Below, piece by piece: positions 1-64,000 of a DNA stretch of 64,000 nucleotides (positions are counted from its first letter, which is position 1; every line of letters starts with the position of its first letter). The notes beneath the pieces are model-generated. The model was not told where the DNA came from. It saw nothing but the letters and a program-made list of their open reading frames with translations, and did no database searches. Source of the stretch: Bacteroidota bacterium (lineage in GTDB: Bacteria > Bacteroidota > Ignavibacteria > Kapaibacteriales > NICIL-2); NCBI GenBank assembly GCA_019695345.1, contig JAIBAE010000001.1:1-64000 (forward strand), read 5' to 3'. The position numbers and the translations under genes are program-made.

Positions 1-3000
1 TAGACTTAGCAACAAGTGAAGTCAACGGTGTATTACCAATTGCCAACGGTGGAACCAACAGCAGTACGGCGTTGAATAACAACCGCATCATGGTATCAAG
101 TGGTGGAAGTATAGTTGAAGCTGGCGCGTTAACGAACGGACAGTTGTTGATAGGTAGTACAGGAGCAGCGCCTGTAGCAGCAACATTGACGGGAGGAACA
201 GGAATCAGTATCAGTAATAATGCAGGAAGTATAACAATAAATAGTACAGCCAGCCAGATAAGTAACGGAACAACAACAAACTCAACCTTACGCTGGAATG
301 GAACGAACTGGGTAGAGAATACATCATTGCTTGCAACGGCAACAGGAAGTGTGACGGTAGGTGGAAACAGTCAGGCGGGAACGATGTTGCTTAGCGACGG
401 TTCTGTCAGCGCAAAAACAGCAACAATAGGTGTAGCAACGTTAGGCGCAAATAGAATATATACAATACCCGAATCAGGCAATAATGCAAGTTTTGTGATG
501 ACCGAAGGTACACAAACCATAAATGGAAGTAAAACCTTTGGCAGTACGTTAACGATTACTCCGTTCAGCAGTGCGGGTGTTGTTAAGAACAATGCAAGTG
601 GAGTATTGAGTAGTGGCACTGTGAGCTTGTCATCGGCAAGCGAAGTCAGTGGTGTATTACCAATAGCCAACGGTGGAACAAACAGCAGTACGGCATTGAA
701 CAACAACCGCATCATGGTATCAAGTGGTGGAAGTATAGTTGAAGCTGTCGCGTTAACGAACGGACAGTTGTTGATAGGTAGTACAGGAGCAGCCCCTGTA
801 GCAGCATCGTTAACAGCGGGAGCAGGAATAACAATAACACCGGGAGCTGGAACAATAACAGTAAGTAGTTCCATAGCAAGTGTAGGAGCCGGAACAACAA
901 ACAATTCAACGTTGCGGTATAACCTTGCAACAAGCCAATGGGTAGAGAACACGAATATTCAAACCTCGGCAGGTGTGTTAACACTTGGTTCAAACAGTAA
1001 TGCAGGAAGTATAGTTATAAACGATGGTCAGGCAACTTCAAAGACGGCAACATTATCGTTGGCTAACTTAGCAGCAAACCGTGTATATACAATACCCGAA
1101 TCAGGCAATAATGCAAGCTTTGTAATGACCGAAGGTACACAAACCATAAATGGAAGTAAGACCTTTGGCAGTACGTTAACGATTACTCCGTTCAGCAGCG
1201 CGGGTGTTGTTAAGAACAATGCAAGTGGAGTATTGAGTTCAGGGCAAGTTACTCTGACTACAGATGTAACAGGTGTATTACCAATAGCCAATGGTGGAAC
1301 GAACAGCAGTACGGCATTAAACAACAACCGTATCATGGTATCAAGTGGTGGAAGTATTGTTGAAGCTGGTGCGTTAACGAACGGACAGTTGTTGATAGGT
1401 AGTACAGGAGCAGCGCCTGTAGCAGCAACATTGACGGGAGGAACAGGAATCAGTATCAGTAATAATGCAGGAAGTATAACAATAAACAGTACAGCCAGCC
1501 AGATAAGTAACGGAACAACAACAAACTCAACCTTACGCTGGAATGGAACGAACTGGGTAGAGAATACATCATTGCTTGCAACGGCAACAGGAAGTGTGAC
1601 GGTAGGTGGAAACAGTCAGGCGGGAACGATGTTGCTTAGCGACGGTTCTGTCAGCGCAAAAACAGCAACAATAGGTGTAGCAACGTTAGGCGCAAATAGA
1701 ATATATACTATTCCCGAAGCAGGTAACAATGCAAGCTTTGTGATGACGGAAGGTACACAAACAATAAACGGAAGTAAGTCATTCACAAGTAATGTCCTCT
1801 TAACTAATAGCGGAACAGCTACCGAATTGAGATTGTATGAGCCAAGTGCAAGTGGTAATAACTATACTGCTTTTAAAGCATCAGGGCAACTGGCAGATAT
1901 AACCTATACATTGCCAACATCTGCACCTACTGTAAATCAGATTCTTAGTAGTGATGCAAGTGGAAACTTAAGCTGGGTAACACCATCAACAGTTGCAACG
2001 GCATTGCCGTTATCTGGTTTAACGGCGGCAACAGCCACAAACAGTATTAATAGTGCGGACTACGCTCAAACATGGGCATGGAATACACTGTCAAGTAATT
2101 CTGCTCTAACTTTGTCGTCAACAAGTACAGCCGCGGCTAGTAATACGCAAACCCTCTTAAATATTTCTATGAGTGGGGCAAATGCTACAGCTACCCAAAC
2201 TACATACGGAATGCAGATAGCCAACACACACACAGGAACTACATCAACAAACATCGGATTAAGTGTTAGTGCAAGTGGTGGTACTAATAACTATGCCTTA
2301 GTAGTACCAAATGGTAATGTTGGAATAGGTACTTCATCTCCGGCTTTACCGCTTCATGTAGTAAATACCGGTAGTCAGTTGAGATTAGCATATGATGCAA
2401 CCAACTATACTTCCTTTACAGCAATGAATAATGGAAATTTTGGTATTAATCCCACTGGTGGTTTAACATCATTCACCGGTATGGTTTCAACATCAAATAC
2501 ACTAATGGTTTCTTCAGGCGGAGCAAATATTACTGGTAACAGTACAGTAACTGGTACCTTTGGTGTTGGTGGTCATGTTTCTCTTACAAATTCCGGCAGT
2601 GCGAGCGAGTTGCGTTTCTACGAACCAAGTGCTGGCGGTACTGAGTACTCAGCGTTTAAAGCAGGGACTCAAAGTGCTAACTTAACATATACATTGCCAA
2701 CAGTAGCACCAACAGCAAATCAGGTATTAAGCAGCGATGCAAGCGGAAACCTTAGCTGGGCTACACCATCTACAACGGCAACGGCCTTGCCGTTATCAGG
2801 TTTAACCGCCGCAACAGCAACAAACAGTATCAATAGTGCAGATTATGCTCAAACCTGGGCTTGGAATACACTGTCAAGCAATTCAGCATTAACATTGTCA
2901 TCAACAAGTACGGCAGCGGCAAGTAATACACAGAAGATATTAAATATCTCGCTAAGCGGAGCAAATGCAACAGCATCACAAACAACATACGGTCAGTACA

Positions 3001-6000
3001 CAACAAATACACACACTGGTACAAGCTCAACAAACATTGCAGGGTACTTTAGTGCAAGTGGTGGGACTGTTAATTATGGAATCGTTGTTCCAAGTGGAGA
3101 AGTTGGAATTGGAACTGCAACACCAGGTTACGGATTAGAGGTTGATAAAGCAACATTCTATTTCCATACAGGTGCAACACCATATATGTATGGTGCAAAC
3201 TCAGGAACTGTTGCTATTGGATTTTCATCGGCAGCAGCAAGCACGCTTGGTGTTGGAGGCAATACTTCTATTGGGTACTCTTATGCAAGTATTGCAGCAC
3301 CTACCGATGGTTTGATTGTAAAAGGTACAACCGGTATAGGAACAAGTTCACCAAGCCAGAAATTACATGTAGCCGGGAATATACTTGTTGACACAAGCGC
3401 GGCAAGTACGGCGGGTAAAATAATCTTTAACAACCCTGCGCGGACATTTGCCACAAGTTTCAAAGCTGGCGCTCAAACTATTGATGTAGATTATACTTTA
3501 CCAACATCAGCACCAAATGCCGGCAATGTATTAAGTAGCACTGCGGCAGGTGTTTTAAGTTGGGTTGACCCCGCCGCAGTTGCAAACGCTTGGTCATTAT
3601 CAGGGAATAGTGGTACAAATTCAACAACAAACTTCTTGGGAACAACCGACAACACAGACTTGGTAATAAAAGTAAACAATACCAAATCAGGCTTAATTAA
3701 TATTGCACAATACAATGTAACTTTGGGATATGAATCCGGCTTAAATCTGTCATCCGGAAGTTATAATACATTCTATGGTGCCGGTGCCGGTAAAACAAAC
3801 ACAACACAAGGTGTAAATACTTATGTAGGTCACGAGGCAGGACGTGATATCAATGCTGGTGGCGGTTATAATACTATCATGGGTGCCGGTGCCGGTAAGT
3901 TATCAACTACACTTGGTACTTCTGTATTTATTGGAGCAAATACCGGTGGTAGTGCAACTGGTAACAATGCAACATATGTTGGAGCATATGCCGGAAGAAA
4001 CTCAACAGCCGATAACAACACACTTCTTGGTTATAATGCTGGGTATTACAACACAACCGGAGCAAATAATACTTTAGTAGGTACTAGTGCGGGACAAGGT
4101 CCCTCATCAAATGCGCATTCTAACAATACAATGTTGGGATATCGTACCGGTTACGGAGTAACAAGTGGTTCGAACAATATCTTGGTTGGTTATCAAAGCG
4201 GCGATGCTCTTACTACAGGTTCAAACAACATAGTAATCGGCTACGATATTGATGCACCAAGTGGAACAAGCAGTAATCAATTATCAATTGGAAATATCAT
4301 TTATGGCACAAGTGTAAATGGAAGCGGTACAATAATCTCAACCGGTAATATTGGTATCGGAACAAATGCACCAAGCCAACGTTTACACGTAGCAGGTAAT
4401 ATTCTTGTTGACACAAGCGCGGCAAGTACGGCGGGTAAAATAATCTTTAACAACCCTGCGCGGACATTTGCTACAAGTTTCAAAGCTGGTGCTCAAACTG
4501 TTAACTTAGATTACACACTACCAACAACTGCACCAACGGCAAACCAAGTGCTAAGCAGTGATGCAAGTGGAAACCTTAGTTGGGCAACACCATCAACAAC
4601 AGCAACTGCATTGCCATTGTCAGGGTTAACCGCAGCTACAGCAACTAACAGTATCAACAGTGCAGACTATGCTCAAACATGGGCATGGAACTCGTTGGGT
4701 AGTACTTCGGCTTTAACGTTATCAACAACATCAACTGCTGCTGCAAGTAATACGCAAACGTTATTAAATATCTCAATGAGTGGGGCGAATGCTTCTGCTA
4801 CTCAAACAACATACGGAATGCAGATAGCCAATACACACACAGGAACATCATCAACAAATGTTGGGTTGAGTGTAAGTGCAAGTGGTGGAACAAACAATTA
4901 TGCATTGGTTATTCCTAGTGGAAATGTCGGAATAGGAACAACAACGCCAACGCGGGCGTTAGATGTAAGCGGGACATTTAATGCAACCGGAGCGGCAACA
5001 TTAGGTTCAACACTTGGTGTAACAGGAGCAACAACATTATCTTCAACACTTGGTGTAACAGGAATAACAACATTTGATAACTCCATTAAAATACGCGAAG
5101 GCGGAGCATCTCCAACGTTTTATACTACATTTCAAGGTGGCGACCAAAGTGCCAATCTTACATATACACTACCAACAACTGCACCAACGGCAAACCAAGT
5201 GCTAAGCAGTGATGCAAGTGGAAACCTAAGTTGGGCAACACCATCAACAACAGCAACATCATTACCATTATCAGGTTTAACCGCCGCAACAGCAACTAAC
5301 AGTATTAACAGTGCAGACTTCGCTCAAATATGGGCATGGAATACACTGTCAAGCAATTCAGCATTAACGTTGTCATCAACAAGTACTGCTGCAGCAAGTA
5401 ATACACAAAAGCTGTTGAATATCTCGTTAAGTGGTGCTAACGGAACAGCATCGCAAACAACCTATGGGCAGTACACAACCAATACGCATACAGGCACAAC
5501 CTCAACAAACGTGGCAGGGTACTTTAGTGCAAGTGGTGGTACAAATAATTATGGTTTGATTGTAGCAAGTGGTTATGTAGGTATAGGAACCACAATACCA
5601 ACAGTAACATTACACAATATCACAACTGATGCAGCTACTGCAACAACAACCATAGGCGAAACAGTAGGACATAACTCAAGCGGCACACCCGCGACAAGTT
5701 TTGGAGTGGGTACAAAGTATACATTACAAAGTAGCACCACAGCCGACCAAGATGCAGCACAAATAAGCACAATTTGGACAACAGCTACTCATGCATCGCG
5801 CACGAGTGCATTAACGTTCTCTACAGTAACAAGTGCAGCAGCGTTATCAGAAACAATGCGAATAACAAACGGACAAGTAGGAATAAACACAACATCGTTA
5901 ACAAGTGGAAGTACATTAGATGTTAAAGGGCATATAGCATTAAGTAACGGCGGAACAGCAAGCGAGTTGCGTTTTTACGAACCAAGCGGTAGCGGAAGTA

Positions 6001-6830
6001 ACTACACCGCGTTTAAAGCACAGGCACAAGCAGCGGATATAACCTACACCTTACCTGCAGCAGACGCAACGGTAAGCGGGCAAGTACTCAGCTCAAATGC
6101 AGCCGGAACGTTAAGTTGGGTAACACCATCAACAACGGCAACAGCATTGCCGTTATCCGGTTTAACCGCAGCAACAGCAACAAACAGTATTAACAGTGCA
6201 GACTTCGCACAAACATGGGCATGGAACACGCTGTCAAGTAACTCTGCATTAACATTGTCATCAACCAGTACAGCCGCAGCAAGTAATACTCAAACATTGT
6301 TAAACATTACCATGAGTGGTGCAAACGCAACAGCCTCTCAAACAACGTATGGTGCGCAAATTTCTAACACGCATACAGGCACAACAAATACAAATGTTGG
6401 TTTATCTATTACGGCAAGTGGTGCTACAAACAATTACGCTTTGGTAATTCCTTCGGGATATGTAGGTGTAGGTACATCGGCTCCGGCAACATCGGTTGAT
6501 GTTGATGGTGCTGTTTCTATGCGTCCGGGTACAGCAAGTATTACAACCGATAACCAAGCAGTTACGGTTTCTAACAGGTCGTTCTTGCGCTTAACATCTA
6601 ATAGTACGCCGGCTAACAGAACCATCACACTTTCAAACGGATTACAAGATGGCCAGGTGCTGTATATCCGTATTGATGGTAGTGGAACATCAACAAATGG
6701 TGTTGAGATAGCTGATAGTGGAAATTGCAATCTTTCGGGGTTGGCGCAAATACTCGATGGTGGTGTTATTCAACTTATTTGGGATAGCAGTGCTACAAAA
6801 TGGTTTGAAGTAACGCGTTCAAATAACTAA
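1..6830 (+). CDS. Giant tail-fibre-like repetitive surface protein, 5' partial
   Basis: The frame is open from base 3 to the TAA at 6828-6830, so the true start lies outside the window; about 2275 codons are visible. The protein is Ser/Thr/Ala/Asn/Gly-rich with almost no Cys. Modules seen in order: VLPIANGGTNSSTAL tail-fibre-like repeats (first 430 residues), repeated ELRLYEPS...YTLP...LSSDASGNLSW units, TWAWNTL...NTHTG...NVGIGT units, a YadA-head-like stretch of NNTLLGYNAG-type repeats (about residues 1240-1430), and a final domain of about 100 residues ending in FEVTRSNN. This last domain resembles the end of the gene at 16285, not the ends of the other six. Tail-fibre-like modules suggest a fibrous trimeric surface appendage or adhesin (inference). 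Bases 80-470 recur almost unchanged at 1325-1715. No T9SS sorting domain is seen. Confidence 0.75.
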   Translation, partial: DLATSEVNGVLPIANGGTNSSTALNNNRIMVSSGGSIVEAGALTNGQLLIGSTGAAPVAATLTGGTGISISNNAGSITINSTASQISNGTTTNSTLRWNGTNWVENTSLLATATGSVTVGGNSQAGTMLLSDGSVSAKTATIGVATLGANRIYTIPESGNNASFVMTEGTQTINGSKTFGSTLTITPFSSAGVVKNNASGVLSSGTVSLSSASEVSGVLPIANGGTNSSTALNNNRIMVSSGGSIVEAVALTNGQLLIGSTGAAPVAASLTAGAGITITPGAGTITVSSSIASVGAGTTNNSTLRYNLATSQWVENTNIQTSAGVLTLGSNSNAGSIVINDGQATSKTATLSLANLAANRVYTIPESGNNASFVMTEGTQTINGSKTFGSTLTITPFSSAGVVKNNASGVLSSGQVTLTTDVTGVLPIANGGTNSSTALNNNRIMVSSGGSIVEAGALTNGQLLIGSTGAAPVAATLTGGTGISISNNAGSITINSTASQISNGTTTNSTLRWNGTNWVENTSLLATATGSVTVGGNSQAGTMLLSDGSVSAKTATIGVATLGANRIYTIPEAGNNASFVMTEGTQTINGSKSFTSNVLLTNSGTATELRLYEPSASGNNYTAFKASGQLADITYTLPTSAPTVNQILSSDASGNLSWVTPSTVATALPLSGLTAATATNSINSADYAQTWAWNTLSSNSALTLSSTSTAAASNTQTLLNISMSGANATATQTTYGMQIANTHTGTTSTNIGLSVSASGGTNNYALVVPNGNVGIGTSSPALPLHVVNTGSQLRLAYDATNYTSFTAMNNGNFGINPTGGLTSFTGMVSTSNTLMVSSGGANITGNSTVTGTFGVGGHVSLTNSGSASELRFYEPSAGGTEYSAFKAGTQSANLTYTLPTVAPTANQVLSSDASGNLSWATPSTTATALPLSGLTAATATNSINSADYAQTWAWNTLSSNSALTLSSTSTAAASNTQKILNISLSGANATASQTTYGQYTTNTHTGTSSTNIAGYFSASGGTVNYGIVVPSGEVGIGTATPGYGLEVDKATFYFHTGATPYMYGANSGTVAIGFSSAAASTLGVGGNTSIGYSYASIAAPTDGLIVKGTTGIGTSSPSQKLHVAGNILVDTSAASTAGKIIFNNPARTFATSFKAGAQTIDVDYTLPTSAPNAGNVLSSTAAGVLSWVDPAAVANAWSLSGNSGTNSTTNFLGTTDNTDLVIKVNNTKSGLINIAQYNVTLGYESGLNLSSGSYNTFYGAGAGKTNTTQGVNTYVGHEAGRDINAGGGYNTIMGAGAGKLSTTLGTSVFIGANTGGSATGNNATYVGAYAGRNSTADNNTLLGYNAGYYNTTGANNTLVGTSAGQGPSSNAHSNNTMLGYRTGYGVTSGSNNILVGYQSGDALTTGSNNIVIGYDIDAPSGTSSNQLSIGNIIYGTSVNGSGTIISTGNIGIGTNAPSQRLHVAGNILVDTSAASTAGKIIFNNPARTFATSFKAGAQTVNLDYTLPTTAPTANQVLSSDASGNLSWATPSTTATALPLSGLTAATATNSINSADYAQTWAWNSLGSTSALTLSTTSTAAASNTQTLLNISMSGANASATQTTYGMQIANTHTGTSSTNVGLSVSASGGTNNYALVIPSGNVGIGTTTPTRALDVSGTFNATGAATLGSTLGVTGATTLSSTLGVTGITTFDNSIKIREGGASPTFYTTFQGGDQSANLTYTLPTTAPTANQVLSSDASGNLSWATPSTTATSLPLSGLTAATATNSINSADFAQIWAWNTLSSNSALTLSSTSTAAASNTQKLLNISLSGANGTASQTTYGQYTTNTHTGTTSTNVAGYFSASGGTNNYGLIVASGYVGIGTTIPTVTLHNITTDAATATTTIGETVGHNSSGTPATSFGVGTKYTLQSSTTADQDAAQISTIWTTATHASRTSALTFSTVTSAAALSETMRITNGQVGINTTSLTSGSTLDVKGHIALSNGGTASELRFYEPSGSGSNYTAFKAQAQAADITYTLPAADATVSGQVLSSNAAGTLSWVTPSTTATALPLSGLTAATATNSINSADFAQTWAWNTLSSNSALTLSSTSTAAASNTQTLLNITMSGANATASQTTYGAQISNTHTGTTNTNVGLSITASGATNNYALVIPSGYVGVGTSAPATSVDVDGAVSMRPGTASITTDNQAVTVSNRSFLRLTSNSTPANRTITLSNGLQDGQVLYIRIDGSGTSTNGVEIADSGNCNLSGLAQILDGGVIQLIWDSSATKWFEVTRSNN

Positions 6831-6861
6831 TCGTAGTTGTACGATAGTAGAGTTTCCCTCT

Positions 6862-7037
6862 TTTGCCGAAGCGAGCCATACTGCGCCGTCACTCGGGCGG
6901 TACAAATCGGTTCAGCATCGCAAATAGTGAGAGCGAATTGTATAGTACGATAAACAATTGAAAATGAGTGATGGTTCTTTCTGGCAATATAATGGATGAT
7001 TTGTGCAGAAGATACGATGCCATCATGCGATAGCAAA
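6862..7037 (+). repeat. Intergenic repeat copy with TGCCGAAGC left end
   Basis: It begins 30 bases after the first gene with TTTGCCGAAGCGAGCC...CTGCGCCGTCACTCGGGCGG and ends with GATGCCATCATGCGATAGCA. It fills the gap between the first two array genes. Confidence 0.5.
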
Positions 7038-7071
7038 TACAATTAGTAATTTCTGAATTAACGGATTTACG

Positions 7072-9981
7072 ATGAGTTACGTAAAACATATCATACTAAT
7101 TGGCGGTATCATAGTGTTGATGCATCCTGTTGTTGTGTGTGCACAAGGAAGCACAACACAGCAGGGTATTAGGTTTATACATCCAAACTCAACTACCAAT
7201 GCTATATCGCTTGTGCCTCCATCCAGCATTACAAGTTATACGTTAACATTGCCGGGCACACAAGGTGCAGCAAGTTCGTATTTAATGAACGACGGCAGTG
7301 GAAATTTATCGTGGCAAACATTAAGCAGTAGTACGGCACTTTCTGGTATAACAGCCGCTACTGCAACGAACAGCATTAACAGTTCGAACTTTGGGCAGAC
7401 ATGGGCATGGAATACACTTGCCGGTACATCGGCACTAACATTATCTTCAACAAGTACAGCAGCGGCAAGTAATGCGCAAACGTTATTAAACATATCATTA
7501 AGCGGAGCTAATGCAACAGCCACACAAACAACGTACGGCATGCAAGTAGCCAACACGCATACGGGCACAAGTTCTACAAACATAGCAGGGTACTTTACAG
7601 CAAGTGGAGGTACTAATAACTACGGATTGATTGTAGCAAGTGGTAATGTTGGTATAGGAACAACTACACCCAATGCTTTATTGGATGTTAAGGGAAATGT
7701 GCTACTAACAAACGGCGGCACAGCAAGCGAGTTACGACTTTACGAGCCAAGTGCAAGCGGAAGTAACTACACCGGATTTAAGGCACAGGCACAAACAGCA
7801 GATGTTACCTACACCTTACCTGCTGCCGATGGAACAAGTGGATACGCTCTAACTACAAATGGTAGTGGAACGTTAAGTTGGGCAGCTGTTGCTAACTCTT
7901 CAACAGCATGGATGCGCGCAGGTAATTCTTCAACCACACCGGGTACTGATTTTGTAGGTACAACCGATGCTCAGGATTTGATGTTTAAAGTAAACAACAC
8001 TGAGCGATTTACACTTAAGCAATCAACAGGATTTTTGCATCTTAACCAAACAAATCAAAACACAATGATGGGGTATCAGGTTGCCAATGCTTCGCCTAGT
8101 GGTGGCGCAAATACCGGTATTGGATATCAGTCGTTATATAACCTAACTACTGGTGCATCAAATGTTGCTCTTGGTTTTGTTGCAATGTCGCAAAATCAAA
8201 CTGGCTCTCATAATACAGCATTAGGCACGGTAGCACTAAATGCAAATACTGGAAGTTACAATGTTGGTATCGGGTCGTGGAGCGGATATTGGATGACAGG
8301 GAGTAATAATACCGTGATTGGTTACTTGGCAGGGTATAATCACACTAACGGCAATTGGAATATATTTATAGGTGATTCGACCACCATACCTGCATCAACC
8401 ACAGGTTCCAACCTTTTGAATATTGGCAATAGTATTTACGGAACAAACATCAGCACGGCTTCGCCAAAAATTGGGATTGCAACAAGTTCCATTGCAAGTG
8501 GTGCTACACTTGATGTTCGCGGACACATTGCGTTATCAAATGCAGGTTCGGCAAGCGAGTTACGTTTGTACGAGCCAAGTGCAAGCGGAAGTAACTACAC
8601 CGCTTTTAAGGCACAGGCGCAAACGGCAGATGTTACTTACACCTTACCTGCCGCCGATGGCACAAGCGGGTATGTGCTGACAACAAATGGCAGCGGAACA
8701 TTAACTTGGTCTGCAATATCAGCATCAACAGCATTATCCGGGATAACTGCCGCAACAGGTACAAACAGTATAAATAGTTCCAACTATGGTCAGACATGGC
8801 AATGGAATACACTTGCAGGTACGTCGGCACTTACTTTATCTTCAACAAGTACTGCTGCTGCAAGTAATGCACAAACGTTGTTGAACATAGCACTCAGCGG
8901 TGCAAATGCAACTGCAAGCCAAATAACATACGGAATGCAAGTTGCAAATACTCATACTGGTAGCGGTACTAATATCGCCGGGTACTTTTCTGCAAGTGGC
9001 GGTACAAATAATTATGCCCTTGTTGTACCAAGCGGGTATGTTGGAATTGGTACTGCCACACCGTCAAAACCATTAGATGTTATTGGTAATCTATCTAACA
9101 GTAATATTCTTTCTGTAACAAACCAAAGTAATTCCGGATATAGCAGTGTGGACTTTATGAATGATGTTGGAGCTCTATCGAGTACATTTGGTTTTGCCAA
9201 CTCAGGTACCGGCGGAATTTTTAGCGGACGTGCCTATATGAACTCATACAATAACGATTTTGTGTTAACACGAAATTCATCGGAGTACTCGATATTTATT
9301 CAGGGCTCTTCAGGTAATATTGGATTGGGTACAAACAATCCGGTAACAAAACTTGATGTTACAGGAACAACATCATTATCAAACACCGGAACTGCGAGTG
9401 AATTGCGGTTTTATGAGCCAAGTGGAAGTGGTTCCAATTACACTGCTTTCAAGGCAGGAACTCAGTCTGCAAATGTTACGTACACGCTTCCTACTTCTGT
9501 GCCAACAACTAATCAGTATTTAGAATCTGATGCAAGTGGGAATTTGAGTTGGAAGTTCTCTCCGCAGTTTATCAGAAAAACAGCTGATGAGTCGCTTTCG
9601 TCTAATACAACATTACAGGATGATGATGAGTTACAGTTTAGTGTTGGTGCAAACGAAACTTGGGAGATTATTGCAGATTTAGATGTGTATGGTGCCAGCG
9701 GTGCTATTAAGGTAGCCATAACTATTTCCAGTGGTACCCTGCATGTTTATACGTTTCAGGAAGGAAATGGAACAGAGCAAGGTGAGTGGTTAACTAGTTC
9801 GGGAACTGCAAATACAAATGCAATTACCGTTGTTGATGCAAAAACCATTGTGAACTTTAAAGGATTGATTATTACTGGTGGAACCGGAGGTACTGTAAAG
9901 ATTAGGTGGGCTCAGAATTCATCCAGTGGTACTACTACTGTAAAGGCAAATTCTTATATGGTTGTTAAGCGTTGGCAGTAG
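7072..9981 (+). CDS. Secreted tail-fibre/YadA-head-like repeat protein (969 aa)
   Basis: A Sec signal peptide (residues 1-25, ending VVVCAQ) is followed by an N-terminal block beginning GSTTQQGIRFIHP that is nearly identical to those of the next two genes. Then come TWAWNTL/NTHTG/NVGIGT modules, ELRLYEPS/YTLP/LSW modules and a YadA-head-like run (about residues 333-460, repeats such as SHNTALGTVAL). The C-terminal domain (about 833-969) starts IRKTADESLSSN and contains WAQNSSSGTTTVK; it recurs in six of the eight array members. No Shine-Dalgarno is obvious before the ATG, but the bases just upstream (gaattaacggatttacg) are almost the same as before the next gene. Probably a fibrous cell-surface protein; function unknown. 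Confidence 0.8.
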   Translation: MSYVKHIILIGGIIVLMHPVVVCAQGSTTQQGIRFIHPNSTTNAISLVPPSSITSYTLTLPGTQGAASSYLMNDGSGNLSWQTLSSSTALSGITAATATNSINSSNFGQTWAWNTLAGTSALTLSSTSTAAASNAQTLLNISLSGANATATQTTYGMQVANTHTGTSSTNIAGYFTASGGTNNYGLIVASGNVGIGTTTPNALLDVKGNVLLTNGGTASELRLYEPSASGSNYTGFKAQAQTADVTYTLPAADGTSGYALTTNGSGTLSWAAVANSSTAWMRAGNSSTTPGTDFVGTTDAQDLMFKVNNTERFTLKQSTGFLHLNQTNQNTMMGYQVANASPSGGANTGIGYQSLYNLTTGASNVALGFVAMSQNQTGSHNTALGTVALNANTGSYNVGIGSWSGYWMTGSNNTVIGYLAGYNHTNGNWNIFIGDSTTIPASTTGSNLLNIGNSIYGTNISTASPKIGIATSSIASGATLDVRGHIALSNAGSASELRLYEPSASGSNYTAFKAQAQTADVTYTLPAADGTSGYVLTTNGSGTLTWSAISASTALSGITAATGTNSINSSNYGQTWQWNTLAGTSALTLSSTSTAAASNAQTLLNIALSGANATASQITYGMQVANTHTGSGTNIAGYFSASGGTNNYALVVPSGYVGIGTATPSKPLDVIGNLSNSNILSVTNQSNSGYSSVDFMNDVGALSSTFGFANSGTGGIFSGRAYMNSYNNDFVLTRNSSEYSIFIQGSSGNIGLGTNNPVTKLDVTGTTSLSNTGTASELRFYEPSGSGSNYTAFKAGTQSANVTYTLPTSVPTTNQYLESDASGNLSWKFSPQFIRKTADESLSSNTTLQDDDELQFSVGANETWEIIADLDVYGASGAIKVAITISSGTLHVYTFQEGNGTEQGEWLTSSGTANTNAITVVDAKTIVNFKGLIITGGTGGTVKIRWAQNSSSGTTTVKANSYMVVKRWQ

Positions 9982-9990
9982 TGGTACTAT

Positions 9991-10047
9991 CCGGCAAGCT
10001 GTGTTGATATAAATGTATATGGTTGGGTGCCGTCGGGCGACAGCAAA
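9991..10047 (+). repeat. Short intergenic repeat copy (about 57 bp)
   Basis: CCGGCAAGCTGTGTTG at the left and GGTGCCGTCGGGCGACAGCA at the right. The copy at 21611-21666 has the same short form. Confidence 0.5.
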
Positions 10048-10087
10048 AAATATAGTATGTAGTGTATTCTGAATTAATGGATTAACG

Positions 10088-13000
10088 ATGAAATACGGAA
10101 AACATAGTTCAATATTAATATTCCTGCTTTTAGCAGGAGTACCAATGTGTGTATGGGCACAAGGAAGTACAACTCAGCAAGGTATTAGGTTTATACATCC
10201 AACGTCAACTACAAATGCTATATCACTTGTGCCGCCATCAAGTATAACAAGCTATACGCTAACATTGCCCGGTACACAAGGGGCTGCAAGTTCGTATTTA
10301 ATGAACGATGGCAGTGGGACTTTATCGTGGGCAACATTAAGCAGTAGTACGGCACTTTCTGGTATAACAGCTGCAACAGCAACTAATAGTATAAACAGCT
10401 CTAACTTTGGGCAAACATGGGCATGGAATACCCTTGCAGGAACATCCGCATTAACGTTATCATCCACAAGTACAGCCGCTGCAAGTAATGCCCAAACATT
10501 ACTGAATATCTCACTAAGTGGTGCTAATGCTACAACTACGCAAACAACGTATGGCATGCAAGTAGCCAACACGCATACGGGCACAAGCTCAACAAATATT
10601 GCCGGGTACTTTACTGCAAGTGGAGGTACTAACAATTACGGATTAATTGTAGCAAATGGAAATGTAGGAGTAGGAACAACAACGCCTTCTCAGATGTTGC
10701 ATGTGCTTAATGGCAATATTTTATTGGATAATAGTGATAATACTGCACGTGAATTACGTTTTGAAGAGCCAAGTGGAAGTGGAAGTAATTATACGGGATT
10801 TAAAGCACAAGCACAGGCAGCAGACGTAACCTACACATTACCTGCAGCCGACGCAACCGTAAGTGGTCAGGTACTAAGCTCAAATGCAGCTGGTACGTTA
10901 AGTTGGGTAACAGCGTTAACATCTTCTAATGGATGGAGTACATTAGGTAATGCATCAACCGTTGATGGTACTAATTTTATTGGTACAACAGATAATATTC
11001 CATTTAATATAAGAGTAAATAATCAACGTGCAGGTAGAGTAACTAGCAGTACAAGTGATGTGTACCTTGGTTATCAGGCTGGTAGTACAACCTTTACCGG
11101 TGATAACAACACCGGAATTGGTTATCAGGCACTTACAATAAACTCAACGGGGCAGTATAATACGGCCATTGGTGCTTATACGTTGGATGCAAATTTAACC
11201 GGTGCGGCAAATACTGCATTAGGGTTTGGGGCATTGGGAAGTAACCAATCGGGGGCATATAATGTTGCAGTTGGTAATCATGCGTTGGCTACCGCTTCTA
11301 CTGTTTCCGAGAATACCGCAGTAGGTTCTGAAGCATTACGATATACAACAGGTGCTTTAAATACTGCTATGGGAAATGCTGCTTCACGTAACACTTCAAC
11401 GGGTATAGAAAATACTTCTATTGGTGCATATTCCTTACTTGGAAATAATACAGGGTCGGGTAATACGGCTATTGGTGTTTATACTTTAAATGGAATAGTT
11501 GGTGGCTCTGCAAATACAGCAGTTGGTAGAAATGCTTTGTATAATCTTTCATCGGGAAGTGATAATGTATCAATAGGATCATATTCTGCAACCGGATTAA
11601 CTTCCGGTAGTGGGAATATTTCCATTGGGACAAATTCATCGCTACCTAGTGCTACAGGAAGTAATCAGTTGAGTATTGGTAACTGGATTTATGGAACAAG
11701 TGGAGATATAGGAATTGGAACAACCTCTAATGCAAGTGGCTCTAAACTTGACGTGCGTGGGCATCTTGCCTTATCAAATGCAGGTACAGCAAGCGAGTTA
11801 CGCTTCTACGAACCAAGTGCAAGTGGAAGTAATTACACGGGATTTAAGGCACAGGCGCAAGTCGCTAATGTTACGTATACTTTACCTGCAGCCGACGCAA
11901 CCGTAAGTGGTCAGGTACTAAGCTCAAATGCAGCTGGTACGTTAAGTTGGGTAACTGCAGCAACAAGTAGTACAGCGTGGATGCGTGCTGGAAATGCTTC
12001 TACGTCTCCGGGAACAGACTTTGTAGGTACAACGGATGCACAGGCATTGGTAATAAAAACAAATGGAACAGAGCGCGCACGTTTTGCCAATGGTACAACA
12101 TTAACATTTGGAGCACAGGGAAGTGCCGCTTCAGCACCACCAACATCGTTTACTATAGGTTCAGCAGGATGGACGGCATCGTCAACATCTACAAATCAGG
12201 CAGGCACGAATACAATTATACAAGGTGGTCCGGGAACGGGAACCGGTACGCCAGGATATATCTCCATGCAAGTACCATCAACGGGAGCAAGTGGAACGGT
12301 GGTGCAATCGTTATCGGAAATGATGCGCATAAACAGTACTGGTGTGTTAGTAGGCGGTGCAAGCGGAACAATGCCAAACTACCGCTTACAGGTAGATGCA
12401 AACAGTGGCGGACAAGCATATATCAACTTTACAACAGGTTCCGGATCTGGAACTGCTTCAACAGATGGATTATTGGTTGGATTAATGAGCGACAACACCA
12501 ACGCGTTGATAAACAATCAAGAAGCAGGATATATAGCAGTCAGTACAACTGGAACAGAACGATTACGGATATTCTCGGGCGGTGGCGTAGGAATCAACAC
12601 AACATCGCAAACCTCAGGGAGTACCTTAGATGTAAAAGGGCATATAACATTAAGTAATAGTGGTACTGCAAGCGAACTACGATTCTACGAACCAAGTGCA
12701 AGTGGGAGTAACTATACTGCGTTTAAGGCACAAGCGCAAGCGGCGGATGTAACATATACTTTACCTGCTACCGATGGAGGCGTAAATTCAAATCTACAAA
12801 CCGATGGCTCGGGGAATCTATCATGGTCAACCATTGGTAACACTCAAGTGGCTAAAAAGACTTCTAATACCAGTAGGTCCTCAACGACAACTTTATCCGA
12901 TGACCCACATCTTACATTAAGTCTTGCAGCCAATCAAACTTTCGAAATTGATGTATTTGTAAATATTCAAGTTTCAAGTGGAACTAACGGAGGAGTTAAG

Positions 13001-13297
13001 TACAAATACACCTTCCCGGGTGATGCATCTATATTACTTCAATCACAATCTTGGCAGGGATATGATACTGGCTCCGGTGGATATATTGGACAGGATGTGA
13101 TTAATGGATCCTATGCATTCTATTACACTGGTTTAATGACTGACGGTAATGGGGGGAACTTTACACGTTTCCATGGTATTATAACTATGGGCGCAACAGC
13201 AGGTAGTTTAACATTACAATGGGCTCAGCAATCAAGTAGTGGCACTGCAACTGTATTAACTGCCAATTCATTTATGAAGGCAGTACGAATACAATAA
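10088..13297 (+). CDS. Secreted tail-fibre/YadA-head-like repeat protein (1069 aa)
   Basis: Paralogue of the gene at 7072. The signal peptide is residues 1-25 (ends CVWAQ), followed by the shared GSTTQQGIRFIHP block. About residues 322-537 hold many YadA-head-like repeats of the form NTAIGxxxL, and about 690-760 hold a module found only here among the eight (FTIGSAGWTASSTSTNQAG). The last 150 residues, starting VAKKTSNTS, are a divergent version of the shared C-terminal domain and contain WAQQSSSGTATV. The upstream 106 bp carry a short copy of the dispersed intergenic repeat. Function unknown; surface fibre or adhesin by analogy. Confidence 0.8.
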   Translation: MKYGKHSSILIFLLLAGVPMCVWAQGSTTQQGIRFIHPTSTTNAISLVPPSSITSYTLTLPGTQGAASSYLMNDGSGTLSWATLSSSTALSGITAATATNSINSSNFGQTWAWNTLAGTSALTLSSTSTAAASNAQTLLNISLSGANATTTQTTYGMQVANTHTGTSSTNIAGYFTASGGTNNYGLIVANGNVGVGTTTPSQMLHVLNGNILLDNSDNTARELRFEEPSGSGSNYTGFKAQAQAADVTYTLPAADATVSGQVLSSNAAGTLSWVTALTSSNGWSTLGNASTVDGTNFIGTTDNIPFNIRVNNQRAGRVTSSTSDVYLGYQAGSTTFTGDNNTGIGYQALTINSTGQYNTAIGAYTLDANLTGAANTALGFGALGSNQSGAYNVAVGNHALATASTVSENTAVGSEALRYTTGALNTAMGNAASRNTSTGIENTSIGAYSLLGNNTGSGNTAIGVYTLNGIVGGSANTAVGRNALYNLSSGSDNVSIGSYSATGLTSGSGNISIGTNSSLPSATGSNQLSIGNWIYGTSGDIGIGTTSNASGSKLDVRGHLALSNAGTASELRFYEPSASGSNYTGFKAQAQVANVTYTLPAADATVSGQVLSSNAAGTLSWVTAATSSTAWMRAGNASTSPGTDFVGTTDAQALVIKTNGTERARFANGTTLTFGAQGSAASAPPTSFTIGSAGWTASSTSTNQAGTNTIIQGGPGTGTGTPGYISMQVPSTGASGTVVQSLSEMMRINSTGVLVGGASGTMPNYRLQVDANSGGQAYINFTTGSGSGTASTDGLLVGLMSDNTNALINNQEAGYIAVSTTGTERLRIFSGGGVGINTTSQTSGSTLDVKGHITLSNSGTASELRFYEPSASGSNYTAFKAQAQAADVTYTLPATDGGVNSNLQTDGSGNLSWSTIGNTQVAKKTSNTSRSSTTTLSDDPHLTLSLAANQTFEIDVFVNIQVSSGTNGGVKYKYTFPGDASILLQSQSWQGYDTGSGGYIGQDVINGSYAFYYTGLMTDGNGGNFTRFHGIITMGATAGSLTLQWAQQSSSGTATVLTANSFMKAVRIQ

Positions 13298-13338
13298 AGT
13301 TGTTAATGAAATGTAGAAAAATTGATTATTACCTCAAC

Positions 13339-13492
13339 TGCCGAAGCGGCCAAACCTGCGCCGCAACCCTGTCGGCTCCAAGCGTTAGAGTATCGCATTC
13401 ATTAAAACGGAATGTATTACGCATGATTTAACTGATTGGCAAAGTATTTGGTGTATGGAAGTTGCGTTTTGTTGCCATCATGCGATAGCAAC
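13339..13492 (+). repeat. Intergenic repeat copy with TGCCGAAGC left end
   Basis: TGCCGAAGCGGCCAAACCTG then CGCCGCAACC at the left; TTGCCATCATGCGATAGCAA at the right, preceded by TGGCAAAGTATTTGGTGTAT. Confidence 0.5.
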
Positions 13493-13531
13493 AAATTTAG
13501 TACTGATAGAAAAAGATTATAATAAACATAT

Positions 13532-15913
13532 ATGCGATCCTTTACACATACTGCATTTTATATTACTGTTGTATTGATTTGTACGACATTAACAGTGTTT
13601 TCGCAAGGCAGTGTCACACAGCAGGGGATACGATTTATACACCCAAATTCAACAACAAACGCTATTTCTCTTGTGCCGCCATCAAGTATTACAAGCTATA
13701 CGTTAACATTACCCGGCACACAAGGTGCTGCAAGTTCATATTTATTGAACGATGGTAGCGGAAATTTATCGTGGACAACGTTAAGTAGCAGCACGCCTTT
13801 ATCGAGTATAACCGCTGCAACAGCAATAAACAGTATTAATAGTTCAAACTTTGGGCAAACATGGGCATGGAATACCCTTGCAGGAACATCCGCATTAACC
13901 TTGTCATCCACAAGTACAGCCGCTGCAAGTAATGCACAGACGTTACTAAACATCTCGCTAAGTGGAGCTAATGTAACAACCACACAAACAACGTATGGAA
14001 TGCAGGTTGCCAACACACACACGGGAACATCTTCTACCAATATAGCAGGATACTTCAGTGCAAGTGGAGGTACGAACAATTATGGATTATTAGTAGCTAA
14101 TGGTAATGTAGGTATAGGAACATCCACACCAACGGTAACACTACACAATATTACAACCGATGCAGCCACCGCAACAACAACCATAGGTGAAACGGTAGGT
14201 CATAATTCAAGTGGAACACCAGCTGCAAGTTTTGGTGTTGGTACAAAATATACTTTAGAAAGTAGTACAAACGCAGATCAGGATGCATCACAAATCAGTA
14301 CAATCTGGACAACAGCAACCCATGCTTCGCGCACAAGTGCTTTAACGTTTTCAACAGTAACGAGTGCAGCAGCGTTAGCCGAGACGATGCGAATAACGAA
14401 CGGGCAGGTAGGAATAAACACCACAAGTATAACAAGTGGTTCAACATTAGATACCAAAGGACACATAGCATTAAGTAATGGTGGTACAGCAAGTGAGTTA
14501 CGTTTTTACGAGCCAAGCGGGAGTGGTAGTAATTACACGGCGTTTAAGGCACAAGCTCAAACTGCTGATGTTACTTATACATTACCTGCTGCCGACGGCA
14601 GTAACGGACAAGTACTTACTACAAACGGTTCAGGAGCATTAAGTTGGGCTACTGCATCAGGCACAACAGCTTTATCGAGTATAACAGCGGCAACAGGAAC
14701 GAACAGTATCAACAGTTCTGACTTTGGACAGACATGGGCATGGAATACATTATCAAGTACATCTGCTTTAACGTTATCATCAACAAGTACGGCGGCGGCA
14801 AGTAATACGCAGACGTTATTGAACATTGCCTTAAGCGGAGCCAACGCAACGGCAACGCAAACAACATACGGAATGCAGGTAGTCAATACACACACCGGAA
14901 CAAGTTCAACGAACATAGCCGGATACTTTAGTGCAAGTGGCGGAACAAATAATTATGGGTTACTAATCGCAAACGGAAATGTAGGGATAGGTAATTCTGC
15001 TCCACTTGCTTTACAACATAATACAGTTACTAACGGTGGAACGGGGTTGATGATAGAAACTGCAAGCGATGGAATAAGTTATCTACGGTTTGTAGAAGAT
15101 CCAAGTTTATCTGGCGGTGGTGTAGCATTTAAATATGATGGAGCATTTGCAAATAATCATCTTGAGATAAATGATAATATTACAGGTCTTAACATCTTAA
15201 CATTAAAACGTTCCGGTGTAGTCGGAGTGGGAACAACGTCTGTTACTACCGGAGCGGAACTTGATGTAAAAGGTCACATTGCCTTAAGCAATAGCGGTAC
15301 AGCCAGCGAGGTACGTTTTTACGAGCCAAGTGGAAGTGGTTCAAATTATACTGCTTTAAAAGCTCAAGTACAAGCTGCAGATGTAACATATACACTTCCT
15401 GCTGCCGATGGCACTAACGGTAGTTTCTTGCAAACAAACGGAAGCGGCTCATTAACGTGGACAACAATTGGAAAAGAAGTTGTTAAATACAAAGCCGCCG
15501 ATGAATCTGTATCTTCTGCCACAACAGGTACAACATTACAAAACGATGATGACTTAAATTTTACTGTCAGCGCAAACGAGAAATACATGATTGATATTCT
15601 GTTGGATGTAACCGGAAGTGTCGGAAACATGAAGGTTGCCTTTACATTACCATCGGGAACAATGGCTTTAAACATGTGCGCAAACTTAACCTCTGGGAAC
15701 ACAAGCCACGTACACGAATGGTTACGCACAAGCGGAACGGCAAGTAGTGCAATTACCATTACCAACAACGTAACGTCAATTTCAATAAAGGGTATTGTTT
15801 CTATTGGCGGTACGGGTGGTACAGCATATCTGCAATGGGCGCAAAACACCTCAAATGCTACGGCAACAACTGTTAAAACACTATCCAACATGCGTGTTGT
15901 TAGAATAGAGTAA
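13532..15913 (+). CDS. Secreted tail-fibre-like repeat protein (793 aa)
   Basis: Third member with the GSTTQQGIRFIHP-type N-terminus, here GSVTQQGIRFIHP after a signal peptide ending TVFSQ. It has two TWAWNTL/NTHTG modules and a module starting PTVTLHNITTDA that is also present in the first, partial gene. It lacks YadA-head-like repeats. The C-terminal domain (about 648-793) begins VVKYKAADESVSS and contains WAQNTSNATATTVK. Module exchange between array members is visible: the PTVTLHNITTDA module is shared with the partial gene, while the N- and C-terminal parts follow the 7072 gene. Confidence 0.8.
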   Translation: MRSFTHTAFYITVVLICTTLTVFSQGSVTQQGIRFIHPNSTTNAISLVPPSSITSYTLTLPGTQGAASSYLLNDGSGNLSWTTLSSSTPLSSITAATAINSINSSNFGQTWAWNTLAGTSALTLSSTSTAAASNAQTLLNISLSGANVTTTQTTYGMQVANTHTGTSSTNIAGYFSASGGTNNYGLLVANGNVGIGTSTPTVTLHNITTDAATATTTIGETVGHNSSGTPAASFGVGTKYTLESSTNADQDASQISTIWTTATHASRTSALTFSTVTSAAALAETMRITNGQVGINTTSITSGSTLDTKGHIALSNGGTASELRFYEPSGSGSNYTAFKAQAQTADVTYTLPAADGSNGQVLTTNGSGALSWATASGTTALSSITAATGTNSINSSDFGQTWAWNTLSSTSALTLSSTSTAAASNTQTLLNIALSGANATATQTTYGMQVVNTHTGTSSTNIAGYFSASGGTNNYGLLIANGNVGIGNSAPLALQHNTVTNGGTGLMIETASDGISYLRFVEDPSLSGGGVAFKYDGAFANNHLEINDNITGLNILTLKRSGVVGVGTTSVTTGAELDVKGHIALSNSGTASEVRFYEPSGSGSNYTALKAQVQAADVTYTLPAADGTNGSFLQTNGSGSLTWTTIGKEVVKYKAADESVSSATTGTTLQNDDDLNFTVSANEKYMIDILLDVTGSVGNMKVAFTLPSGTMALNMCANLTSGNTSHVHEWLRTSGTASSAITITNNVTSISIKGIVSIGGTGGTAYLQWAQNTSNATATTVKTLSNMRVVRIE

Positions 15914-15962
15914 TACTAACCCGAAAAATTTCTCCAGAGAGTACTTTTGGGTACCCGCCTGT

Positions 15963-16127
15963 TGCCGAAGCAATCCTTCTGCGCCGCAACCCGGTCGGGT
16001 TCTACCGTTACAACTTCGCAAAGAAATACAAACGTTTACGTAAACCTGCATAGTAGTAAAAGGAACTTTCCGGCAGGAGTACGTTGTGTTAAAAACAACG
16101 GCAATACGCCGTCCTGCGGTAGCAAAT
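15963..16127 (+). repeat. Intergenic repeat copy with TGCCGAAGC left end
   Basis: TGCCGAAGCAATCCTTCTGC at the left and TACGCCGTCCTGCGGTAGCA at the right. It lies in the gap upstream of the 1769-residue array protein. Confidence 0.5.
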
Positions 16128-16284
16128 ACCTTATTTGTAATACCTTATCTAACCCCAAAATATAGAATTATTGGATTTCGGCACAGTAGTTGCCCTAAAC
16201 CCTGCAAAGGGTAGACTGTAGCTAATTGCAACAGAACCCGTTTTCATGGATGAACAAACAACTTTCTTTAAAACAAGGATTGTT

Positions 16285-19200
16285 ATGAAGAACAAATTAT
16301 ACCTATACATTCTCGTTTCCGCCTTTATAGTATTAGGGAACACCGCACTTTTAGCACAAGGTATAGGTGCCGACTCGGTACGACTTAGAAGTTCTGCCGG
16401 CGGTTCGGCGTGGTTATCTCTGCCATCATCAATGGTGAGTAACTACCGCCTTATATTTCCTTCCACATTAAATTCTTTAGCCGGACAGTTGATGATTGTT
16501 GATGGTATAACAGGTCAGGTAAGCTTGTTATCACCCGGTTCAGCCGGACAGTTGCTACAGTTTAATGGCACTAATTTGGGTTGGACTTCTATAGCTGCCA
16601 TTACTAATGGTACTATAACTAATGCTACCATGCGTTGGAGTGGTTCTGCATGGATTGAAAACCCAACCATATTGGGCAATACCACAGGCGGGCTTACACT
16701 TGGAGGTACTTTACAAAGTGGCTCGCTTGTTATTAGCGATGGAACTTTGGTACCCAAGTATGCCTCAATTTACACAAATACACTTGTTAGTAACAGAGTA
16801 TATACAGTTCCTGATGCCGGAGCAGATGCAAGCTTTGTAATGACGGAAGGAAACCAGACCATTAATGGTGTTAAAACCTTTGGAAGCGCGCCAATATTCG
16901 GCTCGTTAACCGGAATTCTTATAGGTAACGGCTCCGGAGCGTTATCAACCGCAACCATAACCGGAACAACAAACCAAATAGGTGTAACAAACGGCAACGG
17001 AACAGCAGGCAACCCAACGATATCGTTAGCAAGCGATGCCGTACTACCCGGAACAGGTGCTGTTACAGTACCAACAGGGAATTCATCGCAACAGCCTGCA
17101 TCGCCATCTAATGGCATGTTACGGTATAACACTACATCGGGAAGATTTGAGTTTTACCAAAGTGGCTCGTGGGTAACATTTGCAACCGGCGGGGCATCCT
17201 TAGCTGCCGGTACAGCATCAGACGCTACTTTGCGTTGGAGTGGCTCGGCATGGATTGAAAACACAAACGTTAAAACAAACGCAGGTACGCTTACATTAGG
17301 CAGTAATGCAACTGCCGGCTCAACAGTGATTAACGATGGAAACGGACAAACCGCAACACTATCGTTAGCCGATGTGGCTGCCAACCGTATATATACAATC
17401 CCTGAAGTTGGCAACAATGCAAACTTTGTAATGACGGAAGGAACACAGACTGTTAATGGTAGTAAAACATTTGGCAGTACAATAACGATTAGTCCGTTTA
17501 GTACAGCAGGAGTAGTAAAGAATAATGCAAGCGGTGTATTAAGTACCGGAACAGTATTGTTATCCTCAACCAACGATGTAAGCGGTGTGTTGCCTGTAGC
17601 AAACGGTGGAACAGGAGCAAGTACGTTAACCGGACTTGTAGTAGGAAACGGAACATCGGCAATGACAACAGCAACCATAACCGGAACAGCAAACCAGGTA
17701 AGTGTAACAAACGGCAACGGAACGGGTGGTAACCCAACCATAGCCATAGCAAGTGATGCTGTATTCCCTGGAACAGGAAGTAATACGATAGTAACAGGAA
17801 CAACCATACAACGTCCGGGTTCGCCAAGTAATGGCATGATGCGCTACAACTCAACAACAGGATTGTTTGAGTTTTATCAGGGTGGTGCTTGGGTAAATTA
17901 CTCAACAGGTTCTGCATCGTTAGGAGCAGGCACAACCAATAATACAACGTTACGGTATAATTCAGCAACAAGCCAATGGGTAGAGAATACATCAATCTTA
18001 GCAACAAGTACAGGTAGCTTAACAATGGGTGGCAACAGCCAAGCAGGAAGTGTATCGTTAAGTGACGGAGCCGTAACAGCTAACACCGCAACAATAACAA
18101 GCGCAACACAAGGTACAAACAGAACCTACACAATACCAAACGCAGGTAACAATGCAAACTTTGTAATGACTGAAGGAGCACAAACTGTTAATGGCAGTAA
18201 AACATTTGGCAGTACAATAACGATTAGTCCATTTAGTACAGCAGGGGTAGTAAAGAACAATGCCAGTGGTGTGTTAAGCACAGGTACAGTTTTGTTATCC
18301 TCAACCAACGATGTAAGTGGCGTGTTGCCTGTAGCAAACGGTGGAACGGGAGCAAGTACGTTAACCGGACTTGTAGTAGGAAACGGAACATCGGCAATGA
18401 CAACGACAACGATAACAGGAACAACAAACCAGGTAAGTGTAACAAACGGCAACGGAACGGGTGGTAACCCAACCATAGCCATAGCAAGTGATGCTGTATT
18501 CCCTGGAACAGGAAGTAATACGATAGTAACAGGAACAACCCTGCAACGTCCGGGTACGCCAAGTAATGGTATGATGCGATATAACTCAACAACAGGATTG
18601 TTTGAGTTTTATCAGGGAGGCACGTGGGTAAATTACTCAACAGGCGGCGGCTCGCTCGGGGCTGGTACAGCTAATAATACAACATTGCGATACAACTCAG
18701 CAACAAGCCAATGGGTAGAGAACACATCAATCTTAGCAACAAGTACAGGTAGTTTAACAATGGGTGGCAACAGCCAGGCAGGAAGTATGTCGTTAAGTGA
18801 TGGCGCAGTAACAGCTAACACGGCAACAATAACAAGTGCAACACAAGGAGCAAACAGAACCTACACAATACCAAATGCAGGCAACAATGCAAACTTTGTA
18901 ATGACGGAAGGTACACAGACCATAAATGGAAGTAAGACATTTGGCAGTACGTTAACCATAAGTCCGTTTAGTACGGCAGGAGTAGTAAAGAATAATGCAA
19001 GTGGTGTGTTAAGTACCGGAACAGTATTGTTATCCTCAACCAATGATGTAAGTGGTGTGTTACCTGTAGCAAATGGTGGAACAGGAGCAAGTACGTTAAC
19101 AGGTTTAGTGGTAGGTAATGGAACATCGGCAATGACAACGGCAACGATAACCGGAACAACAAACCAGATAAGTGTAACCAACGGAAACGGAACAGGTGGA

Positions 19201-21594
19201 AACCCAACAATAGCAATAGCAAATGATGCTGTGTTTCCGGGAACAGGAAGTAATACAATAGTAACAGGAACAACCTTACAGCGTCCGGGCACACCAAGTA
19301 ATGGCATGATACGATACAATTCAACAACAGGATTGTTTGAGTTTTATCAGGGAGGTACGTGGGTGAATTACTCAACAGGTTCTGCGTCGTTAGGAGCAGG
19401 TACAACCAATAATACAACATTGCGATATAATTCGGCAACCAGTCAGTGGGTAGAGAACACTTCAATCTTAGCAACATCAACAGGTGGAATAACCGCAGGT
19501 GGAAATAGCCAAGCGGGAAGTGTATCGCTAAGTGATGGCGCAGTAACAGCCAATACCGCAACAATAACAAGCGCAACACAAGGAGCAAACAGAACCTACA
19601 CAATACCAAATGCCGGCAACAATGCAAACTTTGTAATGACGGAAGGTACACAAACAATCAATGGAAGTAAGAGTTTTACGAGCAATGTACTCTTAACAAA
19701 CAGTGGAACAGCAACAGAGTTACGATTGTATGAACCAAGTGCAAGCGGTAGCAATTATACAGCGTTAAAAGCTGCGGCACAGTCAACTGATTTGACGTAC
19801 ACTTGGCCAACAAGTGCTCCTTCTGCCGGACAGGTACTTAGCAGCGATGCAAGTGGAAACCTTAGTTGGATTGCACCAAGTACAGGTAGTATTACCGGCT
19901 CGGGTTCAAATACACAAGTTGCGTTTTTTACAGGGACTACTTCACTAGCTTCCAGCAGTAATATGATTTGGGATAACACAAATTCAAGGCTTGGTATTTT
20001 TTCATCATCACCTAATGCACGTTTGCAAGTTGGTGGTAGAATCATTGCAACGATTGGTACAGATAATACATTCCTCTCAGGAGGAAATGAAACTGTATCC
20101 GGTACATTAAATACCGGCATTGGATATAATGCTTTGGCTGGTATTACATCAGGTGGCTCTAACGTTGCTTTAGGAAGAAACACATTAAGCTCGTTAACAA
20201 CAACAAGTAATAACACTGCAATTGGTACCGGTGCAATGGGCGTTGCAAGTGGCTCGAATAATATTGCTCTTGGCTATTTAGCTGGCGATGCATTAACAAC
20301 GGGCTCTAACAATATCATTATAGGTTATGATATTGATGCACAAAGTGCAACGGGAAGTAATCAGTTAACGTTAGGAAATTTACTGTTTGCCAATGGTATA
20401 GATGGAACGGGTACATCGGTATCATCAGGCGCAATGGGAATAGGTGTTGTACCATCCGCGTTTGCATCGGGTGCAAAGTTTGATGTTCGTGGAAATGTAG
20501 CTTTAACTAATGCAGGTACTGCAAGCGAATTACGCTTTTACGAACCAAGTGCAAGCGGAAGCAACTATTCCGCGTTTAAGGCATCGGCACAGACAACAGA
20601 TTTAACATACACACTTCCAGCAACTGCACCAACTGCCGGACAAGTTTTAAGCAGTGATGCAAGTGGAAACCTTAGTTGGGTTGCACAGTCATCGGGTAGT
20701 GTTAGTGGTAGCGGAACAGCAACACAAGTTGCTTTCTGGAGTACATCTTCTGCTCTATCATCTTCATCAAACTTGTATTGGGATAATACAAATAGTAGGT
20801 TAGGAATTGGCACAGGTGCTACTGTAAGTGCACCACTACATATTATTAATACAGCAACTCAGGTACGTCTTGGTTACGATGTTTCCAACTACACCACACT
20901 CACCGCAATGAACAATGGTAACTTTGGCGTAAACCCAACAGGTGGTTTAACATCTTTTACCGGTATGGTATCTACATCTAATACGCTAATGGTTTCTGCC
21001 GGTGGTGCAAGTATAACAGGAAATAGTACTGTAACAGGAACGCTTGGTGTCTCCGGCAATGTATCATTAACTAATAGTGGTACAGCAAACGAGCTGCGTT
21101 TTTTCGAGCCAAATGGAAGTGGTTCTAATTTTACTGCATTTAAAGCACAAGCACAAGCGGGTGATGTAACGTACACACTTCCTGCGGCAGACGCAACTAC
21201 AAGCGGTATGGTACTTTCTTCTAATGCATCGGGAACGTTAAGCTGGGTTGGTAATGGTGCTTCGATAACAAACGGAGTTAGCTCACCATCGGCATATGCA
21301 GCTAATCAAAACAATTTATCAATAGTATCAACAGGGAATACAATTTATCGTATATCAGCTTCATCGGCAATTGATATTACAGGTATTGTTGCTGCCAGCG
21401 ATGGCAGACAAATCACTCTTATCAATGTTGGTAGTAGCGCAATTACCTTTAAGGTTCAAAGTGCAAGTAGTACGGCAACAAACAGATTTATTCTGAAAGC
21501 TAATGCAGATGCTGTTATGAATACCGACGATATGATAACGCTTGTGTACGATGCAACAACAGGACGTTGGCGCGAAATGAATAGGAATTTTTAA
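16285..21594 (+). CDS. Giant tail-fibre-like surface protein with three 245-residue tandem repeats (1769 aa)
   Basis: I chose the ATG at 16285 over the in-frame ATG at 16246 because it has an aagg ribosome binding site six bases upstream and begins a typical signal peptide ending TALLAQ. The N-terminal region differs from the previous genes. About residues 393-1127 are three tandem 245-residue units (735 bp each) that include DVSGVLPVANGGTGASTL and FEFYQGGxWVNYSTG motifs, typical of phage tail-fibre proteins. A YadA-head-like stretch lies at about 1262-1352. The C-terminus (TLVYDATTGRWREMNRNF) resembles that of the first, partial gene. Probably an extended surface fibre; the repeats should permit length variation by recombination (inference). 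Confidence 0.8.
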   Translation: MKNKLYLYILVSAFIVLGNTALLAQGIGADSVRLRSSAGGSAWLSLPSSMVSNYRLIFPSTLNSLAGQLMIVDGITGQVSLLSPGSAGQLLQFNGTNLGWTSIAAITNGTITNATMRWSGSAWIENPTILGNTTGGLTLGGTLQSGSLVISDGTLVPKYASIYTNTLVSNRVYTVPDAGADASFVMTEGNQTINGVKTFGSAPIFGSLTGILIGNGSGALSTATITGTTNQIGVTNGNGTAGNPTISLASDAVLPGTGAVTVPTGNSSQQPASPSNGMLRYNTTSGRFEFYQSGSWVTFATGGASLAAGTASDATLRWSGSAWIENTNVKTNAGTLTLGSNATAGSTVINDGNGQTATLSLADVAANRIYTIPEVGNNANFVMTEGTQTVNGSKTFGSTITISPFSTAGVVKNNASGVLSTGTVLLSSTNDVSGVLPVANGGTGASTLTGLVVGNGTSAMTTATITGTANQVSVTNGNGTGGNPTIAIASDAVFPGTGSNTIVTGTTIQRPGSPSNGMMRYNSTTGLFEFYQGGAWVNYSTGSASLGAGTTNNTTLRYNSATSQWVENTSILATSTGSLTMGGNSQAGSVSLSDGAVTANTATITSATQGTNRTYTIPNAGNNANFVMTEGAQTVNGSKTFGSTITISPFSTAGVVKNNASGVLSTGTVLLSSTNDVSGVLPVANGGTGASTLTGLVVGNGTSAMTTTTITGTTNQVSVTNGNGTGGNPTIAIASDAVFPGTGSNTIVTGTTLQRPGTPSNGMMRYNSTTGLFEFYQGGTWVNYSTGGGSLGAGTANNTTLRYNSATSQWVENTSILATSTGSLTMGGNSQAGSMSLSDGAVTANTATITSATQGANRTYTIPNAGNNANFVMTEGTQTINGSKTFGSTLTISPFSTAGVVKNNASGVLSTGTVLLSSTNDVSGVLPVANGGTGASTLTGLVVGNGTSAMTTATITGTTNQISVTNGNGTGGNPTIAIANDAVFPGTGSNTIVTGTTLQRPGTPSNGMIRYNSTTGLFEFYQGGTWVNYSTGSASLGAGTTNNTTLRYNSATSQWVENTSILATSTGGITAGGNSQAGSVSLSDGAVTANTATITSATQGANRTYTIPNAGNNANFVMTEGTQTINGSKSFTSNVLLTNSGTATELRLYEPSASGSNYTALKAAAQSTDLTYTWPTSAPSAGQVLSSDASGNLSWIAPSTGSITGSGSNTQVAFFTGTTSLASSSNMIWDNTNSRLGIFSSSPNARLQVGGRIIATIGTDNTFLSGGNETVSGTLNTGIGYNALAGITSGGSNVALGRNTLSSLTTTSNNTAIGTGAMGVASGSNNIALGYLAGDALTTGSNNIIIGYDIDAQSATGSNQLTLGNLLFANGIDGTGTSVSSGAMGIGVVPSAFASGAKFDVRGNVALTNAGTASELRFYEPSASGSNYSAFKASAQTTDLTYTLPATAPTAGQVLSSDASGNLSWVAQSSGSVSGSGTATQVAFWSTSSALSSSSNLYWDNTNSRLGIGTGATVSAPLHIINTATQVRLGYDVSNYTTLTAMNNGNFGVNPTGGLTSFTGMVSTSNTLMVSAGGASITGNSTVTGTLGVSGNVSLTNSGTANELRFFEPNGSGSNFTAFKAQAQAGDVTYTLPAADATTSGMVLSSNASGTLSWVGNGASITNGVSSPSAYAANQNNLSIVSTGNTIYRISASSAIDITGIVAASDGRQITLINVGSSAITFKVQSASSTATNRFILKANADAVMNTDDMITLVYDATTGRWREMNRNF

Positions 21595-21610
21595 TGAGTT
21601 GAGATTTCTT

Positions 21611-21666
21611 CCGGCAAGCTGTTGGTTATGCATAGCCATACAAGCGGTGCCGTCAGGCGATAGCAG
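21611..21666 (+). repeat. Short intergenic repeat copy (about 56 bp)
   Basis: CCGGCAAGCTGTTGG at the left and GGTGCCGTCAGGCGATAGCA at the right, 26 bases before the first short paralogue. Confidence 0.55.
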
Positions 21667-21691
21667 ATAAACAATTTATGGATGATTTACA

Positions 21692-22753
21692 ATGAAACAT
21701 AAAGTATATTTAATAGTTGTATTAGTTATGGCTGCTACATGTGTACATGCACAGTCGCCATTTCCATCGAATAAACAAAGTATGTTGTTCAGCAATGCAC
21801 AAAGTGGTGCAAGCGAGCGATGGATTTCTTTATTTGCTCCTACGTCGCTATCGGCTAACTACCGTTTAATATTCCCAACTACCGCACCTGCTGCCGGACA
21901 GATGCTTAACATTGCATCTATAAGCGGCTCGGATTACACAATGCAATGGGCAAGCGGAGTAACAGGAACGGGAACATCAACACAGATTGCATTTTGGAAT
22001 TCCAGTTCAACGTTATCATCAAGTAGTAACTTGTTTTGGGATAACACAAATGGACGGTTAGGTATAGGTACATCATCGCCTGCACAAAAACTTGAGGTGA
22101 TGAATGGTAACATACTTTTAAACAACAACAATAACACTTCTGGCGAGCTACGTATAGCCGAGCCAAGTACATCGGGTAGTAATTACACGGCATTTAAAAC
22201 ACAGGCACAAAGTAGTAATATAACCTACACATTACCCGCAAGCGATGGGTCATCGGGTTCGTACTTAGCTACAAATGGTTCCGGCGTTTTAACATGGACA
22301 CCAATGGGAAGTACAGTGCTTGTTAGAAAGTCATCGGATGAAACTCTTACAAATAACAACACACTACAGGATGATGACGAGTTATATTTTTCTATAGCTG
22401 CTAATGAGATTTGGGAAGTTGATTATATGATACGTGTGTATGGTGGTTCAGGTGATATTAAGTTTGCATTGGCATTGCCAACCGGAGCTACAATGTGGCT
22501 TACGGCGCAAGGTGATACCGATAATAGTACCGATGATTATATAGAGATGACATCACCCGGCACAGCATATAATTTTGATTCAGGTGGCAACTGGGTTATC
22601 TCTAACTCGGGCAGTCTTATTCATATTCATGGTATGATTGTGAATAGCTCAACAGCGGGCACTGTTAAATTTCAATGGGCTCAGCTTAATTCTAATGGTG
22701 CAGCAACAACGGTTAAAGATTTCTCGTATGTACGTGCAGCAAGGTTACAATAA
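21692..22753 (+). CDS. Short array paralogue A (353 aa secreted protein)
   Basis: First of three short paralogues in a tight operon. The signal peptide is followed by QSPFPSNKQS, then a block containing GASERWISLFAPTSLSANYR, a WDNTNGRLGIGTSSP motif and a single ELRIAEPS...YTLP...LTW unit. The last 147 residues start VLVRKSSDETLTNNN and contain WAQLNSNGAATTVK, the same C-terminal domain family as in the long array proteins. It therefore looks like a minimal version: signal, one stalk unit and a terminal domain. Its TAA overlaps the next ATG by one base (taATG), suggesting translational coupling. Function unknown. Confidence 0.8.
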   Translation: MKHKVYLIVVLVMAATCVHAQSPFPSNKQSMLFSNAQSGASERWISLFAPTSLSANYRLIFPTTAPAAGQMLNIASISGSDYTMQWASGVTGTGTSTQIAFWNSSSTLSSSSNLFWDNTNGRLGIGTSSPAQKLEVMNGNILLNNNNNTSGELRIAEPSTSGSNYTAFKTQAQSSNITYTLPASDGSSGSYLATNGSGVLTWTPMGSTVLVRKSSDETLTNNNTLQDDDELYFSIAANEIWEVDYMIRVYGGSGDIKFALALPTGATMWLTAQGDTDNSTDDYIEMTSPGTAYNFDSGGNWVISNSGSLIHIHGMIVNSSTAGTVKFQWAQLNSNGAATTVKDFSYVRAARLQ

Positions 22754-23817
22754 TGAAAAAAGTAATTGTTTCCATAGTACTTGTGTTAATTAACCTGAAC
22801 CTTCAGTTGCAAGCTCAGTCGCCGTTTAGTTCAAATAAGCAAAGTCTCTTATTCAGTAATACACAAAGCGGAGCAAGTGAGCGATGGATTTCTTTGTTTG
22901 CTCCTACGTCGCTATCGGCAAACTACCGTTTGTTATTACCAACTACCGCCCCAACTGCCGGACAGACTCTTAATACTGCATCTATAAGCGGCAGTGATTA
23001 CACAATGCAATGGGCTAACTGGGTAACAGGAAGTGGAACATCAACACAAGTAGCATATTGGAGTACAAGTACCGCACTCTCATCAAGTAGTAACTTGTAT
23101 TGGGATAATACTAACGGAAGATTAGGCATAGGGACATCATCACCCGGGCAAAAGCTTGAGGTGATGAATGGTAATGTACTACTCAATAACAACAACAATA
23201 CGTCGGCAGAGTTACGTATTGCCGAACCTAGTACATCAGGAAGTCATTACACGGCATTTAAAGCTCAGGCACAAAGTAGCAATGTTACATACACACTACC
23301 TGCTAGTGATGGTCCTAATGGTGCATATTTATCTACTAATGGTTCAGGAGGTCTAACATGGACTCCAATGGGAACAACTATTATTGTTCGCAAATCCGCG
23401 GATGAATCAGTAACAAACAATACTGCATTGCAAGATGATAACGAGCTGTTCTTTTCAATTTCGGCAAATGAAATTTGGGAAGTGGACGCAATGATACGGG
23501 TATATGGTGGCGGCGGAGATATAAAGTTTGCCTTGGTACTCCCAACAGGTGCAACAATGTGGATTTCTGCAATGGGTGATAATGATGCTAGTAATGATGA
23601 TTATGTAGAGATGACGAGTTCGGGTGTTGGATACACCTTTAATCCATCAGGTCCTTGGGAGATAACTGCAACCGGTACACTCGTTCATCTACATGGTTTG
23701 ATTGTTAATAGTACTAATGCAGGAACCGTAAAGTTCCAGTGGGCACAGGCATATAGTAATGGTACACCAACAACAGTAAAGATAAATTCTTTTATACGAG
23801 CAGAAAGAATTCAGTAA
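22753..23817 (+). CDS. Short array paralogue B (354 aa secreted protein)
   Basis: Close paralogue of the preceding gene over its whole length. The signal peptide is about residues 1-22 (QLQAQ), then SPFSSNKQS, GASERWISLFAPTSL, WDNTNGRLGIGTSSP, ELRIAEPSTSGSHYTAFKAQ and a C-terminal domain starting IIVRKSADESVTNNT and containing WAQAYSNGTPTTVK. The start overlaps the previous stop codon by one base and its own stop overlaps the next start by one base. Three near-duplicate subunits translated in a chain may mean a hetero-oligomeric structure (inference). Confidence 0.8.
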   Translation: MKKVIVSIVLVLINLNLQLQAQSPFSSNKQSLLFSNTQSGASERWISLFAPTSLSANYRLLLPTTAPTAGQTLNTASISGSDYTMQWANWVTGSGTSTQVAYWSTSTALSSSSNLYWDNTNGRLGIGTSSPGQKLEVMNGNVLLNNNNNTSAELRIAEPSTSGSHYTAFKAQAQSSNVTYTLPASDGPNGAYLSTNGSGGLTWTPMGTTIIVRKSADESVTNNTALQDDNELFFSISANEIWEVDAMIRVYGGGGDIKFALVLPTGATMWISAMGDNDASNDDYVEMTSSGVGYTFNPSGPWEITATGTLVHLHGLIVNSTNAGTVKFQWAQAYSNGTPTTVKINSFIRAERIQ

Positions 23818-24893
23818 TGAAAACTAAAACTATTATTTGTGCAATGTTAATAACCACTGGTATGGTTATGCATGCACAGTCTCCATTTTCATCTAACAAG
23901 CAAAGCTTACTATTAAGTAACGCACAAACCGGTGCAAGCGAGCGATGGGTTTCATTGTTTGCCCCTGGCGGACTCACTTCGAACTACCGGTTAATTCTTC
24001 CTGCAACAGCGCCATCTACCGGACAGTTCCTAAATATTGCATCAATAAGTGGCAGTGATTATACAACTCAATGGATTACCCCATTAACAGGAAATGGTAC
24101 TTCAACACAAGTTGCATACTGGAGCTCAAGTTCTGGGTTATCCTCCAGTAGTAGTTTGTATTGGGATAACACCAACGGAAGATTGGGAATCGGTACATCA
24201 ACTCCGGCACAAAAACTTGAGGTGATGAATGGAAATATACTTCTGAATAACAACAATAATACTTCGGCAGAGTTACGAATAGCAGAGCCAAGTACCTCCG
24301 GAAGTAACTATACTGCATTTAAAACACAACCTCAAAGTAGTGATATAACATATACCCTGCCTGATGCATTACCAACAATAAATGGAAGTGTCTTAGCGGG
24401 TACAACTTCAGGCGTGTTAAGTTGGTCGTCTCCATGGAGTTTAGGTAATATTATTCGTTTTGCACGTAAAACTACCGATGAATCTGTTTCTAATTCTACG
24501 CTTCAAAACGATGACCATTTATCATTTACTGTTGATACTAATGAAGTTTGGGAAATTGATGGTGTGTTAAACATGGATTGTTCAAGTACTTCTCAAGGTG
24601 GTATTAAATTAGCTTTTGCCGGACCTACTGGGTCTACAATAAATGTTCATGTTTTTATTTTAGCTGGGTATAATACACAAAGTACAGACGAGATACGGTT
24701 AATACTTGATACACCCGGAACCGCTTTAGGTTGGACAAGTGTAAAGTCGAACAATGCAGTTTATATTAAAGGTATTTTTACTACTTCAACAACAGCAGGC
24801 ACACTACAATTACAATGGGCCTTAAATAACGGATCATCCGAAACAACAACAGTAAAACAAAATTCTTACATTAAGTTGTTACGAATTCAATAG
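23817..24893 (+). CDS. Short array paralogue C (358 aa secreted protein)
   Basis: Third and most divergent of the short paralogues, and the last gene of the array. The signal peptide is about residues 1-21 (MVMHAQ). It has the same SPFSSNKQS, GASERWVSLFAP and WDNTNGRLGIGTSTP landmarks. The C-terminal domain, starting FARKTTDESVSNS, is more diverged and contains LQWALNNGSSETTTVK in place of the usual WAQ. A copy of the dispersed intergenic repeat begins eight bases after the stop. Function unknown. Confidence 0.8.
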   Translation: MKTKTIICAMLITTGMVMHAQSPFSSNKQSLLLSNAQTGASERWVSLFAPGGLTSNYRLILPATAPSTGQFLNIASISGSDYTTQWITPLTGNGTSTQVAYWSSSSGLSSSSSLYWDNTNGRLGIGTSTPAQKLEVMNGNILLNNNNNTSAELRIAEPSTSGSNYTAFKTQPQSSDITYTLPDALPTINGSVLAGTTSGVLSWSSPWSLGNIIRFARKTTDESVSNSTLQNDDHLSFTVDTNEVWEIDGVLNMDCSSTSQGGIKLAFAGPTGSTINVHVFILAGYNTQSTDEIRLILDTPGTALGWTSVKSNNAVYIKGIFTTSTTAGTLQLQWALNNGSSETTTVKQNSYIKLLRIQ

Positions 24894-24900
24894 AATATTC

Positions 24901-25352
24901 TTGCTATCGCCGGACGGCAGCAAACCTTCACTTTTAATCAAAACTCTCCATGCCGGACACAACCTTATTACACTAACAACATTGTTTGTGATGCGTAGAT
25001 ACTATACAATCAATTTCTGAGAGTTGGGTAGTAGGGAAGTGGTAGGTACTATTTAAAAAAAGTGCGGTGATTGACTCCCTTGCTGCCAACCACCGCGGAG
25101 AATAACCGACTCCCTTGCTATCGGTTATCCTCGTGGCTACCGACTCCCTTGCCAATCGGTAACCGTATGCAAGTTACGATAAGTTGATTGAATATAAAAT
25201 TGAATTCTTTATGATTTTTTCTTCACGTAATTTTTTTTCTGATTGCTTTGTACCGTGTTCACGATGAATGGTTGGTTATGAGTAAAAGATTCTCATCCGC
25301 AAGTGGTAGGAGTTGCAGGAAGTATAAATGCCGGGTGCGGTTTGCGTTAGCA
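24901..25352. repeat. Dispersed intergenic repeat copy, about 450 bp
   Basis: The left end at 24901 is TTGCTATCGCCGGACGGC; the right end at 25333-25352 is GGGTGCGGTTTGCGTTAGCA, its imperfect reverse complement. This copy is enlarged and contains the candidate three-hairpin RNA at 25055-25164. It occupies most of the 544-bp gap between the surface-protein array and the flagellar genes. Confidence 0.55.
25055..25164 (-). ncRNA. Candidate small RNA: three hairpins with identical GCAAGGGAG loops and a U-tract
   Basis: Read on the - strand, hairpin 3 (25164-25135), hairpin 2 (25132-25098) and hairpin 1 (25096-25064) follow one another with 1-2 base spacers. The stems have different sequences (9, 12 and 11 pairs), but every apical loop contains GCAAGGGAG. 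Each stem has a position that is an A-C mismatch on the + strand and a G-U pair on the - strand, which assigns the RNA to the - strand. Hairpin 1 is followed by seven U (25061-25055), so it also serves as an intrinsic terminator. Each loop has an ANGGA core (AGGGA), as in CsrA/RsmA-binding RNAs of the CsrB/RsmZ type. No convincing promoter was found. The RNA lies beyond the terminator of the flagellar operon. Confidence 0.6.
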
Positions 25353-25359
25353 TCTATTT

Positions 25360-25399
25360 AAAACAAAAACACGGTAATGCCCATGGTGGACATCACCGT
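25360..25399 (-). terminator. Intrinsic terminator of the flagellar operon
   Basis: On the - strand a 9-bp stem (ACGGTGATG with CATTACCGT, at 25399-25391 and 25379-25371) is followed by GTTTTTGTTTT. It lies 39 bases downstream of the stop of the flgM-like gene. Confidence 0.65.
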
Positions 25400-25437
25400 A
25401 TTATGTACATAAACGGCGTGTGAGAAGTTAGCAGACT

Positions 25438-25713
25438 TTATAAATCGCCGCTTAACTTACGTGCAACGGTGCGTAAAACTTCCGGGCTGTTGTAAAACCC
25501 TTGGTCTATTTTATTCTGAACGTTTTGGAGATTACGAGTTTCTCCACCTTCGTTCAGCTCGCGCGCTTGTTGCGAGATTTCCAACATATCGGGGTTTGAA
25601 CCCGATACTGCGCTTTGCGGTGAAACGTCGTCGCCTGTGTTTGCAGTGCGGTTTGAAGCGTTTACTTGCTCTATTTGTTGGTACGCACGCGTACCGCGTA
25701 TCATGTTAATCAT
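25438..25713 (-). CDS. flgM: FlgM-like anti-sigma-28 factor (91 aa)
   Basis: A short polar protein. The C-terminal third (NVQNKIDQGFYNSPEVLRTV) matches the FlgM pattern: a helix, then I-x-x-G-x-Y, then a second helix, the region that binds FliA/sigma-28. The N-terminal part is Asn/Gln/Ser-rich and probably disordered, as in FlgM. An aaagga ribosome site precedes the ATG. It is the last gene of the flagellar cluster, and the flagellin gene at the head has a sigma-28-type promoter, so the anti-sigma role is consistent. The family call rests on a short motif; no alignment was run. Confidence 0.6.
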   Translation of the reverse strand: MINMIRGTRAYQQIEQVNASNRTANTGDDVSPQSAVSGSNPDMLEISQQARELNEGGETRNLQNVQNKIDQGFYNSPEVLRTVARKLSGDL

Positions 25714-25782
25714 AATGGTTTCCTTTTCTCTAAGCTAATCTCTAACTTCTATTTTACATTTATTATGCCAAGTTTGTTATTC

Positions 25783-26016
25783 TTAAGCCGCCGCCGTTTT
25801 TTCTGCTTTTTTTGCCGCAGCAAGTGCTTTAGCAGTATCGGAAATTGAAAGAGTATCTACAGTGGCAGTTGCCGTTGCAGAGTTGTTTGCTGCCGATGCT
25901 GTTAAACCTACGGTACTTGCGTTATTCAATTTACCAACTGGTTGAGGTGTTACCGGGGGTGGTGCAAATATACTTCCGCCGCCGCCTACAACGATAGGAT
26001 CTGTTACTGATGCCAT
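25783..26016 (-). CDS. Small unknown protein in the flagellar operon (77 aa)
   Basis: I do not recognise this gene. It has a Gly/Pro-rich N-terminus, an Ala/Thr/Asn-rich middle and a charged Ala/Lys-rich end (LSISDTAKALAAAKKAEKTA). The LSISDTAKAL string faintly resembles the N-terminal motif of FlgM proteins. The start has an AGGAG site lying inside the last codons of the gene before it, and only two bases separate the two genes, so the pair is probably translationally coupled. There is no signal peptide or membrane segment. Possibly a secreted or regulatory flagellar accessory protein. Confidence 0.5.
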   Translation of the reverse strand: MASVTDPIVVGGGGSIFAPPPVTPQPVGKLNNASTVGLTASAANNSATATATVDTLSISDTAKALAAAKKAEKTAAA

Positions 26017-26018
26017 GA

Positions 26019-26384
26019 CTAAACTCCTGTTTGGTGATACAATAGTACGTTCTTTTTACTGATTCTTTCTTGAAGAATCTTACCAACTGTTTCTTTACGT
26101 TCCTTTATGATTTCCAACCTGCTTCTGTCGTCCCGTTCCATGGTACTAATTGTTTGCTCCCAGAAATCTTTATGAGCAATTACAAACGTTGATCCTTCGG
26201 TAGTGTGCCTCCAGTGAGATAGTGATGAGAATAATTCGGTTCTGTTTTGAATTAATCCCGATAAATAATCAAGTTGCCCGATGTCCGGAGAAGAGTACGT
26301 ATTTAGGATTGAATCAATACTGTTATTAATCAGTTTGATTTGTTGTAGTAAATCCATACCGTACGATTTATTAAACCCGTTCAT
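26019..26384 (-). CDS. Small helical protein in the fliT position (121 aa)
   Basis: It is predicted to be largely helical and charged, for example LLQQIKLINNSIDSIL and ERDDRSRLEIIKERKETVG. It sits after flaG and fliD, where FliT-type export chaperones are often encoded, and its size fits that family, but no diagnostic motif is visible. The ATG at 26384 overlaps the end of flaG by 14 bases and has an AAGGCG sequence upstream; an ATG at 26357 is an alternative start. FliT-like function is inferred from position only. Confidence 0.5.
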   Translation of the reverse strand: MNGFNKSYGMDLLQQIKLINNSIDSILNTYSSPDIGQLDYLSGLIQNRTELFSSLSHWRHTTEGSTFVIAHKDFWEQTISTMERDDRSRLEIIKERKETVGKILQERISKKNVLLYHQTGV

Positions 26385-26757
26385 CGGTAACTTCGCCTTT
26401 CTGTATAGCTGATTTTGCAATCATGCGAGATACTTTTAGAATCTCATTTGTTGGATACTGCCGAACAACTTCTTTTGTACTGTTATCAACAACCCGAACT
26501 ACTGTTCTTTTTGTGTCCTGGTCAACCGAAAACTGTACGGTTTGGTTTTGTTCCGCCAGTACCTCCTGCAACTTTTTTTCTAACCCAGAGTAACTTGGTT
26601 TATACGTATGTTGCTCTGTGTTTTGAGGTGACGGCTCATTGCTGTGCGCATTTGCCTGATGTACCGGACGGGCGTGCAAGCCATCAACCTCGCTATCGAG
26701 TTTTTGAACAATAGCAGCCTGAAGTACAGGTGATATTGATGCGACCGGTTCCGACAT
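26371..26757 (-). CDS. flaG: FlaG family flagellar protein (128 aa)
   Basis: The C-terminal half has the FlaG signature: QFSVDQDTKRTVVRVVDNST followed by KEVVRQYPTNEILKVSRMIA. The N-terminal half is polar and low-complexity, as is usual. FlaG proteins affect flagellar filament length and are commonly encoded next to fliD. A strong AAAGGAGG site precedes the ATG. It lies 42 bases downstream of fliD and overlaps the following gene. Confidence 0.8.
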   Translation of the reverse strand: MSEPVASISPVLQAAIVQKLDSEVDGLHARPVHQANAHSNEPSPQNTEQHTYKPSYSGLEKKLQEVLAEQNQTVQFSVDQDTKRTVVRVVDNSTKEVVRQYPTNEILKVSRMIAKSAIQKGEVTDERV

Positions 26758-26799
26758 AGTTGCCTCCTTTCATTTGAAAGAATGCGTATACCTTAGTGT

Positions 26800-28545
26800 T
26801 TATCCGCTACCAAGGTATGCTGAATATTGACTGAGCGATCCTTGCAGTTTATAATATGTTTCTTGCAATTTTTGATATTCTTTTTTCTGTGTGTCAACTT
26901 CACGGTCAACTTTACTGCTTAGTGCTTTGTATTGATTACTGGCACGTTGAATTTGCGAGCGAAGTAAATCCGACCGTGTTTGTGCTGTTCCGGTGGAACC
27001 TGTTATATCGTCTACAACATCTTTTAGTTGTGCGGCAAACCCACTGGCACCAGAGAATATTGCACTTACTTTTTCCGGCTTTGTTTCCAGTAATGTCTGG
27101 AGTTTTTCTTTATCAATGGATAACGTTCCATCGCTGGCGTATTTGATTCCAACATCGCTTAAATATTTTAGTTCATCGGAATCAGAACCATACTTTCTTG
27201 ATGATAGTTCTCTTATTTGCGAAAACAAGGTTCGTACAGAGCTATCATTACCGGAGTTTCTTGATTGATTCTTGAGATATCGTAGTGCATCGTTGTACGA
27301 ATCGAGTAATGGCTGTATGTAGCTTGCTGTTTTATCGCTATCAACAGTAGTTGTTAGTGTTAACGCGGTATCAGAGCTGCCTTGTGCCTTTAATAATGAT
27401 AGAGTTACACCGGGTAATACATCGGATATTGAATTGGTACTACGTTCAACATCAATTCCGTTTACACTTGCTTTAGCATTTAAGCCTGTTTCGTACTTTG
27501 TTCTGTATCCTGCAGCCGAACCTACTGATAGAGTTCTGCTTTCTTCTTTGGTTTGTGTGCCTAAGCCAAAGTTATTCAAAAAGCCATCGGTGTCAGTAAT
27601 TGATAGCGCCTGACCTGTAGATTTATTGGTAAACACAAGGTGCGAAGTAGTTCCGCTATCGGCAACTGTTGAAGCAGTGATAGTTGAACTTGTATTTCCA
27701 TTTATTGCGCTAACAATATTAGATATAACTGTTGAATTTCTGTCATCATTATCATAGGAAAAGGAATAAGCTACACCATTTACCGAAAAGTTTTTAGTAC
27801 CGCTTGATAAGTTTAGCTTAGTATTGTTATTTACTACACTGCCTACTAGCGAAGTAGGTGTTGTAGCAGATGTTTGAGCAATACTGCCATTTAAACCAAA
27901 TGCAGAAAGTATATTGTTACCATCGGTAAATGTTATTGCGCCATCGGCACCGGTGGATTTTGAAGTTAGTGCTAATCTACCTGTTGTAGATGTATCTTTT
28001 ACATACGCAGCAGATACTTTGGAATCAGAATTTGCATTGATAGTTGTGGCAACTTTACCTATTGCTTGTTCCATGGTTTCTGTACCATCAAGCGATAGTG
28101 AATAACTGATTCCGCTAAAGGAAAAGTTGTACGAACCTGCTGCCAAACCTGATGCTGATGCAGAGGTAACCTTGTTACTTATAAGAGTATCGTTGGTTGC
28201 AAGTTGGTTAACTTTTAACGTACTCACACCTATAATTGCCGAAGATTCTGCCGATACCGAAACATAACTTGCATCCGATGAAACTACCTTTTTGGATTTA
28301 TACTTATCCGCGGCATCGGTTGATGTGAGTGTTTCGGTGTTCGATTGTAATGTTTCGAGTTTAGAACGTAGCGTATTAAAAAACGTCTGTTTGCTTTGTA
28401 ATGTGTTCTGCTTGTTTTTAAGAGTATCTAATGCTGGTTGTCGGGTACGGCGGTATGCTTCTACCAACAAATCGGTGTTATTCTGACCCGATGTTGAAAG
28501 ACCATTACCTACTGTAAATGTGGTGTTTAAAGCACTTGTTGCCAT
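26800..28545 (-). CDS. fliD: Flagellar filament cap FliD / hook-associated protein 2 (581 aa)
   Basis: The N-terminus has the FliD_N pattern: NNTDLLVEAYRRTRQPALDT, then a helical region with SKLETLQSNTETLTS. Around residues 230-390 there are flagellin-IN-like segments (NFSVNGVAYSF and SVNGIDVER-type). The C-terminal third has the FliD_C features, including YNDALRYLKNQSRN, LKYLSDVGIKYASDGTLSID and a final helix ending SLSQYSAYLGSG. FliD caps the growing filament and promotes flagellin polymerisation. It is in one operon with fliS (21-base gap) and flaG. Confidence 0.92.
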   Translation of the reverse strand: MATSALNTTFTVGNGLSTSGQNNTDLLVEAYRRTRQPALDTLKNKQNTLQSKQTFFNTLRSKLETLQSNTETLTSTDAADKYKSKKVVSSDASYVSVSAESSAIIGVSTLKVNQLATNDTLISNKVTSASASGLAAGSYNFSFSGISYSLSLDGTETMEQAIGKVATTINANSDSKVSAAYVKDTSTTGRLALTSKSTGADGAITFTDGNNILSAFGLNGSIAQTSATTPTSLVGSVVNNNTKLNLSSGTKNFSVNGVAYSFSYDNDDRNSTVISNIVSAINGNTSSTITASTVADSGTTSHLVFTNKSTGQALSITDTDGFLNNFGLGTQTKEESRTLSVGSAAGYRTKYETGLNAKASVNGIDVERSTNSISDVLPGVTLSLLKAQGSSDTALTLTTTVDSDKTASYIQPLLDSYNDALRYLKNQSRNSGNDSSVRTLFSQIRELSSRKYGSDSDELKYLSDVGIKYASDGTLSIDKEKLQTLLETKPEKVSAIFSGASGFAAQLKDVVDDITGSTGTAQTRSDLLRSQIQRASNQYKALSSKVDREVDTQKKEYQKLQETYYKLQGSLSQYSAYLGSG

Positions 28546-28566
28546 AATTCACCCGACGTTGTAAAA

Positions 28567-28920
28567 TTATTCTAATTCAAAAGTTTTTGCCCAGGTTTCG
28601 CGTAATTCCTGAATGATTCCTGCGGCTTCATCGTATCGGCGTTGTGCAACGCAAGATTGACAGTATTCATATAATCTGTAAATCCGTTGCGGCAAATCGC
28701 CATGTTCAAAATTTAACGCTCCAATTAATTCTGCAAGTACTCTGTTCATTCGTCGTACATCTTTACGTTTTGCACTAACTATGAACAAATCATAAGTTTT
28801 AAGCGTAATTTTTTCCGGACTCCATAGCAAAACTTCTTGCTCTAAATACCCCGGAATTGTGTTATCGCCACCTCCGTATGTTTTCCTTGCTGCAATTTGC
28901 TGTACTGCTGTCATTGTCAT
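28567..28920 (-). CDS. fliS: Flagellin export chaperone FliS (117 aa)
   Basis: Helical protein of FliS size. It has the characteristic beginning (AVQQIAARKTYGG), then SPEKITLKTYDLFIVSAKRK, corresponding to the FliS pattern of a mobilised Y/L helix and a conserved small cap, and LNFEHGDLPQRIYRLYEYCQ. FliS binds the C-terminus of flagellin and prevents premature polymerisation in the cytoplasm. I use the ATG at 28920; the longer frame would need a TTG codon. fliD follows after 21 bases. Confidence 0.8.
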   Translation of the reverse strand: MTMTAVQQIAARKTYGGGDNTIPGYLEQEVLLWSPEKITLKTYDLFIVSAKRKDVRRMNRVLAELIGALNFEHGDLPQRIYRLYEYCQSCVAQRRYDEAAGIIQELRETWAKTFELE

Positions 28921-29087
28921 GTTATACCGTCCCTGTATTCCGTTTAACAACAATTACGTGATTTTTATGTACGTAGTACGCAAAATAGGGTTAAAGACAC
29001 TTGTCCTTCCCTTGGTTTTGTGTGCGTTCTATGGTAAAGTATCGTGTACTTACCCATAAACTTTAGAAAATTTTTTTAACAGGGAAA

Positions 29088-29110
29088 GGAAAGCACCATT
29101 GGTGCTTTCC
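29088..29110 (-). terminator. Perfect 10-bp hairpin downstream of flagellin
   Basis: GGAAAGCACC and GGTGCTTTCC form a perfect stem with a 3-base loop 70 bases after the flagellin stop. On the - strand it is followed by TTTCCCTGTT, a weak U-rich tail. It may be a partial terminator that lets flagellin be expressed above fliS-fliD, or an mRNA-stabilising 3' structure. Confidence 0.5.
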
Positions 29111-29179
29111 TCATCCATGATTATAACCATTCCGTTTGAGTTCAAGTTACATCGTAGTTCCCATGTTACGATTCTTCTC

Positions 29180-30109
29180 TTATCGTAGTAATTGCAAGAA
29201 TGTTTGGGGTGCTTGGTTAGCTTGCGATAACGAAGTGATTGAAGCTTGTTGCAAGAATTGTGAGCGAACTAATTCTAACTGCTCTTTTGCAACATCAGCG
29301 TCTTCAATTCTAGAAATTGCAGCATTATAGTTTGTAATCTGCGATTTCAAGTTATCTTCTTGCGATGTTAATCTGTTTGCTACACCACCAAGGTACGAAG
29401 CAACTTTATTAACATTATTTAAAGCCGATGAAAGACTTGATAATGTTGTTTGTATTGCTGTAGTAGAAAATATACCTAGGTTGGTAATTGATACTAAATT
29501 TAATTGGCTTAAATCCAAACCGGTAACTCCGGCAAAACTGGAAGCGGTGCTATTAACATTAAAGTTGTTACCTGCAACGTTAAAATCACTATTTCCTGTT
29601 GTTAAATCAACGGCTAAGGTCAACAATGAGTTTGTTGAATTTGAACCGATAACAAACTCAGCAGAAAATGCACCTGCAAGCAATTGCTGACCGCCAAATA
29701 CGGTAGAATCAACGATTGTTTGAATTTGTTGTGTTAATCGGTATGCTGCTTTAGCTAAAGCAACTTTTTCATCGGTACCCAATGCACCCGAAGCAGCAGA
29801 AGATGCTGAATCTTTAATCTGGGTTAAAAGGGTATTGATATTATCATAACCGTCTTGGGCTATATTGGTTACGTTAGAAGCCTCGCCAACTGCGCTGAGT
29901 GCTGTTTTTAACGTACCATTACGTGCGGTTAAAGCGCGTGATGTGATATAACCGGAAACATCGTCTTGAGCTGAATTTATGCGTTTACCTGTACTTAATC
30001 GTAACTGACGCAATGCGATGTTTTTGTTTGCAGTGTCTAACGCGTTATATGCGTTTTCTGCTGGTCCATTACTGCGAATTCTCGCTCCATTGGAAATTGC
30101 TGTAGGCAT
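29180..30109 (-). CDS. fliC: Flagellin (309 aa)
   Basis: It has conserved flagellin termini. The N-terminal D0/D1 part contains ANKNIALRQLRLSTGKRINS, AQDDVSGYITSRALTARNG and IAQDGYDNINTLLTQIKDSA. The C-terminal part contains YLGGVANRLTSQEDN, ISRIEDADVAKEQLELVRSQ and ends with FLQLLR. The central region (about 140-230) is short, so the filament surface domain is small. The start at 30109 is fixed by a GGGAGG site; an in-frame ATG at 30181 is rejected because it lies within the mapped sigma-28 -10 region. The leader has two hairpins, annotated separately. Confidence 0.95.
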   Translation of the reverse strand: MPTAISNGARIRSNGPAENAYNALDTANKNIALRQLRLSTGKRINSAQDDVSGYITSRALTARNGTLKTALSAVGEASNVTNIAQDGYDNINTLLTQIKDSASSAASGALGTDEKVALAKAAYRLTQQIQTIVDSTVFGGQQLLAGAFSAEFVIGSNSTNSLLTLAVDLTTGNSDFNVAGNNFNVNSTASSFAGVTGLDLSQLNLVSITNLGIFSTTAIQTTLSSLSSALNNVNKVASYLGGVANRLTSQEDNLKSQITNYNAAISRIEDADVAKEQLELVRSQFLQQASITSLSQANQAPQTFLQLLR

Positions 30110-30159
30110 GGGAACCTCCCTGTATGTAATTGATGAACTACTTGGGCATCCTGCCAGTA
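30110..30159 (-). promoter_or_regulatory. Flagellin leader hairpins: AGGAU-loop site and RBS hairpin
   Basis: On the - strand, TACTGGC (30159-30153), loop AGGAT, then GCC, a CA bulge and AGTA (ending at 30139) form a hairpin that presents AGGAU, the core of the CsrA-binding consensus. Next to the start codon, GGGAGGTTCCC (30120-30110) puts the ribosome binding site into a short hairpin. The two-site arrangement, one upstream and one at the RBS, resembles the CsrA-controlled hag leader of Bacillus subtilis. CsrA control here is inferred. Confidence 0.5.
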
Positions 30160-30181
30160 CATTATCATCGTCCGAAAACAA

Positions 30182-30208
30182 TTTTCGACGCTCTTTTTTC
30201 GAACTTTA
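30182..30208 (-). promoter_or_regulatory. Sigma-28 (FliA)-type promoter of flagellin
   Basis: On the - strand, TAAA (30208-30205) is separated by exactly 15 bases from GTCGAAAA (30189-30182). The enterobacterial sigma-28 consensus is TAAA-N15-GCCGATAA, so the -10 box matches at six of eight bases and the spacing is exact. It implies a leader of roughly 65 bases. Confidence 0.6.
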
Positions 30209-30231
30209 ATTCTTAAAAAGTATTTATACTA

Positions 30232-30604
30232 TTGCTATCGCCGGACTGCACCAAATGTCAATAAATACACACCCTACTTTATGCAGAGCAGAACAGCTAT
30301 CTTATTGCACACGTTCAACATTTCTGATGTAGTCAGCAATTGTGAACTTCCTGTGTAGGTAACGATTATGATTTGTCATTCCCGAAAACGCTGACTAAGC
30401 GTTTATCGGGAATCCAGATTTTTTTTTCGTGATGTAGATTCCCGTTTTCACGGGAATGACAGATACCTACATTGGATACTGTTTCTACATTACCAATGTA
30501 TCGTGATAAGCATTGTTTGGAAGGTATGGATATCTCCCGCAAAGTGAGGTGTATGCAAATGAAATTTGCATTTGTGAACAACCCCCGGAGCGGTTTGCGT
30601 TAGC
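30232..30604. repeat. Dispersed intergenic repeat copy with a nested GTCATTCCCG palindrome
   Basis: The left end at 30232 is TTGCTATCGCCGGACTGCAC; the right end at 30588-30604 is GGAGCGGTTTGCGTTAGCA-like. Inside, GTCATTCCCG (30375-30384) and CGGGAATGAC (30451-30460) bound a second inverted repeat that has its own inner palindromes. It fills the gap between the divergent flagellin and hydrolase genes. Confidence 0.6.
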
Positions 30605-30624
30605 ATAAACTAATACTAATTCTG

Positions 30625-30632
30625 TACTTTTG
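30625..30632 (+). promoter_or_regulatory. Bacteroidetes-type -7 element (TACTTTTG) before the hydrolase gene
   Basis: TACTTTTG fits the TAnnTTTG -7 consensus. It ends four bases before the ATG at 30637, so the transcript would be leaderless or nearly so. No TTG -33 box at the usual distance is evident. Confidence 0.4.
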
Positions 30633-30636
30633 CGCC

Positions 30637-31275
30637 ATGAAAATATTTACGATAGAAGCCGGACCAGTTGCAACCAACGGGTATTTGGTTGTTGATGAAA
30701 AATCACATACAGCTGTTGTTATTGATGCACCAATGCAAAGTGCCGATTGGTTTATAAAAACAGCCAAGCAGAACGATGCACAAATTGTTGCAATATGGCT
30801 TACTCACTCGCATTGGGACCACACAGCCGATGTTGCACAATTGATACGCGAAACAAATGCAAACGTTGTTATTCATCCCGAAGATGAGTATCGTTTGCTT
30901 GACCCAAACGCGCATACAGTGTTTAAGATGCCGGTATCGTTCGAGCCTGCCAAAGCAACAAGTTATGTTATGCACGGAAGTGTAATTCACCTAAGTAATA
31001 TTGCTTTTGAAGTACGCCATACGCCGGGGCATACCGAAGGTGGAGTGTGTTTTATTCAGCATGAACACAAGGTGGTGTTTGTTGGTGATACCTTGTTTAA
31101 GGAGAGTATTGGCAGAACAGATTTACCCGGTGGCAATCACGAAACATTACTCAAATCCATACGAAGAGAACTCCTGCCACTTCCCGACGACTATGTTTGT
31201 TACCCGGGACACATGGATATTACTACTATTGGCGAAGAACGTGAGAATAATCCTTTTTTACTTGATTACTATTAA
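30637..31275 (+). CDS. Metallo-beta-lactamase-fold hydrolase, glyoxalase II-like (212 aa)
   Basis: The metal-binding motifs are complete: THSHWDH (His57, His59, Asp61, His62), TPGHTEGG (His about 132), VGDTLF (Asp about 149) and CYPGHMD (His about 192). Length and motif context match the small hydroxyacylglutathione-hydrolase-like (GloB/YcbL) subfamily that lacks the C-terminal helical domain. Such enzymes hydrolyse thioesters such as S-lactoylglutathione, but the substrate cannot be read from sequence. Cytoplasmic; there is no signal peptide. The FAH-family gene follows nine bases later, so the two are probably co-transcribed. Confidence 0.85.
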   Translation: MKIFTIEAGPVATNGYLVVDEKSHTAVVIDAPMQSADWFIKTAKQNDAQIVAIWLTHSHWDHTADVAQLIRETNANVVIHPEDEYRLLDPNAHTVFKMPVSFEPAKATSYVMHGSVIHLSNIAFEVRHTPGHTEGGVCFIQHEHKVVFVGDTLFKESIGRTDLPGGNHETLLKSIRRELLPLPDDYVCYPGHMDITTIGEERENNPFLLDYY

Positions 31276-31284
31276 GATACTATT

Positions 31285-31944
31285 ATGAGTTCATTAGAAT
31301 ATACATTTACTGATGGCACTAGTTTAGCTGTTGGAACGATGTTTTGTATTGGCCGCAATTATGCCAACCATGCACGAGAACTTGGCAATGAAGTTCCTGA
31401 GTCTCCTATTGTTTTTCTGAAACCGCCAACTGCCTATGTTGCCAATGACGGGGTTGTAGAGATTCCCAGTATCTCTAATAATATGCACCATGAAGTTGAG
31501 TTAGTTGTGGTGATAGGCAAAGATTGCAGAAATGTTAACATAGACGAAGTTGAGTCCTGTATAGCAGGTTATGCCGTAGGTATTGACTTTACTTTGCGCG
31601 ATGTTCAAAACTCAGCTAAACAAAAGGGAGAACCTTGGGCTACTGCAAAAGGTTTTTACGCATCTGCACCAATTTCTGCTGTTGTGCCTGCTTCCACATA
31701 TACCGGCATACCGGATTTCGACCTTCAACTTGAGGTAAACGGCGTTGTTAAACAACAAGGAAGTACAACACATATGGAGCGTAGTGTAGAAGAATTAGTT
31801 GTTTATTTATCCTCTATATTTGGATTACAAAAAGGCGATTGCATTTTTACGGGCACACCCGAAGGGGTTGGAAAAGTTGAACGAGGAGATATGGTTTCCT
31901 GCACGTTACGTAATGTTGTGGAGTTATCTGTAAACATTCGGTAG
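31285..31944 (+). CDS. Fumarylacetoacetate hydrolase (FAH) family protein (219 aa)
   Basis: Its size and motifs are those of the single-domain FAH family (acylpyruvate hydrolase / oxaloacetate tautomerase / FAHD1-like): FCIGRNYANHARELGN, the metal-ligand segment HHEVELVVVIG, GYAVGIDFTLRDVQ, KGFYASAPIS, and IFTGTPEGVGKVERGD. The family cleaves or tautomerises beta-diketo acids with Mg2+ or Mn2+. The substrate is not determinable. It probably forms an operon with the preceding metallo-hydrolase. Confidence 0.88.
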   Translation: MSSLEYTFTDGTSLAVGTMFCIGRNYANHARELGNEVPESPIVFLKPPTAYVANDGVVEIPSISNNMHHEVELVVVIGKDCRNVNIDEVESCIAGYAVGIDFTLRDVQNSAKQKGEPWATAKGFYASAPISAVVPASTYTGIPDFDLQLEVNGVVKQQGSTTHMERSVEELVVYLSSIFGLQKGDCIFTGTPEGVGKVERGDMVSCTLRNVVELSVNIR

Positions 31945-31974
31945 AGATTTATCAACGGAATTAAAACAAGTCCG

Positions 31975-31982
31975 TATCTTTG
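31975..31982 (+). promoter_or_regulatory. TAnnTTTG-type -7 element (TATCTTTG) upstream of carA
   Basis: TATCTTTG fits the Bacteroidetes -7 consensus and lies 40 bases before the carA ATG. No clear TTG -33 box is present at the expected distance. Confidence 0.4.
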
Positions 31983-32022
31983 TACCTGCATCAAATATTC
32001 ACATCATTAATCAGATTCCTGG

Positions 32023-33174
32023 ATGAATACTACGAAAGCTGTTCTCGCATTAGAAAACGGATTGATTTTTACGGGCTATGCCTTTGGTGATACAAGTGTT
32101 GAATGCTCGGGTGAGTTGGTTTTTAATACGGCAATGTCCGGATATCAAGAGGTACTAACCGACCCAAGTTATAAAGGTCAGGTTGTAACATTCACTTATC
32201 CTCATATTGGTAATTATGGTGTAAATCCGCATGATGTAGAGTCGGCGGCAATACAGGCAGAGGGAATTGTTGTACATGAGTATTCCAAGACATATTCAAA
32301 CTGGCGTGCCACGGGCTCGCTTAGTGATTATCTGAAAGATGCGGGGAAAATTGGAATTGAGGGTATTGATACACGCCAATTAGTGAGAGTATTGCGTAGT
32401 GAAGGAGCAATGCGCTGTATTATTACAACAAGTACAGAATCACACGATGAGTTACTAAACCGTGTTCGTACATTACCTTCTATGAACGGCTTAGACTTAT
32501 GCCCTTTAGTAACAACAAAAGAAAAACATACATATCATTATAATGAAGGGCACGAAAATCTGTTAGGTATAACAGCCAACCCTACATTTAAAATTGCTGC
32601 TTTAGATTTTGGAATCAAAAACAACATTTTACGAAGATTGGTGAATGTTGGTTGTGATGTTACAGTATATCCGGCTACTACATCGTATACGGAAATCTTA
32701 GAATCGGAACCAGACGGTATATTTTTATCGAACGGACCCGGTGACCCTGCAGCTGTAACGTATGCAATTGAAACAACCAAACATTTAATAGATTCCAGTA
32801 TCCCAATGTTTGGTATTTGTTTAGGGCATCAAATTTTAGCGTTAGCTTTTGGGGCAAACACGTATAAATTGAAATTCGGGCACAGAGGTGCAAACCATCC
32901 TGTAAAGAACTTACTTACAGAAAAAATTGAGATAACGTCTCAAAATCACGGTTTTGCTGTGGATATTGATTCTTTACCAGAATTTTTAGAGCCAACACAT
33001 ATCAATCTTAACGATAACACACTTTCAGGCTTCAGGCATAAGGAAAAACCTGTTTTTTGCGTACAATATCACCCTGAGGCAGCACCCGGCCCGCACGACT
33101 CGGACTATTTATTTAACGACTTTGTAAAAAATATTATTGCTGCTAAAGCCCTTCAAAAAGAACAGTTAGCATAA
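32023..33174 (+). CDS. carA: Carbamoyl-phosphate synthase small (glutaminase) subunit (383 aa)
   Basis: Full length for CarA. The N-terminal domain has LENGLIFTGYAFGD, FNTAMSGYQEVLTDPSY and GIDTRQLVRVLRSEGAM. The class I glutamine amidotransferase domain has LSNGPGDPA, the nucleophile motif GICLGHQ (Cys266) and QYHPEA (His350, Glu352). It supplies ammonia from glutamine to the large subunit CarB for carbamoyl phosphate, feeding pyrimidine and arginine synthesis. carB is not adjacent; the tRNA cluster follows. Confidence 0.96.
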   Translation: MNTTKAVLALENGLIFTGYAFGDTSVECSGELVFNTAMSGYQEVLTDPSYKGQVVTFTYPHIGNYGVNPHDVESAAIQAEGIVVHEYSKTYSNWRATGSLSDYLKDAGKIGIEGIDTRQLVRVLRSEGAMRCIITTSTESHDELLNRVRTLPSMNGLDLCPLVTTKEKHTYHYNEGHENLLGITANPTFKIAALDFGIKNNILRRLVNVGCDVTVYPATTSYTEILESEPDGIFLSNGPGDPAAVTYAIETTKHLIDSSIPMFGICLGHQILALAFGANTYKLKFGHRGANHPVKNLLTEKIEITSQNHGFAVDIDSLPEFLEPTHINLNDNTLSGFRHKEKPVFCVQYHPEAAPGPHDSDYLFNDFVKNIIAAKALQKEQLA

Positions 33175-33202
33175 ATTAATTAAAAAAAATCGTAATAATC
33201 CA

Positions 33203-33232
33203 TTGCTGATACACGGCGGGATTGTATTTTCG
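33203..33232 (+). promoter_or_regulatory. Candidate promoter of the tRNA-secE-nusG region
   Basis: TTG (33203-33205), a 19-base spacer and TATTTTCG (33225-33232) resemble the Bacteroidetes TTG/TAnnTTTG pair. They end 18 bases before tRNA-Tyr. Confidence 0.4.
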
Positions 33233-33250
33233 CGGGCTAATTTCTATAAA

Positions 33251-33333
33251 GGGCAGGTACCAGAGTGGCCAAATGGGGCAGACTGTAAATCTGCTGGCTT
33301 ACGCCTTCGGTGGTTCGAATCCGCCCCTGCCCA
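33251..33333 (+). tRNA. tRNA-Tyr (GTA)
   Basis: 83 bases with a long variable arm (class II). The acceptor GGGCAGG pairs with CCTGCCC, and the anticodon stem GCAGA/TCTGC carries GTA at 33285-33287. No CCA is encoded. Confidence 0.95.
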
Positions 33334-33455
33334 CAAAAAGTAATCATCTGAATATACCTGTTTTCTTACTCAAATTATGGGTAGGTAACAAAAACGGTAA
33401 TGGGTTTTACAGTTAGTTAAAGTAGAGTTTAGGGAAACAAATTGCCGTGTACCAT

Positions 33456-33527
33456 GCGGGAGTAGCTCAGTGGTAGAGCATCAGTTTCCCAAACTGAGGG
33501 TCGCGGGTTCAATCCCTGTTTCCCGCT
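33456..33527 (+). tRNA. tRNA-Gly (CCC)
   Basis: The acceptor GCGGGAG pairs with TTCCCGC (one G-U). The anticodon stem TCAGT/ACTGA encloses loop TTCCCAA, giving anticodon CCC. The T-loop is TTCAATC. Confidence 0.93.
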
Positions 33528-33539
33528 CAAATTCAGAAT

Positions 33540-33612
<73 letters not shown>

Positions 33613-33713
33613 CGATAGAACAGCGGGTATTGTGGTTGGATAGTGGAGATAACGGTGCGTTTTTCGTTGCGTTTAATGTAGCTACCGCCAAAATCTACCC
33701 ACTTTTTTTATTT

Positions 33714-33786
33714 AGGGGTGTAGCTCAATTGGTAGAGTAGCGGTCTCCAAAACCGTTGGTTGCGGGTTCGAGTCCTGCCGCCCCTG
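33714..33786 (+). tRNA. tRNA-Trp (CCA)
   Basis: The acceptor AGGGGTG pairs with CGCCCCT. The anticodon stem GCGGT/ACCGT encloses CTCCAAA, anticodon CCA. The 101 bases between tRNA-Thr and this gene contain no gene, although tuf often sits there. Confidence 0.95.
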
Positions 33787-33809
33787 CTTACATTTTGAAA
33801 ATTAATGCT

Positions 33810-33881
33810 GCGGGAGTAACTCAGTGGTAGAGTCACAGCCTTCCAAGCTGTTGGTCGCGAGTTCGAGTCTCGTCTCCCGCT
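33810..33881 (+). tRNA. tRNA-Gly (TCC)
   Basis: The acceptor GCGGGAG pairs with CTCCCGC. The anticodon stem ACAGC/GCTGT encloses CTTCCAA, anticodon TCC. It is the second glycine tRNA of the cluster and lies 24 bases before secE. Confidence 0.93.
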
Positions 33882-33905
33882 CAAAATATTTTTCCTGAGG
33901 TTTGT

Positions 33906-34088
33906 ATGATAGCTAACATCAAAGGTTTCTTCAATGAAGTCTCGAAAGAGATGAAGAAAGTTTCATGGCCAACACGCGAGCAACTTCGTGAGTCTACCGC
34001 TGTTGTTGCCGTTACTTGTGTTTTGATTTCGTTATTTGTTTGGTTGATTGACCTTTCGATGACGCTTATCATGAAGAATATCTACTAA
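33906..34088 (+). CDS. secE: Preprotein translocase subunit SecE (60 aa)
   Basis: A minimal single-span SecE. The amphipathic helix and conserved hinge KEMKKVSWPTREQLRES are followed by one membrane segment (about residues 33-53, VVAVTCVLISLFVWLIDLSM). SecE clamps SecY in the inner-membrane Sec translocon. A GAGG site precedes the ATG. It lies directly between the tRNA cluster and nusG, the standard arrangement. Confidence 0.93.
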   Translation: MIANIKGFFNEVSKEMKKVSWPTREQLRESTAVVAVTCVLISLFVWLIDLSMTLIMKNIY

Positions 34089-34113
34089 ATTCTACACACT
34101 CTACTTTACAGTG

Positions 34114-34680
34114 ATGATTTCTATACCTCAACATACTACACCAAAATGGTACACTCTCCGGACGTATACCGGGCATGAGACTAAGGTGAAGTCTGCAATT
34201 GAAATGGAAGTAAAACGCCAGAATCAAGAGGATAAGATTGTAAGCATTGTTATTCCGCAGGAAACGGTTTTTGAAGTTAGAAATGGCAAGCGCCGCCAAC
34301 GTGTTAAGAACTTTTTACCGGGCTATATTCTTGTTGAATTGGTTCTTGACAAAAAAATTCATGATTTGATTACGAACCTTCCGGGTGTTGTTGGGTTTTT
34401 AGCTGCAAATGCTAAGTCTGAACCACAGGCACTGCAAGCCGATGAGGTTGCACGTATTTTAGGACGTGTTGAAGAGCGTAAGGATGTTGCTACTATTGAG
34501 CATACATTTCAGGTTGGCGACCCCGTTAAAGTTATCGAAGGCCCATTCTCGAACTTTTCGGGTACTGTTAAAGAAGTTAACAACGAAAAACAAAAGATTA
34601 AAGTTGAGGTTGGTATTTTAGGGCGTAAAACTCCGGTTGAATTAGATTTTGGTCAGGTTGAAATAGAACGCCCACAATAA
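34114..34680 (+). CDS. nusG: Transcription termination/antitermination protein NusG (188 aa)
   Basis: The NGN domain (about residues 10-115) has KWYTLRTYTGHETKVKSAI and RRQRVKNFLPGYILVELVLD. The KOW domain (about 130-188) has FQVGDPVKVIEGPFSNFSG. NusG binds RNA polymerase and links it to Rho or the leading ribosome. I take the ATG at 34114; a GTG three bases upstream is also possible. It lies 25 bases after secE. Confidence 0.95.
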   Translation: MISIPQHTTPKWYTLRTYTGHETKVKSAIEMEVKRQNQEDKIVSIVIPQETVFEVRNGKRRQRVKNFLPGYILVELVLDKKIHDLITNLPGVVGFLAANAKSEPQALQADEVARILGRVEERKDVATIEHTFQVGDPVKVIEGPFSNFSGTVKEVNNEKQKIKVEVGILGRKTPVELDFGQVEIERPQ

Positions 34681-34751
34681 GTTTCCATTTTGTTGTGTAG
34701 TAGCACAACGTACTTTCTCCCGCAGTGATGAGGTTATTGTGGAATTACCGG

Positions 34752-34777
34752 CTCGGTGCGGCAATGCGATAGCAAAA
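34752..34777. repeat. Right-end copy of the dispersed intergenic repeat before rplK
   Basis: CTCGGTGCGGCAATGCGATAGCA-like sequence matches the right terminus of the repeat family. CTCCCGCAGTGATG at 34718-34731 resembles the interior motif. No matching left end is seen. It separates secE-nusG from the ribosomal protein genes. Confidence 0.5.
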
Positions 34778-34882
34778 AGTATAAGGAAATGTTGAGTTAG
34801 GGAAAATTGGAATTGCTTCTGTTTTGATTATTCCCGTAGCTCTTGATACAGTTTATTTTTTGAACATTATTTAGAGTTTACA

Positions 34883-35308
34883 ATGGCAAAAAAGGTCATG
34901 GGTTCGTTTAAGCTTCAGCTTAAAGCAGGCGAAGCAACGATGGCTCCGCCGGTAGGTCCGGCATTCGGTCAGCGTGGTTTGAACGGCTCGGAATTCGTTA
35001 AGCAATTTAATGCTAAGACAGCAAAACAGCAGGGTATGATTGTTCCTGCTCAGATTACATTCTATTCTGATAAGTCGTTTACATTTGTTGTTAAATCACC
35101 GCCGGCACCGGTTCTACTTGTTAAAGCAGCAGGTATTCCTAAAGGTTCCGGTCAGCCAAACCGTACAAAGGTTGGTAAAGTTAACCGCGCTCAGTTAGAA
35201 GAAATTGCAAAAATTAAAATGGGTGACTTAAACTGTGATTCTATGGAATCGGCTGTAAGCATGATTGCAGGTACAGCACGCAGTATGGGTATTACCGTAG
35301 AAGGTTAA
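34883..35308 (+). CDS. rplK: 50S ribosomal protein L11 (141 aa)
   Basis: Full-length L11. The N-terminal domain has [23 protein letters not shown] features, and the RNA-binding C-terminal domain ends with [18 protein letters not shown]. It binds the GTPase-associated centre of 23S rRNA. Gene order secE-nusG-rplK-rplA-rplJ-rplL-rpoB-rpoC is the standard bacterial one. Confidence 0.97.
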
Positions 35309-35350
35309 GAAATATAATCTCAACAGCTTTGGCAGTTGAGAAACTTGTAA

Positions 35351-35378
35351 AGTCAGATAGTAAACCTATCTGGCTTTT
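35351..35378 (+). terminator. Hairpin with short T-run between rplK and rplA
   Basis: CAGATAG (35354-35360) pairs with CTATCTG (35366-35372) around loop TAAAC and is followed by GCTTTTAG. It may attenuate read-through or be part of the L1 feedback leader. Confidence 0.4.
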
Positions 35379-35460
35379 AGTTTGAAAACCTAATTTATTC
35401 ACTAATGTGCGAGACTTCGGAATTTTTGTTTGAAGTCGTTTGAAGCACAAGGAGTACATA

Positions 35461-36168
35461 ATGAAAAGTCATGGAAAACGTTTCCGTGCAGCGGCAAAGA
35501 CCGTAGAGCGCAATAAAGAGTATTCTTTTAAAGAAGCTATCGAATTAGTAAAGAAAAACGCGAAAGCAAAATTCGATGAGAGCTTTGATATCTCTGTTCG
35601 TTTAGGTGTTGACCCCCGTAAAGCAGACCAATTAGTTCGCGGAACAGTTTCGTTACCTCACGGTACCGGTAAAACAGTTCGCGTGTTGGTTGTTGCTAAA
35701 TCCCCAAAAGATAAAGAAGCTTTGGAAGCCGGTGCAGACCACGCAGGTTTTACAGAGTATCTTGAAAAACTTCAGGGTGGTTGGGCAGATATTGATGTTA
35801 TTATCGCTACACCAGATGTAATGGGTGAACTTGGTAAATTAGGTCGTGTACTTGGTCCTCGCGGTTTGATGCCTAACCCAAAAAGCGGTACAGTTACATT
35901 TGATGTAGCTAAAGCTGTTAAAGAGGTTAAAGCAGGTAAAATTGAATACCGTGTTGATAAAGCAGGAAACGTACAGGCATCTATTGGTAAATGTTCGTTT
36001 AATGCAAACCAGATTTCTGATAACGTAAACACATTGTTCCAAAGCATTATGCGCGCTAAGCCGGCTACAGCAAAAGGTAAATACGTTAAAAGTATTTTCT
36101 TTAGCTCTACAATGGGTCCGGGCGTAAAAGTTAGCGAGCAATCATTAGGCGTTAAATCAGAAAACTAA
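35461..36168 (+). CDS. rplA: 50S ribosomal protein L1 (235 aa)
   Basis: Full-length L1, with [57 protein letters not shown] and the end motif [13 protein letters not shown]. The ATG at 35461 has a textbook AAGGAG site 7 bases upstream; an upstream in-frame TTG is not needed. L1 forms the mobile stalk of the 50S subunit and commonly represses its own operon. Confidence 0.97.
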
Positions 36169-36232
36169 AACAACCCCGTTAATTCGGGATAATAAATTTG
36201 GCTATTACGCAACTCTGCACGGCATGCTTCTG

Positions 36233-36250
36233 GTACTTAGTAGTAAGTAC
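36233..36250 (+). promoter_or_regulatory. Stem-loop in the rplJ leader, candidate L10 autoregulatory element
   Basis: GTACTTA (36233-36239) pairs perfectly with TAAGTAC (36244-36250) around GTAG, about 34 bases before the rplJ ATG. It is flanked by CTGCACGGC and GCACGGCAG sequences that could close a larger structure. L10-L7/L12 autoregulation at such leaders is well known, but the canonical fold was not verified. Confidence 0.35.
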
Positions 36251-36283
36251 TTTGCACGGCAGAATTAATAAAGGTAGTACTAT

Positions 36284-36808
36284 ATGATAACAAAAGAGCA
36301 AAAACAAGAGATAGTTGCCGAATTAACCGAAAAAATTCGGAATGCATCGGCACTGTACTTCATTGATTTTGCGACCATGACTGTTGAACAAGATTGGGCT
36401 TTGCGCAAAGAATTCCGTAACAAAGGAATTAGCTATAAAGTAGCAAAGAACACGTTGATTCTACGCGCGTTGGAAAACGTTGGCGGTTATGACATTAACG
36501 AAAAACAATTGTTCGGACAGACAGGAGTTGTTTTTGCAAAAGAGAATGACCCCATTACTCCTGCAAAAATTATTCGGGATATATCGGCTAAGTCCGAAAA
36601 ACCAAAACTCAAGGTTGCTGTTGTTGAAGGCGCAGTGTATCCGGGCTCGCAACTGAAACAGATTGCAGACTTCCCAACCCGCGAAGAAATTATTGCAGGT
36701 ATCTTGGGTAGTATCGATGCACCTGTTTCCGGTATTGTTGGTGCTATCAACGCTGTAATGCGCGATCTTGCTTCTGTAATAGAAGAAGTAGCAAAAAGCA
36801 AAGGCTAA
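36284..36808 (+). CDS. rplJ: 50S ribosomal protein L10 (174 aa)
   Basis: L10 pattern: N-terminal EIVAELTEKIRNASALYFID, then ALRKEFRNKGISYKVAKNTL, GQTGVVFAKENDPITPAK and FPTREEIIAGILGSIDAPVS. The C-terminal helix that binds L7/L12 dimers ends the protein. L10 anchors the L7/L12 stalk. It is followed 60 bases later by rplL. Confidence 0.95.
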   Translation: MITKEQKQEIVAELTEKIRNASALYFIDFATMTVEQDWALRKEFRNKGISYKVAKNTLILRALENVGGYDINEKQLFGQTGVVFAKENDPITPAKIIRDISAKSEKPKLKVAVVEGAVYPGSQLKQIADFPTREEIIAGILGSIDAPVSGIVGAINAVMRDLASVIEEVAKSKG

Positions 36809-36868
36809 TTGATAGCGTACATTTTTAATTGAAAACAATTTTACTTAACTATTTGTGGAGACACAATA

Positions 36869-37246
36869 ATGTCAGCAAACGTAGATGAATTAGTAGAAAA
36901 AATCAGCAATCTTACACTTGGTGAAGCAGCTGAATTAAAGAAAGCACTCGAAGATAAATTCGGTGTAACAGCAGCAGCTCCTATGATGATGGCTGCGGGT
37001 CCTGGTGCAGCAGCAGCAGCTCCTGTTGAAGAAAAAACTGAATTCGATGTTGAGTTAACCGATGGTGGTGCTCAGAAACTAAACGTTATCAAAGTTGTTC
37101 GCGAGATAACAGGATTAGGTTTGAAAGAAGCAAAAGACTTGGTAGAAGGCGCACCAAAAGTATTAAAAGAAGGCGCTACCAAAGAAGATGCAGATGCATT
37201 GAAGAAAAAATTAGAAGAAGCTGGCGCAAAAGTTACTTTGAAGTAA
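36869..37246 (+). CDS. rplL: 50S ribosomal protein L7/L12 (125 aa)
   Basis: The N-terminal dimerisation helices ([20 protein letters not shown]) are followed by an Ala-rich hinge ([16 protein letters not shown]) and the factor-binding C-terminal domain with [20 protein letters not shown] and [18 protein letters not shown] site precedes the ATG. Confidence 0.97.
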
Positions 37247-37264
37247 TTAATAGCGTACAATTAT

Positions 37265-37304
37265 GCAAAGCCCAGGGCGGTTTATACTGCCTTGGGCACT
37301 TTGC
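37265..37304 (+). terminator. Long GC-rich hairpin after rplL
   Basis: GCAAAG and GCCCAGGGCGGT (37265-37281) pair with ACTGCCTTGGGC (37286-37297) and CTTTGC (37299-37304): about 17 pairs with two G-U and one bulge. It is followed by TTAG and no strong T-run. Probably an attenuator or an RNA-processing site between rplL and rpoB. Confidence 0.5.
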
Positions 37305-37485
37305 TTAGAAATAGGGTAGGTTGTTGTAAGTATTTACGGGTTTCGTTTCGGTGGATTTCAACTGGCGGAATCATCATAATTAAGCGTGCATATCAACAAT
37401 AGTTGGTATGAAGCAATCGGGAAATCCCGAAGTGCATGTGTTATACGTGTGCTTTTGTATATGATGGTTTTGTTTTTATACTGGG

Positions 37486-37536
37486 TTTCTTGACTGTTGT
37501 ATCGTAAAGATACGATTATCAAGAAATCCTTTTTTG
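37486..37536 (+). terminator. Second terminator-like hairpin between rplL and rpoB
   Basis: TTTCTTGA (37486-37493) pairs with TCAAGAAA (37519-37526), with an inner GTATC/GATAC stem, followed by TCCTTTTTTG. The 600-base rplL-rpoB gap therefore has two hairpins plus a dispersed repeat copy. Confidence 0.5.
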
Positions 37537-37557
37537 TTATAGGGGGTTGGTAGTTGA

Positions 37558-37785
37558 TTATGCTAACGCCCAACCGCACCGCAAGGTGGATAATTCAATA
37601 CCTGCTTGCGGCGGATGAGAATGTTTGCTTGATGTAAGAACGGTTATCGTGAAGTAGTTTTTGTTTGTTTGTTTTTGACTTTATGTGCTACACGATAAAC
37701 GTTGTTTTATGAGGCAAGGAGCAGAGCGGCAATGCAACGGAATGCCGGAAAATATAGGATTGGAGCCGTCTGGCGACAGCAGAAA
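37558..37785. repeat. Dispersed intergenic repeat copy before rpoB
   Basis: The left end is TTATGCTAACGCCCAACCGC (from 37558) and the right end is GGAGCCGTCTGGCGACAGCA (37762-37781). The interior CTTGCGGCGGATGAGAATG is the reverse complement of an interior motif seen in the 24901 copy. It ends about 60 bases before rpoB. Confidence 0.6.
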
Positions 37786-37846
37786 CAAGAATAAGAAGAA
37801 CACTAATAATAATTATCATTTTCATTAACAAGGAGAGTACATCTGT

Positions 37847-40800
37847 ATGAGTAGAACTCCAAAATTAAACGGAATGGCTACGCACGAAGCATTGGTTCGT
37901 TTGCGTAACCGGATTTCGTTTGCTAACGTAACAACAGATTCAACATACGTTGATTTGTTGAATGTTCAGTTACGTTCGTACGAGGAATTTTTGCAAGAAG
38001 ACGCAGCATCAACCGAGCGTTTAGCTAAGGGTTTGCAAAACGCGTTTTTACAGAACTTCCCGATTTTAGACCAATCGGAATTGTTCCAGTTAGAGTTTAT
38101 TGAGTACACGGTTGAACGACCAAAGTACACCGAAGAAGAATGTAGAGAGCGAGAGTTGACATACGCAAAAACGTTAAAAGCTAAATTGCGTTTATCAAGT
38201 AAAGCAGATAAAAGTTCCGAAGATTACATTGAGGCAATTGAGAAAGAAGTGTATTTAGGAAACGTACCTGCAATGACTCCGCGCGGTACATTTATTATTA
38301 ACGGTGCAGAGCGTGTAATTGTATCGCAGTTACACCGTAGCCCGGGTGTGTTTTTTGATGAAGCAATTCACCCGAATGGTACCAAGATTTTCTCGGCACG
38401 TATTATTCCGTTTAAGGGCTCGTGGGTTGAGTTTACTACGGATATTCACGATGTGATGTATGCGTATATTGACCGCAAGAAGAAATTCCCTGTAACAACA
38501 TTGTTACGTGCGTTAGGATATTCTACAGATGAACAGATTCTTACGTTGTTTGATTTGACAACAAAGATTCCTGCTAAGAAATTAACTGCTGATTACCTTG
38601 GTAGAAAGATTGCTGCCGATGCGATTGATATGAGCACCGGTGAAATTGTTGCTACCAGAGAAATGGTTATTGATGAGCCATTGTTTGAAGCATTAAAAAA
38701 TGCAGACGTTGAAGAGATTGAATTATACAAGTATGTTCAGGCAAGCGATGAGCCAATCATTTCCAAAACATTGGCAAAAGATACCGCTCGTACACGCGAA
38801 GACGCGTTAGAGGCAATTTACCGCCAGATGCGTTCCAGCGAGCCACCCGATATGGATACAGCATACGGTTTGATTCACAAATTGTTCTTTGATGATAAGC
38901 GTTATGATTTAGGTGTTGTAGGTCGTTATCGTATTAACGATAAACTTGGTTTATCGGTTGATATGAAGCACACAACATTAACAGTGGAAGACATTGTTGA
39001 AATCTTACGGTACTTGATTGAATTACGTGATGGCAGAAGAGCTGTTGATGATATTGACCACTTAGGTAACCGTCGTGTTCGAACAGTTGGCGAGCAACTT
39101 ACAACACAGTTTAATACCGGTTTAACCCGTATGGCAAGAACTATTAAAGAGCGTTTGTCGATACACGATGGTGAGAGTATTACACCTGCCGAATTAGTGA
39201 ATGCAAGAACAATTACCAGTGTTGTAAATCAGTTCTTTGGTACAAACCAGCTATCACAGTTCATGGATCAAACAAATCCATTGAGTGAGTTGACACACAA
39301 GCGCAGAACATCGGCGTTAGGACCCGGAGGTCTTACCCGTGAGCGCGCAGGCTTTGAGGTTCGTGACGTTCACTATACACACTACGGTCGCTTATGTCCG
39401 ATTGAAACACCTGAGGGTCCGAACATCGGTCTTATTTCATCGCTTGCGATGTTAGCACGTATTAACAGCTTTGGTTTTATTGAAACACCATATAGAAAAG
39501 TTGTTGATGGTAAAGTAACCGACGATGTTGAATTCTTACCGGCAGAACGTGAAGACGGAAAAATTATAGCACCTGCATCAACACCATATGATGGAAAGAC
39601 CAGCAAAATTATTGGCGAGCGAGTAAAAGCGCGCCAAAGCGGTGACTATGTATCTGTTACTCCGGAAGAAATTGAGTATATGGATATATCAACCGACCAG
39701 GTTACATCGCCAGCGGCTTCGTTGATTCCGTTCCTTGAGCACGATGATGCTAACCGTGCGCTGATGGGCTCGAACATGCAACGCCAAGGTGTGCCATTGT
39801 TACGTCCGGAAGCTCCGTTAGTTGGTACAGGTATGGAAGCACGCGTTGCACAAGATGCGCGTGCATTATTACTTGCTGAAGATGATGGTGTTGTTGAATA
39901 TGTATGCGCAGATTACATCCGTATCCGCTACGATGACCCACGTAATGAAGAAGAACGTTTGGTTTCGTTTGCAAGTGATAGGGTAATCACATATCCTTTA
40001 TTAAAGTACTTCCGTACAAACCAAGATACATGTATTAATCACCGCCCAATTGTACACCAAGGACAACGTGTTACCAAAGGTATGCCGTTAGCCGATGGTG
40101 CCGCAACAGAAATGGGTGAATTAGCATTAGGTAGAAACGTGTTGGTGGCATTCATGCCTTGGCGCGGTTATAACTTTGAGGATGCTATTATTATTAGCGA
40201 GCGTTTGGTTGCTCGTGATGTATTTACTTCTATTCACATTGAAGAGTATACTCTTCAGGTTCGTGATACAAAGCGCGGTGAAGAGGAGTTTACAAAAGAG
40301 ATTCCGAATGTTAGCGATGATGCTACAAAAGACTTAGATGAACAAGGTATTGTACGCCTTGGAACAAAAGTTAAAGAAGGTGATATTCTTATTGGTAAGA
40401 TTACACCTAAAGGTGAAACAGACCCAACACCGGAAGAAAAACTTTTACGCGCAATCTTTGGTGATAAAGCCGGAGATGTAAAAGATGTTTCGTTGAAAGC
40501 ACCTCCGGGATTGAAGGGTGTTGTTATTAACACCAAGATTTTTGCCCGCAGAATGGTTACAACCGATAGTGAGTTCCGTGCTGAAGAAAAGAAACGCCAA
40601 GAAGCAATTAACCGCAGAGAAGTTGCGCAATTGCGTGACTTGGATGTGGAAATGCTTGAGCGTATGGGACAGTTATTGGAAGACCAGACAAGTATTGGTA
40701 TCCGTACCATAGATGATAAACGTGTATGGACAAGTGGTGCAAAAATCACTGCAAAAGATATTAAAGCTAAATACGAAAAAGGTGAATTAGCACCAGACCA

Positions 40801-41686
40801 ATTGAGTGTTGAACACCCATGGGTAGCAGACAAACAATTGATGGGATATGTAGAAAAGCTTATGGCTAACTATATGTCTCGCAGAAATGATATTGTTGCT
40901 TATGCACGCCAGGAGCGCAATAAGATTGCAGCCGGTGACGAATTACAACCAGGTATCCTACAAATGGCAAAAGTTTATGTTGCTAAAAAACGTAAGCTAC
41001 AAGTTGGTGATAAGATGGCGGGTCGCCACGGTAACAAAGGTATTGTATCGAAGATTGTTGCTGTTGAAGATATGCCATTCTTGCCAGATGGAACACCGGT
41101 TGATATTATTCTTAACCCGCTTGGCGTACCTTCTCGTATGAACCTTGGTCAGTTATATGAAACTGCTCTTGGTTGGGCAGGTAAAAAATTAGGAGTTCAC
41201 TTTGCAACACCAATTTTTGATGGTGCATCGTGGGCACAGGTTGGTGATTATTTAGAGAAAGCCGGTTTACCACGCACAGGTAAAACTACCTTGTTTGATG
41301 GTAGAACAGGCGATCCGTTCCATTATGAAGTAACTGTTGGTGTGATGTACATGCTCAAACTTCACCACTTGGTGGAAGATAAGATTCACGCTCGTTCCAT
41401 TGGACCATACTCACTTATTACACAGCAACCGTTGGGTGGTAAGGCGCAGTTTGGTGGTCAGCGTTTGGGAGAGATGGAGGTTTGGGCATTGGAAGCATAC
41501 GGTGCGGCAGCTACACTTCAGGAAATGATTACCGTGAAGAGCGATGACGTTCAGGGACGTGCTAAGATGTACGAGGCAATTGTGAAGGGCGAGAACATGC
41601 CGAATCCGAATATTCCGGAATCGTTTAACGTTCTTGTTCGCGAATTGCAGGGCTTATGCCTTGACGTTAAGATTGATTCCCACTAA
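37847..41686 (+). CDS. rpoB: DNA-directed RNA polymerase subunit beta (1279 aa)
   Basis: Full-length RpoB with the usual landmarks: [20 protein letters not shown] near the start, [10 protein letters not shown], the rifampicin-region segment [51 protein letters not shown], and the end segment [20 protein letters not shown]. In the rifampicin pocket I see the usual wild-type-looking residues. An AAGGAGAG site precedes the ATG. It forms the core polymerase with RpoC, 125 bases downstream. Confidence 0.98.
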
Positions 41687-41811
41687 CAAGCAGACGGTTG
41701 GCCCGGACAGGGTTGCCGCGCTTGAGGGTTTTAATTAGCACTTGCGGTACACAAATAAATAATTTGATAATTGAATAAATAATCTCCAAAATTTTAGGAG
41801 GCAAAAATATT

Positions 41812-44800
41812 ATGATGCAATCAATGGTTATTCCGCGTCGCGGATTCCGTCAGATTCAAGTTAAAATTTCTTCGCCTGATGATGTGTTGAACCGCTCACA
41901 CGGCGAGGTTACAAAACCGGAAACGATTAACTATCGTTCGTTCCGTCCGGAAAAAGATGGTTTGTTCTGCGAGAAAATTTTTGGTCCGATTAGAGACTGG
42001 GAATGTGCTTGCGGAAAATATAAACGTATTCGATATAAAGGAATCGTTTGTGACCGTTGCGGTGTTGAAGTGACACAGAAGTCAGTTCGCCGTGAGAGAA
42101 TGGGGCATATTATGCTTGCTGTTCCGGTTGTTCACATTTGGTTCTTGCGTTCGTTACCAAGCAAGATTAGCGGTGTTATCGGTATGCCAACAAAAGATGT
42201 TGAGCGTATTGTGTATTATGAATCGTATGTGGTTATCCAACCGGGTAGCACAGGTTTGCAGCAAAAAGATTTGCTTACAGAAGAGCAATATCTTGAAGTG
42301 TTGGCAAACTTGCCAAAAGCTGAACGCGAAATGGATGATGAAGACCCACGTAAATTTATAGCGTTAATTGGTGGCGAAGCTATTAAAGAATTGTTACGCA
42401 GAATTGACCCTGAAGAGGATTATATCCGTTTGCGTGAACTGTTGCGTAATGAAACATCGCAACAACGTAAAGCAGATTTGCTGAAACGTTTGCGCATTTT
42501 AGATATGTTCCGCTCTACACCAACACACATTCCTAATAAAGCTGAGTGGATGGTATTGGATGTTATTCCTGTGATTCCACCGGATTTACGTCCGTTGGTT
42601 CCGTTAGAAGGTGGACGTTTTGCTACATCCGACTTAAACGATTTGTATCGTAGGGTAATCATCCGTAACAATCGTTTGAAACGTTTGATTGATATCAAAG
42701 CTCCGGAAGTGATTTTACGTAATGAGAAACGTATGTTACAGGAAGCTGTAGATGCGTTGTTTGATAATTCTCGCCGTTCTGTACGTAGTGAATCACAGCG
42801 TGCGTTGAAATCGCTATCGGATACTTTAAAAGGTAAAACAGGACGCTTCCGCCAGAACCTTTTAGGTAAACGCGTAGATTATTCGGGTCGTTCGGTAATT
42901 GTTGTAGGTCCGGAGTTGAAAATCCATGAGTGCGGTTTACCAAAAGACATGGCTGTTGAGTTGTTCAAACCATTTATTATCAGAAAACTGATTGAGCGCG
43001 GTCACGTTAAAACCGTTAAGAGCGCAAAGAAAATGGTTGAGCGTAAAACCAACGAAGTGTGGGATATTTTAGAGAAGGTTATTGACGGTCACCCAATTAT
43101 GTTGAACCGTGCTCCAACACTTCACCGTTTGGGTATTCAGGCGTTCCAACCACGTTTGATTGAAGGTAAAGCTATTCAACTTCACCCATTGGTAACAACA
43201 GCGTTTAACGCGGACTTTGACGGTGACCAAATGGCGGTACACGTACCACTAAGCCATGAGGCACAATTAGAAGCATTGCTTTTGATTTTAGCTCCGCACA
43301 ACATTGTTCACACACAAAACGGTGAGCCGGTTGCGGTACCTTCGCAAGACATGGTGTTGGGTGCATATTACTTAACCAAAATCCGTAAGGGCGCACCCGG
43401 AGAAGGAAAGTTGTTCTCATCGGCGGAAGAAGTAATCATTGCACACAACAGTGGTAAGTTACACTTACATGCAAAGATTAAAGTTCGTATCAACGGTGAA
43501 ATGATTGAGACTTCTACAGGTCGTATTATTTTCAATCAGATTGTTCCGAAAGAAATTGGTTTCTTGAATGAGCTTCTTGCTAAAAAGCGTTTGAAACAAA
43601 TTATCGGTCACTGTTTCCGCACAGTAGGTTTAGCACCAACAGTTGAGTTTTTAGATAAAATCAAAGAGCTTGGTTTTGGTTATGCTATGCGTGGCGGTTT
43701 ATCAGTGTCAATCCATGACTTGGTTGTACCGGTGATTAAAGAAGACATTGTAGGCAAGGCACAAGAGCAAGTAGATCAAATCCGTAGCTACTACGAGAAC
43801 GGTATTATCTCGAACGGTGAGCGTTACAACAAGATTATCGATACATGGTCAACAGCAACAAACCGTGTTGCTGATAAACTCTACACAGAGTTGCAGATTG
43901 CTAACGATGGCTTTAACGTGTTCTGGATGATGTTGGACTCGCAAGCACGGGGTTCTAAAGAGCAGATTCGTCAGGTAGCCGGTATGCGTGGTTTGATGGC
44001 TAAGCCGCAAAAATCACAAACCGGTTCAACAGGCGAGTTGATTGAAACTCCAATTATCTCGAACTTCCGTGAAGGTCTTTCTATTCTTGAATACTTCATT
44101 TCTACACACGGTGCACGTAAAGGTTTGGCGGATACTGCGTTGAAAACAGCTGATGCCGGTTACTTAACACGCCGTTTGCACGATGTTGCTCAGGATGTTA
44201 TTGTTACAGTTCAAGATTGCGGTACTATCCGTGGTGTTGAGATGTTTGCATTAAAAGATGGCGAAGATGTTAAAGAGCCATTAAGCGAGCGTATTCTTGG
44301 CCGCGTTGCATTAACAGATGTAGTAGATCCGCTTAATCCAAAGAACATTATTATCCGTAAGGGTGAACTTGTTGATGAAGAGAAAGCAAATGCTGTTGAA
44401 GCAGCAAGTATTGAATCAGTTAAGATTCGCTCGGTACTAACATGTGAATCTCGTCATGGTGTTTGTGCAAAATGTTACGGACGTAACTTGGCTTCCGGAC
44501 AAATTGTTGATACCGGCGAGGCAGTTGGTACAATTGCTTCTCAGTCAATCGGGGAGCCGGGTACACAGCTTACACTCCGTACATTCCACACGGGGGGTAC
44601 TGCATCGTTGGTTGCATCGCAATCAACAGTTATGGCAAAAGTTGACGGTATTATTCAATTCGAAAACATTCGTAGCATTAACTACATTGATGATGAAGAG
44701 AATGATGTAGAAGTAGTAGTAAGCCGTTCCGGTGTTATCAATATCATTGAAAAAGACTCAGCACGTATATTAACGCGTTATGATGTTACCTATGGTGCTG

Positions 44801-46113
44801 TGTTAAAAGTTCACGATGGTATGAAAGTAAGCAAAGGCGATATGATTTATGAGTGGGACCCATACAACGCCGTAATTTTAACGGAGTATGGTGGTCGTGT
44901 TCGTTATAAAGACCTTGTTCTTAACGTTACATACCGCGAGGAAAACGACGAACAAACAGGTCACATCGCAAAGATGGTAATTGACTCGCGTGATAAAACC
45001 AAATTCCCGGCAATTGAAATTGTTGCGGAAGATGGAACAGTATTACGTTCGTACAGTATCCCATCTCGCGCACAGATTATAGTTGATGAAAATGAAACCG
45101 TAAGCGTTGGTACCAAACTTGTAAAAATGCCTCGTGACCTTGGCCGTACACGAGATATTACAGGAGGTTTGCCACGTGTAACAGAGTTATTCGAAGCACG
45201 CTCTCCGCAAAACCCTGCAGTGATTGCAGAGATTGACGGTATTGTAATGAAAGACCCAAAACCAAAACGCGGTGCAATTACAATCTATGTTACAAGTTTA
45301 GACGGACAAACAAAGAAAGAGTATAGCGCACCGGCTGGTCGCTATATTCTTGTACAAGATGGCGATTTAGTTCGTTCGGGCGACCGTTTAACCGAAGGAG
45401 CTACAAATCCTCACGACATTCTTGCAATCAAAGGAAACAATGCAGTTCAGGAATATCTCACCAACGAGATTCAGGAAGTGTACCGTATGCAAGGTGTGAA
45501 GATTAACGATAAACACATTGAGATTATCGTTCGCCAGATGTTACAAAAAGTTCGTGTTACCGATGGCGGTGATGCACGCTTCTTAGAAAACGATCAGGTT
45601 GACCGTATCTTATTCAACGACGAAAACGAATACCTCAAAAACTGTGTTGTTATCACAGATAAAGGTGAATCGAAATTCAAAGTTGGTGAAGTGGTACCGA
45701 AAAAACGTTTTAAAGAAACAAACGATGAGTTAACCAAAAAAGGTAAGAAAGGTGCTAAAGCCCGCAAAGCTGAACCTGCAATTGCCGAATCGTTATTGCT
45801 TGGTATTACACAAGCTTCGTTAACAACAGAGTCTTGGTTATCGGCGGCATCATTCCAGGAAACAACTCGCGTACTTTCAGATGCATCTGCATCGGCTAAA
45901 ATTGATATTATGCGTGGACTGAAAGAGAATATCATTCTTGGTCAGTTAGTTCCGGCAGGTACGGGCTTGCGCAGATATCAGGATATGATTGTAAAGAGTG
46001 ATGTAGGAAACATCTTTGGTACTTCGGCTATATTACCGGAGCTACCACAAGAAGAAGAACCTGCACCAATCATTCCATTACGCAGAGGTCCGAAGCCAAA
46101 AGCAACTGCTTAA
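41812..46113 (+). CDS. rpoC: DNA-directed RNA polymerase subunit beta' (1433 aa)
   Basis: Full-length RpoC. The N-terminal zinc site has Cys65, Cys67, Cys80 and Cys83 ([20 protein letters not shown]). The catalytic Mg2+ loop NADFDGDQM lies near residues 465-473. The second zinc region, [13 protein letters not shown], is near residue 880, and the trigger-loop-side sequence [20 protein letters not shown] follows it. An AGGAGG site precedes the ATG; a second ATG follows immediately. A strong terminator ends the operon. Confidence 0.98.
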
Positions 46114-46140
46114 GATTTGGTAAAGAGGAAACCACAATAA

Positions 46141-46178
46141 ACCGCCTTATAGGGAAACTTATAAGGCGGTTTTTTTTT
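46141..46178 (+). terminator. Intrinsic terminator of the rpoBC operon
   Basis: ACCGCCTTATA (46141-46151) and TATAAGGCGGT (46160-46170) form a perfect 11-bp stem, followed by eight T. The T-run merges directly into the left end of a dispersed repeat copy. Confidence 0.9.
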
Positions 46179-46345
46179 GCTATCGCCTGACCGCACTAAC
46201 TGTAATACAAGTAAAAACCTTCCAGTGCGGGAAAGAACATTCCTGCAAAAAAGTAGCGTAAACGATTACGATGATTTTGGAACACACGTACCCTTCTGGC
46301 AAAGCATTGGTTTAGAATACATGGTGTTTGGTGCCATCATGCGGA
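46176..46345. repeat. Dispersed intergenic repeat copy after rpoC
   Basis: The left end is TTTGCTATCGCCTGACCGCA. The right end is degenerate (GGTGCCATCATGCGGAAGCG, 46334-46353). The sequence before the right end (TGGCAAAGCATT) is shared with copies ending at 7037 and 13492. Confidence 0.55.
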
Positions 46346-46357
46346 AGCGGATAACAA

Positions 46358-47860
46358 TTATTTAGAGTTATGTTTAACTGCCTTCAGTTCGTTCATCATC
46401 ATCTCCCATAGATCTTCAAAGGGGATAATCTCTAAGGTTTCCGCAGTGCCGCCTTTAAACTTTTCGGGCATATGTTTTAGTTTGTTCTGCCACTTTTTTG
46501 CAAACTTTTGTGTTGGTACCGGATTGAAATTGTGCTCAACCATTATATGAATCATACGTGCAAATATTCCCAAACGATAGTTCAGTTTAGTAAGCCGCTT
46601 ACGGCGTAATACTTGTAGAGATTCGTCACGTTGGATAAGTGTATCAAAATCGCCAATGCGGATTAAATATAGGATATGAGCAAATACAGCAACAACATTG
46701 TGTCCGGTTAAGTCTTTTGATAAAGTAGGAAGAGTACTTGCAAAAGCACGGAAGTGTTTATGCTTGCCGCGAATACCTTTTGGCAGGAGTGTTTGTTTGA
46801 AATCTTCCTGCGAAATAAAGCGTGCATAAAACTCATGCAACCGCCACTTTTCAATCATTACTTCGTTTTTAAAATTGAAATTTGGATGTGTTGTAACTTC
46901 AATAAATATTTGTTTGGCAAGTTGATAGTTTTTGCTTCGTAATGCAAGGATGAAATGCGGTTCCTGAAAAGCAAACCAATTTTGTGAACCAGGTCTTAAT
47001 AATTTACTACACTCATTTGCATATATAAAAGCACTTTTATAATCACCAATCCATATATATGCTGAGAAAATAGGAATTATAAAAATTGCTTTAGATTGAT
47101 TTGACGAAAATTTATCATTTGTTTTGTAGTAGTTTAATGCCTCGTTACAAATACTAATGATAACGTTGTAGTCCTGTTCAACCTCAGCATGTATTCTTTT
47201 AAGTAAAAAGTAGGTTTCATGTATTTTATAGCAATCATATTCTTTACGTAATGAGTTAACAATATTATAATAGTTAGATATTTCAATAAGTTTCTCTTGT
47301 TGTAAATCCCATTGGGCTGCATACCAAGATGTTACCCTGTTAAATAAAACTTCTGCCTGAGTTATAGCAATTTTTTTGTCTTGCCATTGCTTAACTATTT
47401 GAACATACTTTTCAAACTCATTTGTCTTTCCGCTTAAACTTGCAAGTTGAGATAATACCATTGAGTAAATACAAACTTCATCAGCTAAGTGATATTCAAT
47501 TGCCTGGGGTAAGTTTTTTTTAGCTATATATGCAGCGGCAGCTATAGCACCTCTGTATTCCAATATTCGTACTAAAGTGGCATTTTTTCTATGTAAGTAG
47601 ATTACTTTATTATAACGATTTATAAAAATCCTATCCTGATCTACAAAAAATAATGAATTAGTTAACCTCCAGAAAAGACGTGTTTTTAAGCTATTATATG
47701 TACTTGACTTAAATGCTTTAGAATTGTTGTATAATTTAGAGCATGCAGATTTGTCGTCGAATATTGTTCCATCTAACAAACCTGAGTACAATATTTCAAA
47801 CTTGGTTTTAGGTTTGTTTCTTTTATTCCAAGAAAAAAAATCAACTTTTTCTTTTCGCAA
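46358..47860 (-). CDS. Unrecognised 500-residue helical (TPR-like) cytoplasmic protein
   Basis: I do not recognise this protein. It is Lys/Tyr/Asn-rich and predicted almost wholly helical, with repeated segments of the kind AYIWIGDYKSAFIYANECSK that suggest TPR-like solenoid repeats. There is no signal peptide, membrane segment or enzyme motif. The only available start is TTG at 47860; an in-frame TAA lies four codons upstream and the first internal Met is near residue 130. It is therefore either a genuine TTG start or a gene that has lost its original N-terminus. The DNA is more AT-rich than the neighbouring rpoC operon. It is a single gene between rpoC and a small + strand ORF. Confidence 0.65.
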   Translation of the reverse strand: MRKEKVDFFSWNKRNKPKTKFEILYSGLLDGTIFDDKSACSKLYNNSKAFKSSTYNSLKTRLFWRLTNSLFFVDQDRIFINRYNKVIYLHRKNATLVRILEYRGAIAAAAYIAKKNLPQAIEYHLADEVCIYSMVLSQLASLSGKTNEFEKYVQIVKQWQDKKIAITQAEVLFNRVTSWYAAQWDLQQEKLIEISNYYNIVNSLRKEYDCYKIHETYFLLKRIHAEVEQDYNVIISICNEALNYYKTNDKFSSNQSKAIFIIPIFSAYIWIGDYKSAFIYANECSKLLRPGSQNWFAFQEPHFILALRSKNYQLAKQIFIEVTTHPNFNFKNEVMIEKWRLHEFYARFISQEDFKQTLLPKGIRGKHKHFRAFASTLPTLSKDLTGHNVVAVFAHILYLIRIGDFDTLIQRDESLQVLRRKRLTKLNYRLGIFARMIHIMVEHNFNPVPTQKFAKKWQNKLKHMPEKFKGGTAETLEIIPFEDLWEMMMNELKAVKHNSK

Positions 47861-48220
47861 CGATGCGGATTATTGAACGATTTCTTGCAGGTATTTCATT
47901 CTGGTATTTCCAATTAATTGTGAGTAATATACTCAAGGGAATGAAATATTCAATTGTAGCCATTTTTTCAAGATAATAATAAAATGTTTGAAAAAATGAA
48001 AAATAATAATATTCCGTAGTATTACGGATTGAAATCCTCCGCCTAAAAACTTAACCTTACCCCCATCTTTTCTATATCACTTTACAAATATTCTGTGTAA
48101 ATATTGAGTGATTTATCATGCGGATAAATTCGACATGAAAATCATTTTACGGGACTTATTTACTCGAAGTTTGTAACAGTTGATAACACAATTTAATTAT
48201 ATAACTAATCGGAGAGTAGA
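47861..48220. other. AT-rich intergenic region
   Basis: 360 bases without a gene between divergent ORFs. It is markedly AT-rich, with runs such as AAGATAATAATAAAATG and one small palindrome CCGTAGTATTACGG (48014-48027). I see no repeat copy and no clear promoter consensus in it. Confidence 0.4.
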
Positions 48221-48421
48221 ATGTCGTTCATTATTTCAATTTTATTATGGATTGGGGCTATTCAAGGCGGAACATATACACAACATGAATTAGATGCGAT
48301 TACCAATGCCCATCAGGCAGAAATAAATGTTATACAAAATGATGCAATGTTAAGTACAACAGTTGTAACTCAAACTAACCCAAGTGTTGTTACAGTGGTT
48401 GTTCCTGGTCAGGACGATTAA
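48221..48421 (+). CDS. Small exported or membrane peptide (66 aa), unknown
   Basis: MSFIISILLWIGAIQGG forms a short hydrophobic N-terminus, a signal or a single membrane segment. It is followed by a polar region (YTQHELDAITNAHQAEINV) and a Thr/Val-rich tail ending PGQDD. The ATG has a CGGAGA site ten bases upstream. I recognise no family. It stands alone between an AT-rich gap and a structured non-coding segment. Confidence 0.45.
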   Translation: MSFIISILLWIGAIQGGTYTQHELDAITNAHQAEINVIQNDAMLSTTVVTQTNPSVVTVVVPGQDD

Positions 48422-48442
48422 TCATTAAAATAGAAAATTTGT

Positions 48443-48640
48443 GCACAGCGGACGTGCGGTAGTTATACAGAATTTAGCTCCCTTAAGTTTGTAACGCCTC
48501 TTCGCTGTGCTTGTAAACTTGTTCATTCACAAAACGAGCCGTAGTTAAGAATGAACTTGCTCTGAAGAATGGTTCTGCCCTTTATTTCACAGGAATCGGG
48601 GACTGACTGAAATGCAACAAAAAGGGCAGAACCCCTAAGA
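48443..48640 (+). ncRNA. Highly structured non-coding segment of unknown nature
   Basis: There are four inverted repeats in about 200 bases. GCACAGCG (48443-48450) pairs with CGCTGTGC (48503-48510). AAGTTTGTAA (48485-48494) pairs with TTGTAAACTT (48511-48520) using two G-U pairs. GTTCATTC (48521-48528) pairs with GAATGAAC (48549-48556). GGTTCTGCCCTTT (48571-48583) pairs perfectly with AAAGGGCAGAACC (48621-48633), with an inner ATTTCA/TGAAAT stem. The first two are mutually exclusive. The segment could be a structured RNA or the remnant of a mobile element end; no T-run follows. Confidence 0.35.
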
Positions 48641-48777
48641 GACAACTTTTCACCAAAAAAGGACTTCATTTGAAAAGGAAACGAATAAGAGCACAAAAAC
48701 GCCTTCGGAAAAAGATAGGGGTATATTCTTACCTTACTTTATTACGTAGGGGCTTATGTAGCGATAGAGAGTTATCG

Positions 48778-48803
48778 TATATTTGCGATGAAATATTGCG
48801 AAA
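48778..48803 (+). promoter_or_regulatory. arsR promoter -7 box and candidate operator
   Basis: TATATTTG (48778-48785) fits TAnnTTTG. It overlaps a direct repeat, ATATTTGCGA and ATATTGCGAA, 14 bases apart, which could be the binding site of the ArsR protein encoded 45 bases downstream. Confidence 0.4.
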
Positions 48804-48829
48804 TTGTTTAATTGTAAAGGATATACATT

Positions 48830-49150
48830 ATGGCTGCCACTGTAACCAAGGGTTATACAAAAAAGGATGTACGCATGGCAGAATTGCTCAAGGCGGTTGC
48901 ACATCCTGCCAGAATCGCCGTAATCCGCCTGTTAGCAAAGAAGAATACGTGTACTTGTGGTGAAATAGTTGAACAGTTGCCCATTGCACAAGCAACAGTT
49001 TCGCAACATATAAAAGCCCTTAAAGATAGCGGAGTAATAACCGGTAAAGAAGAAGGTGCAAGTGTTATATATAGCTTAAACCTAAAAGCTATAGAAGAAG
49101 TAGATACATTGCTTGATACATTTCTTACTAAAATATCGCCCGAGCGATGA
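48830..49150 (+). CDS. ArsR family winged-helix transcriptional repressor (106 aa)
   Basis: The winged helix-turn-helix is clear: RMAELLKAVAHPARIAVIRL, then IVEQLPIAQATVSQHIKALK as the HTH, then SGVITGKEEGASVIYSLNL as the wing. The CTCG sequence just before the recognition region could be a metal(loid) site like the ArsR CVC motif, but is not identical to it. AAAGGA precedes the ATG. Its stop overlaps the next start (ATGA), so repressor and phosphatase/reductase form one transcription and translation unit, as in ars operons. Confidence 0.85.
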   Translation: MAATVTKGYTKKDVRMAELLKAVAHPARIAVIRLLAKKNTCTCGEIVEQLPIAQATVSQHIKALKDSGVITGKEEGASVIYSLNLKAIEEVDTLLDTFLTKISPER

Positions 49151-49551
49151 AACGTGTTCTCGTAGTTTGTACAGGTAATTCCTGCCGTAGTCAAATGGCG
49201 GAATCTATCTTTCGTTCGGTTAGACCTCATCTGGAAGTAGTTTCAGCCGGAGTTAAACCAGCTGATTTAGTTTCAATAAAAGCCATGCATGTCCTCATAG
49301 AAAAGCAGTTCCCTACAGATGGTCTCTATACTAAAAATGTTTCCGATGTTAATAATCAACAGTTCGATGTGGTTGTTACCTTAGGTGATACTGCACAAAG
49401 GTTGTGTCCTAACTTCCCCGACACAACTATAACACTACATGTACCGTTCGATGACCCCTACGAAGCAACCGGAAGTCCTAACGAGATTCTTAATGAATAC
49501 CGTCGCATTAGAGATGAAATTGAAGAGTGGATTCGTTCACTTGATTGGTAG
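49147..49551 (+). CDS. ArsC-like arsenate reductase / low-molecular-weight phosphatase (134 aa)
   Basis: The N-terminal P-loop is VCTGNSCRSQMAE, with nucleophile Cys8 and Arg14, as in thioredoxin-coupled arsenate reductases and LMW protein tyrosine phosphatases. FDDPYEATGSPNEIL matches the catalytic DDP loop of ArsC. Cys87 (RLCPNFP) corresponds to the second redox Cys of ArsC. The other redox Cys position, VTLC in typical ArsC, is VTLG here. It may therefore use another redox route or act mainly as a phosphatase. Coupling to arsR supports a metalloid-resistance role. Confidence 0.8.
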   Translation: MKRVLVVCTGNSCRSQMAESIFRSVRPHLEVVSAGVKPADLVSIKAMHVLIEKQFPTDGLYTKNVSDVNNQQFDVVVTLGDTAQRLCPNFPDTTITLHVPFDDPYEATGSPNEILNEYRRIRDEIEEWIRSLDW

Positions 49552-49553
49552 TT

Positions 49554-49723
49554 TTGGCTATCGCCCGACGGCACCGAACGTTACTTAATACACCCCCACT
49601 ACTTGCCGATAGAATCCCCATGTAATCACTTCACGATTACCGTTTGGTAGTAAGCAAAGATGCTTATCCGCATAGTAAGTTGATGTTACAATGTTGAGGA
49701 TTGGAGCGGTTTGCGTTAGCAAA
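49554..49723. repeat. Dispersed intergenic repeat copy after arsC-like gene
   Basis: The left end is TTGGCTATCGCCCGACGGCA (from 49554) and the right end is GGAGCGGTTTGCGTTAGCAA (49703-49722). It occupies almost the whole gap between two convergent genes. The interior ACTTGCCGATAGAATCCCC resembles the 52018 copy. Confidence 0.6.
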
Positions 49724-49726
49724 TAC

Positions 49727-51175
49727 TTAATGGAGAATAACTAATCTCTGAACTACAGATTTGTTGTTTTGAGTGATACGTACATAGTATGTTCCGTTGG
49801 GAATGGACTCAATGTTGAGTGTCTGTGTTGTTCCGTTAAGAACAAACGATGCTACTTCTGTACCTAACGACGAATACAACTGCACAACAGAGTTTGGCTG
49901 TGCCGTAATAGTAATTACCGAGGATGCAGGTTGTGGAACTATGCTTGTTGTTTGTTCTGTTGGATATTCTACAGCAGTTACAGATTCTAACGGAAAAATA
50001 CTACCACCTTTGGTTGCGCCGTATGCTTCGGTTATATAACTGTTGATAGGTGTTGTTTCGTTACAAACTAATGCTCCAACAAAACCGGATTGCAAAATGT
50101 TTTGTTGAAATGTGCTTCCAAAGCAAACATAGACGGTAGATGAAACTTCATCGTACTTAAACAACGTTACCTCGGCATCGGGGTACTGCTCCGACGGCTC
50201 GAAACCTAATACCTGAGTATTTGCAGGAACCTTTATTACAAGCGCGGCACCAAGTAATGTTTTATTGGTAGAAATGTAAACCGGAACACGTTGTGCGTCG
50301 GTTGGGTAAACGGGTTGTTGTACTTGTACTTTACCCGATATATCGTCATCGGGTTTTATGGAGCTGTGTACCTGCCCAAAGTTGATTTGTACTACAAGTT
50401 GGTCGGAAATGGTAACATCGCCGCTACCATCGCAGTCAGCGTATGTTGCAGAGGCACTATCCCATACTAATGCACGTTGTGGAAGCCAAAGTGTGCTTGA
50501 TGGCTCGCGTTTGTAGCCACGCACATTACTTGCACCGGAACCCTGACCTAAATACGCGCCAACTGTAGTACCATCTGCCGAGTTTACCTTACCATCGTTA
50601 TTAGCATCGCCGGGAAAAACGTTTACAAAGCCGTGTATAGTTGTAACATAGGCAGTAGATGTTAGTTGTTTAATCATTCCACCACTATCGGTTGTAACTG
50701 CTTGTGCATCTACAAAACTAAAGGTAACGGTTTGGTTGTTTGGGGCAGAACTTCGAACAACAAAATCAACATGAAATGCCACCGGGTTGTTAATTCCTTT
50801 TTCCGAAACCGATGCACCCGATAAAACACTGGCGTGGATACTTCCTTGTCCGGTTGTTGAATCCGAGAGGTCAACAACAAAGGCATTCTTTACGTTAAAG
50901 TCGCGTGCTTTAATATTACTAAACACAACGTGTTGTGCATTTGTATAACGTAACTCAAAGCTAACGCCGGTACAATTGCTAACGCCATCAATAACCACAT
51001 CAACACCAAACATCTGGGTTGCTGTAATAAAGCTTGCTCTACCTGTATCAACATCCGAGCGAACTAACCTGATGGTTTGCGAAATACTTTGTTGAGGTAG
51101 GGTGCAAAAAACAACCACAAACAATGCGGTAACTATAGTGCGAGCTATTGTGGTATGTTGTTTTTGTTCTTCCAT
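49727..51175 (-). CDS. Secreted cohesin/dockerin-like protein with T9SS sorting domain (482 aa)
   Basis: The ATG at 51175 is preferred because it directly precedes a signal peptide (IVTALFVVVFCTLPQQSISQ). Residues about 35-185 look like a cohesin-type beta sandwich. They are followed by a dockerin-like pair of Ca-binding motifs, GDANNDGKVNSADGTTVGAY and DCDGSGDVTISDQLVVQINF. A second beta-rich region follows, then a C-terminal domain with VPQPASSVITITAQPNSVVQ and IPNGTYYVRITQNNKSV, typical of T9SS type A signals. It is probably secreted and attached to the cell surface. The interaction partner is unknown. Confidence 0.75.
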   Translation of the reverse strand: MEEQKQHTTIARTIVTALFVVVFCTLPQQSISQTIRLVRSDVDTGRASFITATQMFGVDVVIDGVSNCTGVSFELRYTNAQHVVFSNIKARDFNVKNAFVVDLSDSTTGQGSIHASVLSGASVSEKGINNPVAFHVDFVVRSSAPNNQTVTFSFVDAQAVTTDSGGMIKQLTSTAYVTTIHGFVNVFPGDANNDGKVNSADGTTVGAYLGQGSGASNVRGYKREPSSTLWLPQRALVWDSASATYADCDGSGDVTISDQLVVQINFGQVHSSIKPDDDISGKVQVQQPVYPTDAQRVPVYISTNKTLLGAALVIKVPANTQVLGFEPSEQYPDAEVTLFKYDEVSSTVYVCFGSTFQQNILQSGFVGALVCNETTPINSYITEAYGATKGGSIFPLESVTAVEYPTEQTTSIVPQPASSVITITAQPNSVVQLYSSLGTEVASFVLNGTTQTLNIESIPNGTYYVRITQNNKSVVQRLVILH

Positions 51176-51270
51176 GAAAATGGATTGCGTGATGTATTTA
51201 CAATGCACAACTGCTATGCCAGTAAATACCGATGCCCCGATTCCATTCTAAAAGCATCTAAAATAATAGG

Positions 51271-51915
51271 TTACGCCGCTGCTTGCGCTTCCTGATTTGT
51301 ATCGTTTTCTTGTGTTTTGCTGCCGTCGTCCAGTCCGCGGCCTGCTTTAACAATTTTGCCGGCTGCGGTTAATTCTTCGCAAGCGGCATCCAGAATGCCG
51401 TTAATAAACACATTGCTTTTTTCGGTTGAGTACGACTTAGCAAGTTCAATGGCTTCGTTAATGGTAACCTTTGTAGGAATATCTGCAAATGTTACAATCT
51501 CTGTCAGTGCCATGCGTAGCAATTGTTTATCAATCAACGCAATACGTTCTAACTCCCAGTTTTTAGCCAACCGTTCAATTATTTCATCCAGTTCTTCGGC
51601 ACGATCTAATGTTTTATGTAATAACAATGTAGCAAACTCTACATCGCGTTCGCGCCAAACAATGGGCGTATCCGAATCCAGTTCAAACACTTCTTCCGGA
51701 CGCAATAGTGTATCGGGTTTATCGCCTGGGTTTTCATCGAAAGTAAATTCACGGTGAAACACATGGCTAAAAATCTTACCGCGATTTTCTTCGTTAGCGT
51801 CGTACGCAACTAAAATCTGCAATACTTTTTCTCTTGCTATATGCCTGTTCCCGTCTACACTTCTTGTGGAACTTAACGGAAATGGATTTTCTTCAACAAC
51901 GAGTTTTCTTTTCAT
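51271..51915 (-). CDS. nusB: Transcription antitermination protein NusB (214 aa)
   Basis: The NusB fold is recognisable from HIAREKVLQILVAYDANEEN near the start, a middle helix region (WRERDVEFATLLLHKTLDRA), and the diagnostic C-terminal DKQLLRMALTEIVTFADIPT followed by VTINEAIELAKSYSTEKSNV and FINGILD. NusB with NusE binds boxA RNA to promote rRNA antitermination. This copy has an N-terminal extension and a charged Gln/Asn/Ala-rich C-terminal tail of about 35 residues. Confidence 0.92.
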   Translation of the reverse strand: MKRKLVVEENPFPLSSTRSVDGNRHIAREKVLQILVAYDANEENRGKIFSHVFHREFTFDENPGDKPDTLLRPEEVFELDSDTPIVWRERDVEFATLLLHKTLDRAEELDEIIERLAKNWELERIALIDKQLLRMALTEIVTFADIPTKVTINEAIELAKSYSTEKSNVFINGILDAACEELTAAGKIVKAGRGLDDGSKTQENDTNQEAQAAA

Positions 51916-51944
51916 AGAACGTAATTACTTCTAACAATACACCG

Positions 51945-51952
51945 CAAATTTA
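51945..51952 (-). promoter_or_regulatory. TAnnTTTG-type -7 element (TAAATTTG) upstream of nusB
   Basis: On the - strand TAAATTTG lies 30 bases before the nusB ATG, a good match to the Bacteroidetes -7 box. The -33 box is unclear. Confidence 0.4.
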
Positions 51953-52017
51953 CAACTAACTGTTATACTCAGAAATAATAATATCACTCCAATTCAATTT
52001 ATTGGTAAAATAAGGTA

Positions 52018-52242
52018 TTTGCTAACGCCGGACGGCACCGGAAGTACGCAATAAGACAGTCCCTACATTTGCCGAGCAGAACCTCGTGTTTATCAGCACA
52101 ATATCGTGATTTTTACTTTTGTTCTTTTGTGATTGCTTTTGTTGGCTTATGTACCTTATGTGTTAAACATTATGCATCATTCTATCCCGCACGGTACGGA
52201 TATGCGTATGCAAACGCTCGGTGCGGTCAGGCGATAGCAAAA
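52018..52242. repeat. Dispersed intergenic repeat copy upstream of nusB
   Basis: The most symmetrical copy. The left end is TTTGCTAACGCCGGACGGCA and the right end is TGCGGTCAGGCGATAGCAAA. It is 225 bp long and ends at the last codon of the next gene. The interior includes TTTGCCGAGCAGAACC and a TCCCGCACGG motif. Confidence 0.65.
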
Positions 52243-52243
52243 A

Positions 52244-55200
52244 CTATTTTGCAATAGTGATTATGGTTGTTTGAGTAACGCCTGCTGCTGTATAACGGCA
52301 ATAGTACGCACCTGCTGCAATATCTTGTGTGGATAGTACTGCCTCGTATTCACCGCCTGTCTGATAGCCATCTACCAATATTGCGACGTCTCTGCCTAGT
52401 GCATCGGTTAATGTAATTCTTGTGTTACAATCAAACCCAACACCGTAACGAATAGAAACAGATTGGTTAGTTACAGGATTTGGGGTAACGCTGAGAATAC
52501 CGGATGTAGCTACACCAAGCGCAATGCGTCGGATGTATTTTGCACATCCGCCAACCTCTATGGTATAACTCGACGTTGTTGTATCAATACAATCTATGGG
52601 TCTGGGGTACAGAGGTGGTTCATCGGGGAACGACACACGCACCATTGGCGTAAATTGAAATACGTTTGATAATAACGTTGAGAACTGTGGCGAGAGTATA
52701 TCGCCATTCTTTGCAATTGGTGTAGTTCCACGCAATGAGAAACGTGTGTACACAATACTATCGGTCACGTTAGTAGTGTTTTCGTAAGCAGTAGCAGTTA
52801 TTTTCCATACACTATCTAATGCCGTACCTTGTTGTTCGGTATTATTAGATGGTGTTTTATACATCATCCACGTTTTGTTATATAGTACATCTACATCCAT
52901 TGCTGTTATTAATAGTTCATTCCAATGCGAGCTTTCTATTTGAAGTACCACGCCAACGTTTTCACCAATCTTGGTCTCATCATCTTTAGATGCCGCGCCA
53001 ATCAGTTTTACCGTAACCGGATATTTTAGTCCGCGACCATGCAACATTATAGCAATTGTAGTATCGTTGCCGTTGTAACCGCCATCGTATGTTAACTCCA
53101 ACGGGATTGTAAACGCACCTGCTTTGTTTGGATTTACGCGTAGTGTTACATCGGTGTAGTTGCCGCTTCCGCTACTTTGTAATGTATCTGGGAATGGTGC
53201 GTTTTCTTGTTCCCACGTTGCTACGGTAGTTCCGTTTTGCACTAACGACTTTATGATTACAGGTACATCGCCATTGTTTTCTAAGCGGAATGTAACAGTA
53301 GTATCGGCACAGGCAACAACATCGGGTACGGTAATATCAAGTGGGTATAGCAGACTTCTGTTACACGGAGCTATGGTAACCTTTACCGAATATGTAACAA
53401 CACAACCAAATTGTGTTGTAGCAGTTACGCTGTACGTTGTATTCTCGGTTGGGTGTGCTGTTGGATTGGGGATGTCATCGCGGTCTAAGCCGGTTGCAGG
53501 TGTCCACTTGTATGTTACATTTGGTTCGGGTTTTTGATTAGAGAGTTGTACTGAGTTTAACGGACAGATAGTTGTATCCTTAAACGTGCTTTGTAAAGTT
53601 GGTAACGGATGTACCGTTGCAACCACAGAGTCAGTAATACTACAGCCCGTATTGTTCTGTACTGTTGCATAATATGTTGTTGTTGTTGCGGGCGTTGCAA
53701 TTGGAGTTGGACACGTATCGCAACTTAATGTTAAAGAAGGCGACCACCGTATACTACCGTTTGTTGATGTACGAATCTGAAATGATGTACCCTGGCAAAT
53801 CGTAGTATCACGTTTTTCTAAAACCAAAGTAGGGCGCGGATTAATTGTTACGTTAATTGTTTTGCTTTCAATACAACCGGAATCCGTTGTTGCTACAACA
53901 GTGTACATAGTTGTGGTGGAAGGTTGGGCAGTAGTCTGCGCACATGTATCACACGTTAATCCTTCAGCGGGGGACCATTTATATTGAGCAGGAACTGCAG
54001 CTGATGCCATAAGTATCACCGAATCACCGGCACACACAGATGTTACCGAATCTTTAGCCGATATCATTAACTCAGGTTTTGGAATCACGCGAACCGATAA
54101 TGAATCCTCGTTATAGCAACTTCCGGTTGTGTTGTATACTCGTATTCGGTACGATATGTTTGAATCAGGTTTAACCCGAACAACGCCACATGTTGGGCAA
54201 TCAAGAAATGTTGCCGGTGCCCACTCAATCCGTGATTCTGAATCTGTAGAAATTGATACTAACTTTTCTTCGCCTTTACAAACTGATACATCTTTGGATT
54301 GTACTTCCAACTTTGGTTTACTAACAATTTTAATAAGCATACTTGCTTTGGTAAAGCAGGTATCGGGGGATGTGCCATTAACAGTATAGGTTGTTTGTAC
54401 TGTTGGCTTAAACACAACTTTTGTACATGTATCACAGCTAATCCCTGTGCTTGGCGTCCACTTTACTTTCCCACCGTATTGAATATCAAGCACTACGCTA
54501 TCACCTGTGCATATAGTAGTTGTTGGTGGTACTTGTGCATAAACGCCGGGTCGGTAACGGATGGTAACGCTATCAATTACTACACACGTAGCCGAGTTAC
54601 TGTTTCGTGCAATTGCGTAGTACTTCTGGTCTTTCCCGGGCAACGCTCTTGTTTGCTGACATACTGTACACGATAAACCAATTGGCGGTGACCATTCAAC
54701 TTGCTTAAATAATCCGTTTGCTACAAGTGTTACAGGGCTATCGGTACATAATGTTGTATCGGGGGTTGCATCAACCGTAGGGAAAGGAAGAACCGTAACA
54801 GTAATCTCATCGTTTATTTTACAGGCATACGCATCTGTTGCAATTAGTGTGTACTTAGTAGTCTTTACCGGTTTTACAACGGTTGTAATGCAAGTATCAC
54901 ATGGTATTTTAGTTCCATCGGCTGCAACCCATTTTATGTTTGTTGCATTGCCTAATGCCGAGAGTACTAACGAATCTCCAATACATATTTCTTTATCACC
55001 TCCTGCATTTACTTCAATGTCATCAACATCTGGGCGGAATGCAATGCCGCCAACATATCCATACGAGTTTGCATACCCATACCCATACACGTATAACCCA
55101 ACCGGTTTAGGGCTTGATAGTGTGTGTGCGCCATCTTGCATGGTAATGTGTGTGTACACATAACACGTGTTTGCAATTGGAATAAACGGTTGTGTTATAA

Positions 55201-56473
55201 GCACAGAATCCAACGAAACATTCGGTGCATTATCGGTTGTTGTTACAATAGTGATGTACTGCTCGGTAAATGTTCCACTAACCTGACAGTTCTGAAAGCG
55301 GTAGTTATCAAGATATTGGCTACGTGGCGGAATTATCATCATAAACGGGTCGCCAATTCCAAGTTGCCCTAAACTTCTGCTTGTTGTATGTGTTTTTTTA
55401 TACGTACCAACAAGAACCTTTTTGTTTGATGTTAAAAATCCTGCAACGCGTAATGGTGCTTCGTAAAACTGTCCTTTTTGTAATGTAGCAAGTATAGTTG
55501 TTTTATTCCAGCGGACTTCCGTTCCATCTTCTGCGGCTAATACTCTAAACAAATCAGTGCCTTCGGTTGTAAACAAAATAGAAGGCTGTGCAAACGGAGT
55601 CATGATGTACGATTTCCCCCACACCGATGTAGGGAACATCTGCTCATACAAACAATCTCTGCTTGGGCTTCCGGTAACGCCGCGTAAGCTAATTGGTAAT
55701 GTAGCACGTTGGTGTCCGGCAAAAACCGAAATAGGTTTATCAGCATACACATGGCTACCGGTTAAATCTAAATTGTACTGAATATTAGAGTACATAGATT
55801 GCACTAAATACGTTTCGCCTGCATTTAGTACAACTTGCTTTGTGCCTGCTCCCGATACCGCCGTTGGTGCCGTTGGTTCAACTACAACCGTGGTATTATC
55901 TTCTGTTGCAACAATGGCAAACTCCGATGGTGTGTAATTGGTATTCATTTGTTTGTTTTCATCGGGCAAGCCATCGGCGCGGTAGCTCATTATATAGTAC
56001 TCTTTGCCGATAGCCGTAGTAGGTAACACCAGCGAAGCATCGCTTGTAGTATTTGCCTGATTCAACGCATACACGGCAACATCTTGGTTTGTTGTTACAC
56101 GTATTGATTTCTTCGTTGGTTTCTCGTTATCATTTGGGTTCGTAAAACTGCCAAATAAGTTATATCCGGTTAGCTCAATGTTCACCCAACTGATGCGGTA
56201 TGTAAAAATCTGCGAAGGATTTGGAATGGAAAAATTAATGGTAACCGGTGTGGTGCTACCCGACGGGGTGTATTCAATAGTACCTGCTGTTGCAACTTCT
56301 GCTACAATGTAAATATACACACTGTCATCATCGGTATATGGTAGCTGATGATAATTAGGAAGCAATGCAATGTAGAACTCCTTACCCCTGTTCGATTTTG
56401 GCTGACCGTAACTTTCCTGCAAAAAAAGCAGACCAAATAATACGATACACAACACAGGTAGTATTTTACCCAT
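52244..56473 (-). CDS. Giant IgGFc-binding/Cys-repeat surface protein with T9SS sorting domain (1409 aa)
   Basis: The start at 56473 has a GAGGG site and begins the signal peptide ILPVLCIVLFGLLFLQESYG. The N-terminal about 450 residues match the IgGFc-binding-protein N-terminal domain often found in Bacteroidetes (KGKEFYIALLPN-like, here RGKEFYIALLPNYH). About residues 494-1030 hold seven repeats of the form C-x-G-D-S...W-(S/T)-P-x-x-x-L-x-C-x-x-C...P-x-x-x-T-x-Y, as in SprB-like gliding adhesins. A further beta-rich region is followed by a T9SS C-terminal domain (SVTPNPVTNQSVSIRYGVGF). Probably a large surface adhesin; the binding target is unknown. Confidence 0.8.
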   Translation of the reverse strand: MGKILPVLCIVLFGLLFLQESYGQPKSNRGKEFYIALLPNYHQLPYTDDDSVYIYIVAEVATAGTIEYTPSGSTTPVTINFSIPNPSQIFTYRISWVNIELTGYNLFGSFTNPNDNEKPTKKSIRVTTNQDVAVYALNQANTTSDASLVLPTTAIGKEYYIMSYRADGLPDENKQMNTNYTPSEFAIVATEDNTTVVVEPTAPTAVSGAGTKQVVLNAGETYLVQSMYSNIQYNLDLTGSHVYADKPISVFAGHQRATLPISLRGVTGSPSRDCLYEQMFPTSVWGKSYIMTPFAQPSILFTTEGTDLFRVLAAEDGTEVRWNKTTILATLQKGQFYEAPLRVAGFLTSNKKVLVGTYKKTHTTSRSLGQLGIGDPFMMIIPPRSQYLDNYRFQNCQVSGTFTEQYITIVTTTDNAPNVSLDSVLITQPFIPIANTCYVYTHITMQDGAHTLSSPKPVGLYVYGYGYANSYGYVGGIAFRPDVDDIEVNAGGDKEICIGDSLVLSALGNATNIKWVAADGTKIPCDTCITTVVKPVKTTKYTLIATDAYACKINDEITVTVLPFPTVDATPDTTLCTDSPVTLVANGLFKQVEWSPPIGLSCTVCQQTRALPGKDQKYYAIARNSNSATCVVIDSVTIRYRPGVYAQVPPTTTICTGDSVVLDIQYGGKVKWTPSTGISCDTCTKVVFKPTVQTTYTVNGTSPDTCFTKASMLIKIVSKPKLEVQSKDVSVCKGEEKLVSISTDSESRIEWAPATFLDCPTCGVVRVKPDSNISYRIRVYNTTGSCYNEDSLSVRVIPKPELMISAKDSVTSVCAGDSVILMASAAVPAQYKWSPAEGLTCDTCAQTTAQPSTTTMYTVVATTDSGCIESKTINVTINPRPTLVLEKRDTTICQGTSFQIRTSTNGSIRWSPSLTLSCDTCPTPIATPATTTTYYATVQNNTGCSITDSVVATVHPLPTLQSTFKDTTICPLNSVQLSNQKPEPNVTYKWTPATGLDRDDIPNPTAHPTENTTYSVTATTQFGCVVTYSVKVTIAPCNRSLLYPLDITVPDVVACADTTVTFRLENNGDVPVIIKSLVQNGTTVATWEQENAPFPDTLQSSGSGNYTDVTLRVNPNKAGAFTIPLELTYDGGYNGNDTTIAIMLHGRGLKYPVTVKLIGAASKDDETKIGENVGVVLQIESSHWNELLITAMDVDVLYNKTWMMYKTPSNNTEQQGTALDSVWKITATAYENTTNVTDSIVYTRFSLRGTTPIAKNGDILSPQFSTLLSNVFQFTPMVRVSFPDEPPLYPRPIDCIDTTTSSYTIEVGGCAKYIRRIALGVATSGILSVTPNPVTNQSVSIRYGVGFDCNTRITLTDALGRDVAILVDGYQTGGEYEAVLSTQDIAAGAYYCRYTAAGVTQTTIITIAK

Positions 56474-56603
56474 AATTCCCTCGCGTACAAAGTGTGGTAT
56501 GGTTGTAGCCCCTTGTGCGGGAAAATAGCGATAACACATTTCAATTCCAAGATAGAATTCACAACTACGCTAAATCCTTACAATCTTAACGATTATCCTA
56601 ATT

Positions 56604-56627
56604 TTATGCTATCGCAAACCGCACCAA
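56604..56627. repeat. Left-end copy of the dispersed intergenic repeat
   Basis: TTATGCTATCGCAAACCGCA matches the left terminus, with the interior motif CCACTTGCGGGAAAGA at 56672-56687; no right end was found. It sits in the 333-base divergent gap between two T9SS protein genes. In the same gap GGGCAGAAAATTTTCTGCCC (56640-56659) is a perfect 20-base palindrome. Confidence 0.5.
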
Positions 56628-56806
56628 ACCACAGATGTACGGGCAGAAAATTTTCTGCCCCAACAACCGCCACTTGCGGGAAAGAGCCTTCATTTTTATT
56701 ACAAGATTAACCGTAATAGAACTGTTAGTTTAGAATGTGAATGTATATTGAAACAAATACTCTATGTAATGATTATTATATCATCACTCAACGTAATCCC
56801 TGAATC

Positions 56807-59401
56807 ATGAAAACAATGCTCTTTTTGCTAAGTACTATTTATGTACTTGCTCAACAACCACACATCATCTCACCCAACGGCAATGAGAAGTATAAAAAAG
56901 GCGACACCATAACTATCCGTTGGGATGGTGTTGGAGCTGATGTACCCGTTCGGTTGGAGTATAGTGTTGATAATGGAAACAGTTGGTTCTTGATAGAAGA
57001 AGAAGTTGTTGGGAATGAGTATAAATGGATTCCTTATAACGAAGATGCCCTTATACATTTATATCTATTCAATTATTATAATCCAATTAGGAAAAATATA
57101 TTCAAAGTACGTGCAGTTAAATATGGTACGTCACTGAATGATAGAGTATCGGTAGCAAGACAATTAGGTTGTGGTACCATACCATTTGGCACATGGAGTA
57201 GTGATGAAAAATACTTTGCTTGTACAACAAATAATGGATTTGAGATTTGGGACGTGCAGAAACAAGATAAAATATCATGGTTTAGTAGATTTAATCCCAA
57301 ACATAAAGTACAAATGAGCTGTCAGTTTAGCTTAGTCCCAATAGCTTTTATAAACAATGACAAGAGAATTCTTATTACAGAGGAAAATTGGAGTATTCTT
57401 TATGAATATGACATCGCAACTAATTCTTTGATTGAGAATAATATTGTTAAGCAAATTCACCCCAGATCAAAAGTTATTGTAAGCACAAAAGGTAACTATA
57501 TTGCTTATCAAAATAGGATTGATCAAGATTCGATACAGTTCAAAGTAATCGATTTGAGGAATTTCTCCGTTAAGACAGTCGTTTCGGTGTATCAGCCAGA
57601 TGTTAACTCTAACAAACTAAACTTAGTTTTTTGGATTAACGATACAACAGCGGTTATCAGACTTGGTAGTTATGGCGGAACTAGCTTTGATGAATATATT
57701 TATAATGTTATAACAAATACTGTTACTTCTAATTCTGTAACCAGTGTTAATGGTATGGATTATAGAGAAAACTTTCCTTTAGTTCGTACTATTAGCGATA
57801 AAATACAATATAACTGCGTAAGTGACAGCTCAGGACTTTTCGTTGAGGACGTCTATACAAACAAGAGAGTAAATTTGCCTTCGTCTAGCTTATATAGGTA
57901 TAATATTGCGTGGCAACCGAGTTCATATGTTATAGCATATCAAAGTAAAGATTCAACTCAAACAACGCTACAGATTTTTGATGTTTCTTTAAATAAAATA
58001 GATAAAAGTATCACCCTATCTAACCACTTTTCAGAAGTTACTTCTATCAAATGGTCTCATAGTGGAAAGTATCTAACCGTTTCTACATCAGATGGATACG
58101 AATGGATTCTGAATATTGACAACTCAGATGTAGTTTTTAAGAAACCGTCACTTCCTTTAGCTAACTCAATCAGTTGGAGTTTTGAGGGTAAGTATCTTGC
58201 AATTGCTACATATAACACAATTGAAGTTTGGGATACTGATAACAATAATCAGATTGTAGTAACTCATATAAAAACAGATCCCAATCAAAATTTATCTGAA
58301 CAACGAGTTTGTTGGTCGGTAGATGGTAACATGATATTATTTATCGCTAATCAAGACAGTGTTTATTTATGGGATTGGAGGCAAAACAAAATACTCGACA
58401 AGTTGTTTATTCCTAACGCAAATTTAATAGCTACAAATGCCACGACGGAGTATGCAATCATAGTGGCCGATTCAATTGTTAAGTATGATTATAAGAATCA
58501 CAAAATTCTCAATAAGCTTCCATACTATACGGGATGGAATTCAAATATTGTTGTTTCGAAAGATGGTAAGTTATGGTATCTTAATAACTATGATACTACA
58601 CTTGTATTGGACTCTAAGGACGATATTATAGATTCATTGCCAATTGTAGGTATACATAAAATTCCAAGTCCTACTGAGCCTAAAATGTTTGCTTGTAGGT
58701 ATACAAAACATGGCTTCTTTGGGTATCCAGACCCAATCAGAATAAATGGTGTGCTTACTACAGTAACAAATAGTAGTTTTCAAGATGATCAAAAGATTAT
58801 TGATTATCAGTTAAATATGTTTGGAAATATTCTAACACCGGCTTGGAATGAAACAGGAAATCAGGTTGCATTTCCTTCTAAGTTTAATGGTCACATTGAT
58901 TTCTTTTCTAGTGAATGGTGTTTTGTGTCGGGTATACAAATCACAAATGTTAATGATGGGGTTTGTTTAGGGTATTTTACATTGTTAAGCAATGCATCTC
59001 TGATACAGCATCATTCACCATTGTATCGCCCCAACTCCAACGAGATTGCTATAGGAGGCGAGGTAGCAATAGGAAAAATACAACCTGTTGAGTACACGTT
59101 AGATGAAAGTGATTCAGCGTTTACAATTCAAATGGAATCCGATACAACAACGGAAGTCAATGAATCAATTCCACCAACATGTACATTGTATCCAAACCCA
59201 ACATCGGGCGAGTTGTATGTACAAGGTGTATCAGGAACAATTGAGATGTATTCACTTTTAGGTGAATTGGTGTTTTTAGATTCTACATCAACAACAAGCG
59301 AAAGAAGAATACCAACAGAACATTTACCAAGCGGAATGTACAGAGTTGTGTGTACGCAAGGTAAACACAGGTTAAGTAAAGCTGTAGTTGTGCAACATTA
59401 A
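56807..59401 (+). CDS. Secreted beta-propeller (WD40-like) protein with T9SS sorting domain (864 aa)
   Basis: A signal peptide (to VLAQQ) is followed by an N-terminal Kre9/KNH-like module (ISPNGNEKYKKGDTITIRWD; residues about 20-105). Then come many WD40-like blades, for example SIKWSHSGKYLTVSTSDGYE and SISWSFEGKYLAIATYNTIE, forming probably two propellers up to about residue 760. The last 80 residues are a T9SS C-terminal domain (LYPNPTSGELYVQGVSGTIE). The DNA of that domain is almost the same as in the next + strand gene. Its role is probably extracellular binding or scaffolding. Confidence 0.8.
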   Translation: MKTMLFLLSTIYVLAQQPHIISPNGNEKYKKGDTITIRWDGVGADVPVRLEYSVDNGNSWFLIEEEVVGNEYKWIPYNEDALIHLYLFNYYNPIRKNIFKVRAVKYGTSLNDRVSVARQLGCGTIPFGTWSSDEKYFACTTNNGFEIWDVQKQDKISWFSRFNPKHKVQMSCQFSLVPIAFINNDKRILITEENWSILYEYDIATNSLIENNIVKQIHPRSKVIVSTKGNYIAYQNRIDQDSIQFKVIDLRNFSVKTVVSVYQPDVNSNKLNLVFWINDTTAVIRLGSYGGTSFDEYIYNVITNTVTSNSVTSVNGMDYRENFPLVRTISDKIQYNCVSDSSGLFVEDVYTNKRVNLPSSSLYRYNIAWQPSSYVIAYQSKDSTQTTLQIFDVSLNKIDKSITLSNHFSEVTSIKWSHSGKYLTVSTSDGYEWILNIDNSDVVFKKPSLPLANSISWSFEGKYLAIATYNTIEVWDTDNNNQIVVTHIKTDPNQNLSEQRVCWSVDGNMILFIANQDSVYLWDWRQNKILDKLFIPNANLIATNATTEYAIIVADSIVKYDYKNHKILNKLPYYTGWNSNIVVSKDGKLWYLNNYDTTLVLDSKDDIIDSLPIVGIHKIPSPTEPKMFACRYTKHGFFGYPDPIRINGVLTTVTNSSFQDDQKIIDYQLNMFGNILTPAWNETGNQVAFPSKFNGHIDFFSSEWCFVSGIQITNVNDGVCLGYFTLLSNASLIQHHSPLYRPNSNEIAIGGEVAIGKIQPVEYTLDESDSAFTIQMESDTTTEVNESIPPTCTLYPNPTSGELYVQGVSGTIEMYSLLGELVFLDSTSTTSERRIPTEHLPSGMYRVVCTQGKHRLSKAVVVQH

Positions 59402-59545
59402 TGCGCCGCTGTAACGCTTGTAGTATTGGCAGGACTTCTTGTGTCCGCGAAAGGCGTCCTGCCAAACAATCGGCATGAGACGCTTCGCTTAACTCATGCC
59501 GCAATATTAAAATTTCTACGCTAAGCATAGAATTACAGTTTCCTC

Positions 59546-59609
59546 TTCGCGCCGCATACAGCTATCTCCGCGCCGGGTCTGCGCGCTGGCGCGTTCGCTT
59601 CGGCAGAGG
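59546..59609 (-). repeat. GC-rich TGCCGAAGC motif repeat, - orientation
   Basis: Read on the - strand: TGCCGAAGC, then CGCGCCAGCGCGCAGAC, then CGGCGCG. It matches 62572-62634 in inverse orientation. Upstream of it in the 289-base gap, GGCAGGACTTCTTGTG and CGTCCTGCC, and GGCATGAG with CTCATGCC, form two hairpins (59430-59503). Confidence 0.55.
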
Positions 59610-59690
59610 AGGGAAACAGAGTAATTTTTGTATTGGCGTACACTTCTAAAGTTGTAGTTTGCAAACGGTAGTAACTATACTTGTACTTCT

Positions 59691-61445
59691 ATGAAAATCT
59701 CAGTTGTTCTGTTCGTGCTATGTATTACCGTTGTGTATAGTAGTTCGGCTACTATGTATTATGTTTCGGAATCGTTGGGGAACGACGCGTGGAGTGGCAT
59801 GTTACCCGAACCAAATATTAACCGCACTGACGGACCGAAAAAAAGTATGAGCGCTGCAAATGATATACTGAATACTATTGCACGCGGAGGTGATAATGTT
59901 TTATTTAGGCGTGGTGATGTATGGCAAACGGGATTAGAGTTACAATCGGCAAAAGGGGAACCGGATAACTACATAGTTATTGGCGCGTATGGTTTGGGAG
60001 ATAATCCGGTAATCCGGAAGAACACAGCAGGACAGGGGATTTTATGCCGTGGTTCGGCAACAAATGGAACATCGTACATCCGTTTTGAATATCTGAATCT
60101 TACTACAACACTAACGCAAGATAAACCTACAGGTGTAAATGTATCGGAATCGTTTTATCAGAACAAACCACATCATATTTTGTTTAATAACATAACAATA
60201 ACTAATTGTAAGAATGGTATGATTCTATACGAACATCATATTACCGTTGAACGATGTACGTTGCGTTTAAATGGAAATGATAACCAAGGGCACGGAATAT
60301 TTGTTCGGGCAGATTCAGTATTGTTTTCCCAAAATGTATTAGATAGTAACGGATGTGGCAGTTACTTTGTTCACTCGATATATGTTAGTAACTGTAATGG
60401 TATTCGTATTGAACAAAATGAAATTTTGCGGGCAGATGACGGTATAAAACTCCGCGCATCTGATAACGTTGCTGTATTGTATAACAGAATTCACGATATG
60501 CATGTTCATGCTATTCATGCCGGTGGTGATGATTCTAAAGGTTCAGCAAATGTGCGCATTGAAGGAAATGTTGTACTCAACTCACCACAATCGTTTACCC
60601 TTGGTTCGGAATCGGGAACACAAACCGCTGTTAGCAGTAATTTCATTATTGCGAATAATATATTTACGTCGTTGGTGCATCTATCCGGTAATGGTCCAAT
60701 CCAAAATGTAGTGTTCTGTAATAATGTATTGTATAATGGCTTGCATAGTCAGTTGTTTGCAAGTAGTGCTATCAACCCTATACAACTACGTGTACTAAAT
60801 AACATTTTTTACCGTACACAATCCTCATCACAACAGACATTAGTAAGCTTGGTATCGCCATCGGGTGTTTCCGGGTTAGAACTTAACAATAATTTGTATT
60901 ATTCCGGTACAACAGTGGCACGTTTGTTATCGGTTGGCTCGCAACACTTTACATCTCTATCAGATTTTAGAACTACATACGCACAACATGAGCAGTTTGG
61001 TGTGTATGGAAATCCAAACTTTGTTTCTGATTCGGATTTCCATCTTACAGCTTTGAGTGGGATAGCAATTGATAAAGGTGCTGATGTTTCGGAATTTATT
61101 AATGCCGATGCCGATGCTACTTCACGTCCGTATGACGGAGATGCCAAGAATGGTGCACAGTTCGATATCGGGGCGTACGAATTCACTCAACTTGTTTCTG
61201 TCTCGAATCAAGATGAACATCTTTTTACCTTATATCCAAACCCAACATCGGGCGAGTTGTATGTACAAGGTGTATCAGGAACAATTGAGATGTATTCACT
61301 TTTAGGTGAGTTGGTATATTTAGATGTTACATCAACAACAAGCGAAAGAAGAATACCAACAGAACATTTACCAAGTGGAATGTACAGAGTTGTGTGTACG
61401 CAAGGCAAGCACAGAGTCAGTAAAGCTATTATTGTACAACATTAA
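59691..61445 (+). CDS. Secreted right-handed beta-helix protein with T9SS sorting domain (584 aa)
   Basis: The signal peptide covers about residues 1-20. MYYVSESLGNDAWSG is the usual start of secreted parallel beta-helix (pectate-lyase-like/NosD-like) proteins. The middle has helix rungs such as NGIRIEQNEILRADDGIKLR and DNVAVLYNRIHDMHVHAIHA. Near residue 470 is a typical post-helix segment (GADVSEFINADADATSRPYD, then GAQFDIGAYEF). The last 80 residues are a T9SS C-terminal domain. Possibly a polysaccharide-degrading or -binding enzyme; no catalytic residues were assigned. Confidence 0.8.
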   Translation: MKISVVLFVLCITVVYSSSATMYYVSESLGNDAWSGMLPEPNINRTDGPKKSMSAANDILNTIARGGDNVLFRRGDVWQTGLELQSAKGEPDNYIVIGAYGLGDNPVIRKNTAGQGILCRGSATNGTSYIRFEYLNLTTTLTQDKPTGVNVSESFYQNKPHHILFNNITITNCKNGMILYEHHITVERCTLRLNGNDNQGHGIFVRADSVLFSQNVLDSNGCGSYFVHSIYVSNCNGIRIEQNEILRADDGIKLRASDNVAVLYNRIHDMHVHAIHAGGDDSKGSANVRIEGNVVLNSPQSFTLGSESGTQTAVSSNFIIANNIFTSLVHLSGNGPIQNVVFCNNVLYNGLHSQLFASSAINPIQLRVLNNIFYRTQSSSQQTLVSLVSPSGVSGLELNNNLYYSGTTVARLLSVGSQHFTSLSDFRTTYAQHEQFGVYGNPNFVSDSDFHLTALSGIAIDKGADVSEFINADADATSRPYDGDAKNGAQFDIGAYEFTQLVSVSNQDEHLFTLYPNPTSGELYVQGVSGTIEMYSLLGELVYLDVTSTTSERRIPTEHLPSGMYRVVCTQGKHRVSKAIIVQH

Positions 61446-61462
61446 CGCGCCGCTGAAATGCT

Positions 61463-61505
61463 AGGTTCCGCCTGAGTGACGGCGCAGTATGGGGTGCTTC
61501 GGCAG
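61463..61505 (-). repeat. GC-rich TGCCGAAGC motif repeat, - orientation
   Basis: On the - strand, TGCCGAAGCACCCCATACTG followed by CGCCGTCACTCAGGCGG is nearly the same as 6863-6900. It lies 20 bases past the stop of the ABC gene. Confidence 0.6.
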
Positions 61506-61525
61506 GTGTGGGAATACAAAATATA

Positions 61526-62506
61526 CTACACACCTTTGTTAAAGATGATGCGGATGACATCTTCTATGGGAACTTCTTCTATGGTGAGGTCGGCAACCTG
61601 AAAGCGGTTTAAGATTTCCGATGCTACGGTGGTTATGCTGTTGCGGTTAACACGGAATACTACTTTATCGGGCGAGTATTCTGTAATGGTGCCAATGCTT
61701 TCTATATCGGTGCGTGGGGTTGGTTGGGCAAATACTACCGTTAGTACTTTTTCGGCTACGTATTGCTCTACAAGTTTTTCAAGCTGACCGTCGAACAAGA
61801 GTTTGCCTTCGTCTATCACCATTACACGTTTGCACAACTGTTGGATGTCGTCCATGTAGTGGCTTGTTAGGATAATTGTTGTTTCGCTTTGTTTGTTGTA
61901 GTCGGCAATAAACTCGCGTAATGCGTGTTGGGCAACAACATCTAAACCAATGGTGGGTTCATCTAAAAACACAACCCGCGGAGCATGAAGCAATGCGCCT
62001 ATCAACTCACATTTCATGCGTTCGCCAAGCGAGAGCCTGCGTAGCTGTATGTGTAGTTTATCGGCTACGTCAAGGCGTTCGGCAAGTTCGTTGCGGCGTT
62101 TAGTAAAATGTTGTTCGGGGATGTTGTAGATTTCTTTGTGTAGTAAAAACGAATCGGCTGCAGGTAAGTCCCACCACAGTTGGTTACGCTGTCCCAGCAC
62201 AATAGAAAACTGTTTGCGGAACTCTATGCTTCGTTCCCACGGCGTAAACCCAAGTACGTGCGCTTTACCCGATGTTGGGTGTAACAGCCCACTTAACATT
62301 TTTAAGGTTGTGGTTTTTCCGGCACCGTTTGCGCCAAGCATTCCAACAAGCTCTCCTTGTGCTATGGAAAACGAAATCGAATCAACAGCAACGTACTCTT
62401 TGTATTGGCGGTTAAACAGCGAGCGCACCGAACCCAACAGTCCTTCCTGCTTAACATGACTTTTAAATACTTTTGATAACCCTTCTACCGAGATTGCCGT
62501 TTGCAT
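61526..62506 (-). CDS. ABC transporter ATP-binding protein, ABC-2/DrrA-like (326 aa)
   Basis: A complete nucleotide-binding domain: Walker A GANGAGKT (58-65), Q-loop region VLGQRNQLWWDLP, signature LSLGERMKCE (158-167), Walker B VVFLDEP (178-184) and H-loop TSHYMDD. The QLWWDLP Q-loop and the insertion near residues 20-40 are typical of the ABC-2 ATPases usually encoded with two ABC-2 permeases. No permease gene is adjacent, so it is an orphan here. Export of an unknown substrate is likely. It is convergent with the beta-helix gene. Confidence 0.92.
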   Translation of the reverse strand: MQTAISVEGLSKVFKSHVKQEGLLGSVRSLFNRQYKEYVAVDSISFSIAQGELVGMLGANGAGKTTTLKMLSGLLHPTSGKAHVLGFTPWERSIEFRKQFSIVLGQRNQLWWDLPAADSFLLHKEIYNIPEQHFTKRRNELAERLDVADKLHIQLRRLSLGERMKCELIGALLHAPRVVFLDEPTIGLDVVAQHALREFIADYNKQSETTIILTSHYMDDIQQLCKRVMVIDEGKLLFDGQLEKLVEQYVAEKVLTVVFAQPTPRTDIESIGTITEYSPDKVVFRVNRNSITTVASEILNRFQVADLTIEEVPIEDVIRIIFNKGV

Positions 62507-62536
62507 GAGTTTGTTTCAACATAGTTATTGATTGTT

Positions 62537-62544
62537 CAAATATA
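62537..62544 (-). promoter_or_regulatory. TAnnTTTG-type -7 element (TATATTTG) upstream of the ABC gene
   Basis: On the - strand TATATTTG lies 30 bases before the ATG and fits the Bacteroidetes -7 consensus; no clear -33 box. Confidence 0.4.
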
Positions 62545-62571
62545 CAATTCAATATTGGTTTGGGTTCCCAC

Positions 62572-62634
62572 TTCTGCCGAAGCAACCGCGCCAGCGCGCA
62601 GACACGGCGCGAGCCGACCGTTGTGTGGCGCATA
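62572..62634 (+). repeat. GC-rich TGCCGAAGC motif repeat, + orientation
   Basis: TGCCGAAGC, CGCGCCAGCGCGCAGAC and CGGCGCG occur in order, as at 59546-59609 but inverted. It lies between the ABC gene and the toxin-antitoxin pair. Confidence 0.6.
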
Positions 62635-62698
62635 GTATCTGTTGTTGCGTTTACATTTTTTTGTAAGTTGCATTTGTGCTACAATTCAAGGAGACACC

Positions 62699-62929
62699 AT
62701 GGGCAAAATACTCGATGAAATTTTACAATCATCATCAGAGCTAACACCTGATAATCAACAAAAAGTTCTTGGTTATATTCATTCCCTAAAAAATGATTTG
62801 AGCGAATCATCAAAAACGGTTACCGTCCTTTCAGGGTTGATATCAGAAGCGGATGCCAAAGAGCTAACACAAATCATTGAACAACATTGTGAGCAAGTAC
62901 ATGCAGCAGACTGGACTCTACCTTCTTGA
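62699..62929 (+). CDS. Probable antitoxin of a PIN-domain toxin (76 aa)
   Basis: A small acidic protein (MGKILDEILQSSSELTPDNQ, then KVLGYIHSLKNDL) whose coding region overlaps the next gene by 29 bases, typical of VapB-type antitoxins. The ATG has an AAGGAG site seven bases upstream; a longer reading from 62642 would lack this. No AbrB, RHH or Phd DNA-binding domain is obvious. Antitoxin function is inferred from the partner. Confidence 0.65.
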   Translation: MGKILDEILQSSSELTPDNQQKVLGYIHSLKNDLSESSKTVTVLSGLISEADAKELTQIIEQHCEQVHAADWTLPS

Positions 62930-63296
62930 TACTAATATTGTAATTGGATTGTTGGCATCAGATTCATCAATTTGCAATTCATTTTCTAGTATTCAATTGT
63001 CAGGGTTGCCAATTACTGTGTTAGGTGAGTTGTATTTTGGTGCATACTTATCATCTAAGAAAGAGAAAAATATTGCAGCACTTCAACAACTAGTCAAAAC
63101 TCTTACAGTTTATCAAACAAGTGATGATGTATCTGTAAAGTATGGAGAAGTAAAATCAGAGCTGAAAAATCAAGGAACTCCAATTCCGGAGAATGATATC
63201 TGGATAGCTGCGATTACATTATCTTATCAGGCAACATTAGTTACACGCGATAGCCATTTTAATAATATAAAAGGATTACAGATTGTTCCTTGGTGA
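62901..63296 (+). CDS. PIN-domain ribonuclease toxin, VapC-like (131 aa)
   Basis: PIN-domain acidic residues are in place: LLDTNIV (Asp near residue 10), the Glu in LGELYFGA, Asp in PENDIWIAA and Asp in TRDSHF. VapC toxins cleave tRNA or rRNA and are neutralised by the co-encoded antitoxin. The ATG at 62901 lies inside the antitoxin gene in another frame. The pair lies among AT-rich DNA next to repeat copies, consistent with mobility. Confidence 0.85.
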   Translation: MQQTGLYLLDTNIVIGLLASDSSICNSFSSIQLSGLPITVLGELYFGAYLSSKKEKNIAALQQLVKTLTVYQTSDDVSVKYGEVKSELKNQGTPIPENDIWIAAITLSYQATLVTRDSHFNNIKGLQIVPW

Positions 63297-63385
63297 ATGT
63301 TCATCACATCCTGATTAGAAGTGATAAAACTTGTATCTCTGCCAATTCTCTCCCGCAAAGTAACGGTAAGTTTGAACCGTTACAT

Positions 63386-63408
63386 TCGGTGCGGTCTGCG
63401 ATAGCAAA
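63386..63408. repeat. Right-end copy of the dispersed intergenic repeat
   Basis: TTCGGTGCGGTCTGCGATAGCAAA-like end at 63386-63408, with the interior motif TCTCCCGCAAAGTAACGG at 63350-63367; no left end is seen. It separates the toxin gene from the convergent metF-type gene. Confidence 0.5.
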
Positions 63409-63416
63409 AGAAAAAT

Positions 63417-64000
63417 CTACCCTACAATTCTATTCATGATTTCCACTGCCATAGCATACTTTTTGAACGGAGGCATAAGGTACATGCCATCAATTGCATG
63501 CTTTGCTTCTTGCAGAAATTCTACGGCAATCTCAATTCCTTCGTGCGATGAATGTTCAACCGACGTACCTGCGTTTTTCATGCGTGTGCGAACCCATTCG
63601 GGAATAGTCATACCCGGAACTTCGTAATGGAGAAACTCTGCATGGCGCAATGTGCGGAGGGGAATAACGCCAACTAAAAAGCGAATAGGAATGTGTTCGG
63701 TTTTTGCACGGAATGTTTCGAGAATGTTCATATCAAACACCGGTTGCGAGAAAGCTACTTCGGCACCCTCGGCGGCTTTTTGTGCAAGGCGGTCAATCTC
63801 GCGCTCCATATCTTCCGATGCCGGATTACACGCACAACTAATGTTAAACTGCGTACGCGAACCCAACGAGTTACCTACAAGGTCGCGCCCGCCATTCATG
63901 CGAGATAGCGAACGAATCAAACCAATTGCATCAATATCGTACACGCTGGTTGCTAAGGGAAAATCTCCAATGTGTGCGGGGTCGCCCGTAACTGCAAGAA
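63417..64000 (-). CDS. Methylenetetrahydrofolate reductase, YitJ/bifunctional type, 5' partial
   Basis: The frame continues past the right window edge (LAVTGDPAHIGDFPLATSVY precedes the part starting DIDAIGLIRSLSRMNGGRDL). Motifs match the C-terminal MTHFR-like domain of the bifunctional homocysteine S-methyltransferase / methylenetetrahydrofolate reductase: NPASEDMEREIDRLAQKAAE, EVAFSQPVFD, IRFLVGVIPLRTLRHAEFLH and YEVPGMTIPEW. It reduces 5,10-methylene-THF to 5-methyl-THF with FAD and NAD(P)H. Whether the S-methyltransferase half is present cannot be seen. Confidence 0.85.
   Translation of the reverse strand, partial: LAVTGDPAHIGDFPLATSVYDIDAIGLIRSLSRMNGGRDLVGNSLGSRTQFNISCACNPASEDMEREIDRLAQKAAEGAEVAFSQPVFDMNILETFRAKTEHIPIRFLVGVIPLRTLRHAEFLHYEVPGMTIPEWVRTRMKNAGTSVEHSSHEGIEIAVEFLQEAKHAIDGMYLMPPFKKYAMAVEIMNRIVG

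Follow-up and report, generated by a model that had tools for sequence, protein, structure and literature searches.

On the minus strand of the 64,000-nucleotide stretch analysed here (the window), three consecutive hairpins with a constant loop form an array whose RNA is probably a CsrA-titrating sRNA, one of at least five paralogues in the same genome. This reading is drawn from sequence comparison and folding, and draws together the array, the csrA gene of the genome and the CsrA-type sites in its flagellin leader.

Three hairpins with an invariant loop

The first-pass annotation had described three adjacent hairpins whose stems differ in sequence and remain paired around a constant loop, followed by seven U. 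All of this was confirmed, and each stem is perfectly paired. The elements of the array, in the order of the RNA, are as follows.

25169..25176, minus strand: weak -7-like box TAACTTGC, 4/6 match to the Bacteroidota TAnnTTTG
25135..25164, minus strand: hairpin 1, perfect stem of 11 bp, loop GGCAAGGG
25098..25132, minus strand: hairpin 2, perfect stem of 13 bp, loop AGCAAGGGA
25064..25096, minus strand: hairpin 3, perfect stem of 12 bp, loop AGCAAGGGA
25055..25061, minus strand: terminator-like U7 tract within CACTTTTTTT, 3' of hairpin 3

The invariant loop region of all three hairpins is GCAAGGGAG. The minus strand of the array folds at -55.3 kcal/mol (z = -7.1, none of the shuffles being as good) compared to -32.7 kcal/mol (z = -3.1 against shuffles) for the plus strand. 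The earlier argument that the minus-strand RNA is the one that folds therefore holds. The loop size of 11-12 nt given with it applies only when the closing pair, a weak U.G or U-A, is open; with that pair formed, the loops are 8-9 nt. The array is free of overlapping ORFs of at least 80 aa, and Rfam gave no match to the array RNAs, either at the gathering threshold or at E 10.

The array belongs to a family of intergenic loci

The 4.56 Mb genome contains 25 occurrences of GCAAGGGAG. Fourteen of these belong to hairpins with perfect stems of 11 bp or more; at the other 11, no more than 5 bp form. By comparison, 0/317 sites in other organisms, among the matches listed, had a stem of at least 9 bp, and 2/190 sites in viral contigs did. 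Since more than half of the sites pair in this genome and hardly ever any in other organisms or viral contigs, the array is not a product of chance. It was first described as a single array; it is real, and is one of at least five multi-hairpin loci, all intergenic, with two or three hairpins each and 13 in all. These totals are lower bounds, the genome having been covered by model and pattern searches and otherwise by partial sampling.

Locus A, 25064-25164 of the window, minus strand: 3 hairpins
Locus B, C4:2610-2717: 3 hairpins, between dusB and a WD40-like gene
Locus C, C39:363-435: 2 hairpins
Locus D, C26:7164-7278: 3 hairpins
Locus E, C60:4459-4523: 2 hairpins, loops AGTAAGGGA and GGCAAGGGG, beside fructose-bisphosphatase

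AGGGA, a match to ANGGA, is present in the loops of 12 of the 13 hairpins, and in the other one GGGGG replaces GGGAG. The variant loops GTAAGGGAG, CTAAGGGAG and TGCAGGGAG retain only AGGGAG. The AAGGG cores are spaced 34-47 nt apart. The neighbour of locus E (L386 / C60), fructose-1,6-bisphosphatase, is a carbon-metabolism gene of the kind that is under CsrA control elsewhere.

An alignment of 15 hairpins of the genome had 95.4% of its cells paired, and 12/12 stem positions had changed on both sides in a compensatory manner while AAGGG stayed fixed. None of 500 shuffles was as good, and slid controls collapsed. Because the alignment had been fitted to the structure, the result is biased in its favour, but the raw stems also differ visibly and pair perfectly. 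The G that follows GGGA is invariant, and its pairing is mostly a weak wobble with U (11/15 hairpins), which suggests that it is kept for recognition and not for pairing.

Beyond this genome, covariance models R1 and R2 found zero homologues in 60 relatives or in 122 other genomes of the order, and the hairpins were absent from csrA-positive relatives in the same kind of search. Conservation of the hairpins, to which the first-pass annotation had looked for support, thus holds as strong covariation among paralogues and does not extend to any of the 122 genomes. A triple AAGGGA pattern was searched in 391 genomes of the class; outside the own genome, the matches listed were, by eye, only coding sequence or tandem repeats. 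Tandem units resembling AATCCCGAAGGGATGACATTATTATAG occur in many genomes of the class (for example G200, G213, G259 and G289). No comparable arrays were left after a hairpin filter among the listed matches in GTDB contigs or in IMG/VR, the surroundings (1.5 kb) of the homologue of the small flagellar-cluster gene contained no such array in seven relatives, and GGA-loop arrays were not found in an unbiased scan of 800 kb of one relative (G001). The arrays were therefore found in one genome among those searched. Several copies in a single genome could also reflect a DNA element, mobile or repetitive, that has no function as RNA. Such an element, or a chance array, is nevertheless very improbable, as the stems differ between copies with pairing kept, one strand folds much better than the other, and outside this genome the 9-mer hardly ever lies in a hairpin.

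Predicted transcript boundaries and hairpins at the ends of giant genes

A T-rich tail follows the last hairpin at 5/5 loci. The -7 box of Bacteroidota is TAnnTTTG, and matches to it just upstream of loci A, B, C, D and E were 4, 5, 6, 5 and 5 of 6, respectively. The box is good at four of the five loci, all near the same place, and is weakest at locus A; the five together had P = 9.5e-5 against similar AT-rich windows. A scan for promoters of the E. coli sigma-70 type found none on the relevant strand. GacA/UvrY-type boxes upstream of the RNAs were considered and rejected, the best matches (7-9/12) being equal to those of random windows. Two features separate RNA A from the flagellar genes or lie beside it.

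25368..25402, minus strand: terminator-like hairpin, ending the flagellar gene cluster upstream of RNA A
25438..25713, minus strand: small flagellar-cluster protein, homologues in 7/7 other genomes of the family

Because the terminator-like hairpin at 25402-25368 separates it from the flagellar genes, RNA A is probably a separate transcript. With their T-rich tails and -7-like boxes, the array RNAs in general may be independent transcripts. The small protein had no match in Pfam or NCBIfam and, judged by its position, is possibly FlgM-like. On the other side, RNA A adjoins a plus-strand tandem (16246-24893) of four repetitive proteins of secreted or surface-like character that resemble one another, one long and three shorter.

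Single hairpins with T tails were also observed 3' of giant genes at C1, C27, C163, C26, C17 and C11. Loops of these 3'-end hairpins are GGCAAGGG, AGCAAGGGAG, TGCAGGGAG and CTAAGGGAG, and near-identical copies of the C11 hairpin are present at C90, C109 and C139. The six giant genes examined resemble paralogues, and a 1,786-aa member of the family has a match to the T9SS sorting tail that is below threshold. T9SS-like tails suggest that the DNA is of Bacteroidota-like origin. AGGGAG, which is ANGGA with N = G, is common to nearly all loops, both of the array RNAs and of the 3'-end hairpins. Terminator-like hairpins with AGGGAG-type loops were noted behind this gene family at L341:6195-6224, L347 (C17) at ~16,760-16,796 and L043 at ~10,190-10,220. 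The giant secreted-protein paralogues are ~1,780 aa long, and in several cases an AT-rich hairpin precedes the AGGGAG-type hairpin.

These like-looped single hairpins with T tails behind several paralogous giant genes would fit a family of specialised terminators or mRNA 3'-end stabilisers that has been duplicated, the multi-hairpin loci being their remnants or clusters. We consider this improbable. Loop sequence need not be constant in a terminator, and other strong terminators in the sampled part of the genome have unrelated loops. The five intergenic loci, moreover, carry two or three consecutive hairpins and promoter-like boxes.

The genome encodes CsrA and FliW, and its flagellin leader carries CsrA-type sites

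A search of the genome for csrA and fliW, proposed with the original description, found both: csrA (C18:14428-14580) lies directly downstream of fliW (C18:14062-14391). The encoded CsrA keeps the RNA-binding residues L4, R6 and R44, with positions read from the sequence, and matches RsmE and other solved CsrA structures. Its N55, a residue linked to the binding of FliW, and its C-terminal extension are together the marks of a FliW-regulated CsrA (PMC13407953). Across 61 genomes, csrA and flagellin were both present in 35 and both absent from 23, with csrA only in one and flagellin only in two.

The first-pass annotation had proposed that the flagellin gene is controlled by a CsrA-like protein. 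The leader of this gene indeed has two CsrA-type sites, and a third site lies further downstream in the cluster.

30145..30155, minus strand: CsrA-type site BS1, GGCAGGAUGCC mini-hairpin in the fliC leader
30114..30124, minus strand: CsrA-type site BS2, UACAGGGAGGU, overlapping the fliC Shine-Dalgarno
29180..30112, minus strand: fliC (flagellin), probable CsrA target
28927..28938, minus strand: CsrA-type site 5' of the probable fliS start, AUACAGGGACGG/AUACAGGGA, 10/12 to the consensus

Directly 5' of the fliC ATG, AUACAGGGAGGU matches the CsrA SELEX consensus RUACARGGAUGU (PMC7652899) at 11/12 positions; sites as good as this one occurred only 11 times on both strands of 875 kb of sampled sequence. 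With this site at its start, fliS is a candidate for a second CsrA target within the cluster. In the fliC leaders of relatives across the order, UACANGGAGGU is conserved, its N taking any of the four bases (A, C, G or T), and GGCAGGA(U/A/C)GCC is often present as well. The variation falls just where CsrA tolerates it. Neither leader site is present in G012, a 99% complete genome with no detectable csrA and the one flagellated relative of this kind that was examined; as G012 is a single control genome, its lack of both sites is no more than suggestive. The two other flagellin genes of the own genome carry UACAUGGAGGU and UUCAUGGAGGU at the corresponding position of their leaders. At L383 (the C41 flagellins of this genome), a second flagellin leader contains AAUUC-AAGGAU-GAAUU, a hairpin whose loop is a textbook ANGGAN hexaloop. 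Canonical CsrA sites thus seem to be present in the genome alongside the larger loops of the sRNAs. Given the conservation of the leader sites across the order, the predicted control of flagellin by CsrA is well supported by comparison.

Titration of CsrA as the favoured reading

From these features, transcription of the arrays, CsrA binding and titration can be proposed as follows. RNA A would run from about 25168 to its own U tract at about 25055, a length of ~110 nt. Each paralogous RNA would display two or three AGGGAG-bearing loops on long stems, and CsrA dimers would bind pairs of loops whose cores are 34-47 nt apart. One CsrA dimer bridges sites 10-63 nt apart (PMC7652899); the core spacing falls within this range and was counted in favour of titration. 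Bound CsrA would be withheld from mRNAs such as fliC, so that more of the RNA would give more flagellin translation, with FliW inhibiting CsrA in parallel.

Some features count against titration, namely loop size, long stems, a missing ACA and the absence of the hairpins from csrA-positive relatives. The lack of an Rfam match and of a GacA/UvrY-type box, the one hairpin with GGGGG and the weak -7 box of locus A were counted on the same side. RsmE affinity falls with extra loop nucleotides or a paired GGA, and SELEX ligands are short-stemmed (PMC7652899). The array loops, in contrast, are 8-9 nt long and place GGA next to the 3' arm, which is not the ANGGAN hexaloop, and their stems are 11-13 bp and not short. 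They also lack the ACA that both the SELEX consensus and the own fliC site have. The proposal of a CsrB/RsmZ-like titrating RNA thus gains from csrA, the leader sites and covariation, and loses from the missing canonical hexaloops and the lack of such hairpins in relatives.

The same departure from the CsrA hexaloop geometry would suit a genuine family of sRNAs unrelated to CsrA, acting through a different protein that recognises the constant loop or through loop-loop pairing with C/U-rich, CUCCCUUGC-like targets. The constant 9-nt GCAAGGGAG exceeds what ANGGA needs, and CsrA does not account for the GC that most copies keep 5' of AAGGGAG. We nevertheless regard a partner other than CsrA as unlikely: the variant loops GTAAGGGAG, CTAAGGGAG and TGCAGGGAG keep only AGGGAG, in agreement with ANGGA, fliC has a conserved CsrA-type site that includes AGGGAG, and no full set of CUCCCUUGC targets was found. 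A broader version of CsrA titration is put forward more tentatively. It holds that the arrays could be an independently evolved CsrA sponge family with a new loop design, in a fliW bearer outside Gammaproteobacteria, that the same CsrA-capturing loop may also lie at the 3' ends of giant secreted-protein mRNAs, and that CsrA may be held by FliW, sRNAs and mRNA tails together.

Comparison with known CsrA antagonists

The arrays resemble CsrB/CsrC and RsmX/RsmY/RsmZ of Gammaproteobacteria in having several GGA-loop hairpins, a terminator-like 3' end, paralogous copies and a csrA gene in the same genome. Those RNAs have CAGGAUG hexaloops, whereas the loops here are AGGGAG loops of 8-9 nt on 11-13 bp stems, with no Rfam similarity and no UvrY/GacA box found, in a host that has fliW. 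Because hexaloop, Rfam match and UvrY/GacA box are all lacking, we do not class the arrays as CsrB/RsmZ members, although they would act in a similar way, and the lack of Rfam similarity would point to an independent origin. TwoAYGGAY (RF01731) and Bacillaceae-1 (RF01690), predicted CsrA-binding RNAs outside Gammaproteobacteria (PMC4333381), likewise have paired GGA hairpins, but they consist of two hairpins with AYGGAY loops, come from other phyla and gave no Rfam match here. The flaA/hag mRNA-CsrA-FliW system shares the fliW-csrA pair and two CsrA-type leader sites, one over the Shine-Dalgarno. Its antagonists are FliW and the flagellin mRNA (the titrator in Campylobacter), whereas here there are separate intergenic RNAs as well.

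CsrA antagonism has been described as split between sponge sRNAs in Gammaproteobacteria and FliW elsewhere. CsrA-sequestering sRNAs are described as known only in Gammaproteobacteria (PMC4333381), and FliW is strongly anti-correlated with BarA-UvrY, the driver of sponge sRNAs (PMC4682653). The combination of FliW and sponge RNAs in one genome is regarded as rare or absent in the open-licence literature, and a 2020 review lists joint action of FliW and sRNA in any species as undetermined (PMC7652899). If the favoured reading is true, this genome would be a case of such coexistence. With a fliW-csrA pair, conserved flagellin sites and at least five sponge-like RNAs in one genome, the question of joint action becomes testable.
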